Shown: positions 1 through 64,000 of the stretch, piece after piece
Numbering within the stretch: the first letter of the stretch is position 1
Layout of the letters: each line of letters starts with the position of its first letter
From: Argopecten irradians
Lineage: Eukaryota; Mollusca; Bivalvia; Pectinida; Pectinidae
DNA: 64,000 nt
Assembly (NCBI RefSeq): GCF_041381155.1
Contig: NC_091144.1
Span: 20,283,544 to 20,347,543 of the forward strand
Direction: 5' to 3'
Notes under the pieces: generated by a model
Told to the model about the DNA's origin: nothing
What the model saw: the letters and a program-made list of their open reading frames with translations, nothing else
Database searches by the model: none
Made by a program: the position numbers and the translations under genes

Positions 1-285
1 CGAAAAGACGAAAAGACGAAAATTACGTTTGTTAATTTTCGTCTTTTTGGGGCGAAAAGACGAAAAGACGAAAATTAAGGTTTGCTAATTTTCGTCTTTT
101 CGGGGCGAAAAGACGAAAAGACGAAAATTAAGGTTTGCTAATTTTCGTGTTTTCGGGGCGAAAAGACGAAAATTAAGGTTTGTTGATTTTCGTCTTTTCG
201 GGGCGAAAAGACGAAAAGACGAAATTTAAGGTTTCTTAATTCTCGTCTTTTCGCCCCGAAAAGACGAAAAAACGAAATGGCACAA
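1..285. repeat. GAAAAGACG-type short tandem repeat
   Basis: About five imperfect units of 55-65 bp, each with one to three GAAAAGACG words and the palindromic pair CGAAAATTA / TAATTTTCG around an AGGTTTG core. The array stops near 285 at 'aacgaaatggcacaaatcag'. A single related copy lies at about 59740-59815, where CGTCTTTTCG is also followed by 'aacgaaatggcacatatca', so this is a dispersed element with a repeat-prone end. It probably lies in a 3' intron of the P5CS gene. From 285 to about 965 I see no exon or repeat I recognise. Confidence 0.8.
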
Positions 286-968
286 ATCAGCCACCGTAGT
301 GTGCCTGTCGAATGAAAGAAAAATTACGTCCATATTTTCAATAAAACCCATCATTAATATTTTATTTAATATTCATTCTAATTGCGTTATCAAATTACTC
401 TTCTTTTATCGGATAAACTTAAGGATTTAAAAGTAAATGTTACCATTTTCTGTGACGATGGTGTCTGTATGCGAACTGCCATATTTATTGATATGTGCTA
501 TTGCTTCTTCTACGTCATCGACAAGCTCCAAGGTCAACTCAAGGTCACCATACTCTATGTGCATTGATCTGGCCAGAGGTGGGCCGAATTTCATCTTGTT
601 GGCCAGTCGTGGACCGGCATATATTTTTACCTATAACAACCAATTTTAAAATTGAATGAACAGACATGCATTGTTAGAGAAAGCTCTTGCAGACATGCGT
701 GTGAACAGCTTTCGTATTAGTAAAACACACATCTCCGGGTCATTGACTACATTAGGTGGTTAAACGAATGCACCAGAATACATCCCATTTCTTGTAGAAA
801 TGCAGCACGATATTTTGCTATATGTCATGCCTCGTCAGCATTCTTCTATTTCCATTCATGCGTCTTTTATCAGAGTTCCATGAAGGTTAGGACTAAGAGA
901 AGACAAAAGTATAATAATAAATGCTTTTTCTTTCGCTGTTTTATCCTGTTTCTTACAGTCAGAATGAG

Positions 969-2493
969 AACAAGAGATCCCAGAGGGATCTTGGCGCCCA
1001 CCAAAGAATGATCTATATCTGACAAAGGAAAGATGGATCTTTTCTCTACTTTTGACACTTTTTCAAACATACTACATATAAAATTTGAGACATCGCTTCA
1101 GTACCTTTTGAGAAATAGCGGTAACAAACTTCAACTATCAAAATCCAAGATGACTCCTTGGCGGCCATCTTGTTGATCAATCGGTCCCAAATCACAATAT
1201 GCACAACTAGGGCCCTAGGGGAACCTACATGTGAAATTTGAGAAAGATCCATTCAATACTTTCTGAGAAATAGCGATAACAAACTTTGAATATAAAAATC
1301 CAAGATGGCTGCCTGGCAGCAATTTTGTTGACCGATTGGTCCCAAATCACAATATGCACAACTAGGGCCCTAGGGGAACCTACATATGAATTTTGAGACA
1401 GATCCCTTCAGTACTTTCTGAGAAATAGCGATAACAAACTTTGAATAACAAAATCTAAGATGGCTGCCTGGCGGCCATCTTGTTAACCGATCGGTCCCAA
1501 AATGCAATATGCACAACTAGGTCCCTAGGGGAACCTACATATGAAATTTGAGACAGATCCCTTCAGTACTATCTGAGAAATAGCCATAACAAACTTTAAC
1601 TATCGAAATCCAAGATGGCGGCCTGGCGGCCATCTTGTTCACCGATTGGTCTAAAAATGCAATATGCACAACAAGGGCCCTAGGGGAACCTACATATTAA
1701 ATTTGAGAAAGATCCCTTCAGCACTTTTTGAGAAATGGGGATATCAAACCTTAACTATCAAAATCCAAGATGGCCGCCTGGCGGCCATCTTGTTTTTCCT
1801 ATCAGCCTCAAAATCTGTATGGCACAACTAGGGACCAAGGGTAACCTCCATGTGAAGTTTGAACAAAATCCCTTCAGTAGTTCTCAAGAAATATCGATAA
1901 CAAACTTCAACTGCCAAAATCAAAGATGGCTGCCTGGCGGCCATCTGTTTTTTCCGATCAGCCGCAAAATCTGTATGGCACAACTAGGGACCAAGGGTAC
2001 CCTCCATGTGAAGTTTGAACAAAATACCTTCAGGAGTTCTCAAGAAATATCGATAACAATCTTCAACTGCCAAAATCAAAGATGGCTGCCTCTCGGCCAT
2101 CTTGTTTTTTCCGATCAGCCTCGAAATCTTTATGGCACAACTAGGGACCAAGGGTAACCTCCATGTGAAGTTTGAACAAAATCCCTTCAGTAGTTCTCAA
2201 GAAATATCGACAACAAACTTCAACTGCCAAAATCAAAGATGGCTGCCTGGCGGCCATATTGTTTTTCCGAACAGACTCAAAATCTGTATAGCACAAATAT
2301 GGACCAAGGGGACCCTCCATGTGAAGTTTGAACAAAATCCCTGCAGCAGTTTTTAAGAAATAGTGATAACAAACATTGTTTACGGACGGACGACGGACCA
2401 CGGACGACGGACGGCGGACGACGGACCACGGACGCAGGGCGATTAGAATAGCCCACCATCATCATAGCCCACCATCTGATGATGGTGGGCTAA
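969..2493 (-). mobile_element. Non-autonomous element with internal ~155-bp tandem repeats
   Basis: One end is a small hairpin (AGATCCC/GGGATCT). The other is a GACGGACGAC-rich stretch followed by a hairpin, AGCCCACCATC..GATGGTGGGCT. Between them are eight to nine units of ~155 bp, each with a near-palindrome AAGATGGCCGCC..GGCGGCCATCTT. A second copy in inverted orientation lies at 48443-49996 and shares both ends. Terminal hairpins with a central minisatellite resemble Helentron-derived DINE/HINE elements; that family call is inference. Short open frames here are repeat artefacts. It sits in a P5CS intron. Confidence 0.75.
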
Positions 2494-2890
2494 AAATCTG
2501 GCGCTGATGTAAATATAGTATAGAATTCAGATTTTGTCAATGCAGAATACTACGATTACCTCATGCCAATTGATTTGTCACAGTGTTGATGCGTCAGAAT
2601 AGATCTCATGGCTGGACAAAATTTGTCCAGCTCTCAAACATCGCCATCGCTATACTATTTCTGGAGATTTGGTATCCTTGCCTGAACACATGGCAGTGGA
2701 TTTTGTCTCATTCTCAGGCGTAATTTTTGCATTCACCTCGCATTGTTTAGAATCAAGCGTATTTTGTACCACTAAAATCGACTCGTAAGGTTTTTCATTT
2801 ATAATTGCAAACACTATTGTGAAGGTGCAATTGTACGTCATTTTCTTTATCGTTTTTTGTTACATTGTACATAGTAATTAAACCACTCAC

Positions 2891-5800
2891 CGAATTCTGT
2901 TTGAGGGTATCGATGAGAGTGTCGAAGTCGTGAGTACCAAACAGACTACTGTGAATAAGGAGGGTCTCCACCGTGTTACAAGCTGCCGGGTAGTCACACT
3001 TACTGTCACAGACTAGGGAGATAGAAAGGGACCAGGTCACATTGATATATTGCCAATAGATTTTTAGCCATAGAGTACCTAACAGATTCAATGAGGTTTT
3101 GTACCAAGGTAGTGTTTGTGCTTATTTTCCTGGTGTAACATACAGGTGCATATTTAACTCACAATGAGAAGCAATAATTTAAAAAGTCAAACAGCGAGGT
3201 AGTGAGGTGATGTCATGAACATTTGTTGCGTACTTAATTCAGATTTCTCAATACATACACTATCAAACAATACACTTGTGCGTTATAGCTCTACCTATCT
3301 TGGTTGCCCTAATGATGTCCGCCTCTCTGTCCACGTACACGTGACATATACCCTCGCTGTGTCCAAGGACAGGAATTCCTTTACTGTTGTCTGAAATGTC
3401 TCGGATGAGATCCTTGGAACCCCGGGGAATGATGAGGTCTATATAGTCCGACATGTGTACTAAGTCATGGATGTCCTCGCGTCTGCTGATCTAAAATGTA
3501 AAGGTCAAGGTTATAGTATCAATAATAAGTATGTATATATTATGTCGTCACATATATGCAAATTCACAAGAAAGTATGCTGCATAAAATCTTGACATGTG
3601 TTCAACTAGGAATTATCATTTAAAGACATGACTGGATATTTTTGGCAAAACGTTTAATTCTCCCGTCTTAGACTCGGAAGGAATGTCAAATGTGCATTTC
3701 AGGAGTGAATAGGAGATGATAAAAACAAACCGCAATAGAACCATATTCTGTGTTTCGAAAGGATGACACAAGTCAGCGTTCTCTGTTTACGAAAACTGAT
3801 ATACAAATCAAAGTCCATTTCTAAATGTGACTTTGATGGTGATGCAATGGTAATAGAAATCAAAGCAATCCCTTGAATCCCGTATCCACTGGAGCAATGA
3901 ACATAATACAGATTGTTATTTTCTAAGATAACAAAACCTTGTTACCAGGGATACTGTTTCCTTGGGAACGTATGGTTGGAGTGCCTCCTGAACCAGGCTG
4001 TGTAGGAGCTGGTTACTGTGAAAAGCTTCTTTTCCTCCTTTTAATAGGAGTCCATTACCGCTGCTGATTGCTAGAGCAGCAACCTGAAACCAAAAGGAAA
4101 CAAACATACCATGCTCATCACAATTAGTCGTCTAAAACTTTCTCCATATCGAGTTAACAAACACTAAGAATTACTGCAATATGGGTTGTTGGTCGATTGC
4201 GACCGTATGATACATGTATGCACAACAAAAGGCTTATGGCATAAGAAAGTATTTGTTTTTGTCTGTTATTTTTCCATGTGTAGTTATCTTTATACTGGGT
4301 TCGAAATCTATGGTATGGTACCTAAACATAAACAAGAACTACCAGTAGCTTATTACACTACCACAAGACTTACCAAAAACCGTTATTGTTTTAACATTGT
4401 AATTACAATCACCTACCTTTGAACAAGATTGGATGGAATTTGTAATAAAATAAGGTATCAGTAATATTATCTTTTTTTTCAAATTTTTTTTAAAATTCCA
4501 TTAAAGAGATAGTTTTGGCGTAGACAAATGAAAAATAATAATAAGCGACTGCATAAAACACTAGTTATTAGGTCGTTCATGCTATAAGTAGAGCGATGGT
4601 CTTAGAATGTGTAATCCCTAGTTCCATGATCAATCGAGGGAAAGTTGAATTGTAATTGCCAGTCATTTGACACTGACCTTCATAATTGTTTTCAACAATA
4701 TTTGTTCCAATAAAGAATTTACCTGCGGGAGAACATCCGGTCGAGATTCGAATATAACCATGAGAACTCCGAGAGGGGCAGTGACTTGTTGTAGTTCCAG
4801 ACCGTCAGCCAATCGCGTTCGCCGTAATATACGCCCTACAGTGTTGCTACTAGCTGTTGCGATCTGTCTAAGTCCAGTAGCCAGAGTCTTTATTTTATTT
4901 TCGTTCAGGCCGAGACGTGCGACAAGGGGAGCTTCAGTGCCTTCAAGAATAGGAAATATCATCAATAGATGAATACGTCCTGTAATCATTTACTAGAATT
5001 TGATTTAGAGATGCTTCACCGCTGACAAATCGTGATTTTTTTAATCAAAAAATGGGATCAGGCGAATTAGTATTTTTCTTCAGTTACAAAAGTTACTTAC
5101 TTTACAAATATAAAAAATAATTAATTGCGTCCAGAAAAAAAATCCGTGGTGTAATGTCCTATATGAAATGATGTACTGATTGCGCATACGGCAAAAGCAA
5201 AATAAATTATTTAATATTTTTTGTGTTAATTAAACATACTGTATATGTATACGATTAAACACCAATTATTGTTCAAATGATGAGTATCGTTTATGCTTTG
5301 TCGGCGGTGGAGCATCTTTAAATAAACGTTATGTACTGCATAATTTTCATTTAACAGTTAATTGTAAATTCTAATCTACTATAACGCATCACTATGCGCT
5401 CTACTCGCGACTATAATCATGCTATTTGTACATACGAAAATATACATCTGAATCGTTTTGAAATCTAGGTTTGCAAAGTGATCGTACAGTAACCAGTCAA
5501 TATATTGGAGAGGAAAATAAATAATACTCATATAATGATACTTTCATTTTGACGCATGGAAAAACTTTCTGATGCAGATTTACCTTTTTCCTCCGCCAAA
5601 CTGACGTCAAGCCTATTTGCTGCCAGTATATCCTGCGTCCGCTCCAGAAGCAAGTCCGCCAGTCTGTTAATAATAGCAACACGCTGACTTGGCGCAACAG
5701 CCTGTAGAAGTCGACTTCCTTCACGTGCTGGCAAAAAATGTTAATAGATATTTTTGTGATTTTTTCCCCAAATAATGTATGAAGGTAATCAAACTTGTAC

Positions 5801-8800
5801 CATCAATTTTTTCTAGCAGTACTGTCGAGTCCTTGACACTGACCCATAAAATTTGTGATATCCTTGACAACAATCTTAGAATTGCAATGCAACTATTGGT
5901 CCCTCAATATCTCATCTGTAATACAACAGGCTCTTGTATCCTGGTCCGATACGATCTTGATTTTAAGTCGTTACCAAGCTCCTTTGTAATGATTTGTCGG
6001 TGCTGTTATGGAAACCATTGATCAGTTGTTCTGTCTTACTTGGTCATGTTAGTGATGTCAGAGATATTATAGATCAGTGTCGTCCTATCTCAGCCCAACC
6101 CGAAACCTTCCTACGGCTTTTCAATAATACTCAATAACACTATGGACAATAGGCAGTTAAATCCTCTTGGTCCTTATTTTCAAATTAAATGTTCAGCATA
6201 GTTCCAATGTCTAAAATCGTCAATGACCAAACGGTGATTGGTTCTTTCTGGGTCATCACTTATGTTAGGGATTTGTCTTATCAATGCCACTGCATGGTGT
6301 AAAGGTTTGTAAAATGAAAGAGTTGCAGATGTGTCTACAAACCTTGCACAGCCTGCTCCTCGACCGTCGCTCCTCGAGGTTCCTCTTTCGTAAAGAACGT
6401 TCCGATTTTCTTGCCATCAATGATATTGACTATAGCTCTGTTTTCTGTCCCGTTACAAATTACAACGGAGACGCCATTTTCTAATGCCCATGTGGCAGCT
6501 CTTACCTAGCAGAAAAATAATACAAGAAAGACAATGAATTATAAGTAGGTTGATAGTACGTGCTTCTTGAAAATTCGAGGGAATAAAATTGCACGCTAAG
6601 AAAATTTGGTTAATTTAAAGTAGAATTTTTGGTGGTTTCTATTATGGAATCTGTCAAAAAATGAAAATGAAAAATGAAATAAATACTAATAAGAAAAAAC
6701 ATTAGTAAGATGTTCGAGGTTCCATGTGCTAATTTAATAACAAACATTCTTACATATGTACGACATGACACGAATACTATTTATAATTTATATGATCTGT
6801 AAGATTACCTTGGATTCCATTCCCCCAAGTCCCACTCGCGATTTCTCTCCGAACACGACCCCAGATTCGTGCTTGGTCGGACAGAAGGTATGGAGGAGAC
6901 ACGACCCGTCCATGGAGGGTGGCCGGTTATACAGCCCATCTACATCGGACATAATGACCATCAGGTCGGCGTCTATCTCCACAGCCAGGCGGGCAGCTAG
7001 GCTGTCGTTATCCTTCAGACTAATCACCTGTAAAATGTCAGCTTGGTCGAAATTGGGCACAAGATCGATGGAGGTGCTGTGCAACTGAGTCCAGTAGTTC
7101 AGGGTGATTTTTCATATCAATGTAAATGTACTAACATTACAAAATTCTTCAAGATACTTAGCAAATCTGCTCTTTACTTACATATATATTTTAGTGAAGA
7201 CATAATGACAAGTTTTGCACCAAATGATAAATAAAAAATTCACTAATCACTCCTCCAACAACCGGATTCTGGATTGATAGCATTTGGGTATATATGGCTG
7301 GTACTACTCTCGGTCACTTGAAGAACATATCCAATGAGGAATCAGGATTACACGGGGGAAACTTAACGATACGATGGAATATAGTCGAGGACATTAGGAG
7401 CTTTTTTGTGATAAATTACTATGCAGTAAGTAAGTGGAAAACGACGAGAATGTTCCTAGATCGGGTCCTTATTGTATAGTGTAACCACAGATACTAGAAA
7501 GTATTTAATGATTTCAACATCTCATTATCCCAATAGTTAATGTAGTACTTGGTTTCCTGGATCACCGAGATTTGACGAATCTCGTCCTAGATTATTTTAC
7601 CTGAAGTTGACTTGAATACCTACCCCGGAGAGGTCCTGATCTGCTAGAGGCGGTGGTGACACAGCATCGTTAGAGTTGAGGATAGGGACCACGTTTAATG
7701 TTAGAAGCTCCTTTAAAGTTTCCATCAGATTCATCCGACTAGATTCGTGATAGAGGTCGGGCTTAGTGATCAACACCTGTCAGTGATAGACAAATTTCAT
7801 AGTCAGTCTGATCGTTCTTGTAGATTCCGTTGAGGCTTTGTCGATTGAATTCTCGGAGATTTCGCGACTTTCTCTTTGATACTAATTCGCTTGTAGAAAG
7901 GTTCGTGCATTTCTAACAATAATTAGCCATTCTTTCTATGTATGGAAGAACCTTCTCTCAAAGTCTATCTAACAATGTGTTATCACATGTATAACCATTC
8001 TTTCTATGTTCGCAGTTTCATATGGAAGAACCTTTTCTCAAACTCAAAGTCTATCTAACAATGTGTTATCACAAGTAATTTCAATAGTAATTGCTAAAGC
8101 ACAAAGGCGGAACTTCAAACTTTTGTGATGGAACTACAACGATAAAAGATAATGCCAACAATAATTTCGAATCAATGACATTTAACAGTCATGGTTTTCT
8201 ATAAAGGCAATCTGGCGTTTGCAAAAGTTTGATATATTTCACAAACAAACGACCAGTTCCTCAGCTTTTACAATTCGTGTGTAAGATAGAGATAGGCGAG
8301 TTGCACAAATGCTGTGTCGACTTTGTTAAGGTTTGACGATTTGAGACTGACTTAGTAAGTTTGGAATACGTTAATGTTGTAAACATTATTTCAATTTGTT
8401 CAAGACTGTGTAAGCAAAGTCTTAAAATGCTATACAAATTCCTGAAAGACCATATGTAAACATTTCAAAAGCAATGTCAATTTCGTAAATGCTATGCTAA
8501 TTCTTGACGTAAGCCATTTGAGTTGGTTCTACACTGACCTGTGCAGTCTTAACACCGTACTGCATGAACATGGCCTCGTACAGAGACATCAAACCACTCT
8601 GTCCTACTGCTGCACAGGCGCGCGGCTCTATCAGTGGACCAGTCTGGAAATTAAGATATTATCAATCGTTGTGAATTTAAGGAGTTATTTAAGCTTTTAC
8701 AAATAACAAGAGACAATTTTTTGTAATGCGGAATTATGCTACACTTTGTTTTTGGGTGTTTCCGTTCAATTGTCTTTCTCTGCAAACATTTTTCATCTAT

Positions 8801-10187
8801 TTTTCTTAAATTATATAAAATATATGTTTTGTATTATGTAATATAAGTAATCAACTATCAGTTCATTATTGAGCATTTATTTTGGATGTGAAATAAGTCG
8901 TAGAAAAAGCTGTAAACCAGTGACAGTTTGAGCTACAACTTGATCATTATCAGTCGGTTATGTATAGGAGAAACGCCGAAAACTGTAGATTAGTCAAGAT
9001 AATGGACAATGCGAGAGCCGAAGGTTTTAATTCGGGGTATACCGTACCAGTCTGTTGGTATTAGCCAGCGTCTGTCTGACACTCATAGACATGATCAGTT
9101 CCTGTCTCATCTTCTGCTTCCCGAACGCTATAGCCCCACTGGTGACCATCATCATCTGTTTGCCTTGGTTCTGTAACTCGGATACCTGGAATAATGATAA
9201 AGATTGGAGTGAAAACAAAGCGAGACAACAACCCAGTGGAATATGTATTAGGGAGAAAAAGATTAACAAAATGCGGTAAACCAATATTCTTTCGCGTAAT
9301 ACGTTCTATAACGCAGAAGTTTGGCGTACTAACGAATTTAGTTTCGCGTAATAACGCTATTTAAATGTATTTAATCACTTCTACCAAAATCGAGCCCGAT
9401 CGGCTTTCATACTCTCGCGATTTTCGCGACCCAAGAAAAGTTTATCTCCGCGAATTGATATTACATGACCTTTGTTGTTTAAGATTTAATTCAGTTTGTA
9501 TATCCTCGAACGTTAATTTTTGCAAACTTGTTTTGGAATGAAAAACGCAAAATTACATAGCCGCGATAGAAAGTAGGTTTACAGCATGGGGTTCTTTCAT
9601 TGTAAATTCTTTATCACAAATGATGTTCAATGATTAATGTAAACTTAAATGTACAATGTAGGGTGACGCGACACACAAATGCTGGCGAAAACACGAATAC
9701 CAACTATAACCATACAACTAGATTCATATTCTCTGGGAGTAAATGATATTCAAATAAATCTAAGTGCAAATCGCCTTTGGTGCATTCACATCTAAAGGTA
9801 AAAGGAAACATGAAAATAAACAATAATATAGATTTGTTTATTTAAGTTCGGGATTGCTGCAATAGACACACTGACCTGCTCCACAATAGAGGCGAGACGT
9901 CCCAGTGCCAAGCCACACTCATCTTCCCTCGTTATAACTGCACTGCCCAGTTTAACAATAACGCGTTTCGAATTGGATAGGTCACTTCGGATATGATGTT
10001 TCTGACTAGGTATGGTAGAAGTGCTGAATGAGTAGCGAGTTGACAGGGACGAGTTGGCGTGGTGGAGAATACTAGGACGTCTAGCTCGACCACATTTACA
10101 ACATTGTGTGAGTGACCTTGAGATAGCCAATGACCTGCCTCCGGACACCGGACACACGTTCTTTAAATTCAGCAGAACCTGATACAT
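2891..10187 (-). CDS. ALDH18A1: Delta-1-pyrroline-5-carboxylate synthase (P5CS), 3' end off window
   Basis: Bifunctional mitochondrial enzyme: glutamate 5-kinase, then gamma-glutamyl phosphate reductase, yielding P5C for proline and ornithine. Coding exons: 10187-9876, 9185-9048, 8643-8539, 7776-7624, 7027-6809, 6505-6343, 5727-5584, 4940-4723, 4083-3946, 3490-3295, 3012-2891. All introns are GT/AG and phases match, giving 636 uninterrupted codons; the human protein has 795, so ~160 C-terminal residues lie left of the window. Residues 1-70 are Arg/Ser-rich with almost no acids, as in a mitochondrial presequence. The kinase starts at KLGSAVITR (79-87), followed by [15 protein letters not shown] and [11 protein letters not shown]. 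The reductase shows [43 protein letters not shown] and [12 protein letters not shown]. The putative catalytic Cys is near residue 607 in [14 protein letters not shown]. The start ATG lies 7 bases inside an exon opened by TTACAG at 10195-10200, so an upstream 5' UTR exon is likely. Confidence 0.95.
5009..5317. mobile_element. TTAA-target MITE, family 'AGATGCTCC', copy 1
   Basis: Terminal inverted repeats of ~23 bp (AGATGCTTCACCGCTGACA and the reverse complement near 5299-5317), followed on the right by TTAA. About 310 bp, AT-rich, no coding capacity. Full or near-full relatives lie at 20401-20742, 29323-29680 and 57854-58206. This copy is in the P5CS intron between exons 7 and 8. The target preference suggests piggyBac- or Kolobok-type mobilisation; I cannot tell which. 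Confidence 0.8.
7916..8076. repeat. Two-copy tandem duplication in a P5CS intron
   Basis: Two ~80-bp copies share 'ccattctttctatgt', 'atggaagaacctt' and 'caaagtctatctaacaatg'; the second has ~20 extra bases. It lies between P5CS exons 3 and 4, with no sign of function. Confidence 0.7.
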
Positions 10188-10332
10188 AATGTCTCTGTAA
10201 CACAATATAAACAAAATGAAAATTAACAGACATGACATCGAAACAATACGATTGGTGCAGAATGAAGAAAAGATGTGATGGCTATAGAATTGTTCAATAT
10301 TAAAACTTAGTGAACTTCAGGATAATATCATC

Positions 10333-11450
10333 CTGCATACTCCAGGGGTTACTATCACTATATCTATACATCCTCGATACTCCAGGGGTTACTATCACTA
10401 TCTTTATACCTCCTCGATACTCCAGGGGTTACTATCACTATCTTTATACCTCCTCGATACTCCAGGGGTTACTATCACTATCTCTATACATCCTCGATAC
10501 TCCAGGGGTTACTATCACTATCTTTATACCTCCTCGATACTCCAGGGGTTACTATCACTATCTCTATACATCCTCGATACTCCAGGGGTTACTATCACTA
10601 TCTTTATACCTCCTCGATACTCCAGGGGTTACTATCACTATCTTTATACCTCCTCGATACTCCAGGGGTAACTATCACTATCTTTATACCTCCTCGATAC
10701 TCCAGGGGTTACTATCACTATCTCTATACATCCTCGATACTCCAGGGGTTACTATCACTATCTTTATACCTCCTCGATACTCCAGGGGTAACTATCACTA
10801 ACTTTACACCTCCTCGATACTCCAGGAGTTACTTTCACTATTTTTATACCTCCTCGATACTCCAGGGGTTATCATTACTAACTTTATACCTCTTCGATAC
10901 TCCATGGGTTACTATCACTATCTTTATACCTCCTCGATACTCCAGGGGTTACTATCACTATCTCTATACACCCTCGATACTCCAGGGGTTATTATCACTA
11001 ACTTTACACATCCTCGATACTCCATGGGTTACTATCACTATCTTTATACCTCCTCTATACTCCATGGGTAACTATCACTATCTTTATACCTCCTCGATAC
11101 TCGAGGGGTTACTATCACTATCTTTATACCTCCTCGATTCTCCAGGGGTTACTATCACTAACTTTATACCTCCTCGATTCTCCAGGGGTTACTATCACTA
11201 TCTTTATACCTCCTCGATTCTCCAGGGGTTACTATCACTAACTTTATACCTCCTCGATACTCCATGGGTTACTATCACTATCTTTATACCTCCTCGATAC
11301 TCCATGGGTTACTATCACTATCTTTATACCTCCTCGATACTCCAGGGGTTACTATCACTATCTTTATACCTCCTCGATACTCCAGGGGTTACTATCACTA
11401 ACTCTATACCTCCTCGATACTCCAGGGGTTACTATCACTATCATTATACA
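10333..11450. repeat. 40-bp minisatellite upstream of P5CS
   Basis: About 28 head-to-tail copies of a 40-bp unit beginning TCCAGGGGTTACTATCACTA, nearly uniform in length with point variation and more divergent toward the right. Because 40 is not a multiple of 3, the long open frames across it cycle through three peptides and are not genes. It starts ~150 bp upstream of the P5CS coding start exon, so it lies in the 5' intron or promoter region. The unit matches the terminal inverted repeat of the MITE at 35960-36262; see the findings. Confidence 0.95.
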
Positions 11451-11680
11451 TATATATCCACATCTGGACTATTTACCAAAGTAAAACTGAAGGCAGTTCA
11501 GGGGATAACAAACTGACCAATCACAGAATTACTACCAGAGAGCGACACTCAACATCATATAATGTACCGTTATTCGATTATTTGATGAACATCAAAGGAT
11601 GAAACCACCTGACTCAACCATTGTCGTGTACTGAGCCTTCAGTTTTACTATGATATAATTCAGGGGTGAATAGTAATCCT
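11451..11680. mobile_element. Body of the MITE whose terminus forms the adjacent minisatellite
   Basis: Contains 'aaaactgaaggcag', 'gaccaatcacagaatta', 'gagagcgac', 'tgtaccgttat' and a closing 'cagttttactatgat', in the same order as the element at 35960-36262. The right terminus (near 11664-11680) is the inverse of the minisatellite unit. So the 40-bp array and this stretch together form one expanded element. From 11680 to 15000 I find no gene or clear repeat beyond simple AT runs and a G-rich tract at 12504-12534. Confidence 0.7.
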
Positions 11681-12503
11681 GTTTGTTAAAACTGTGAGTG
11701 GAAATGTACGACGTAGTTAATTCCAGGGAAGCATCAATCACCAAATCCTAGCATACCCTTATGAAATGTTCGCTGCAGTGTATATATATATATATCCTCA
11801 GTTTCATGTTTTGATAAAATACTAATGTATGCATCATCTCCAGATAGTTTAAACAATACAGAAAATAATAATAAAGTATAACCTGTATCTCTGATTCACT
11901 AATTCAAATTGAAAATTTTAGAATTCGACTATCTTTCCATGGAATGCGTCAGTTTAGAGTTGAGTCCGATCAATAAATATACAGAGGCTGGCATGTCCTT
12001 GTAGTATGGAGGTAATTAATTCATACATTCCCATATGTTACTTACATATCTGCTAGATAGTATAGCCACACGTCAACATGTCTGATGGATTGAACGTCTA
12101 ATTTTACTAAAATTTTATGATACAGTGACCTGTGAACAAAACTATCAATTACTTTATATATACGATACTTAAAGTCTGCTGTTCCCAGTTAAGTGCGTTT
12201 TTACTCGGTGAATTTTATTTTTGCAATCTCTAGTTTCTCTAACCAGTCATATCAGGCATCCCCATATGTCGCGTGTATCTATAAATAAAATCAAAGTACA
12301 TGCCTTACTTTACTAAAATCCTATTTCTAAAAATTTCATTCCTGTAGAGACATGCGAAAAAGATCAAAATATGAACTGGTAAATATATGCTATCATTTGT
12401 TTATCAGCATAAAATCTAAAAAACTAGATTCATAGTACGGACAATTACATATATATTGTATATTTTTAAAATAGTTCAAAAAATGTATTATTACGTATTA
12501 TTT

Positions 12504-12534
12504 AGGGGTGGGTAGTGGGGTTAGGGAGTAGGGG
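12504..12534 (+). other. G-quadruplex-type G-rich tract
   Basis: At least four runs of three or more G in 31 bases, with short loops (GGGG T GGG TAGT GGGG TTA GGG AGTA GGGG), in otherwise AT-rich non-genic DNA. This is a sequence-level candidate only. Confidence 0.6.
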
Positions 12535-14999
12535 TTCTGGTTGGGGGGAAGGAACCTCTCCATTTGTCGGAGAGATGTTTTTTTCAATAATAAACGAAGT
12601 ATTATAAAACTATTTTTTCATCCCCTATCCTGATACCTTCATGGTCATTTGTTGTTTTCTTATGGACCGTTATTAATTTGACCCTGTTATTTTATTCGCT
12701 TTTAGTGTAATCGAGCGAAAAGGCAAACCCACTGAACCCGAAACAAGTACCGCCATTACAGATTGCATCATCGGCGTTATTTTTTGGTCCCAACAATGAA
12801 CGGTGGTGAGGGGATTGCATCATACATGCCCCTCAAAGTCACACAGCTAACTTACATTCATGACACTGGCTATATTAGGCCCACGGTGTCATTAATAACT
12901 TCACTGGTTTTTAATTTTGAGAAGATGTTATATTTAAAGCAAAGAAGGACATGATAACCCGATGATTTTTGTTGTAATTTTAGCTGCACATTTATATACA
13001 TGTTTTTTTTTACATGTGTGGATGTATATGTAACTGGATTGGACTGGGTCGATCAGCGGTGACCAGGTACATGTAGGTTAGTCATCTAGTCTAAAACCCA
13101 GTACTTATTTATGTTAAATATGAGTAACAAGTACATATAACAAAAAACTATTTAAGATAATTTAGATAAGTGTTGGATTTGGACCATGTTTTTTATTTTT
13201 CACGTTTAAAGCAACTGCTGTACAGTCTTATGTATATATACTGTACATCTCCGACGTACGAAACACAAAATGCACATATGTATCAGATACAATATCAAGA
13301 CCCTTTCATGATCACCTGCCGTTGGGTTTAGGTTCTTCAGAAATATAAAGAAAGTGTATTTGCAGATTTGGGAATTAATATATACAACTTACGTGATATC
13401 GTATACAATGTACGCGATCTCGAATGAATGAATGAAAGAATGAATGCACGAACATAAGGAATGAATGAATTTAAGTTAATGAATAAATATATGAATGAAA
13501 AAATTATTAATGTTATATGATGCAATAAAATTCACTTACCCAAAATCCTATCTTTATCTAATATTCCTATTGTATAATCCCAAATGTTTCTCTTTCTATA
13601 ATATAATCTATGAACAAACAATATCGAATGACACTGTCATTGTTCACACAATTTGTATACACTTCACATAGATCTCTCACCGGGTCGTTCACCAGTCAGA
13701 CTTTGCCCTTTCTCGATCGAGTCTAAATTTAACGTCCAAATTGTTCTTATCGCGTTTTGACTCTAAAAGTGAATGTCTGAGAGCCGCTGACGCAATCTGG
13801 AATTTATTTCAGCTAAAACAGCATTTAAGTCGGTGTTGTCGATGCGCAGTGATGATGCAATCCCTCAGTGTGCTACTACTGGTGGTGATCCCACCACTGT
13901 TAATTAGGGTCTGGGGGGCACCTGTTTATCACACCATTACCTCAATACTGATGGCGAGTTTTTAACATGTATTACTCACAGTTATGTCATCAATAGACAT
14001 GTACATGAGAACTGTATATTAAAATCGGCCATATGTAGATATATGATAGCTACTGATAAGGACTCTCATGCTCCAATGTCACGATACAGTAAATTTCTTA
14101 TGATAAAAAATATAAAATACTAGTAGAAAGTATATGGTAATACTAGTTTCTCTGTTGTACCGTATGTATAATGTTCAGACTATCAGCAAAACGTTTGGGA
14201 AATAACACATTCTAAGAAATCAATATATAAAGTTATGAATTCAATGTTTCACGTCGTACACACGTGAATTATACATGAACGTGTGAAAGTTTTGAAATTT
14301 TCTAAAGATACTCGAAGCATATTTGGTATAGGTTCTGAGTGTCTAGCATGTTCATGTCGCGTGGCTGTCACGTGATTAAAGTTCAGATGAGTTCTATTGG
14401 GTAAAGGTCGCGTTTGTTGAGTGGTGTGGATTAATTCCATGACTAGATGTCGCCCTCATAATATTCACTCAACCTCAACTGTTGTACATTGTTGTAGATG
14501 ATGCTTATATCGTTTACCGGCTCTTACTTCCGGTTGTGACAGTACATGCATATTTTGTATCATCATTATGTACATATATTAGATCACAATAAGATATTTT
14601 CATTCAATGAGACATATCCCCGCGATTTTAAACGATAAAACTACTGAAACGTTTCTCATTGAAAGTCCAATATCAAATTTACAAATGTTTTCTTTCGCTG
14701 CCTTTTTTGTCAGATTCGATGCCTAATAGAATAAGTATAGTATTAATGGGACGGTTTCAAATTAACATGCATTCATGAAGGTCGATGATTTTTCTCCACA
14801 ACTTTTTTACTGTAGCCACGGTAACCGTATTCTTCATTAAACGACCCTTTAGTAATACATGTATAATGGGGCCCGGTGGAAAAGATGACCTTACCTAGAG
14901 TATACATATGATCACGCTATTATCACATATATACATGTAATTAGTGGGTTTGTAGTAATTGCGTGATTGTTTTGCATCTCATCAATAGCTCTCCACTTC

Positions 15000-16437
15000 A
15001 CGGTAGGTTAAAAGTGGTTAAGGTGTCTGATACTTCAGCAATTATATATATTTAGCTCCCACCAATCTATCGGTGTGACATTTGGTCACTATCGATCCAT
15101 CTATAGTATACATGTGGGGGAGTGGTTAAGGTGTCTGACATTTTACCACAAGTATCCACATCTAGGTCACAGTGGCTGAATGGTTAAGTTGTGTGACATT
15201 TTACCACTAGCCATCCACATCTCTGTCACAGTTACTGAGTGGTTAAGTTGTGTGACATTTTACCACTAGCCATCCACATCTCTGTCACAGTTACTGAGTG
15301 GTTAAGGTGTCTGACAATTTACCACTAGCCCTCCATCTCTGGTCACAGTGGCTGAGTGGTTAAGGTGTCTGACAATTTACCACTAGCCCTCCATCTCTGG
15401 TCACAGTTACTGAATGGTTAAGGTGTCTGACATTTTACCACTAGCCCTCCATCTCTGGTCACAGTTACTGAATGGTTAAGGTGTCTGACAATTTACCACT
15501 AGCCCTCCATCTCTGTCACAGTTACTGAGGTAACAATTTACCACTAGCCGTCCACATGTCTGTCACAGTTACTGAGTGGTTAAGGTGTCTGACAATTTAC
15601 CACTAGCCGTCCACATCTCTGTCACAGTTACTGAGTGGTTAAGGTGTCTGACAATTTACCACTAGCCGTCCACATCTCTGTCACAGTTACTGAGTGGTTA
15701 AGTTGTTTGACATTTTACCACTAGCCGTCCATCACTGGGTCACAGTTACTGAGTGGTTAAGTTGTTTGACATTTTACCACTAGCCGTCCACATCTCTGTC
15801 ACAGTTACTGAATGGTTAAGGTGTCTGACAATTTACCACTAGCCGTCCATCACTGGGTCACAGTGGCTGAGTGGTTAAGGTGTCTGACAATTTACCACTA
15901 GCCCTCCATCACTGGGTCACAGTGGCTGAGTGGTTAAGGTGTCTGACAATTTACCACTAGCCCTCCATCACTGGGTCACAGTTACTGAGTGGTTAAGGTG
16001 TCTGACAATTTACCACTAGCCCTCCATCTCTGGTCACAGTGGCTGAGTGGTTAAGGTGTCTGACAATTTACCACTAGCCCTCCATCTCTGGTCACAGTTA
16101 CTGAATGGTTAAGGTGTTTGACATTTTACCACTAGCCCTCCATCTCTGGTCACAGTGGCTGAGTGGTTAAGGTGTCTGACAATTTACCACTAGCCCTCCA
16201 TCTCTGTCACAGTTACTGAGGTAACAATTTACCACTAGCCGTCCACATCTCTGTCACAGTTACTGAGTGGTTAAGGTGTCTGACAATTTACCACCAGCCG
16301 TCCACATCTCTGTCACAGTTACTGAGTGGTTAAGGTGTCTGACAATTTACCACTAGCCGTCCACATCTCTGTCACAGTTACTGAGTGGTTAAGTTGTTTG
16401 ACATTTTACCACTAGCCGTCCATCACTGGGTCACAGT
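15000..16437 (+). repeat. Tandem array of a tRNA-derived SINE head (left part)
   Basis: About 23 units of 57-60 bp, each with GGCTGAGTGGTTAAGGTG (an RNA polymerase III A-box of tRNA-Ser/Leu type) followed by 'tctgacaatttaccactagc' and 'ccatctctggtcacag'. The full SINE-like copy at 46853-46940 has the same A-box segment, spacer and 'cacctctggg', then a B-box; the array unit stops just before the B-box. A block of ~690 bp is itself duplicated (two units with the same 'gaggtaac' deletion, near 15530 and 16219). The array resumes at 18525. Confidence 0.9.
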
Positions 16438-18524
16438 TCAGGGGCGGATTTAGGTTTTGAGGTTAGAGGGGGCGTGGGACAAAGCAAATCAGGCGAGGGG
16501 TCTGGGGGCCGCCTAGGCCCCCAGAAGCTCTAGAATAAATGGTGCAAAATCCTGCATTTTGAGGATTTCATGAACACATTTTCCAGAAAATAATTGAAGC
16601 CATTTAAGGATGTTTATTTATGGTTTTCGTGTCATATTTTTTATTTGAAGTTTTGATTGAATTTTTTTTACTTACAGAATTGCAATATCAATATCTTAAT
16701 ATTTATATGGACATTTAAAGCGAAGAAGGGCGGGGGTCTGGGGGCCGCCTAGGCCCCCAGAAGCCCTCGAATAAATGGTGCAAAATCCTGCATTCTGAGG
16801 ATTTCATGAACACATTTTCCAGAAAATAATTGAAGCCATTTAAGGATGTTTATTTATGGTTTTCGTGTCATATTTTTTATTTGAAGTTTTGATTGAATTT
16901 TTTTTACTTACAGAATTGCAATATCAAAATCTTAATAATTTATATGGACATTTAAAGCGAAGAAGGGCGGGGGTCTGGGGGCCGCCTAGGCCCCCAGAAG
17001 CCCTCTAATAAATGTACACTTTTTCCAAAAAATAATTGAAGCCATGTAAAAATGTTCGTTTTATTATTTTTGACGTCTAATGTCATATTTTGAATATAAA
17101 GTTATAGAATTGCACTGCCTAAAATCTGAATATCTATTCATAGAGGCACGAAGCAAAGAAAAGGATGGGGGTCTGGGGCCGCCTAGAACGAATATACTTA
17201 CCCGGCCTACTATGCCTTTAGGCGGGTACGAATTGGTCCCTATGTATCGTAGTGGAGCACTGCCTCCGAAAATCACTCGGGCACAGTTTTTTCATACTTT
17301 TTTGAAGGTTTTGAAGTAATAGGGAACAATTGTAGCTCTAAAGAAGACACCATTTTCAGTCTAAAAGTCTTTTGAGCTACAATATTGCAGCTAGGGTCCG
17401 CCTATTGAAGGTTTTTTATAGGACTAATGAAAGTGTATGTGAACTTTTTTTAACGATATAAGCTTTTACTTTTATACATTATCTGTCAGATTAGATAATT
17501 TATTTTCCCTAACTTATACAATCTTCATAATTCGTGTATTGGACAATGAAAGAAAAGAAGGTTAGTGGTCTTGTCTATGGCCATAAGGTGCCAGGAGCCA
17601 TTAATTGCTATCATCCTGTTTTCTAATAGGGAGCCTTTTGTCATGTGCATTAATTTTTTAACATCGTTTGCCTATCTTATAACATTATCGTTAAGATATG
17701 TTTTTATTGAAACAAAAAAGGAAGGCATCTGGCCATGGGGTGCACCCAGACCCTAGAAGCTCTCATTTTCTGTCGCATTCCACTTTTTTCTTTACACACA
17801 TTTTCTTAGGACAAATAAAGGCTTCTAGAAGCATTTGGCGTCAGAAGTGATCTTGTAACTGGCGTTTTGAAAGTACGCACACATTTGTGAATTGATAGTC
17901 GGATTTAATACAAGACTTTAATGCTGATTCAAAAATGTGTAATATATCATTTACAACCTGGAAAACGAAGGGAATGATATATAGTCAACCAGCAAATACT
18001 CATGGCCAGCTACAATTCTTTCCACCCACCCCCTGCCCCTTTTCTTTTATTGCTAAGGATATCGAGATATAACCTGTCAATATTGAATATTAATGACAAT
18101 AAATTATCTAATATATTGGGATTTTATCGGGTTTTTTTTTGGAAAAAGTAAATACTTAAAGGGATTTACATTGTACCTTTTAAGCGATGGAGATAAAACC
18201 TTAACTTACACGAAAAAAAATTATAAATATTACATTGCGCCTGGATACAAGTATGGTCATGCATGAACCACAAAGTCGAATACATTTAGATTTTAAAATG
18301 ATAACATCAAACGGTAAAGGTAGGAAATGGAGCTTTCTGTCTAATTCTCACTCTTTATCTAATTCCTTAATTTTTTCCCTTTTTCCCTTCTTTTTTTCTT
18401 TCTTCCTTCTTTTCCTTCCTTCCCCTCTTTCTTTTTCCCTTCTTTTTCCTTTTTCTTTTTTTTCTCTCTCCTATTTTAGGGGGGGCGTACGCCGGGTCCG
18501 CCCCCCCTTGGATCCGCGCCTGCA
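16438..18524. mobile_element. DNA transposon inserted in the SINE-head array
   Basis: Begins CAGGGGCGGATTTAGG and ends CTTGGATCCGCGCCTG: imperfect inverted termini of a CAGGGGCGGAT type common among hAT-like elements. The array sequence CAGTT is present on both sides, a clean 5-bp target duplication. Inside are three tandem segments of up to ~236 bp (16490-17170), each led by a hairpin TCTGGGGGCC/GGCCCCCAGA, and a pyrimidine tract at 18340-18475. No transposase frame is visible, so it is non-autonomous. hAT elements usually make 8-bp duplications, so the family remains open. Confidence 0.75.
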
Positions 18525-18850
18525 GTTACTGAGTGGTTAAGTTGTTTGACATTTTACCACTAGCCGTCCACATCTCTGTCACAGTTACTGAATGGTTAAG
18601 GTGTCTGACAATTTACCACTAGCCGTCCATCACTGGGTCACAGTGGCTGAGTGGTTAAGGTGTCTGACAATTTACCACTAGCCCTCCATCACTGGGTCAC
18701 AGTGGCTGAGTGGTTAAGGTGTCTGACAATTTACCACTAGCCTTCCATCACTGGGTCACAGTGGCTGAGTGGTTAAGGTGTCTGACAATTTACCACTAGC
18801 CCTCCATCTCTGGTCACAGTGGCTGAGTGGTTAAGGTGTCTGACAGTCAA
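18525..18850 (+). repeat. SINE-head array (right part)
   Basis: Six further units of the A-box repeat, continuing the 15000-16437 array without loss across the inserted element. The last unit decays at about 18850 ('acagtcaaccacttgcc'). 18850-19546 is AT-rich with nothing recognised before gene A. Confidence 0.9.
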
Positions 18851-19546
18851 CCACTTGCCTTATATTTATTAAATAATGGTCACCGTTGATAAATGGTTCA
18901 TGTTGGGAAATTATAAAAGTGATTAGGATATTCCCGTATATATAATATATATATTGCGGGAGAAGGATGTTTTTTTATCATAATGAAATAAAGATTTACC
19001 GCAATTTTAATTTATCAAATATTTTTTGCCCTAAAGTAAGCTAACAAAGCTTGATAAGGCATGTGTTACTGTGTATCGACAAAAGATCTCCCGACACACC
19101 TCAGCTTGAATAGCGAGCTAGAATGCACACGTATGGATATGCAATAAGGCGGAACGTCCCAACACTTATGTTATATAGACCTGAAGAAGTCAAGATAATA
19201 ACCTAATAACGGAAACACTCCGCAGCACAACTATATGTATCTGATAATACAAACTAGTGTAGTGATTGATGGTATTTAAAGTACAGTAATCTATTAAGAA
19301 AATTAACAAAAGACAAAATAACTATTCTAAATTGCAATGTCCTCATACATTACTTTAAACAATATATTTTAGTTCTTTAAATAGTAATCTAAATCAAAAT
19401 TTCAGGACTTCAGCTTGTTTTATACCTTTGAATTTTAAATATTATAATAGTTGACTAATTCGATACAAATAGATATGAGTTCCGAAATATAAAGAGCGGT
19501 CGGTTCATGAATTCAGATCAAACTATGCTATACAGGAAGTTTCAAT

Positions 19547-22341
19547 ATGGCGGCGGTATATGTAACACTACACATCATTAGTGGATATATTTTGTTCACA
19601 GGTAAGTATACTACATATATTTACGTTACGTAATTAGGAAGATAAAGTTTAAAATTGATTGATAAAATTAAATGCTAATTATATTTTCGATTTACTGAGA
19701 ACTTAAAACATAAAATGTTTGTGGTTTTAACTAACACACGTGAATGCTGTTTTATATAGATATATCCACTGCCTAAAGTACCTAAATTTCCATTGATCAA
19801 TCTGATAAGATGTGGTAATACCAATACTCATATGATCAGATACACTCCGATACATCATGCTTCAGTTAAATTTTAATGTGGGTTCAACCTGACTAGACAT
19901 CAGACAGCGATACCTATCATATTTCAATACCGACATAATTATGAACACGTTATATGTATGAATTGTATATTGATATATTAATAGATTCTATGGTACATGT
20001 ATAGTGTTAATTTTGAAAACAAAACCGACTACATGTGTTCACTGGTTGAAACTGTAGTTGACAATACGTCAGTTTCGAGATACCCAAACTACATGGGTAA
20101 AAGCGATTTACCGTCGATTTGTCCCACCTTCTGGTGATTATGATGTTACACAAAAAAAAACACAAAAAAAAAAACACTTCAAAATATGACATCACAAGCA
20201 CCGGAAAAGAGACTAATCGACGGAAAATCGTAATTCACCCACGTGGATGTCATTTTGGTATCTCGAAATCGACGTTTTAAGGGTATCTTTCTTGACTATG
20301 ATAATATGCATCATGTATTACATCGTGCCCCCCCCCCCCCCCCATAAAATGATTTCATACACAGCAAACGTCGACTGAAATCACCATCACGTAGATTTAA
20401 GATGCTACACCGCTGACAATTGGTATTTTTTCACTATCAAAAACAGGAGCAGACGATTTAGTATTTTTCTTCAGTTACAAAAGTTACATTACCACCATTG
20501 AAAAGTTTGAGCTTCTAATTTTACTTCAAGTTAAAAATACAAAAAATTTTTTTATTGCAACCCGAAAAAAATCCGTGACTATATCCTATATGAAATGAAG
20601 TACTGATTGCGCATGCACCAAAGGCAAAATAAATTATCTTATATCATTTTCTGTGTTAATTAGACATATATATGCAAGATTAAACACCAATTATTGTTCT
20701 AATAATGAATGCCATATATGCTCTGTCGGCGGTGGAGCATCTTTAACATCAGTCAGTTTAAAGTCTGTTTGTTGATTTTGACCAGAAATACGAGCGGAGC
20801 AGTACTGTTATTATAGCTACACTGACCATGCTAGTAGCCAACAGGAAGGAACATTGTTCTGTCCAACATCATGTTGTGGAACGGTACAAGATAGAACGTG
20901 CTGTTCCTCGTAAGTACGATATCACTTAATCAAACTATTACTTGATCAGGACGACGACGCCATTTTAAAGATGAATGACATGTTTTCTCTGGACTTTTTT
21001 TTCGGAACGTAATTAATCATTTTTTTAATATTTTTATCTTGAAGTAAAATAAGAAGCCCAAACATTTCAATGATGTAAAATATGTAACTATTGTAACTGA
21101 AAAAATACCAATTCGTCTGCTACTTTTTTATAGAGAACAAATGTCATTCGTCAGAGGTGTAGCATTGTTTTAATTTTGTGCTTCTCTAGGCTAAAGAGCC
21201 ACTGGTTTTTTTTTTTTCCACGATGAAAGTTCTAATTCCGAATTAAATCAGTCGTTTTCCCCGGTCACTAAAGAGTCTTATTTTTGTGTTCCAGAGTGAC
21301 GGCGACTGTAGTTGGTATAGTTGTCTGCAGCACTATTTTACTGGTATCACTCGTCATCATCGTACTATGCTGTTGTTATAAGGCATCAAAAACAACCATT
21401 CAAAGAATCCATGTACCATCCGAGTTTGGGACAAGTTTAGAATGTAAGTTACATGAAGATCATGTACCATTGTGATAAAATAGCAGTTGTATTTTTTTTC
21501 CCCTATAACATGAGCTAAACATAACATATTTCAAACTAAGCACAATGAGATAGTTATCTTTTGTATCCGGGTTAGCCGTTGGTACATTAAATGAAAAACA
21601 GACGATTTTTAGGATATTTATTTTGTTTTATTTTTCATTATTATTGGTTTTGTCTCAACGTTGAAGGTACACTGTATACAGTCCTCATGTTCGTTTTTCG
21701 TTTGCCAACGATATTTTCAAAACACAACTGATAATGAAAGAGAGATAGAGTATGCTTTGCTTTCAGTGTATAATTCATTGTGATTATGTCAATGTGAGAA
21801 GAGAAGAAAGACAAAGCTTCACTAAATCTTCGTCGATAAAATGAGATAAAGGACTTGTAAAGTACATGTATAGGCCTACATGAAGTTTATCAATCCATAG
21901 ACTTCGTGCAATGCCATGTCATTTGAAATTCATGTAAGCAGGGCCCAGTTTCATGAACATTCCATAAATTTAAGGAATCCCTTAACTTAAAATTTACCAC
22001 AGGAAAACATTACATATTTTAAGGAAGGCTCCTTAATTTAAGATTTTTCCCTTAATTTTTGTAATGCTTTCTATGGGGATATTTAAATTAAGGTATTCCT
22101 TAAAGTTAAGGAACATTCATGAAACTTGGCCCTGATGAGAAGCTAAGAACAAACCTATTTCATAACAGGTATATCCAGACCGGAGAGCCAGTATACCTGT
22201 ATATCCTCCCCACCAGCGATCCATCCCCATTCCGACGAATACTTACCTCCGATTCAGGACGATACCGAGAGTATTCCTAGCTATAACCCACCGCCATACA
22301 GTCTACATGAGATCAAAGAACGAGAGGGACACGTGCTGTAA
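19547..22341 (+). CDS. CYYR1-like (Shisa-like) membrane protein, gene A
   Basis: Coding exons 19547-19601, 20786-20909, 21295-21443 and 22169-22341 join in phases 1-2-1 with GT/AG borders to 166 residues. Exon 1 encodes a hydrophobic leader from MAAVYVTLH. Exon 2 holds six cysteines as C-x17-C-x3-CC-x7-CC, with CYYSY at the first. The membrane helix is about residues 65-87 and ends in CCCY. The cytoplasmic tail carries YNPPPYS, a PPxY ligand for WW domains (Nedd4-type partners in this family). The leader, six Cys, helix and PPxY order matches CYYR1/Shisa-like proteins, thought to be membrane adaptors; the precise role is unknown. It is the least Tyr-rich of the cluster. Introns contain copies of the AGATGCTCC MITE. 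Confidence 0.85.
20401..20742. mobile_element. TTAA-target MITE 'AGATGCTCC', copy 2
   Basis: Flanked by TTAA on both sides, with termini GATGCTACACCGCTGACA and TGTCGGCGGTGGAGCATCT. It lies in intron 1 of gene A. A truncated, inverted relative fills about 20994-21168 in intron 2 ('cggaacgtaattaatcat' through 'cgtcagaggtgtagcat'). Confidence 0.85.
21941..22133. mobile_element. MITE with GGGCCCAGTTTCATGAAC termini
   Basis: About 190 bp, inverted ends GGGCCCAGTTTCATGAACAT and its near reverse complement ('atgttcatgaaacttggccc' type), filled with TTAAGGAA-like words. It lies in intron 3 of gene A. The same family forms the outermost layer of the nest at 25552-29728. Confidence 0.8.
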
Positions 22342-23192
22342 AAACCATAGGAATCGTTACTAGGACGACAGATCCAAAGACAGAAAATATTTATTCTCAG
22401 AACACTAATTATATAATTAACTATACCTATCTTGCAGCTAGATAACGTTAAAGTGAATAGTCGGGCAAAGAAAACCAGTCTAAATGCGTTCATTGGCCTT
22501 CCAAAAGTTCTCACATATTAATACGACGGTCAAGTTCTCCTTAGTTTCCCAGTTCTGACCATTAAAGTAAAGAAAAGTTGAAAGCATTGAAAGCGAGGCT
22601 GCGTGGAAATGTAACCACGGACATAGTGAGCCGGGAGGACGGTTTAGAATTTCCATACTTTAAATTAATTTCTTCGTACGCATACAGATTTTGACGAGAG
22701 ATTTTATTTTTCCATTTCATAAGAAATTATATTGGATACATTCACACCATTTTTACCGACTTTAGCCATCCTTGCCCGACTGTTCACTTTAAACATGAAC
22801 TCACGTCTGCATTGACAATGAGGATGTAATATTCAGTATGTTAGAATGAGAAAATGACTTGGTCTCACGGGATATTATTGCTAGGGCGACAAAGTTCATA
22901 AGTCAATCCTAATAGTCTCATTTTATGGTTGGTAGTGAAAGTGTTCATGATCATATATTTTCCTCGCTCTTAAGTTGAGTGACCCTGTATTACCAAGGTG
23001 AGTCTCGGTGACGCAGATAATGTCATTTTCAAATGCTATGTTTCCTTAAACTGCTTATATTCAAACGGAGAATAGATACACTATAACTGATGTATAGGGC
23101 CAGGGTTTGGATGTATGCAATTACTTTAAATGAGAAATATTTGTAATATCAACAGATCAATAGCAAACGAGAATTATCAATGAAATATCTTG

Positions 23193-23319
23193 CCCCGATT
23201 TCTCGAAACAAACCTAAGTCAAAACCCAACTTAAGCCATAATTTTTCGTATGAATTATAGAAGGAGTAAAACAAAGTTTTGATTTAAGTCTGCACGTTTG
23301 TTTCAAGAAATCGGAGCCA
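23193..23319. mobile_element. Short MITE with CCCCGATTTCTCGAAACAAA termini
   Basis: About 125 bp with ~35-bp imperfect inverted repeats (GATTTCTCGAAACAAAC on the left, GTTTGTTTCAAGAAATC on the right). Non-coding, downstream of gene A. Confidence 0.7.
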
Positions 23320-23517
23320 GATCATAGCATGGGTAAAAAAGGTTTCAGGATTAACTCTAGACCTGCACCCATTAAGTACATCATACAATGTAATATAGTA
23401 CACAAATTTTAGTGAAAACAATGAACTTGGTAACAACCAATCACCCCCCCCCCCTCTTTCTCTCGTACGATAGTTGTAAAATCATCGTCTAATATGACTG
23501 AAGGCAAGGCCTTTAAC

Positions 23518-23598
23518 AACTTCGCTAGCCAAGGGTATTAGTCGGATTCTCTTTGTAATAGAAAGAGAATCGGACTAATACCCTTGGCTAGCGAAGTT
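23518..23598. repeat. 37-bp near-perfect inverted repeat (foldback)
   Basis: Arms 23518-23554 and 23562-23598 match at 36 of 37 positions around a 7-base loop. Flanks 'ctgaaggcaaggccttta' and 'gcctttaagggctcagccag' resemble the end of the dispersed repeat at 30946-31505. From 23600 to 24455 I see no convincing gene. Confidence 0.9.
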
Positions 23599-24460
23599 GG
23601 GCCTTTAAGGGCTCAGCCAGATGTTTCTGTAATCATTAATTATGCAACGTTAAAAAGTGCAATTTATTGAAAAAAGTAGCCGAATTTTCTGTTTATTTTA
23701 TATTAATTAGTATTCACACTCTATCCTTGTCCCCAAACCCACATTTGAGAAGGAAACCCACGTTTGAGAAGGAAACCCTTATTAGAGAAGGAAGAAATTT
23801 TATTTCCGTAACAGATATTCCGTTTTTGGTCAGCTGATTATATTGGAAGGTGGTCTAAATCACTTAAACGCTTACAAATAAAGAGTAAGGTAGCAGTGTA
23901 CAGTAAGACCGAATGGCCATGGGTGAGATTTTTATTAAGCAGAAAGTCCCTGTTTTATTATATGCATAAAAAATTAAAAAAATGTATATGTCCTAAAATT
24001 GGTGAATTCAATCTAGAGAATTATATGCAGGCATCACATTTGCATAAAGAAATTCCCCAAAATGGGTTTGAGATTAATGGTTTAGAGGGTATCCGAATGT
24101 GCGTCTAAGATGGAAAAACTCAATACTGTAGCAGCAGAAATTGATAGCTGGGGTACGAGGAAAGATTGCTCAAAAGTTTAATGATATACCTATGTCGAAA
24201 TAGGCTCAGTTCCGCTATCACGGCAGTGATGCTTGGTTTTAAACTGTGTTCAAGAAAAAAAATTCTCCTAGAGGGGGTGTAATTTTGGGTTGAAAATCCC
24301 AATTTTTTGCATTTTTTTAAAAAACCAAATTTGGTTACCATGGTTTTTACAGGCTCACAAAACCACAAAAAGCGGACCTGTCCAAAAATGAACTCTGCAT
24401 AACTATTGCAAATGTTGTGTAGATTAAAAATATATATACTTTTATATAGATGTTATTTAA

Positions 24461-25028
24461 AGGGGCAATTCAGTCTAAGAGAACATTAAAATTTGTACAT
24501 CTATCGAAAAAAACCCAGTTCTAATGGAAATTAGATCAGTCGGTTTTACTGTGATATGCCTGAAAAGCCCATGGTGGTGACATGTGTGTGAAATGTTCCA
24601 ACTCTCTCGCTGTCCGCCATTACACACTGTGGTCAAACTTCTTGTATGCCGAACCCTATCCCGTGCTCGTAGAGTAATGCAACTTTTGTCTAGAACTGCT
24701 CAAATTGCTCTGACAGTAGTGTGTTTACCTTATTATGTGAATTGTCTTGCCAAAAAATCATTTTATCACCATCTTAGTGGTTATGTAGTTCATTTGTTTA
24801 ACGTGCGTGACTTTGGCTCGGGTATGGGTACAGCGTTCATATAGTACCTGCTTAATCGTATTGAACAACGATTTGATATTTCAACGATATTAATTAAAAT
24901 ACTTAACAATGTTGAGGAATTTGTCAATGTTTTACGTTATATGTTTCATAAGAAATGTAGAACAATACATTTATGCTATATTTGGCCTCTTGGTTATGTA
25001 AAATAATTAGCCTGAGTGAATTGTCTCT
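24461..25028. mobile_element. TTAA-target DNA element, AGGGGCAATTCAGTC termini
   Basis: TTAA at 24457-24460 and 25029-25032 brackets inverted ends AGGGGCAATTCAGTCTAA and TTAGCCTGAGTGAATTGTCT. A frame at 24584-24844 (86 codons) matches nothing I recognise and is probably chance. Non-autonomous. Confidence 0.75.
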
Positions 25029-25189
25029 TTAAGGTTAAAAAGCTATGTGTACATAATTAAAGCCTGCACTTAATTTTGCTGAATTTTTCAAATCTACTGT
25101 ACACTGCCACCTAATAGCACTGATCTTCTTCCTGATGAAGATTACGTTTGTCAGATCATAAGAGCCTTTGAACCGCTCGATTATAAAAT

Positions 25190-25395
25190 GAGCTTACTTT
25201 AAAGCATCATATCCATGGTGATTACCCATGATTCTCCTCCCCATAGGTACAAAAAATGGCGGCCGCAAACTGAAAATTGTCAGTAGGTAGTATTGGATTA
25301 TGAAGATTGGGTTTTTTTCTTATATTTTTATGTACGTGTTACCTTAGCACTTCGTACCATTCGGGCACGAAGGGCTGCGCCCTTATAAATGACAT
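25190..25395 (-). repeat. Dispersed repeat, inverted copy of the 30946-31505 family
   Basis: Reverse complement of 'gcacgaagggcacgaagtgc', 'cacttctaaggtaaca' and 'gcggccgccatttttt', all found at 30946-31085. A further copy is at 55771-56290. Family unknown, no coding capacity. Confidence 0.65.
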
Positions 25396-25658
25396 AGTAT
25401 ATGGATTTTGTTCGGGACGCATTTTAAAAATTATTTTTACCATTTTTATCTAAAACAAAACAAGAAGCTCAAATTTTTCATTGAAGTGTTAATGGTGTTA
25501 GTAAATTTTGTGAATGCATTTGAAAGATTCCGCCAAATTATGTAGTGTTGCACTGGACCCATTTTCATGAACATTTCTTAACTTTAAGGAATTCCTTAAC
25601 TTAAAATTCTCCATTGGAAAGCAATACAAAAGTCTAAAAAAATCTTAATCTTCCTTAA

Positions 25659-28600
25659 AGCCGCATGATCCGTATCTTTCAGGGTCTGTAAAAAAAAAAT
25701 GACAAGATATGGTGTAATAGCCCTAAAAAGTTATGAACTTTCCCCAAATTACAAGTCTAGAAAGTTAAGAGGTCCAAAGATATAAATATACAAAATTTTA
25801 CTTTAGACTTACGCGCGGTCCGACAGAAAGTCAAAAGTTAACGCCTCCAAAGCTTAGAAATGCTACTTTGCGCATGTCCGGAAATAAAAGTTGTTAACCG
25901 CAATGGAGCGAGCTTTGAAGTGAAAGCTCGCCGGCTTAGAATCAACTGCTGATTCGAAGTGAATAAGGAAATTATTTAAACTAAAAAATGTTCTGAATTG
26001 CTGAGAATGTTATATGGAAACGAATTCGAGCTATGACAACAACTATGAATTGTGAATGATCTACAAAAACCACATAAACTGACTTCTCTTCGTCTCTATA
26101 AGGTGAGTGGGGCCCCGAAGGGGTAACAGTTATATTCTGTAAGCGTTTGTTCGCTCTTTGGAATTGGTACCATAGTAAAATAGAGATTAGAAATCAGGAA
26201 AAGTGTTGATAAATTGGGGAACATATAACAGATTTAATCTTGGATTACAACAGAAACATTAATAGAGTCATATTATACGTGTTTCCTTAAAAGATGATCG
26301 CATTCTTCAGTGTTATACATGTACGATATACATGTAGCTACTGTTACAGGCTTGCAGCGTCAGGAGTGTGATATCTTTTCCGATATCTATTTGTGTATTG
26401 ATGTATATCAGTAATATATATCCTTTTATTGTACGCTATGGATATTACTGTATTAAAGAAGCCACTTTCAAACTTACTTCATCAGTGCTCGTGTGTATAA
26501 GATTGTATTTTTTTTAGACTTACAGTCACTTAGTCACGTACTCGTTATCCTATCTGCTGGTCTTAATTATATAAAATTCACACCAATACATCATAAGTGG
26601 TTTAAGTAAAGAATAGTAATTGACTTTTTAAAATATGTATTATATATTATGTCCAATATATTTAGGCTACATAAATTCTGGCACTAATTAGTACCATTAT
26701 TCTTCACATGAAAATGCCTAGACCTCTGTAATTCAAGAAATGACTAACTTAGTATCTAGTGAGGTTTGATTTTGATAAACGTGTTCAAAAAATGTGTAAT
26801 TGTTATAAGTTTGTGTTTGACAGAAAACAATTGGAACTAGTTTGATTTACATGTAGGCTTACACTGAAAGAATATGTACATGCATGTATACAGTATTTAT
26901 CTATGTACATAACTGACATTTACTCCACATTTTCTTTATAGAATATATGGGACCTTCAACCAGATGACAGAAGTGCAAGTTGTGATGGCAGCTCGCCCAA
27001 AAATAAAAGGGAAAAACAACAACTACATGTATCTCTAAGATCAAAACTGACAGTAAAAAATAAAGTCTGTTTGTAATGTACCCATTATGAACCAGAAAGA
27101 AATTACTTTCAAGAAGGAAGGACAGAACAAACCTAGCATAATTCTTTACTATTATCACCAGGATATTTTCAAATTATTCATTTCTTCTTCACACAAATGA
27201 AAAAAGGAATAGTAATGATTATTGCATGTTTACACCCCTTGTGTGTATAACTTTTGAATAATTTATATGGGACAAGGATCCGGATGTAATTTTAATTTAT
27301 GAACAATAAACCAATTAAAATAATATATGTCATATGTCTGAGTTGTTTAATTATGTAGTGTTCATTTCAGAAATGTTCAAATACAGAAAATAAATAGCAA
27401 ACAAGACTGGAGCTAGATCAAAGGTTATTTGGGTCAAAAGTCAGTGTCAAATCTCAAGATATTGGCTCTATAGATATATACTTATATCCCTATGTGTAAT
27501 AAAAAAATCTTGTTGTGTAATACACAGATTGCACATATATATAAGAATATCCATATATCTGTAGAGACAATACCCTGTGATGCATGTTGTTAAATTGCAT
27601 TATTCATTTTTGACTATTTTAAGTTGCAAAGTTTTGATTGATTTAGAAAGGAATAGACTGACAATAACTTCTAATTAGTCCAGGTCAATCAAGGTCTACA
27701 TGTACAAGCTCTTAGCAACTTCACATAATTAGTGTTTGGAGCAAGATCACACTAAAGGAATAAGGATTGCTTGAATATATAAAGATAAACTAACAAAATA
27801 CAACTAATAAAGTTAGATTTTCCACCAGGTTAGACTATATACATACTAAAAAATGAATTTTACTGCAATTACTCTGATGACATGATAATCACATGCTATG
27901 GTCAGCTTATTTGCTACTGGATGGTAGTTTGAACTCCAGTCATTTTTCTATTGACTTAAAATTCAATGCACAATACATGTATGTGTACATGACACTATAC
28001 AATGCATATGAATGTGCTATTTGTGCATGAATATGATTGTATAAGAAACACCTAGGTCTTTTATTATGCATGTTTCTGATTCATTTGATTCAGAGGCAAA
28101 TTCACAGCTGGACATCATATTATATGGTAGCTATATGGTTCATTGCAAATTGGCAATCTATCATGTACATGTACATCACAAATTTAGCTAAGGGAGCCGT
28201 CTTCATTATCTACACAGAAAATATAATATATACATAATTACATGTTAGACATTCAGAACTTTTAACACACATTAAAAAAACCTTATTGCAACCTCAACCC
28301 CATTCTTCCTTTTATTTTTTTTTTAAATTTTCTGTAATCCTTGAAATCATATAACCAATTGTTTATAGTTTCACCAGAAATTTATCATCATGTTTTTTAA
28401 CGAACATGGAGCTTTTCCAACATAAATATCAGAAATATACATAAAATAACATGTATTAAGTTTTATACTCGTTAATGGCGGTACATGGTGATTATTTAAC
28501 TATAAGATATGTATGTATACATGTATACACATATGACATTGAACAAAAATGCATATTATGTCAAGTTTGCTCTCCGTGCTTATTTTACTTGATTTATTAT

Positions 28601-29286
28601 TATATTTCATTTGGACCTTTATAAAACAAGTTATATGGTTATCCAAAGCAAGTCAAATATCGTCTGAGATATTTATTTTAAAAAATATCACCAGAGATTT
28701 ACATGTAGAAAACCATTTTCGTCTCTATATAGTACGATGTGTCTTGTCTATTTTCATTATTTATATATCTGGTACATTTTTGTACAATTTATTATCTTGT
28801 CTAGAACGTTGTATGGTATCGCAACACGTATTTTATACGAAGTTTTAATACCGTTCCCACAAAAATCCCTCCGGTGGCCCCCGGAAATTAGGCAAAGCAT
28901 AGTCAACCGATTGCCGTATTGTAAACACTCAAAATGACCGAATGGAAGTATTGTTTAGACGACGTTAATGTATATATATTGTTCTGAGGGACTCTTTAAC
29001 TTCATCACATAACAAAACATTCACTTGTTCATGATAAGTAACAAGTTCTTCCGTAGAAGTTCCTGCGAACATGAACGACACACTTTTGACTGGGCACGCC
29101 ATTTCGTTTGGTCTGGAAAGTCACGTGATCGTCTACGATTGAAAATGCATTTTAATCATTAATTTCTTTTGAACTCGGGACTTTTTGGGTGTGTAATTAG
29201 GGGAAAGTTGATAACTTTTTATAATATATGTACCCTAATTTTCTTTTGTTGATTTACGGACCCTGAAAGATACGGATTATGCGGCT
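25659..29286. mobile_element. 3.6 kb TTAA-target element, AGCCGCATGATCC termini
   Basis: TTAA at 25655-25658 and 29287-29290 flanks inverted ends AGCCGCATGATCCGTATCTT and AAGATACGGATTATGCGGCT. Subterminal inverse matches (TGAACTTTCCCC vs GGGGAAAGTTGA) extend the symmetry to ~100 bp. The interior is AT-rich. The only open frames are short (26901-27158 minus, 28037-28237, 28549-28848) and look like chance frames. I find no transposase, so it is probably non-autonomous. Confidence 0.8.
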
Positions 29287-29322
29287 TTAAAGTATGTAAT
29301 GCTTTCCTATGGCGAACGTTAA

Positions 29323-29680
29323 AGATGCTCCACCGCCGACAGAGCATAAATGATATTCATCTTTTGAAAATAATTGGTGTTAAATCATGTAGATAAATGT
29401 TTAATTAGCACAAAAAATAATAATATAAAATAATGTGTTTTGCCTTTTGTGCATGCGCAATCAGTACTTCATTCCATATAGGGTATAGTGCCACGGATTT
29501 TTTTCGGGATGCAATTAATTATTTTTCAGGTTTTTAACTTGAAATAAAATTAGAAGCTCAAACTTTTTTATTGTGGTAATGGTGCAAAGTAAGTAACTTT
29601 TGTAACTAAAGAAAAATACTGAATCGTCTGCTCCTGTTTTTGATAGAGAAAAAACAGCATTAGTTAGAGGTGGATCATCT
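29323..29680. mobile_element. TTAA-target MITE 'AGATGCTCC', copy 3 (inserted in the outer MITE)
   Basis: TTAA at 29319-29322 and 29681-29684 flanks AGATGCTCCACCGCCGACAG at the left and a variant right end (AGAGGTGGATCATCT). Orientation is opposite to copies 1 and 2. From 29730 to 30780 I see only AT-rich DNA. Confidence 0.85.
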
Positions 29681-30779
29681 TTAAGTTAAGAGATTCCTTA
29701 TATTAAGGAATGTTCATGAAACTGGGCCCTGGTAGGTAAAGTTGTGTTTCGAGTTTAGTTAAACGTATTTTATTGAAACAAAAGGATTGGGCACAAGTTA
29801 TTTCAACTTAAATCAAGCCCTCTCCAACAATATCACAAATATCCGGATTCAAAATTTGAAGATGGCAGACTGAAAAATGTTGTTCAGAAACGAAATCTCA
29901 TGCATACTCGAAATCACTATAAACATAGGATAAACGTAGTAGTTTTAAACATACAATTTACATTTCCTTTTTTTCTTACATACTCCATGAGTGAGAGAGA
30001 GAGAGTATTTCGAGTTTTTTTAACATAAGCGTGCATACATATTTTCTTACAGCTTCCCAGATACGCAGTTCCTTTTTTGAGACTAAGGAGATAAATAAAT
30101 ACATGTAATTGTAAATAAATGAATTATAAATGTTCAGGTGTTGAGTGAAAACATTTTCTTTAAAACGAACGGAAGTGTACTATATAGTATTTTTGTTTTG
30201 AAATTCGTAGCGGATCACTTGCTGAAGCAAATGAAATGATGGGTAGTGGATATTTTTTTAGCCAATTTTATTCATTCTTTATGGGTTTTTTTGATAGCAA
30301 TTTTAACTACTAGTGACTTACAAAGTGTTAAGGGTTAGCCGGAATTTCGTTAGTAAAATTGCTGTTCATCACCAGAGAATTGAGGAACTCGCTTGGTAAT
30401 TTGTCTATTTTCAATGATTTAGATACCATCACAAATTTATAAATTTATCCAACAATATATAAAACATAGATATGTATCAATGGACACAATATCTCTTTCA
30501 CACAAGTGACTTTGAAGTTGTCAGATTATCGGTTAAAACTATGTAGTTACTTGCTTTGTTTTGAAATTGGCGCTGTATAGTCGCTTGTTATAAAGAAGAA
30601 ATATATTCATTGTTAAAATACTGTGAAACAGAATAATTAAATACACTGCCAATTTTAACCTTTTATCAACTTTATTTCACGTAGAATTTTAACAAAATCA
30701 TTTCCATGTTTTCAAGTCTAACGTTATTTCACGTCTATTAAATTTAAACTTAATTTGTTTTACATCGATTACGAAACAA

Positions 30780-30945
30780 GTTATACACCTTATGCAAATC
30801 ACTCTCGATGGCCTGGATGTAAGCGCGCGAGGGATCTTAGTGTGGGAGGAAACCAGAGTGCCCGGAGAAAACCCAAGTGATCGGGCAAGTGACTGTTAAC
30901 CTTTTCACGTCCGTGCCCGGGGATCGAACCCCGGCCGGCTAGGTG
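30780..30945 (-). mobile_element. SINE-like module with B-box and conserved Cys/Gly-rich DNA motif
   Basis: On the minus strand GGGGTTCGATCCCCGGGCAC (a tRNA-type B-box region) is followed ~55 bp later by GGTTTTCTCCGGGCACTCTG and GGTTTCCTCCCACA, words recurrent in invertebrate SINEs. The A-box end is not clear, so this may be a truncated copy joined to the repeat that starts at 30946. Confidence 0.55.
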
Positions 30946-31505
30946 AAAGGCACGAAGGGCACGAAGTGCGAAGCACTTCTAAGGTAACAGATACCTGAAA
31001 ATATAAGAAAAAAACACAATCTTCAAAATTCAATGCTACATACTGACAGTTTCAGTTTGCGGCCGCCATTTTTTTTCATACATATTGGAAGGTTGTGCGT
31101 TGCTCCAGTACTGCGCTCCCCAGTAAATATATATTTAACTAATGCAAATGCATAACAGGGGTAATTAAACATTTTTTTTATTATTTTTTTAAAATAATAA
31201 TTATAACACTTTGAAAATTAAAAGCTATAGAATGCAGTCAAAATATCCACCAAGACGAAGATGAGCACAAGGAATCATGACGTTACATTACGTCAACAAA
31301 TGGCGCGAAATCATAGGATTCGCATGGACACAGAGAAATCCGAATCTTTGAGTTCATTTCTTTGAGTTTATGATAGACAATTATTACATCATATACTTCT
31401 ATAGTTTAAAGTGTGTTCTTTTATTTCTAAAGTATGTCTTCTACTATGTCGTGCATGATTCATATTAAAACATCTGGCTGCGCCCTTAAGGCCTTGCCTT
31501 CAGTC
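30946..31505 (+). repeat. Dispersed ~550-bp repeat
   Basis: Starts GGCACGAAGGGCACGAAGTG, contains GTTTGCGGCCGCCATTTT, AACTAATGCAAATGCATAAC and AGACGAAGATGAGCACAAGG, and ends GCGCCCTTAAGGCCTTGCCT. A second + copy is at 55771-56290 and an inverted partial copy at 25190-25395. The 31580-32040 stretch has no feature I recognise. Confidence 0.75.
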
Positions 31506-32044
31506 ATATTATATTTTATACGGATTCATTTCCACTAGAATTATTGAATATATCCACTACACGTAGCGCGACTGTTTTAAATATTCATAATCGCCAAACC
31601 GCAACACAGCCCTGTTGAGTTTCCTGGCTCTTGTCACAGCTGTCGGTCTCAGATGACGTCACGAATCTACGGCCACCTGGTGATATCAGGGGCGATAAGC
31701 GATGCGATCGTTCTAGACAAGGGTCGTTGTGGACCGAAGTTCGTTTTAAGCACATTTTATTGAAATTACGTCGAATTCTATACAACATATATTTTTTGTT
31801 GGAAATCATAAAGTGCATAAAAATAAACAAATATCAACACAAAAGTAGCATATTTAAAATCTGTTTTATCACCTTTACAAGTACAACATATGAACTATTG
31901 TAATTATAACGTCACATGTAGTTTTGACGTCATGATTTATAACTATGACGTCGCATGTTTGTCTCAGTGGACGGAAACGTCACATCCGAGCCTGATTTCT
32001 ACTTTTCTAAAGTGTTGCTTATATTTCTAATAATTCAATTTTGC

Positions 32045-32363
32045 TTGTTACGAGCATTTTCATTGGCTTAAAAATTTACTTTATCAGCCCATAAAAGAAA
32101 AAATGGCGTCGCCGTTTATAACGTTGCTTCTGATTGGCTAAGATGACGGCGTAATGATTTCATTGACAAAAGAGTCCCAAAATGATTTTTGAATATTGAA
32201 GAGATTATCTTTAGTAAATTGAATTATAGGGATTAATTTGAATAGATTTTTTATGTTATGGAGATATAACACAAAAATCTTAGTGTACTCTCATCATAAA
32301 CCGCTACGCGGTTTATTTAGAGTACACTCAGATTTTTGTGTTATATCTCCATAACATAAAAAA
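32045..32363 (+). repeat. Dispersed repeat ending in a 45-bp foldback
   Basis: 32095-32275 matches 47910-48095 in the same orientation (AAATGGCGTCGCCGTTT..., 'tattgaagagat', TTTAGTAAATTGAAT). At the right, arms 32247-32291 and 32319-32363 form an inverted repeat with one mismatch, and an inner stem ATAAACCGC/GCGGTTTAT lies in the loop. A terminal piece of the AGATGCTCC MITE follows at 32365-32388, then TTAA. Confidence 0.75.
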
Positions 32364-32414
32364 TATGCTCTGTCGGCGGTGGAGCATCTTTAATTAATAA
32401 AAGTTATGTGTTAA

Positions 32415-32633
32415 AAAGAATCTAAGATACACTCGTGACTTTGTGATATGAAATTTATCAAACTCGGCTCGGGCAGTATTCCATCCCTCGACAATACTAT
32501 GAGGCAATAGTGCCCTCTCAACCAGACCATACAATGTAATAGATAAATGGCTTTCACCTAAAGGCTCGTGGCATATCAAATTATTGAACTCGTTTGATAA
32601 ATTTCATATCACAAAGCCACTCATATAAGATGT
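32415..32633. mobile_element. MITE with ~50-bp inverted ends
   Basis: Inverted ends share TTTGTGATATGAAATTTATC, then AAACTCG-type sequence. Total about 220 bp, non-coding. From 32640 to 34137 there is no gene; a G-rich tract with four G runs is at 33372-33394. Confidence 0.75.
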
Positions 32634-34137
32634 TCTATGTATTTTCGTTTAAATAAAATTATAAGTATGATAATACATTTTATAGTGTATTTTAGTAGTT
32701 TGGTGGCAAGGGAAGTAACTCTAAAATATACTCAAGACGAATACTTGTAAGAGTTGTTTCCCGTGACACCCCGTTTAGGATATTATACAACGGTATGATG
32801 ATATTGCTTAGCAATTTTTAAATGTTCTGTAGGAAGCCATTTTATAATTTATGGGCTACCAACAGGTCTAATCCGTAAACAAACAATAATAAAAAGCGGG
32901 GTTCTTTAGAGAGATAGCCAAGTCAAAAAATAGGGGGAAAAAAAAAAGAAAATATCATGTATACATGGCAATTTTGATAAGCTCGAGACCGCCATATAAT
33001 CTTTACTGGTAACCAGTGCCCATTATTCTCTCTGACTTTTGACATCACAGCAGTTCATCTTTGTTGTGAATGTTCATTCAATGACACTCTAAGACATTAG
33101 TTTATGGAAAATAATCTAGCTGAACTCGGCCCTGCTAAGAGCATGTACAGGAGCTCCCTTCATCAATGTCGCTGTCATAAGAATTCCATCGGAATTCCCG
33201 CGAAGTTACATACGCGATACATTTTAATGCAAGAATTAAATATATATATATATATATAATTTCAATGAATGTTCCTGATTTTCGCGGTTTTTCGTTTAGC
33301 GCTCACTGTACTTATTCTCATCTTTTTTGTCTTGTTTTTGCATGTATTCAATATCTCGTACGTAGTGTAACGGGGGAAGAGGGTGGGGTGGGGTAAAACT
33401 TGATGATGACACATATGACTCTTAAGCCAAAATATGCCACAATAATTACGATTATGAGTTGACATGGGATGTCATTTTTGTGATATTTTTGTCACTCTTG
33501 GTGCCGAAAAAAAACAACAAATTATTTGGTGGCACGATGGATCAATCGGGTTATTTGGCTAAAATAATAAATAATTAGGGGAACTAGCAACACTAATATG
33601 TGTGTAATGAAAATAACATTTTAATGTAACATGCAGTCACAAATAATCATAAAAAATTTAAGTTAAAATCTCAGATTCAGATTCTGATTCTTTTATTTCC
33701 TTGTTTTTAACACATCGGAGAGTTGACATAAACATATACAATATAACAATGCAGACAGTGCTGGACAAACATATAACTACATTTTGCATAGCAAAACAGG
33801 TACATTGTATGATTAATTATGTATATATACCATTTCATAAGACATAAGATCAATGATTTATAATGCACATTTCAAAACAGTTATGAGAAAACGTGTATCT
33901 GTTATCCTCAAAACACGATCCGTCTGGTCACGTTTAAAATAATCAGCTTACGACAGGTTGTAAACTGTCCGAGCTTTTGTCCGGGCGTTAACTAGCCGTG
34001 ACGTAGCATTGACCACATGTATAGGTAATTAAGTAGTATGGATGTGAACACAGAAATGGCCTTTTAACACTAACGTGGCCTTTTATAACTACGACCGGTC
34101 ACGTAATACTTGCTTGGACATTGTCCAAACAAACAAA

Positions 34138-37100
34138 ATGGCGACCCAGATATGGTGGTTGTTGCTGGCCATTATCTTTGACATTTTTAGTCGTAAGTAT
34201 ATTTCAGTTTACTTTCGTTTTAGTGTTTATTGATATCTAAAGAATTTTGATCAACCACATGGTTTGTCTCATATTTGTATGTTTCCTGTCGTAATACACT
34301 GTTAATATAAATGTATTAAATTCGTATATAAAGCTAACTCACTGTTTATATACATGTATGTACACATGCATTAATGACATTTAATTTCTCTCACTGCATT
34401 CAATACTGAAATTACAAATGTATACACATTATTTATAAAACAAACTTATAGCAAGTGTCATTTATGTCATTTAATATACATGTACATGTATATATAAGAA
34501 TTGTTTATTAATGACCCATGCGAATTTGTTTAAGTATTTTTCCTCCTTAGACAGATTTCTAACAGTATAATCAATAAATTTTAGCTGGCACATAAAATAT
34601 ACGTTTAAAATGATGAATCAGAAATCTATTTGTTCGTGTATAAAAGTATTCTATTTAGGTCTCTAACAACTTTGACTTCCATTCCCATTGACCTACGAAA
34701 TACACTTATGATATTTTTACACTGACAGCGAAGTAGATATAAGTGTACTTGCACAACATAAACAATATATTTTCTGCAAATTTCAAGAATAATAATTATT
34801 AATGATCTTACTATTTAAATACCCATCAATCAATCATTTAAATTAGGTAAATATTTGAATGTCAAATGTATGTTAATTGAATGAATACATGAGAACATTT
34901 TTTGTTAATTGTGACGACTATGGATTATTGTTTTCATGTACATGTAAATAATATTTTTCTCAGTTTGCGAGAGTACAAATAACATAAATTGAAAACATCA
35001 TTGTCAAACAAGTAAAAACTGACATGCAAAGTGAGAATTTCAGTAAGTTGCAATTTTCAGATGAGGAATTAATATACAATGCCGTTCAGTCATTATATGT
35101 TACAAATTATCTCCGGCGGGTACATTTAGGTATCCGTTGACACGTCATTTTGTGGCCGGTCAAGTTATAGACATTGACACAGTATGACCTTGACACAGTA
35201 CGACCTTGACACAGTATGACATATATATATATATATATATATAACGAGAAAAAATGTATATAGAGTCTATGATCTAACACCGTTTCTCTGGTTTGTTTAA
35301 AGTAACCATGACGGACGTGTGTTGCTATGGCTACCAATATTATATGTCTTTGGTTTGGTTATTACCTAAATACATTTGTGATGCTACATGTATGTTGCAG
35401 CACCGCCGATGTCCTCAGCCGAGGATTCCTCATTACGTGTTTCGGCCCCTTACTCGGTACACTCCCAGGGTGGGGGTCCACAGTGATGATCAGTCACTGC
35501 GCGTCGGTGGTGGGTGTCCAGCTATACTGGTGTCCTTCTACATCCACACCCAGCATGAAGATCGTTCTACTGCTGCCTTAGCTATCCTCTGTACTGCTTT
35601 CCTTCCTGTCCGACAACCCTAATGCACATAGCATTCTCCACACAGACAGTGCAGGGAGCCTCTATATCCAACCTCAACAGGGTAGTTTCATGTATGCCAG
35701 TCATGCTCCCTGCATTCTGTCAGCATTGTTTTGTACACTTTGTCCTCTTCCTTTCACGTGCTTCACTGCACTTTTCCTCCCATGGGAATCTCAGTTTGAT
35801 AATGACGATTATCTTTGTTCCTGGTTACCATAGAACCATATCCGGTCTGAGGTTGGTGGGAACAATAATCAGAAAAAATAATCTCTGGTTGAGATCTACT
35901 TCCAACCTTCAGTCCCCTGCTTTCACAAACCTAATCTGCGTATGCTTGGACCTCAGCATCCTCGATACTCTAGGGGTTCCTATCACTTACGATCTCTACA
36001 CCCCTGGACGATCTCATAGTGAAATTGAAGGCAGCTCAGCGGAAAACATTTGACCAATCACAGAATAGCAAAGATTTCCTTTGAAGACTACAGAGAGAGC
36101 GACGCCTAACATCAAAGCCACACAGTCAACCACAGTGTACCGTTATACACCTCTTTTGATGTACATCAAATGACTAAATTACCTGTTCTATTCTGTTGCC
36201 TCCAGTTTTACTATGAGATTGTCCAGGGATGTAGATATCATAAGTGATCGGAACCTCTGGACGGGGCCTTGGATGACTGGACCTGACGTTCTTTCTCCAA
36301 AACATCAGCCAACTCCTTTAGGACTTGGTTATGGTGCAATGCATATCTCCGTGTGATAAGGCCACAGTCTGGTGTTTCTGCAAGGTCCAATATATGGAAA
36401 TTTGCTGGTGTTGGTAGCACATCATACACAGATCGGAGGGAAAACTACAGTTGGAATCGCGGGTACTTCCAGATTTCTGTCTAGGATAGAACACGTGATT
36501 CTGTGTTCCACCTTGTCCAGGCCCCTGAACACCCAGTTCTATTGCTTTGGTCTGTCTTCTTTCTTCTTCTACTTCTTATCTCCTTCTGTACCAATGATCT
36601 TCTCTCTGTGACATCAGCTTTCTTCCAGAGAGTATGTTTTGATGTTCCTAAGTCCTGCCTCTCCACTGCGGCTGTTCCCACAATATCTTTGTGTCGCACA
36701 CCGGCTCTCCCTTTTTACAATAACCAAGGCGGACGTGTGTTGCTATGGCTACCATTATTATATTTCTCTGATTCGTTTACAATAACCAAGGCGGACGTGT
36801 GTTGCTATGGCTATCGTTATCATATTTTTTTATGATTCGTTTATAGTAACAAAGGCGGACGTGTGTTGGTATGGCTACCATTATCATATTTCTCTTGTTT
36901 GTTTACAGTAAATAAGGCGGACGTGTGTTGCTATGGCTATCGTTATCATATTTTTTATGATTCGTTTAGAGTAACAAAGGCGGACGTGTGTTGGTATGGC
37001 TACCATTATCATATTTCTCTTGTTTGTTTACAGTAAATAAGGCGGACGTGTGTTGCTATTGCTATCATTATTATATTTCTCTGTTAACAGTAACTAAGGC

Positions 37101-40100
37101 GGACGTGTGTTACTATGGCTACCATCATTATATTTTTCTGTTTACAGTTACCAAGGCGGACGTGTGTTAAAATGGCTACCATTATTATATTTGTCTGTTT
37201 ACAGTTACCAAGGCGGACGTGTGTTAAAATGGCTACCATTATTATATTTCTCTGTTTACAGTAATAAAGGTGGACGTGTGTTACTATGGCTACCATCATT
37301 ATATTTCTCTAGTTGGTTTATAGCAACCAAGGCGGACTTGTGTTGCTATGGCTACCATTATTACATTTCTCTGTTTGTTTACATTAACCAAGGCCGACGT
37401 GTGTTACTATGGCTATCATCATTATATTTCTCTATTTGTTTACAGTTACCTAGGCGGACGTGTGTTACTATGGCTACCATTATTATATTTCTCTGTTTGT
37501 TTACAGTAACCAAGGCGGACGTTTGTTACTATGGTTACTACTACAGTTATTCTATCTCCCACTACTACTGTGACACTGGTTGCTGTGGATACTACTATAG
37601 CCGGATTTGTTGTGACTAGTAAGTATTTCATTCAAAACAACTACTGTTAATATAATCATCTGATCATTGAATACTTTATCGAAAAATCTTTCTGATGAAA
37701 TGTATGAGTTATATTTCATGTTTTGCTTGAACTTTCCAGATTAGAAAGAAATAACTATCATGGTCGGAGACCCACCATTCTGCTGTTTACGTTTGTGATA
37801 AAGGATATAGAGCAGTGTATCGTGGGTTTTCGACGATGTTCAACCACTAAAATGATATTTTCTATAGAGACTAGAATATATCAAAATACTTACAGAGGTT
37901 AGACTACGATTAGTATATGTGTACTATGAAGATATCTGTGTCACCATAATATGGTTGTTATCATGTCGGGGGCTTATCTCTTTTTGTAAGAAATCATTGT
38001 TAGATGGTAGAATCACATAATTATCATCTGTCTTATTAGAGCACGTACAGCTAATTAAAATGATTTTCTCTCTTTTCTTTTCAGTACGAATACCGGGCAG
38101 ATCGTAGGATATGTTTTCGGTGGTATGCTAGTGATCGGGTTTATAGGGGTCGTCGTGTTTTTATGTTTGATAAAAAAGAATCAACGTCGGGGAACTGTGA
38201 TCCGTCCTAGTCCTACCAATACCAACACAGTCCATGTGGGTACGTATAGTAATGTTCACACAACACAGTCCATGTGGGTACGTATAGTAATGTTCACACA
38301 ACACAGTCCATGTGGGTACGTATAGTAATGTTCACACAACACAGTCCATGTGGGTACGTATAGTAATGTTCACACAACACAGTCCATGTGGGTACGTATA
38401 GTAATGTTCACACAACACAGTCCATGTGGGTACGTATAGTAATGTTCACACAACACAGTCCATGTGGGTACGTATAGTAATGTTCACACAACACAGTCCA
38501 TGTGGGTACGTATGGTAATGTTCACACAACACAGTCCATGTGGGTACGTATAGTAATGTTCACACAACACAGTCCATGTGGGTACGTATAGTAATGTTCA
38601 CACAACACAGTCCATGTGGGTACGTATAGTAATGTTCACACAACACAGTCCATGTGGGTACGTATAGTAATGTTCACACAACACAGTCCATGTGGGTACG
38701 TATAGTAATGTTCACACAACACATGGTCCATGTGGTACGTATAGTAATGTTCACACAACACAGTCCATGTGGGTACGTATAGTAATGTTCACACAACACA
38801 GTCCATGTGGGTACGTATAGTAATGTTCACACAACACAGTCCATGTGGGTACGTATAGTAATGTTCACACAACACAGTCCATGTGGGTACGTATAGTAAT
38901 GTTCACACAACACAGTCCATGTGGGTATACGTACGTATAGTAATGTTCACACAACACAGTCCATGTGGGTACGTATAGTTATGTTCTCACAACACAGTCC
39001 ATGTGGGTACGTATAGTAATGTTCACACAACACAGTCCATGTGGGTACGTACAGTAATGTTCACACAACACAGTCCATGTGGGTACGTATAGTAATGTTC
39101 ACACAACACAGTCCATGTGGGTACGTATAGTAATGTTCACACAACACAGTCCATGTGGGTACGTATAGTAATGTTCACACAACACAGTCCATGTGGGTAC
39201 GTATAGTAATGTTCACACAACACAGTCCATGTGGGTACGTATAGTAATGTTCACACAACACAGTCCATGTGGGTACGTATAGTAATGTTCACACAACACA
39301 GTCCATGTGGGTACGTATAGTAATGTTCACACAACACAGTCCATGTGGGTACGTATAGTAATGTTCACACAACACAGTCCATGTGGGTACGTATAGTAAT
39401 GTTCACACAACACAGTCCATGTGGGTACGTATAGTAATGTTCACACAACACAGTCCATGTGGGTACGTATAGTAATGTTCACACAACACAGTCCATGTGG
39501 GTACGTATAGTAATGTTCACACAACACAGTCCATGTGGGTACGTATAGTAATGTTCACACAACACAGTCCATGTGGGTACGTATAGTAATGTTCACACAA
39601 CACAGTCCATGTGGGTACGTATAGTAATGTTCACACAACACAGTCCATGTGGGTACGTATAGTAATGTTCACACAACACAGTCCATGTGGGTACGTATAG
39701 TAATGTTCACACAACACAGTCCATGTGGGTACGTACAGTAATGTTCACACAACACAGTCCATGTGGGTACGTATAGTAATGTTCACACAACACAGTCCAT
39801 GTGGGTACGTATAGTAATGTTCACACAACACAGTCCATGTGGGTACGTATAGTAATGTTCACACAACACAGTCCATGTGGGTACGTACAGTAATGTTCAC
39901 ACAACACAGTCCATGTGGGTACGTATAGTAATGTTCACACAACACAGTCCAATGTGGGTACGTACAGTAATGTTCACACAACACAGTCCATGTGGGTACG
40001 TACAGTAATGTTCACACAACACAGTCCATGTGGGTACGTATAGTAATGTTCACACAACACAGTCCATGTGGGTACGTATAGTAATGTTCACACAACACAG

Positions 40101-43039
40101 TCCATGTGGGTACGTACAGTAATGTTCACACAACACAGTCCATGTGGGTACGTATAGTAATGTTCACACAACACAGTCCATGTGGGTACGTATAGTAATG
40201 TTCACACACAACACAGTCCATGTGGGGTACGTATAGTAATGTTCACACAACACAGTCCATGTGGGTACGTACAGTAATGTTCACACAACACAGTCCATGT
40301 GGGTACGTATAGTAATGTTCACACAACACAGTCCATGTGGGTACGTATAGTAATGTTCACACAACACAGTCCATGTGGGTACGTATAGTAATGTTCACAC
40401 AACACAGTCCATGTGGGTACGTACAGTAATGTTCACACAACACAGTCCATGTGGGTACGTACATAGTAATGTTCACACAACACAGTCCATGTGGGTACGT
40501 ATAGTAATGTTCACACAACACAGTCCATGTGGGTACGTATAGTAATGTTCACACAACACAGTCCATGTGGGTACGTACAGTAATGTTCACACAACACAGT
40601 CCATGTGGGTACGTACAGTAATGTTCACACAACACAGTCCATGTGGGTACGTATAGTAATGTTCACACAACACAGTCCATGTGGGTACGTACAGTAATGT
40701 TCACACAACACAGTCCATGTGGGTACGTATAGTAATGTTCACACAACACAGTCCATGTGGGTACGTATAGTAATGTTCACACAACACAGTCCATGTGGGT
40801 ACGTATAGTAATGTTCACACAACACAGTCCATGTGGGTACGTACAGTAATGTTCACACAACACAGTCCATGTGGGTACGTATAGTAATGTTCACACAACA
40901 CAGTCCATGTGGGTACGTATAGTAATGTTCACACAACACAGTCCATGTGGGTACGTACAGTAATGTTCACACAACACAGTCCATGTGGGTACGTACAGTA
41001 ATGTTCACACAACACAGTCCATGTGGGTACGTATAGTAATGTTCACACAACACAGTCCATGTGGGTACGTATAGTAATGTTCACACAACACAGTCCATGT
41101 GGGTACGTATAGTAATGTTCACACAACACAGTCCATGTGGGTACGTACAGTAATGTTCACACAACACAGTCCATGTGGGTACGTACAGTAATGTTCACAC
41201 AACACAGTCCATGTGGGTACGTATAGTAATGTTCACACAACACAGTCCATGTGGGTACGTATAGTAATGTTCACACAACACAGTCCATGTGGGTACGTAT
41301 AGTAATGTTCACACAACACAGTCCATGTGGGTACGTAAGTAATGTTCACACAACACAGTCCATGTGGGTACGTATAGTAATGTTCACACAACACAGTCCA
41401 TGTGGGTACGTATAGTAATGTTCACACAACACAGTCCATGTGGGTACGTATAGTAATGTTCACACAACACAGTCCATGTAGGTACGTATAGTAATGTTCA
41501 CACAACACAGTCCATGTGGGTACGTATAGTAATGTTCACACAACACAGTCCATGTGGGTACGTATAGTAATGTTCACACAACACAGTCCATGTGGGTACG
41601 TATAGTAATGTTCACACAACACAGTCCATGTGGGTACGTATAGTAATGTTCACACAACACAGTCCATGTGGGTACGTATAGTAATGTTCACACAACACAG
41701 TCCATGTGGGTACGTATAGTAATGTTCACACAACACAGTCCATGTGGGTACGTATAGTAATGTTCACACAACACAGTCCATGTGGGTACGTATAGTAATG
41801 TTCACACAACACACAAACACAGTCCATGTGGGTACGTATAGTAATGTTCACACAACACAGTCCATGTGGGTACGTACAGTAATGTTCACACAACACAGTC
41901 CATGTGGGTACGTACAGTAATGTTCACACAACACAGTCCATGTGGGTACGTATAGTAATGTTCACACAACACAGTCCATGTGGGTACGTATAGTAATGTT
42001 CACACAACACAGTCCATGTGGGTACGTATAGTAATGTTCACATCGTGTATACACAACACAAGTCCATGTGGGTACGTATAGTAATGTTCACACAACACAG
42101 TCCATGTGGGTACGTATAGTAATGTTCACACAACACAGTCCATGTGGGTACGTATAGTAATGTTCACACAACACAGTCCATGTGGGTACGTATAGTAATG
42201 TTCACACAACACAGTCCATGTGGGTACGTATAGTAATGTTCACACAACACAGTCCATGTGGGTACGTATAGTAATGTTCACACAACACAGTCCATGTGGG
42301 TACGTATAGTAATGTTCACACAACACAGTCCATGTGGGTACGTATAGTAATGTTCACATGTTTTTTCCTAAATCATTGGCCGTAGTGCCCGAGAAGAATC
42401 GTCATGGCTTAGTGATGTCGTTATTAGACGTTCCATTTTCATTAGAACAAGTTTGATTGTAACAAAGGTACGTGATCTTTTGTTAGAGCAACAATAGTAA
42501 TAAAGACGTGACTAGGCGGAAATAACCCCCCAACATACATGTAATACCGAAAAAGTTCAAATCAATACTATATTAATAAGAATAGAATACGAGGACTTCG
42601 TATGTGAGACAATCATTTATGTTTTTTTTCCATAGGAAAATGTTTCAGATATGTTAAATTCACTGTATAAATCAAATTGGTGACCACTTCACCAGGCTGA
42701 TTTTCCGTCTGAAGGCTTTTTGGCGTATTCAGAAATGATACAATAATACAATCCGGTATAATATCTAACGGTTATGGTGGGACTGTATAGAGACTTTGTC
42801 TAATTGAAGTACAGAACTATCCACGTCTTTGAATATAATATTATCAATTTTATTTTTCAGCTACAGTTAACCAGATGCAGCCTCCACCGTATGGTCAACC
42901 GCAACCGTACGGTCAACCTTATGGTCAACCACAATCTTACGCACTTCCACTTAGTAACCCAGCATATCCTCCGCCACAATCTGACCTCCCCCCTCCTCCA
43001 GCTTACACCGCCCCGTCACACCCACCGCCTTCTTACTAG
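34138..43039 (+). CDS. CYYR1-like membrane protein, gene B, with arrayed splice sites
   Basis: Coding exons 34138-34192, 37507-37618, 38085-38239 and 42861-43039, phases 1-2-1, give 166 residues. The leader is MATQIWWLLLAIIFDIFS. The Cys region is C-x14-C-x3-CC-x7-CC and Tyr-rich (CYYGYYYSYS, CCGYYYSRICC). The helix is about residues 62-85 and is followed by KKNQRRG. The tail has YGQP repeats, PPPYGQ and a Pro-rich end, PSHPPPSY. This fits the CYYR1/Shisa-like group; the cellular role is not shown here. The exon 3 donor (GTGG|GTACGTATAG) is the first of ~108 copies in the 38-bp array. The exon 2 acceptor is the last of ~14 copies of an acceptor-bearing repeat. An AATAAA near 43609 could end the 3' UTR; 43620-44380 holds nothing I recognise. 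Confidence 0.87.
35390..36700 (-). pseudogene. Degraded 3' part of an RLE-type LINE ORF
   Basis: Minus-strand peptides, in several frames, match the C-terminal part of non-LTR retrotransposons with a restriction-like endonuclease (R2-like group). In order: GAWTRWNTE, YDVLPTPANFHILDLAETPD, ALHHNQVLKELADVLEKE, NLRPDMVLW with a basic/IIK..FPWEE stretch (the PD...E endonuclease core) and an RKAVQRIAKAAVERSSCWVW tail. No reverse transcriptase region is present, so this is a 5'-truncated, decayed copy. It lies in intron 1 of gene B, between the isolated first copy of the exon 2 acceptor repeat (35295-35365) and the rest of that array, and is itself split by a MITE. Confidence 0.65.
35960..36262. 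mobile_element. MITE with ~70-bp inverted ends, inside the LINE remnant
   Basis: Left end (AGGGGTTCCTATCACTTACG..CCCCTGGACGATCTCATAGT) and right end (reading back as AGAGGTTCCGATCACTTATG..CCCTGGACAATCTCATAGT) are inverted copies of each other. The core has 'gaccaatcacagaata' and 'gtaccgttata', as at 11480-11580. Its outer ~40 bp is the ancestral unit of the 10.3-11.45 kb minisatellite. Confidence 0.8.
36714..37506 (+). repeat. Tandem array of the gene B exon 2 acceptor and 5' exon
   Basis: About 13 contiguous units of 58-63 bp, plus one isolated unit at 35295-35365. Each has a pyrimidine-rich 'ctgtttgtttacag', then TAACCAAGGCGGACGTGTGT and 'tatggctacc'. The real exon 2 begins at 37507 with the same acceptor and TAACCAAGGCGGACG. 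Units read as TKADVCYYGYHYYI-like peptides, so some carry usable coding sequence. Others differ in length by non-multiples of three. Confidence 0.92.
38229..42359 (+). repeat. 38-bp satellite of the gene B exon 3 donor (~108 units)
   Basis: The unit reads CAGTCCATGTGG|GTACGTATAG, then TAATGTTCACACAACA; period 38 bp over 4.1 kb with very few variants (mainly GTACGTATAG vs GTACGTACAG, and scattered small indels). The first unit overlaps the last 11 codon bases of exon 3 and its donor. Read-through from exon 3 meets a stop within three units. It fills almost all of intron 3. Confidence 0.97.
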
Positions 43040-44385
43040 AGCGTCAACAGAGCCTCACATTCTAAAGAAGAGGGAATTAAACTGATGGCTAAGACATTTA
43101 ACATTTGACAGCGTCTGATAGGAAATTATTAATGAGATTGACATCCGTGGATTCATCGTCGATGCTTGCTGGACAGAGGACATCATCTGAAAGAGAATTC
43201 TCATCGATCGACACTCAAAAGCACAAATCATCTCTCAAGAAAAGAAAGACAAAATATTGGTAAAAACATTCACGTGTAGAACGTCCGTTTACGTAGCGCA
43301 CATTTAGACATTGAAACATTGGGACATTCGTAAATGAAATAGTTTGACGAGAGAAATTATGACGATTTTTATTTTTATGATAGAAAAAGCTTCTGGCCTA
43401 AGGAGAGTGATATGACAGACCGATTGACACTGCCAGACACGTTGGTTAGACAATTAAACTATCATATCCATGGTTTGGAATTACAAGCAGTTAGGTAAAA
43501 TTCCATGGCAACCCATCACCTTCCCGAACTGCCGTTGGCTTGCCTACTATCATACGCACAAGTTGTTTTTATTTTGTTGTATACTTTGTTACCATGTTAA
43601 TTCATTTGTCAATAAACAGTATTTTTTAATGTTGTATTTTACATTTGATTTATTGAAGCCACGTTTACACCGGATTGTAAAATCTGGACGGAAGTACAGT
43701 GCGATATACCGTTTTCATGGGGAGATAGGAAGTGTTGTTTTTGTCATGTGACCGTGAAATAATTAAGGCATAACTACAACTTAACCCGGAAAGTAAAACA
43801 ATTTTTTCTTTTCTCAAATATGTTTATAAGTCATTAGAAGTCAACTGTTAGTAAAACTTTTTTTATCCAAATATAGAAAATACGGATCAATCTCTGGTCA
43901 ATTCTATGTCAATATTGGGAAAATCTAGGTCAAACAGCTACATGTATTAAGAAAGATAATTGAGTAACAATAATACCGAAAATCATCCTCCACTCTTTAG
44001 GGAATACTCACATGCAGCATCCACAAAGTATATTCAAAAACACTGAACATAGCTGATTTCATATCGCAATGCCAAAATAAGCATTTACTATTGATAAAAT
44101 ATTATACTCCGTAAAACTTCCCCATAGTATTCATGTTGCCGAACCTGTTGGAGATATGCTTAAGGGAGACAAATAATGTCTGATGTTACTGTGTAAAGAA
44201 GGATGATAAAGGATATATATATATATACAAAATATATGGGGGATAACACTCTGGAGATCATTGTTAATTCTATGTGGAGCTTTCAGCAGACACTGGATTC
44301 GTTATTGTATTATACATTCTAACACAATAGATGATAATTCGTAATATTCTGATTCAAAATTATGTAAAAACCCAAACAAATAATG

Positions 44386-44475
44386 TAGCGGGATTAGACT
44401 GGTTCGTAAATCGGTGATCAATTTGGTAGAATACACGGCTAGTGTTCGAGGTCCCAGGCTCGAAATCCAATCTGG
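44386..44475 (+). mobile_element. tRNA-like / SINE-related fragment
   Basis: Starts GTAGCGGGATTAGACTGGTT and ends CTGGCCGCTAC, so the ends can pair like an acceptor stem. A B-box-like CCAGGCTCGAAATCC lies ~20 bases before the end. The A-box is weak and the sequence too long and divergent for a functional tRNA. 44480-45640 shows nothing else. Confidence 0.5.
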
Positions 44476-45659
44476 CCGCTACATTTTCTACTCCCCTGTT
44501 ACAATAAAAATTATAGAACATTTAATTAAGAACGGATAAATTACAACTTGTTGGATTCTAGAAGGTACGTTTGGATTGACAGCAAACAACACAAGCTTGG
44601 CCATAGGCGTTGAAATATATACTCTTATTGATAAGAAATCGGATTCACGAACTACGTCACTCTTCTACCAACGTCGCTGAGTTCAAGTGTAATAAACCTC
44701 TTGTCACCCAAAACCATGCGATAGAATATACCTTTCGATACAATGGTAAACAATAAAATAAAAAGGTTAAACGATTGGTGGCCGTACTGATTTACTATCA
44801 CTTTAACTTTTAAATAGGTGTCTTTTACCGCGAACATCGGGCCATGTGTGTTGATATCAAACCGTGTCATAGACGGAACTATGTCTATATCTTTTTATAA
44901 TACTTTATAGGCCCGTAAATAAGACTTACGCAGTTTCTTTCTTTCGCTGTTTATTCTCCAAGAACTTCAATTTTCCCCCATCATCGCTGTTTGTCACATT
45001 TTTTAAATTGTGTCGATCGACAATAAATATAAGGTAAAAATATACAAATACAATGTAATTAATGTTAATAATACGAATTGAAGCCAATATTAAGATATCG
45101 GTGAACCATGGGCTACATTTGTATGATATAAATAGTGATCATATATATTTTAATGAGAATCCATACAGGTCACAGCATGTATCTCTCCTAGTAAACAAAA
45201 CAATATAAATTATTCATCGGTCAGATTTAAAATGCTAGCACTGCTTGTATTACATTTGTAATATACAATGTATACAATCTCAAAATATCGATTTATATCT
45301 AACTGTTTAAACCTGATTCAATCGTGAAGTAGCTGGTATTTAAAATGCTAGCACTAAGTCATAAACGCTGTGATTGTATATGATTTAATGTGAGTTTAAA
45401 GGTCTATGTATTGCTCGTACCCTTTTTGGTGCCCAATTCCGTCAAAATTTAGAAAACTCTTATTGAGTAATTTAATAGTTGAATTTCAAATATCATATAC
45501 ATCCTTGATAAATATATATGATGGTTGTGCATCATTGCGGCTGCTATGGAAACCATACCAAACATGAATATATTATGAAGATGCAGAAATTTCCTCAATT
45601 TTGGTATTTAGTTTCTCATCCAGAAACCATAGTACGGAAGCCGTCTGGCGCCACACTAA

Positions 45660-46357
45660 AAAATATATTTATTGTGTTCCCTCACAATAACATTGTGAGG
45701 CCACACAATACTATTGTGTTACCTCACAATCTTATTGTGATGCCACACAATAATTATTGTGAGGAAACACAATATAATTGTGAGGGAACCCTCACAATAA
45801 TATTGTGTTCCCTCACAGTAATCATTGTGCTCCCTCACAATGATTATTGTGTGGCCTCACAATAAGATTGTGTTCCCTCACAATAATATTGTGTGGCCTC
45901 ACAATAAGATTGTGTTCCCTCACAATAATTATTGTGTGGCCTCACAATAACATTTTGTGGCCTCACAATAAGATTGTGTTCCCTCACAATAAGATTGTGT
46001 GGCCTCACAATAACATTGTGAGGCCACACAATACTATTGTGTTACCTCACAATCTTATTGTGAGGCCACACAATAATTATTGTGAGGAAACACAATATAA
46101 TTGTGAGGGAACCCTCACAATAATATTGTGTTCCCTCACAGTAATCATTGTGCTCCCTCACAATGATTATTGTGTGGCCTCACAATAAGATTGTGTTCCC
46201 TCACAATAATATTGTGTGGCCTCACAATAAGATTGTGTTCCCTCACAATAATTATTGTGTGGCCTCACAATAATTATTGTGTGGCCTCACAATAAGATTG
46301 TGTTCCCTCACAATAGTATTGTGTGGCCTCACAATGTTATTGTGAGGGAACACAATA
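45660..46357. repeat. Array of 21-bp palindromic CACAAT..ATTGTG units
   Basis: About 33 units of the form CCTCACAATAANATTGTGT with alternating GG/TC linkers, each a near-palindrome. A ~320-bp block recurs (45700-45860 and 46022-46180) as a higher-order duplication. The ends are mutual inverses (AAATATATTTATTGTGTTCC and its reverse complement). The 32-bp sequence TTGGTATTTAGTTTCTCATC..ACCATAG flanks both sides as a direct repeat. Open frames on both strands are repeat artefacts. Confidence 0.93.
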
Positions 46358-46852
46358 AATATATTTTTTGGTATTTAGTTTCTCATCCAGAAACCATAGA
46401 GCACTTCCTTGAACAAATTTTATACTTTCTTATAAAGATGTATCAGACTGTCTACATATTCTTTCTATTGTTTATTAGATAACAAAAACGGCAAAAAAAT
46501 ATTAAATTTTGGAATTCGCTTTATTTATGCATATTTTATATGTTTACCATGCAAACTAAAGCTGCACAATTAGAAAACGTTTTGAAACAGAGATATACTA
46601 AATACTACAAATACAACAACTTAATTTCTCAATTTACAAAAAAAAAAACTACATGTAGTTGGTTATACGAAACTCAGAAATGATATGCCAAATGATGCGA
46701 AAAACAATAAATATCGAAACGTTCCGGTAACTGTTACAAAGCTACTACAATAAAGATAGTGGAGACAATGGAACTGCCCATCCGTGTCAACTGCCCATCT
46801 GTCTGTAACAGCCAGTGGTTATATACAAAAATCCAACTACATGTATATTCGG

Positions 46853-46990
46853 AAGAGGGGCCGCGGCGGCCGAGTGGTTAAATGTTCCGACATATTACCA
46901 CAAACACTCCACCTCTGGGATGCGGGTTCGATTACTTTATATAGGCAAACAATAACGTGCACAAAAAATCATTTTTTATCCTTAATGAGT
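46853..46990 (+). mobile_element. tRNA-Ser/Leu-type SINE
   Basis: A-box GGCCGAGTGGTTAAATG at 46868 and B-box GGGTTCGATTAC at 46924, at tRNA-like spacing, preceded by GGGGCCGCGGC. The tail is T-rich (to ~47020). This is the only copy here with both boxes and is the reference for the 15-18.9 kb array. 46995-47416 is unannotated upstream DNA of gene C. Confidence 0.75.
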
Positions 46991-47416
46991 TCATTATTAT
47001 TGAATTATTTTTTTTTCTTCAAAACTCATATCCATATCTTGTTCTAACATGATCCAGCTCTTGATTATAATATGACAGCAAATTGTATCACGCGTGAACC
47101 TATTGTAATTTCGCAACCGATTAATATTCATTAATATACAGTGTCGAAAAAATATAAACTGTGAATAATATATTACAGATTATCACCCACATGCCATATG
47201 CACATACATACCACATCGTCGGGCTTTTTAAATATAGTGTGTGATTAAGTTCTAAATCCCCTTCACACACACATTGTATATACCTATACAGCTCTTTTCA
47301 ACGACTTGCCATTGTGAGAGTAGAGGCCAAATGACGTGTATTTACTAAAGAGATTTAGGCTAGTTCTGTGCGGAGTATCTGACAACTGTTGCCTGGTCAT
47401 TTAATCAACAATCAAA

Positions 47417-50400
47417 ATGGCGTCCCAGTCGGTGTGGCTATTGGTCACCACACTGTTTCAACTTATTTCACGTAAGTGTATTAAACTTTCTGAAAGTTAC
47501 TATCATTGAATCATGATCGATAGTTAAATTGAGAAACCATCAAGCCGAAAGTTTATGTTATATCAATATCAATGTGTCATTTGTGTGAATGATGTATGGC
47601 TACATCGTTTTTTTAGAAATTAAGAAATTATAAATTGCGGCCATTTTCATTTTAAGGTTAACTTTGTGACATTATATGATTCATAACGAGTAGTTTAAAG
47701 GACTGATCGGTTGTAATAAATCAGTTTATGTAAGGATATTATTAAAGAGAAATATCTTAGTAATATAGTACATTTACTAACATATATTTTTGTTGTTGAA
47801 AGAAAACACTAATGAAATTGAAATAAACCTCATCAAATTCACGTAAACAGTTATAATGATAAGATCATGATATCTAATTTTGGTTATATTTTGCTAATTT
47901 TTGAAGGAAAAAAATGGCGTCGCCGTTTGTAACGTCGCTTTGGATTGGCTATTGGCTGAGATAACGGCGTAATGATTTAATAGACGAAAGAGTTCCAAAA
48001 TGAATTTTCAATATTGAAGAGATCATCTTTAGTAAATTGAATAATAAGGATTAATTTGAATAGATCTATGTTATGGAGATTTAATACAAAAATTTGAAGA
48101 ACAGAGCAAGAACAGACATCCTTTATGCTCGAGGAGGAAGTACATTATAACTGAATTAAATCAGCATAAATATTTATCAACTGAGTCGGTTAGTTTTCTA
48201 ACCAGTGTTAATAGATATTCTGTGTTTTCAAAGAGCACGTCACATAAAACATGCATGTAAGGAGTAGAATTTGTTAAGTTATTGCTAAACACTAGAAAAT
48301 ATTGTACGGTTTGATAGAAACATGGCAGAAATACGCTGTTTACAGTAAATTATTTTTGGATTGAGGACCCAATACTACATGTCAGGTATTGCGTGTGTTA
48401 TGTATATATAGTGTATAATTCGCCAATGTTACAGCCATTTTATTTTTAGCCCACCATCATCAGATGGTGGGCTATTCAAATCGCCTTTCGTCCGTGGTCC
48501 GTCGTCCGTCCGTCCGTCCGTCCGTCCGTCCGTCCGTCCGTCCGTCCGTCCGTCCGTCCGTCCGTTAACAATTCTTGTTACCGCTATTTCTCAGAAAGTA
48601 CTGAAGGGATCTTTCTCAAATTTCATATGTTGGTTCCCCTAGGACCCTAGTTGTGCATATTGCATTTTGCGACTGATCGGTCAACAAGATGGCCGACAGG
48701 CGGCCATCTTGGATTTTGATAGTTAAAGTTTGTTACCGCTATTTCTCAAAAAATGCAGAAGGGATCTTTCTCAAATTTCATATGTAGGTTCCCCTAGGAC
48801 CCTAGTAGTGCATATTGCATTTCGGGACCAATCGGTCAACAAGATGGCCGACAGGCGGCCATCTTGGATTTTGATAGTTAAAGGTTGTTACCGCTATTTC
48901 TCAAAAAGTGCTGAAGGGATCTTTCTCAAATTTCATATACAGGTTCCCCCAGGACCCTAGTTGTGCATATTGCATTTTGGGACCAATCAGTCAAGAAGAT
49001 GGCCGACAGGCGGCCATCTTGGATTTTGATAGTTAAAAGTTTGTTAACGCTATTTCTCAAAAAGAACTGAAGGGATCTTTCTCAAATTTCATATGTAGGT
49101 TCACCTAGGACCCTAGTTGTGCATATTGCATTTTGGGACCGATCAGTCAACAAGATGGCCGACAGGCGGCCATCTTGGATTTTGATAGTTTAAGTTTGTT
49201 ACCGCTATTTCTCAAAAAGTACTGAAGAGATCTTTCTCAAATTTCATATATAGGTTCCCTAGGGCCCTAGTTGTGTATGTTGCATTTTGGGACCGATCAG
49301 TCAACAAGATGGCCGACAGGCGGCCATCTTGGATTTTGATAGTTTAAGTTTGTTACCGCTATTTCTCAAAAAGTACTGAAGAGATCTTTCTCAAATTTCA
49401 TATATAGGTTCCCTAGGGCCCTAGTTGTGTATGTTGCATTTTGGGACCGATCGGTGAACAAAATGGCCGACAGGCGGCCATCTTGGATTTTGATAGTTAA
49501 AGTTTGTTACCGCTATTTCTCAAAAAGTACTGAAGGGATCTTTCTCAAATTTCATATGTAGGTTCCCCTAGAACCCTAGTTGTGCATATTGCATTTTGGG
49601 ACCGATCGGTGAACAAGATGACCTACCGACGGCCATCTTGGATTTTGATAGTTAAAGTTTGTTATCGCTATTTCTCAGAAAGTACTGAAGGGATCTTTCT
49701 CAAATTCCAAGCATAGTTTCCCCTTGTACCCTAGTTGTGCATAGTACCTTTAAGGACTGCTCCATAATGCTTTTTGGGACTGATCGGTAAAAAAGATGGC
49801 CAACCAGCCGCCATCTTAGATTTCATTGTTGAAGTTTGTTACCACTTTTTCTTAGAAAGTACTATAGCGATCTGTCTCAAATTTTATATGTAGTGTGTTT
49901 GAAAAAGTTTGAAAAGCAGGGAAAAGATCCTCTTTCCATTGTCAGACATAAATCATTCTTTGGTGGGCGCCAAGATCCCTCTGGGATCTCTTGTTTATTG
50001 TATTGTGATATATATACAATTCGATATTTACGCTATGATTATGGCAATTCTGAAACGATGGTGTTTTTCTACGAGATTCTATGGAATTCTATCTTAAGTT
50101 ACTAATTATGCTCGTTTGATAAGTCGAAAGATATAAGTAAAATATAACGACTCGTTTTTCTTAAACATTAAACTTAATTTCTCACATCGCCATAATATAA
50201 ATCTATTAATCTAGAAGAATGGATAATCAGTTGTTGTGCGATAGGAACATACGATTGGTTAGTTTATTAAGTTCAAAGTCCCATTAACAGTTAGGGTCAT
50301 TTAAGGCCATCATACTCTGTATGAATTCTGTTGGGTGTGTGGATACGACTGTATGTTTTGGGAGACTGCGGTATATTCGCGGTATGTGTTTTAAACAAAT

Positions 50401-53400
50401 CAGTACACTCTAGCTCACGAGTTCGATGTCCACTAGAGACAATTTTGACGTACGCTAATGGTTTGTATACGGTACTGAATCTAAATCTGGTAATATAAAA
50501 CACCTTAAAAGTAGATAGTGTTCCAGCTACCATTGTCAATCCACCCTTTTAGTACGATAAGGGCATTACTTATGGTTACAATAGACACAGTGAAACACCT
50601 TAAGGTGAATAAAACTGCCCATTATTAATCTCACTAGAAATATTATAATAAGACGAATATCAATTCTAGGTCAATCACTATACACCAAGACTTTCGGTAT
50701 ATTACTGTCGATGTATATTGAATGTATTCCATTTCAATACATTTGTAAATACCTTTCTTTCTGATGATTTAGAGTAGTAGGTAAAATTCCACAGAAAAAT
50801 TATCCAACTTCCTGATTTCGCCAAAGCGTTTAAAAGTCATGATTGTGATCTCTGGCACAAGGAAGAAGTATAGGTGTTCATTCGGCTACATGTATCAATG
50901 GAGCCTCAATGCTATTCTATTTTTAGATCAGACGATCTACGTCACTTTATCGAATGTTTATTACTTTTACATGTTTCTTTACGAAATATGTATTCAAAGT
51001 TTTCAGATCATTTCCATCGACATTATAAAAACATCAGAAAGGGACGACTAGATAATTCTTTCACAATTGATATTTTAAAATTTAATGTATTCATTTGAAA
51101 ATGATTTGCTTTTCGTTTTACGAGTTGTTCATAAAACACGATTAAATATGCTAATAAATAACCCAAACAAAGAGAACAAGTGATATCTTTCTATAAAGAA
51201 TATACTGTATGCTAATCCAATTCATGAATAGATCATACATGACCCGTGTATTAAAACGTAAGCTGTATTTTGGCAAGGGTAAGAAAGATAGAGCTACTTT
51301 TTTTTGTGACCGGAGCCAACAATACAGCTTACATTTAATGACACTGACCATGTATACAATATTTTAGCTAAAATATACCAACGTTGTTGCAAATATGTCC
51401 CCCTTTCAATCAATAATTCGCCTCGTCATTCGAGGTCATTCGAATCGGCACACGTGCTGAAATTCTAAAATACAGCTGATTTCCGTCAGTGCCAAATACA
51501 ACAAAAATATATGTGGTAGGTGTTTTCCGACATCAATGCTGGTTACAGGATAAAATGAATTGAAATGGCGAAATAACAGATGTATTATTATCATTTAAAA
51601 TATTATTATTTTCCATACAGTTACGCGTATGTAAAGTACAGGTACTTTATATATTTGAAATCTAACTGGAACACCAGCTCTTTTTCTATTTACGCTAAAA
51701 ATGAATAAATAAAATATTGTAAATATTTAACTTTCAGTTTCCAAGTCCAGTATATGTTACTATGGTTACTCCTACTACTACTCTTACTACAGCAGTTACT
51801 ACTACCGGTCGTACTACTGTGACGGGGGATGTTGTGGCTATTACTACAGTAGATACTGCTGTGACAGGTTTGTATACTGTACATTTACATATTTAAGTGG
51901 TAACCTTATTTTATAAAACTGTTATGACGGACGTTGTGGGTATTACTACAGTCGGTACAGCTATGACAGGTATGTATACTTTATATTTACATATTTTAGT
52001 GGTAACCTTATTTTATAAAACTGTTATGATGGATGTTGCGGGTATTACTACAGTCGAAACTGCTGTGACTGGTTTGTATACTGTATATTTACATATTTTA
52101 GTGGTAACCTTATTTTATAGTACTGTTATTACGGATGTTGTGGGTATTACTACAGTCGATACTGCTGTGACAGGTATATACTGTACATTTACATATCTTA
52201 GTGGTAACCTTATTTTATAATGCTGTTATTACGGATGATGTTAATATTACTACATTCGATACTACTGTGACAGGTTTGTATACTGTGTATTTACGTATTT
52301 TAATAGCAACTTTATATTCTTTACTGTGACGGATGACGGTATGAGTACCACTGCACTTAATCCATATGTGACATGAATCTTTACTGTGAATTTGACTTGT
52401 CAAATAATGCTTCTATATGTATTACAAGTGTCTGGGAGTGAGAAGGCAAGGTAAAGCTATCAAATATCACGAGAATTTGTCTTACGTTGCGTGCGGGAGA
52501 AGGGACACTATAAATCGCGGGTCTTCCGCCAAACCGTAACAGTTGGTAATCCTGCCAAATTATAGTGATACAAATTATATATTGGTTTTATTTAAGGATT
52601 AAAGTCTCTTTCTGGTGGTTCTATCGAAGGATAAAGTTGAGTAGGGTATCGATATTTGGAATGGACCGCTTCGCGGTCCATTCCAAATATCGATACCCTA
52701 CTCAACTTTATCCTTCGATAGAACCACCAGAAAGAGACTTTAATCCTTATATTTACAGTCTTAACTATTATTTTCATAGCTCAAAATTTACCCTTAATAG
52801 TGTTTGTGGCATTTATAAGACTAAAATTGAATTATATCGTTTGGTTCCGACAGGCATTTGGAACAGCCACTCGAAGTGGCGGAAATTCCCGCCAATTTAT
52901 CAATGAACATACAAATAAAATGAGTTCCGTCTGATGAAGCATATATCTGGGGTTTTCCCGGTATGGCCTATAAATCGTTTTATTTACCTGTTGTTAAAAA
53001 CACCATGATGCAAAGCAGTTTGGTTTTAATCTTTTGCTTCGTATGATTACACACGCTTACACAATTCATAACGTGGCAGGATATTTAACGTAGTTGTGAC
53101 GCGGCGTCCGATTCAAACCGCCTGTGTCAAGGAAGTGTGACAAACAGAGAGTTTCTTCAATTTTGTGATCACTTGAGTTCTACTTAATCAGTTCACGTTT
53201 GAAATTTCTTGAAAATACGGATGTTTACATAGTTCCATGTCATTATTTCCGGATTTTGGAGATTCAAATGTATCGGACGTCGTTTCGAGGAACATGTACA
53301 AACACAGGTAGGCCCACTACTGTAAACGTTTACCGCTCTCAAAATGTTAGCTTATATTTATATTGTTGTTTCAAACACTTCAATAAATATTAGAGATATC

Positions 53401-54893
53401 TATTACAAGTATTGTAAAGCTACAATTGTAGGATTCCGTTTCATTGATATTTCGAAACACCCAAACGTACATTGTAAGGCCTACTCTCGCCGATTCACAG
53501 TAGATAACGTACAGGACTTGTCTGTCCCCCGAGATGAACAAAAATGCATTGTCGTGCTAGGTCGTTTTGGTTAAACTTATCCAACTCAAAGACTGATGAT
53601 GTCCTTACATATCTTATCCATTCGCGTACAACCAAAGATGTTAAAAATACAAATAGGATGTAGATCTAGGCTACATGTTGTAGCGAACAACACAGACTCA
53701 CCGACACACAACATGTAAACATTGTGACGTCATCGGAATGTGCAAAACTGTACATTGTACAACATTGTTTATTTATCATACGCACGGAAGCATTGCTCAA
53801 AGAGGTACGGTAGTAACATAAACAATGTAACTTTTCTACATTTGTATTTACACACGTACATGTATATTTGTTCAAACCTATTTTGATACATGTAAGCTTA
53901 CATGTTCATCGAACGTACGTTCGGTACTGAAAACACCAAAAGTTTCTGATTTGGACCACCATAAATTCATCCGCGCGGCTCCAAATTGCGCGTGACATAC
54001 TCAATCTATCGAGAAATAAAGTTGAGTAGCCTTTGGTTGAAATCAACGGGGTTTATACTATCAATTCACCACTGACTGTAAATATTGCAAATTAATGTTA
54101 ATTCATACTTATTGTAACGTCTTACACCCAGCGTCTGAATATGTATCATTGAAAGATTATTTAAAAACAACAATTATCCATGTCGGTTGTGGTTCTCTGT
54201 CTCCAGTACTAGTGTTGGAACTATAGCCGGGGCAGTGATTGGAGGAATCATCGTCATAGCTGTCGTCGCCGTCGTTGTCGTCATCTGCTGTAAAGCCAAG
54301 TTCACAACCAGGCGGCGAACTGGAGTCGTGATAGCAAATCAAAACACAGCTACTACTGTCAGTAAGTCGGAAGTAACAAAAGGAGGAGTGACTATATACT
54401 CAAGTTTGAAAATACGAAGATTGCTCTCTTATATAACCACGTAAAGAGTCTAGCCTTAATGCAAGTTTATATAAAGGCTCATGACTGGAAAAACCAAATA
54501 AACGGCAACAAGATCTAGGTTTATAGAGCTAAAGTGATGAATCTAGAATGAAAACACATACTGTCATTCACATAAAAATTATATAAATGTGCTAGTACAG
54601 TATATAATGGGTTTTGCTAAGAGATTATGACGTAATAGTCTTGTTAAAGAAAATAAGGACGCATCTATGATTACAAAGTTTTGTGATAACATACACTATT
54701 TTTTATTCCAGCTACTGTTTCACAGCCTCCGCCACCTCCGCAACCACAGCCAATGATGCAGCCATACGGACAACCTCCCCCGCCACCATACCAGCAGCCG
54801 GGAATGGCCTACCCCCCTCCACAACAGTACCCTCCCCCTCCACCACCCGGAGGCAATCCAGCCTACCCACCGCCTCCTCCCCCAAAGTACTAG
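47417..54893 (+). CDS. CYYR1-like membrane protein, gene C
   Basis: Coding exons 47417-47471, 51738-51867, 54207-54361 and 54712-54893, phases 1-2-1, give 173 residues. The leader is MASQSVWLLVTTLFQLIS. The Cys/Tyr region begins CYYGYSYYYSYYSSYYYR and continues C-x3-CC-x7-CC (CDGGCCGYYYSRYCC). The helix is about residues 67-90 (GAVIGGIIVIAVVAVVVV) and is followed by KAKFTTRRR. The tail is strongly Pro-rich, with PPPPPYQQ, YPPPQQYPPPPPP and a terminal PKY. Exon 3 is 155 nt, as in B and D. Gene B is the closest relative by eye. The exon 2 donor is the weaker GTTTGT form, and downstream pseudo-donors alternate GTTTGT and GTATGT. Intron 1 holds the inverted 48443-49996 element. Role unknown beyond family resemblance. 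Confidence 0.88.
48443..49996 (+). mobile_element. Non-autonomous element with ~155-bp repeats, copy 2
   Basis: Starts with hairpin AGCCCACCATCATCAGATGG..GGGCT, then a (GTCC)n tract at 48506-48565, eight ~155-bp units with CAAGATGGCCGACAGGCGGC and CATCTTGGATTTTGATAG, and ends at the AGATCCCTCTGGGATCT hairpin. It is the reverse complement of the 969-2493 copy. It lies in intron 1 of gene C. Confidence 0.8.
50490..50665 (+). repeat. Dispersed repeat also found at the right window edge
   Basis: Matches 63829-64000 with few differences in the same orientation (AATATAAAACACCTTAAAA, 'tccagcta', GTGAAACACCTTAAGGTGAA, CTGCCCATTATTAATCTCAC). It is in intron 1 of gene C; the other copy is in an intron of gene E. 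The family is not recognised. Confidence 0.85.
51868..52375 (+). repeat. 102-bp tandem repeat of the gene C exon 2 3' half and donor
   Basis: Donor positions 51868, 51970, 52072, 52174 and 52274 mark five units. Each has TATTACTACAGT and CTGTGACAG, then a GT[TA]TGTATACTG donor-like site and a 'tttacatattttagtggtaa' spacer. The period is 102 bp (34 codons), so frames persist over several units, but in the exon 2 frame the spacer has a stop. The units look like decaying copies of the CCGYYYSRYCCD-coding end of exon 2. Confidence 0.88.
52593..52749. repeat. Perfect 77-bp inverted repeat with a 3-base loop
   Basis: Arms 52593-52669 and 52673-52749 are exact reverse complements around TTC, so both strands give the same peptide frame. 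It lies in intron 2 of gene C. A word from the arm, ATAAAGTTGAGTAG, recurs at about 54015. Perfect identity suggests a very recent origin. Confidence 0.95.
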
Positions 54894-55559
54894 GCCATCT
54901 GATTTGGAGTCCTTTCGTTGCGATGATTTTTCTTGTGGAAACCTTTGACCTTTTATACCAACGCGTTGAAAAATTACATTATTTCTTCCCCTTCTTATGA
55001 CGTAATGCACGCATATCAGTGACGTAGTGATGACGTAATTCACGCATATCAATGACGTAGTGATCTATCAACAGAACATATAAATTCTGTAGAACGATCA
55101 TTGGTAGAAATCATAATACAATGTACTGTAAAATTTTACAGAGCGAAACGATCACATGCACGATGATGTACACTTTGCTGTTTCCAGGTGTCACAGATGG
55201 AATTCATACATTGATGAACTCTATTGTTTTGTCTCGTGTTCGGTATTTCATACGGATATAAACCTTGACTCCATAAAACTTTAAAATAGTGCTTCATTAA
55301 GTTGTTATGATGAATCTGTCTTTCACTCTTGCATAATATGATATTTTATTATTTGTGATTTAACAATGAGGCGACAGGTCTTCACAAGTTGACCAATTAT
55401 TTGTTTTTGCTATTCGGATTTTTATTTATCTATAATTTATCTGTAAATATGCAATGCATGATCAAAGTAAACGTACATTTCAATCAATTATTTTTTTCTG
55501 TTTATACTATCATACTTTGATTTTATATTGTCTTTATAAGATTAAAACTGTGTAAATAA

Positions 55560-57440
55560 TCAAATAATCTTTCTGTGTTTCTCAATATTTTACCATTTGA
55601 TTCGGGAAAAGCTAGGAAAAATTGAACACCCTTCTCATTTGAAGGAATCTGAGATTTTACAAACTGGGATGGTATAATTTGAAGTCATAAATCAGTTATA
55701 AATGTATGCAAACGAAAAAGTTAACTAAAAGGATATTAAACGAGTGTTCATTTCATATGAGTTTTTTATAAGGGCGCACGAAGGGCACGAAATGCGAAGC
55801 ACTTCTAAGGTAACAGATACACGAAAATATAAGAAAAAACACAATCTTCAAAATTCTCCGGTACTGCTCTCTCCAGTAATTATATATTTAACTAATGCAA
55901 ATGCATAACAGGAGTAATTAAACGCTTTTTATTGTTTTTTAAATAATAATAATAACACTTTGAAAATTAAAAGCTAAAGAAAGCAGTCAAAATATCCACC
56001 AAGACGAAGATGAGCACAAGGAATCATGACTCACATAACGCCAACAAATGGCGCAAAATCATAGGATTCGCATACGCGGCAGTCCAGGCCTTGAATGGAC
56101 ACAGAGAAATCCGAATCTTTGAGCTCATTTCTATGAGTTTATGCTAGACAATTATTACATCATATACTTCTATAGTTTAAAGTGCGTCCTTTTATTTCTA
56201 AAGTATGTCTTCTACATGAAATAGAAAATAAAATAAACAAGTAGAGCTTCGCTCTTCCTATGCCGTGCATGATCCGTATTAAAACAAAGTCTAAGAAGTT
56301 GTTATTTTGGCAAGCAATTTCAAGACATGCAAAACTTCAGCTATATCGAAGTATGTAATTTTGAAAGTGTTCACTTTTTCGAGATATGCGAAATTTCATA
56401 TATATTGGAACTTGAAAGTGTTCACTAATTCGAGATATGCAAAATGTCAGCTACATTGGGGTATACAAACCTGAAATGGTTGACTGATTCGAAATATGTA
56501 AGATGTCAGCTGAATGGGGTCTATACAAACTTTAAAGAACCAACTCCGGCAGACGACAGCTACTTTCACATTCAATAAGTTCAATCCCGTCTTTGTATTA
56601 TGCAAAGCTACCTCCTTTATGGGTAGGTATTCTTTGTGACGTCATTATTTTGTGAGCAACATTCACGTAGTTTCCTCTGAAATGTTAATCTCTCCCATAG
56701 TTCATTGCGGTCCTCCGATTTGTGTAGGGCCAAAATGAACCCTGGGAGACATTGCTTAAATATTTACTTTCGCATACATATTACGTCATAATCAATAACT
56801 ACCTGCAAGGGCAGATAACTCTGTATCGTGCAAATAGAGAATACCGAAACCTAATATATGTACTGTTGTTATTATGATTATCATAGCGTTATTCACTATA
56901 ATTTTTCCTCTATTGATCCTGTTGCAATGATACTGATGGCTGATCTATAATATACCCATACGGTTCTTACACAGTTTTAAAAACTTACATTGTAAAGACC
57001 TGCCATACGGAATTTTAACAAAGACCATAAACTCCGTTAGGTCAGTCTGCTAAACCATTTCAAAAATCGAGACATGATCACAAGATGTTAGTAATATAAG
57101 CCACACCTCGGGTTCTTTGTGATTGTCTTTAATAGATACAATGGTTACTTATCACAAGTCATTGATGCTTTGAGAAATAGATAAAAATTACATGTAAAAA
57201 AAATAATAGTTAATACAAAAAAAAAAGTTATAAATCAATAAGTCATAAATAAATAAAAAAAAGTTCTATAAAATTGGAATAGAGAAATCTTCTCGCTAGT
57301 CAGGCTGTCAGTGCTGTTGTCTTATTTTTTATGTTATATTATACAATAGTTACTTCGGTGGCTGGCTTTTCTGTCGTTGTTGAGGAAGGGGTATTTGAAC
57401 TAGGTCCCGATTCGGGGTTGTCCGCCATGACAACTGAAAA
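55560..57440 (-). repeat. Segmental duplication, copy 1 (gene D tail)
   Basis: Matches 62570-63820 in order and orientation: 'tctttctgt..ctca', TTACCATTT, CCCTTCTCATTTGAA, 'tatgcaaacgaaaa', 'ctctgaaatgt', the terminal exon and its acceptor. Copy 1 also holds the dispersed repeat 55771-56290, absent from copy 2, so that insertion followed the duplication or was lost. 54894-55560 is probably gene C 3' UTR and spacer. Confidence 0.8.
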
Positions 57441-60400
57441 AAGTATGCAATATAACTTAAGTTATTGTGTATTATTAGGCCATCTATTGAAATTTAGTGC
57501 AATATGAGTATCTGCTATAACGACTACAACTACAATATTTTACTATTTTTTTAATTAACCATGTACACGTACCTACCAAATGTGTGCACGTCGTTGACGC
57601 GTTAGAAGATTTTGAGTGAGGTTGGTAAACACAAAAGGAACGATTTGATCTTATGATACCTGATTTTGAATTCATTCATGTTCATTTCTAAAATGTTTGT
57701 ATGAAATTATGCAGGCTTACAGTGTATCACATTTTTAGACAGACTTCCTAGATATGAATATGCTACTACTCGCCACATACAGGAGGATAAAAGCAATTGA
57801 CAAATCCCGTAATTGAGATATATGCATGCTCATTAAAATTATTTAAGCGTTAAAGATGCTCCACCGCTGACAGAGCAAAAATGAATTCGTCATTTGAACA
57901 TTAATTGGTGTCTAATCGTTTATATATATGCCTAATTAACACAAAAAATATATAAAATAATTTATTTCGCCTTTGGTGCATGCGCAATCAGTACTTCATT
58001 CCATATAGGATATAGTGTCACGGAATTTTTTTGGGGTGCAATTAATTATTTTTCATATTTTTAACTTGAAGTAAAATAAGAAGCTCAAACTTTTCAGTGG
58101 TGGTCATGGTGTAAAGTAAGTAACTTTTGTAACTGAAGAAAAATACTTAATCGTCTGCTTCTGATTTTGATAGTGAAAAAATACCATTTGTCAGCGGTGG
58201 AGCATTTTAAATAGAAATTTATCTTAATTTCGAAGGAGTATCAGAAAATGTTTTTTCTTCCAAATTTTTGTTACGCGGTTCACACAATTTCCAAACAATA
58301 ATTTTTCATATTCCGATGAAATTAGACCATTGTGGTACATATGCTTATAGTTAATTATTAGATCACATGATAAAATACAATAAAACGTCAATATCTCTAT
58401 TTTGACGTCAAGATATCATTGGGTTTTTGCGCCATACTTAAAACAAGATAATACAAGAAAACTGATCAGAAAGTCAGATTGAGTATGAAAACAAAGAAAA
58501 AAATAGTTATATTATAATAAAAATTTTCATATTTTACATAAGCTGGTATTCTTATCAAAGTTTATTTTTTTTATCTTGTATATGTCCTTATCATATATCC
58601 ACTCGCGATTTTCTGAATAATGAAACATATATTTTAATATTTGCAGTGCAATATTATGGGGAAATTCATACCGAAACTGTCCTTATTTGGGTTAGACACG
58701 TCAGGTGTAGATGTTGGTTCGATTCTTTTCCTTTCTACCCACATGACTCTGGCCACCACTAGTGAACATATGGCCAGCACAGTAAACATAGTCCCTCCTA
58801 TAGCACATCCTATAATTAGTCCCTTTCTGTCAGAAAAAAAGATAAAATAACCAGTTACCTTACCATAGCTTACATCTACTTAAAGTATTTCTTGTAATTT
58901 TCACCATCACAAACTCTCATAAAACATACAATGTGTGAATATGGATGCTTATATGTGATGGTTCAGATCCATGAAAGCACCGAAATACTATTGACATAGC
59001 GGTAAATGTTGTATAAAATATCACACGTTTTGAAAGAACCGCCACAGTCAACGCAATGTTTGAAACTTTCGGGTAATATCGGAAAATCGAGTTACATCAC
59101 CTGACCGACATCGGCGATACCCGTTTACATGTAGATCGGAACCTCCCGAGCCATATCACGTGGTCAATATCGGCAATACACGTACACATCTGAATAGATC
59201 GGAACAGTTTGGATATTTCCGAGCTATTTTAAACGTGTACACGTTAAAAATCAATATTTTAATTTAATTATTTAATAACTTTGCGAATACGAACTTTACA
59301 AAAGTCGGTAAATATCGAAAATTTAAAACTTAGAGAGGCGGAGAAAAATATGTAGAACACTCTAAATACTTTTTCTATGCCAAAAATACAAGTCACAGAC
59401 CATACATCTTTAAATATACGTGTCCGATGACTGGGTGTATTGAATAGTCTCTATTTCTGTCTTATAATTCCAATGCTTGAATTTTCGCTCTATACACGAT
59501 TGACATTGAACACGTCTTCGACTATTAACCAGTTTAAACAGTAACCGTTTAAAAAACAAACACAAACTAAAAATACATGGTTTTTTTAAAACGACTCTAT
59601 GTTTAACACTACAAGGGAGTGGTATGGATTGGCGGTTTAGCATATCTTCACATGGTTATGTGTTATTATATCGATTTGATATAAAAGAAAATAATAAACT
59701 ACTTAGTATATTGGCTGATTTCGCCTCACAAAAGCGATTATCATCGTCTTTTCGGCCCGCTAAGCATCGTCTTTTCGCAGCGCCAGAACGAAATGGCACA
59801 TATCATCCACCATAATTAGCCCAATAACAACTGTTGAGTCAATAGGCAGCATTTCAACACAAGTCATTATAGGACATGTCTTTCCGAATACAAAATGTAC
59901 ATATACGAAGAATGTAACATCAATGTGCATTTATCACATAATCCGCCTGATATCCACTGTTATCGACCAAGTGATATTTTTGCTTAAACCATTAGTGTAA
60001 CATATAATAGCAGTTTTCATTGGTTGTGTAGGACAGAAAAAACATTATGACGTCATAACAAATACAATAAAGGGTCGTTATAATTGTTTTGGACAGTGGC
60101 TGAGTGTATGAAATGAACACCCATTTAAGGTCCTATAGATACATTTATAAATATAAAAAATATTGTTATTAAGTATATTATACAATTATCGACCTATTTT
60201 CAGGTGGATACGGTGAGTTATCAACCCGAGTGAGTGATATATCCCGAGACCGGAGACCGAGGGTTATATCATTTTCGAGTGTTGATAGCTCACCGTATCC
60301 ACCTGAAAAAAGGTCGTTAACTGTTTTATTATATGACATCTATAAGATATTGTCCCGGTTCTTCAAAAAGACTTAAGTACAATAAACAAGGTAATATTTG

Positions 60401-61943
60401 CAAAATAATGTTCCTTGTACGAAAGTAGTTTATCTATTACATGTAGTATATGGAAAATATCCAAATGCTTCTTGCTAATGTTTTAGACTAGTAAAACCGG
60501 AATATTTTATCGCTGCATCAACTGCCCGTCTGGCATTCTTGAACGTTTTCCATAAATTGAAGTTTGCAGTTGATCACCGTTGTTCGCAGTAAACTTGCTG
60601 CCTTACGCCAAATATGTTGCTGATAGATAAACCAGACGTTATTGAGTAAGGAAACTCTCGTTACGCTATATTTAGGTACGGCTCGACGTCAAAAGTGATT
60701 ATGACGTCACATCTAAAGGGAGTTTCCCTCGATCTATTTTTGACACAGGTTACTGGACTCGCGAGAGGTATCTGGACTGAGTCCAGTAACCTCGCGTGCT
60801 TTTCGCCGCCGATTTCGGGGTTGATATCGCAGTTGATGAATACTTCTGAGAAACGTTTCGGCCAATCAAAATACAGCAAAAACACCAGTCATAAAATAAT
60901 ATCTGTTATACCCACCTAGATTCCGTTTTATCTGATGGTTTGTAGGAAGGTGTTTCAGGTACGTAACTATAGCAACAGGTTTTAAACGAGTAAGATACGG
61001 TATATGAATAAGTATTGTACGTATATCCTTCAGTTATTGTACAACAGCTATCTGGGCAGTACTTCGCAGAATAGTAACCAGTGAAATAATTATAATACTG
61101 ATGACGATTGTTGACGTCTATGGAATAACGTCCATAGTAGCTGTTAAAGTAAGTTTGATAGAAACAACCCGATACATCGCTCATAACAGGAACTCTGACC
61201 TGAAACAGAAAGAAAGCTAAGAACTGATATTTTACCTGCTTTTTTAATATTTATTTAGAAATTAATTTGACCATTATGACATCACCGTTGTCCGTCAACG
61301 TATCCCAACTATCAACATGTCTATTACATCTCATAGATTTAGGAAAATGAAGAAGATTAACAGACTAATGATTGGACAATTCAAACGTTTAACATCCTAT
61401 TCACATATCGATTAGGTATAATAAATCTGATGATCAAATTACTATACCTAGGATGTTGAGACTTACTGTGTTATCCCGCCTCAGACAAGAATCCCTATTG
61501 GTTAAAATGACGTCACGTGATATAGTCGTATCAGGTTAGTAGAAATCGTATCAGGTTTGGATAATAGAATTATCGTTCTTTGCCCCTAACGTCATTAACA
61601 ACAAAATGGCGGTCAAGTAACGCTTCGCGACGACGGCACTCAAAGAGATGGAGACAAAATGTTTGAATGATAGCGCTGATGACCGCTTACAAAGCAAACC
61701 GAAATCGGCAACACTTATTTAGGATTATTTAACAGAAATGGACCATGACAACGCATTCTAGTCTTCAATAAGGTGAAAATTGTTTTTTAGCTATGAGTCG
61801 TTTTGGTTTCCATACTCAGTACATAATGCATAGGTCACTAACAAACTGTTTAACTAATAATATAAGACACGTTATTTCCTTTACTTACCTATCAATATAA
61901 TAAGTAGAATGTTCCACAGATACAGGTAGGTGTTAGTAATCAT
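57339..61943 (-). CDS. CYYR1-like membrane protein, gene D, with a PDZ-ligand tail
   Basis: Coding exons 61943-61889, 61216-60916, 58826-58672 and 57433-57339 give 201 residues in phases 1-2-1. The leader is MITNTYLYLWNILLIILI. The extracellular part is longer and Tyr-rich, with C-x36-C-x3-CC-x19-CC. The helix is about residues 122-143 (LIIGCAIGGTMFTVLAICSL) and is followed by RKR. The short tail has no PPxY and ends EVTIV, a class I PDZ-ligand form. Exon 3 is 155 nt, as in B and C. The start of exon 2 is uncertain: the strongest acceptor (TTTCTGTTTCAG, exon from 61199) joins out of frame to exon 1, while TTCTTAG (exon from 61216) keeps the frame but has a poor pyrimidine tract. An alternative first exon is possible. 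Exons 2-4 are secure. Confidence 0.75.
57854..58206. mobile_element. TTAA-target MITE 'AGATGCTCC', copy 4
   Basis: TTAA at 57850-57853 and 58207-58210 brackets AGATGCTCCACCGCTGACAG and GTCAGCGGTGGAGCATT. Same orientation as copy 3. In gene D intron 3. Confidence 0.85.
60188..60320. mobile_element. Foldback element, TTTTCAGGTGGATACGGTGA
   Basis: Inverted arms of ~40 bp (CAGGTGGATACGGTGAGTTA and TAGCTCACCGTATCCACCTG) around an inner palindrome of CCGAGACCGGAGACCGAGG type. In gene D intron 2. A smaller 14-bp inverted repeat, AGGTTACTGGACTC, lies at 60747-60792. Confidence 0.8.
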
Positions 61944-62569
61944 GGCGGCACCAACAAGGAAGATATACTTATGTCTGTTTACACAGTGACATCATATATA
62001 GGTAGGTTATTTACAGCTTAATTCTGTCGAAATATTCTCATGTCTTTCTTTTGTCTTTTCGTAAGTGCCATCAAATTTAAAAGGCAAGGACTAAACAAAG
62101 AAACAGGTTCGCGATTATTTATATAAAGCAATAATGCAAAATGTTACGACGATATTGTAAATGACCTTGAAGTGTAGGTAGTTACACAATGTGACTCATA
62201 CGCTGTACATGCATACTTGACTGAAAACAAGTCCCTTTAAAACTTGTGATACTAACAAACCGCGATAATATTTGGAATGCATACAGTTTATATATCAATA
62301 CATAGTATCTGAAGACATGAATTTGAACACAAGAACATGATAGTTCAATAGTATGTAAGGGTGTTCACCCTATTTTTGTCCATAACCGCTTTTCTAATAG
62401 CGGGATTTTTCTTGCATTATTTCTACTCCCGTATCATTTCTCTGATTAGGAATGAATATTGATCGAAAAATGAACAATTTATTTATTTGATTATTGGATT
62501 CTCAGAATGTTGGTAACTTTTGTTGATATATATATTGATATATATATATATAAAGCTTTGTTAATGATC

Positions 62570-63820
62570 AAACAATCTTTCTGTCTCTCAAAAATTTACC
62601 ATTTTGTCGAGAAAAGGTAGGATAAAGTGAGGATCCTTCTCATTTGAATGGAAAAAATTTTAATGATTTTATTTTTGAAAAAAAACCCCATTGGGATGTT
62701 ATAATTTGCAGGCGCATTAACAGTGATAAATGTATGAAAACGAAAACGTTAAAAAAGAGAATGTTAAATGAGTGTTCATTTTATATGAGATGTTGTGAAA
62801 CAAGTCAAGAAGTTCTAACTTTTGCAAGCCATTTCAAAAGATGCCAAGCTATATTGGAGTATGTAAACTTGAAAGTGTTTACTTTTTGGAGACATACAAA
62901 ATGTGTATTTGTAAGAATCAAACTCCGACTGATACTTACATTTGCCTATAACAGAGTTACCTCCTTTGTGGGTAAGGATCATGTATGACGTCATTATTTT
63001 GTGAGCGAAACTCACGTCGTTCCCTCTGAAATGTCAATATCTCTCAGATTTCATTATGGTCTAATACTTTTTGCTATTGTGGGGACCGCAATGAATCCTT
63101 GGAGTGATTGTCAGCAAAGGAACTGAGAAGAGATTGGTGAAATGTACGACAGAACGTTCGCACACACATGAAGTCACAATAGATATCTACCCGTAAGGCC
63201 TGGTTAGTTGTAACATAAAATATAGAATATCGAAACCTTATTATTCACTTTAAATATATATTTCAGGAGATTTTTTCTATATTGCTCCTGTTATAATGAT
63301 AAACAAATGTTTTTGTCTTTAATGTACCAATACGACACTTTCACATTTTGAAAAAAAAAAATCAATTCTAAGCCGTAGCATTATAACAAAGGGAGTTAAC
63401 TCCGATAGTTCAGTTTATTTTTTATACGCTAAACCATTTCACAAAACGAGACATGGTCACGAGATGTTAGTTAAATAAACCAAAGCTCAAGTTCTGTGTG
63501 ATTCTCTTTACTTGATTTACTTTATTATCACAAGCCATTTGTGATTTGAAAAATGGATAAATAAAATATAAACGAATAAATGAATGAATAAATAAATAGT
63601 AAATAGATAAAAAAAAAATAATGAAATTAAGTGTACGTATTATCAAAGTGGAATATGAGACAATCATCTCGGTATTCAGGCTCTCAATATAAGTGTTTTC
63701 TTAAAATAAATATAATTAGACAATAGTGACTTCGGTGGCTGGCTTGTCTTTTTGGTGAGAAAGGGATATCCGAACTGGGTCCCGATTCTGGGTTGTCCGC
63801 CATGGCAACTGAAAAAAGTA
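62570..63820 (-). repeat. Segmental duplication, copy 2 (gene E tail)
   Basis: Counterpart of 55560-57440 without the 55771-56290 repeat. It carries the diverged terminal exon of gene E. 61944-62570, between the divergence points, is upstream DNA of gene D with nothing recognised. Confidence 0.8.
63716..63808 (-). CDS. Terminal exon of CYYR1-like gene E (partial, diverged)
   Basis: Acceptor CTTTTTTCAG, then sequence matching gene D exon 4: VAMADNPESGPSSD aligned to VVMADNPESGPSSN, and the same DNA for the ..PATEVTIV end. It is two bases shorter than gene D's exon in the TCACCAAAAAGAC stretch. If entered in the same phase it therefore leaves the ancestral frame and would miss the TIV terminus and its TAA (63716-63718). 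The remaining exons would lie right of the window. It is either a pseudogene or a copy with a new C-terminus. Confidence 0.55.
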   Translation of the reverse strand: MPWRTTQNRDPVRISLSHQKDKPATEVTIV

Positions 63821-64000
63821 TAAGATTATGGTAATATAAAACACCTTAAAACTAGATCGTGTTCCAGCTATCATTGTCAATCCATCCTTTTAGTACGATA
63901 AGGCCATTATTTATGGTTACAATAGAAACAGTGAAACACCTTAAGGTGAATAAAACTGCCCATTATTAATCTCACTAGAAAGATTATAATAAGACGAATA

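What the first reader, a model, noticed from the sequence alone, without database searches (positions are those of the whole stretch)
38085..42359. A splice donor amplified ~108 times as a 38-bp satellite
The last coding bases of gene B exon 3 and its 5' splice site lie inside the first unit of a 4.1 kb, highly uniform array. Every unit repeats CAGTCCATGTGG|GTACGTATAG, so U1 snRNP meets ~108 near-identical donors before one acceptor at 42861. Each unit adds 38 nt (2 mod 3), so every third donor keeps frame in length, but read-through meets a stop within three units, so distal donors should give truncated or decay-prone mRNA. Array length may therefore tune gene output, or the array may act as a U1 sponge. 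The repetition is seen directly; the regulatory idea is inference.
Basis: partly seen in the sequence, partly recalled or inferred. Interest (0 to 1): 0.85.

Follow-up and report, generated by a model that had tools for sequence, protein, structure and literature searches.

The report
Splice donor multiplied into 38-bp minisatellite
In an unnamed animal genome, the spot where one predicted exon ends and its intron begins has been copied about 108 times in a row, so the splicing machinery would see 108 nearly identical start-of-intron signals; a related human example is known, and this genome shows the same kind of repeat at several other exon edges.

Summary
A 38-bp array, 108 copies, 97% matches, lies at 38223-42358. 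Its first unit carries the last 17 coding bases of predicted gene B exon 3 and its 5' splice site (exon end 38239). GTACGTA occurs 108 times. Of donors 1-7 and 10 tested, only donor 1 gives the full-length 166-aa protein. Donor 2 swaps the PPxY tail, donors 3-4 remove it, and donors 5, 6, 7 and 10 put the stop at least 66 nt before the last junction. No RNA was available, so donor use is not shown.

It is not alone. Gene B's exon-2 acceptor lies in another array. Neighbouring paralogs have a 102-bp unit over the exon-2 donor in about 2, 5 and 9 copies. A gene of similar layout on C3 has two donor arrays, one with 74 CAGGTAAG sites.

Best explanation: a junction-born minisatellite, mostly a passenger, with splicing expected from exon-proximal donors. 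A minisatellite giving several splice donors is published for human IFI6 (paper not read), so this is a recurrent variant of a known kind. A genome-wide excess of donor arrays is only suggestive: 2768 hits, but one control gave 1534. The rheostat idea is untested.

The parts
34138..34192 (+). gene B exon 1 (start codon, signal-peptide-like by eye, phase-1 end)
   Evidence: ORF joins in frame to exons 2-4; no RNA
36714..37538 (+). 57-62 bp array, 13.6-13.7 copies; 10 TTTA(C/T/G)AG acceptor-like sites; the last is the exon-2 acceptor
   Evidence: TRF; sites listed; of 11 AG-ending acceptor-like sites tried (one of them in the detached unit near 35287), 37507 gives the ordinary full protein and 37324 an extended open one
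35287..35350 (+). detached unit of the acceptor array, about 1.4 kb upstream of it
   Evidence: similarity read by eye
37507..37618 (+). gene B exon 2 (Cys/Tyr-rich: DVCYYGYYYSYSISHYYCDTGCCGYYYSRICCD)
38085..38239 (+). gene B exon 3 (transmembrane segment by eye); last 17 nt lie in array unit 1
38223..42358 (+). 38-bp array, 108 units, consensus unit with GTGG|GTACGTA donor
42861..43039 (+). gene B exon 4 (PPxY tail, stop)
47417..47471 (+). gene C (paralog) exon 1
   Evidence: read by eye; same length as gene B exon 1; no RNA
51738..51867 (+). gene C exon 2, whose 3' part and donor are unit 1 of a 102-bp array
51827..52302 (+). 102-bp array, 4.7 copies, with 5 donor-like sites; only the first gives full-length frame
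   Evidence: TRF; frames
54207..54361 (+). gene C exon 3 (transmembrane by eye)
54712..54893 (+). gene C exon 4 (proline-rich tail)

Best explanation
The array is a minisatellite that arose by tandem duplication of a 38-bp segment spanning gene B's exon 3/intron 3 junction (17 nt exon + 21 nt intron) and then expanded to 108 copies inside the intron by slippage or unequal exchange. The copy joined to the rest of exon 3 stays the working donor because only it gives the full-length protein. The other 107 are decoys that can pair with U1. Splicing most likely uses donor 1, with minor leakage to the next few units; use of a few downstream units is what is reported for human IFI6. Leakage here would yield tail-swapped (donor 2), tail-less (donors 3-4) or decay-prone (donor 5 on) messages. 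The array is mainly a passenger with a modest cost, not a dedicated regulator. SHOWN: array, units, exon frames, predicted proteins, arrays at other predicted junctions. INFERRED: duplication mechanism, which donors are used, NMD, cost.
For: Unit 1 begins in the coding end of exon 3. The TM-exon ends of the related loci read by eye also stop at phase 1 with a donor-like GT, and most have no array, so intron 3 is probably older than the array. Of donors 1-7 and 10, only donor 1 gives full length. The same architecture, with the working site in the outermost unit, recurs: gene B exon-2 acceptor; gene C exon-2 donor, where the first of 5 array donors gives full length; and a gene of similar layout on C3 with 74 CAGGTAAG sites between its TM exon and its PPxY-type tail exon, plus a second donor array of 9 sites on an upstream predicted exon. 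Copy number of the 102-bp unit differs between tandem paralogs: 4.7 in C and 9.2 in E by TRF, about 2 in D by eye, where TRF lists none. That is what slippage or unequal exchange predicts. No Rfam match in 34000-43800 at gathering threshold, and no ORF of 60 aa or more runs through the array on either strand. [quoted passage not shown]
Against: No RNA evidence. GTACGTA in 108/108 units is partly circular, because it was the cutting anchor, and divergence is too low to test selection. With a donor matrix recalled from memory the best site in the unit is CAT|GTGGGT (7.4), five bases upstream of TGG|GTACGT (6.6); I prefer the latter because it keeps the frame to exon 4. The unit core also resembles a MITE terminal repeat and a MITE-derived array on C14, so the donor might be of transposon origin. 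The two related junctions I tested do not align significantly to the unit: L013 junction 245/2000 shuffles as good, gene C junction 190/2000.
Confidence: 0.6

Rival explanations
1. Splicing rheostat: array length or U1 level sets the share of full-length versus tail-less or decaying mRNA, and this is used by the organism.
For: Computed isoform ladder: full length, tail swap, tail-less, then stop at least 66 nt upstream of the last junction. The tail at stake holds PPxY motifs; in human CYYR1 PPxY motifs bind the E3 ligase WWP1 (abstract read). A gene of similar layout has the same kind of array in its TM-to-tail intron.
Against: No RNA, no population data. In gene C the equivalent leakage truncates before the transmembrane segment, which looks like damage rather than control.
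Confidence: 0.17
2. The donor and the unit come from the terminal inverted repeat of an abundant MITE that landed at the exon end; the array is an amplified transposon terminus.
For: Core GTCCATGTGGGTANGTATNG has 522+538 genome hits at up to 2 mismatches, the units of this array and of the C14 array included, versus 18+21 for the reversed pattern. L023 and L024 show it at the end of a MITE-like element; 40 of 40 scored places matched L024's copy, out of 2184 first-look candidates (30 aligned). An array on C14 built from that MITE end matches the gene B unit far above shuffles, 0/2000. The related locus L013 has a MITE copy just downstream of its corresponding donor, seen by eye.
Against: The MITE consensus matches the unit no better than chance (186/2000 and 179/2000 shuffles). 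The C14 match was picked from an 845-Mb search. An 18-bp match elsewhere is expected about 0.5 times for any 38-bp query (my estimate). Gene B's donor fits an ordinary family exon end (by eye).
Confidence: 0.2
3. Donor-bearing minisatellites are a favoured class genome-wide, through a mutational bias at 5' splice sites or through U1-dependent benefit such as protection from premature polyadenylation.
For: Triple CAGGTAAGT: 2768 hits versus 76 reversed, 444 with GT changed to GA, 606 for a same-composition scramble. AGGTAAGT triples 6785 versus 896, although singles are 52563 versus 45462. Acceptor patterns show no excess: 22 versus 154 and 1083 versus 2290. The first 100 listed CAGGTAAGT hits form four arrays with different units within 6.5 Mb of C1.
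Against: Hits per pattern are heavy-tailed; the reversed scramble TGATAGGAC gave 1534, so the donor is only 1.8 times the highest of its seven exact nine-mer comparators. Arrays could not be counted genome-wide because lists stop at 100 hits. Of two AGGTAAGT arrays whose 5' edges I read, one has a candidate exon edge without Pfam or PDB support and one has none.
Confidence: 0.12
4. Assembly artefact or wrong array length.
For: Long uniform arrays are error-prone in assembly (general knowledge).
Against: Unit variants are ordered along the array: the T>C variant is absent from the first 21 units and frequent in the middle. Similar arrays occur at unlinked loci.
Confidence: 0.04
5. U1 sponge: transcribed donors titrate U1 snRNP.
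For: The unit donor can pair with the U1 5' end.
Against: U1 is far more abundant than one pre-mRNA could titrate (recalled, not tested); expression level unknown.
Confidence: 0.02

Closest known systems
Human IFI6 (6-16/G1P3) minisatellite with multiple splice donors (Turri, Cuin and Porter 1995, NAR 23:1854; title seen in reference lists of PMC2572611 and PMC4526556, paper itself not held)
   Same: Minisatellite whose units serve as splice donors; two downstream units reported used (PMC4526556 passage)
   Different: Unrelated gene and unit. Here 108 units of 38 bp, and in the same genome an acceptor array, paralog arrays and two arrays in a gene on C3. Unit and copy number of the IFI6 array are recalled (about 12 bp, some tens of copies), not checked.
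Tandem repeats at exon-intron boundaries of human segmentally duplicated genes (De Grassi and Ciccarelli 2009, PMC2812944; outline and passages read)
   Same: Variable tandem repeats at exon-intron boundaries in recently duplicated paralogs alter splicing; units average 30 bp
   Different: There repeats average 4 copies and 160 bp and are said to form novel introns, with RNA support; here the intron looks older than the array, which is 4.1 kb, and there is no RNA
[quoted passage not shown] described in PMC4974935, passages read)
   Same: Tandem duplication touching splice signals
   Different: That model makes a new intron from an exonic duplicate; here related loci have the same phase-1 intron and the repeat multiplies its donor
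CYYR1-like Cys/Tyr-rich transmembrane proteins with PPxY tails
   Same: Cys/Tyr-rich ectodomain, one TM-like segment, PPxY-type tail (genes B and C, by eye)
   Different: Gene B has no CYYR1 match in Pfam; gene C 21.3 bits against a cut-off of 31

Membership tests
IFI6-type multiple-splice-donor minisatellite | Array overlaps a (here predicted) exon/intron junction and its units carry a donor | tested here: met
IFI6-type multiple-splice-donor minisatellite | More than one unit is used as donor in mRNA | not testable with these tools
   no RNA data on hand
IFI6-type multiple-splice-donor minisatellite | Array length varies between individuals | not testable with these tools
   one assembly only; between paralogs the 102-bp array does vary
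AGGT-type intron gain by tandem duplication | Repeat supplies both splice sites of a new intron absent from relatives | tested here: not met
   phase-1 donor after the TM exon read by eye in related loci without the array; acceptor 42861 lies outside the array
CYYR1 (Pfam PF10873) | Pfam match above gathering score | tested here: not met
   gene B none up to E = 1; gene C 21.3 bits versus 31
MITE-terminus-derived minisatellite | Unit aligns to MITE terminal repeat better than chance | tested here: inconclusive
   consensus not significant, C14 MITE-derived array significant but post-selected

The most novel reading that the evidence does not exclude
This genome carries a recurrent class of minisatellites born at 5' splice sites: exon ends are repeatedly amplified into long intronic arrays of donors. 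In gene B the array acts as a length-tunable switch that trades the PPxY-tailed membrane protein for tail-swapped, tail-less and NMD-targeted forms.
Probability: 0.12. Interest if true: 0.82.

Novelty: new variant of a known kind. Interest (0 to 1): 0.5.

Why it matters
It is a natural experiment on 5' splice-site choice: 108 near-identical donors compete for one acceptor, at regular 38-nt spacing, with a computable read-out for each donor. It directly tests whether exon-proximal or intron-proximal sites win when U1 is not limiting. If junction-born arrays are common in such genomes, they are a little-noticed source of splicing variation and of exon erosion, as in paralog E.

Tried and rejected
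MITE origin: looked decisive after the 1060 core hits, but weakened when the MITE consensus scored no better than shuffles; kept as a rival. Genome-wide donor excess: looked 36-fold against the reversed control; two more control searches gave 444, 606 and 1534 hits, so I call it suggestive only. Selection on the donor within units: no power. Donor strength across arrays in 46 stretches chosen from what I held: 5 of 26 arrays in 220,717 bases reach the matrix cut-off versus 1.52 expected, but three of the five (L086, L087, L088) were fetched because they carry donors and the other two (both L021) came in through the family search; dropping L086-L088 (4 rows) leaves 2 of 22. In that call gene B's own unit stays below the cut-off (7.4). 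Non-coding RNA: no Rfam match in 34000-43800. Coding array: no ORF through it. Candidate exon at the C1:2890660 array: no Pfam or PDB relative. Paper searches: (CC-licensed PMC library only), so I claim nothing about what is not in print beyond them. One search's donor matrix and one search's U1 5' end are recalled, not from a call.

Full report
THE OBSERVATION. TRF finds one 38-bp array at 38223-42358 with 108.0 copies, 97% matches and score 7798. The sequence shows exon 3 of a predicted four-exon gene running straight into unit 1. Joining 34138-34192, 37507-37618, 38085-38239 and 42861-43039 gives one 166-aa frame: a signal-peptide-like start, Cys/Tyr-rich ectodomain, one transmembrane-like segment (these by eye) and a PPxY tail. 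The junction is GTG G|GTACGT, phase 1, with 17 exonic and 21 intronic bases per unit. GTACGTA occurs 108 times. Of the 108 units cut at that motif, 74 are identical to the consensus and 17 share one T>C change in the intronic half. In a whole-genome search the two-unit query found this array and, at 78-80%, an array on C14; only 6 first-look candidates were scored, so other copies are not excluded.

WHAT EACH DONOR WOULD MAKE. splices donors 1-7 and 10 to exon 4. Donor 1: 166 aa, full length. Donor 2: 194 aa, the tail replaced by a frameshifted one with its stop in the last exon. Donor 3: 135 aa, stop 10 nt into the last exon. Donor 4: 135 aa, stop 28 nt before the last junction. Donors 5, 6, 7 and 10: the same 135 aa, stop 66, 104, 142 and 256 nt before the junction. 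By the usual rule of about 50-55 nt (recalled), NMD would start at donor 5. U1 pairing of the unit donor is -8.0 kcal/mol, similar to gene B's other donors (-8.3 and -7.6); 1.6% of 1274 sampled GT sites in the window are as strong (U1 sequence recalled). A recalled donor matrix scores CAT|GTGGGT, five bases upstream, a little higher (7.4 against 6.6), but that site would not keep the frame to exon 4. Which donors are used is not known.

IT RECURS. (i) Gene B's exon-2 acceptor is the last acceptor of a 57-62 bp array (36714-37538, 13.6-13.7 copies). Of 11 AG-ending candidates tried, 37507 gives the ordinary protein and 37324 an extended one. (ii) Gene C, which starts 13 kb downstream of gene B's start (TM exon hit by gene B's at E = 0.03), has a 102-bp array over its exon-2 donor (51827-52302). 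Of 6 donor-like sites tried, 5 of them in the array, only the first gives full length; the others stop before the transmembrane segment. (iii) Paralog D has about two such units by eye (TRF lists none) and a stop codon in exon 2. Paralog E has 9.2 units, and the 3' half of its exon 2 is replaced by array sequence; none of 9 donors tried gives the family protein. (iv) A gene on C3 has a TM exon ending CATCAG|GTAAG, then 74 CAGGTAAG sites over 2.9 kb, then an acceptor and a PPxY-type tail exon; an upstream predicted exon ends in a second donor array with 9 sites. Its kinship with gene B is not established: it came in at E = 1.06 and shares mainly the layout. One search gave 11 hits; I treat 9 as TM exons of this layout and drop L020 and L022. 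A donor array sits at the TM-exon donor in 2 of these 9 loci, gene B and the C3 gene.

ORIGIN OF THE UNIT. Related loci have a phase-1 donor after the TM exon without an array (by eye), so the array probably multiplied an existing donor and did not make the intron. The unit core resembles the terminus of a MITE-like element: 40 of 40 scored places out of 2184 first-look candidates matched the L024 copy. The C14 array is an amplified end of that element, apparently in another gene's intron. Against shuffled units the C14 unit matches strongly (0/2000), the MITE consensus does not (186 and 179 of 2000), and neither do the two related junctions (245 and 190 of 2000). I favour self-origin from the junction but cannot exclude a MITE-supplied donor.

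IS IT A GENOME-WIDE CLASS? Whole-genome pattern counts, both strands, three copies with gaps of 12-42 bases: CAGGTAAGT 2768, its reversed control 76; CAGGAAAGT 444, reversed 8; CAGGATAGT 606, reversed 1534; TTTTGCAGG 22, reversed 154; TTTYNCAGG 1083, reversed 2290. AGGTAAGT triples 6785 versus 896, while single AGGTAAGT is 52563 versus 45462. The donor word is the highest of the eight exact nine-mers, and acceptor words are not raised. But hits are clumped by array and one control reaches 1534, so I rate this as suggestive. The first 100 listed CAGGTAAGT hits fall into four arrays with different units in 6.5 Mb of C1. Of the two AGGTAAGT arrays whose 5' edge I did read, one (C1:2890660) follows a candidate exon and one does not, and that exon has no Pfam or PDB match.

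COMPARISON WITH WHAT IS KNOWN. A minisatellite that gives several splice donors was described for human IFI6 in 1995. I saw its title in two reference lists and a one-line account (two downstream units used, three mRNAs) in PMC4526556; the paper itself is not held. Tandem repeats at exon-intron boundaries in duplicated human genes are described in PMC2812944 (outline and passages). The AGGT duplication model of intron gain (PMC4974935 passages) does not fit, as the intron looks older than the array. Gene B is CYYR1-like in layout but fails the Pfam test; gene C scores 21.3 against 31. In human CYYR1, PPxY motifs bind WWP1 (abstract of PMC11399591), which makes tail loss a plausible functional change.

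VERDICT. Real, correctly described, and not alone in its genome. It is most likely a junction-born minisatellite with leaky-splicing potential, and a striking, recurrent variant of a known kind. The regulatory reading is untested.

Noticed in passing
C3:54872500-54880573 (L085 + L021, minus strand): Gene of similar layout with two donor-spanning arrays, one with 74 CAGGTAAG sites; a cleaner case than gene B because the donors are near-consensus.
   Followed up: partly
window 51827-52302; L083; L084+L014: 102-bp exon-2-donor unit differs in copy number between tandem paralogs C, D and E (4.7, about 2 by eye, 9.2); in E the array has replaced the 3' half of exon 2, and D has a stop codon in exon 2.
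   Followed up: partly
C1:2890660-2897590 (L087, L088): About 7 kb array of a 41-bp unit with AGGTAAGT in many units, following a candidate exon edge.
   Followed up: partly
C14:33244971-33248267 (L009 4972-8268): 39-bp array of 84 copies derived from a MITE-like terminus, apparently in an intron of another gene; units donor-like on what looks like the sense strand.
   Followed up: partly
window 10337-11449 and 35975-36270: A 40-bp array (27.8 copies) resembles, by eye, the end of a dispersed repeat also seen in L024; a copy of that repeat lies in the stretch that separates the detached unit from gene B's acceptor array.
   Followed up: no
window 1092-2374 and 48575-49743; L009 1947-2516: 155-bp tandem array recurring at several places beside GACG/CGTC short repeats, looks like a mobile element carrying its own minisatellite.
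   Followed up: no
window 45670-46358: 21-bp array made of alternating inverted TTGTG/CACAA units, self-complementary by eye.
   Followed up: no
L013 from about 1660: MITE-like copy just downstream of the exon-3 donor in gene B's best-scoring related locus.
   Followed up: no
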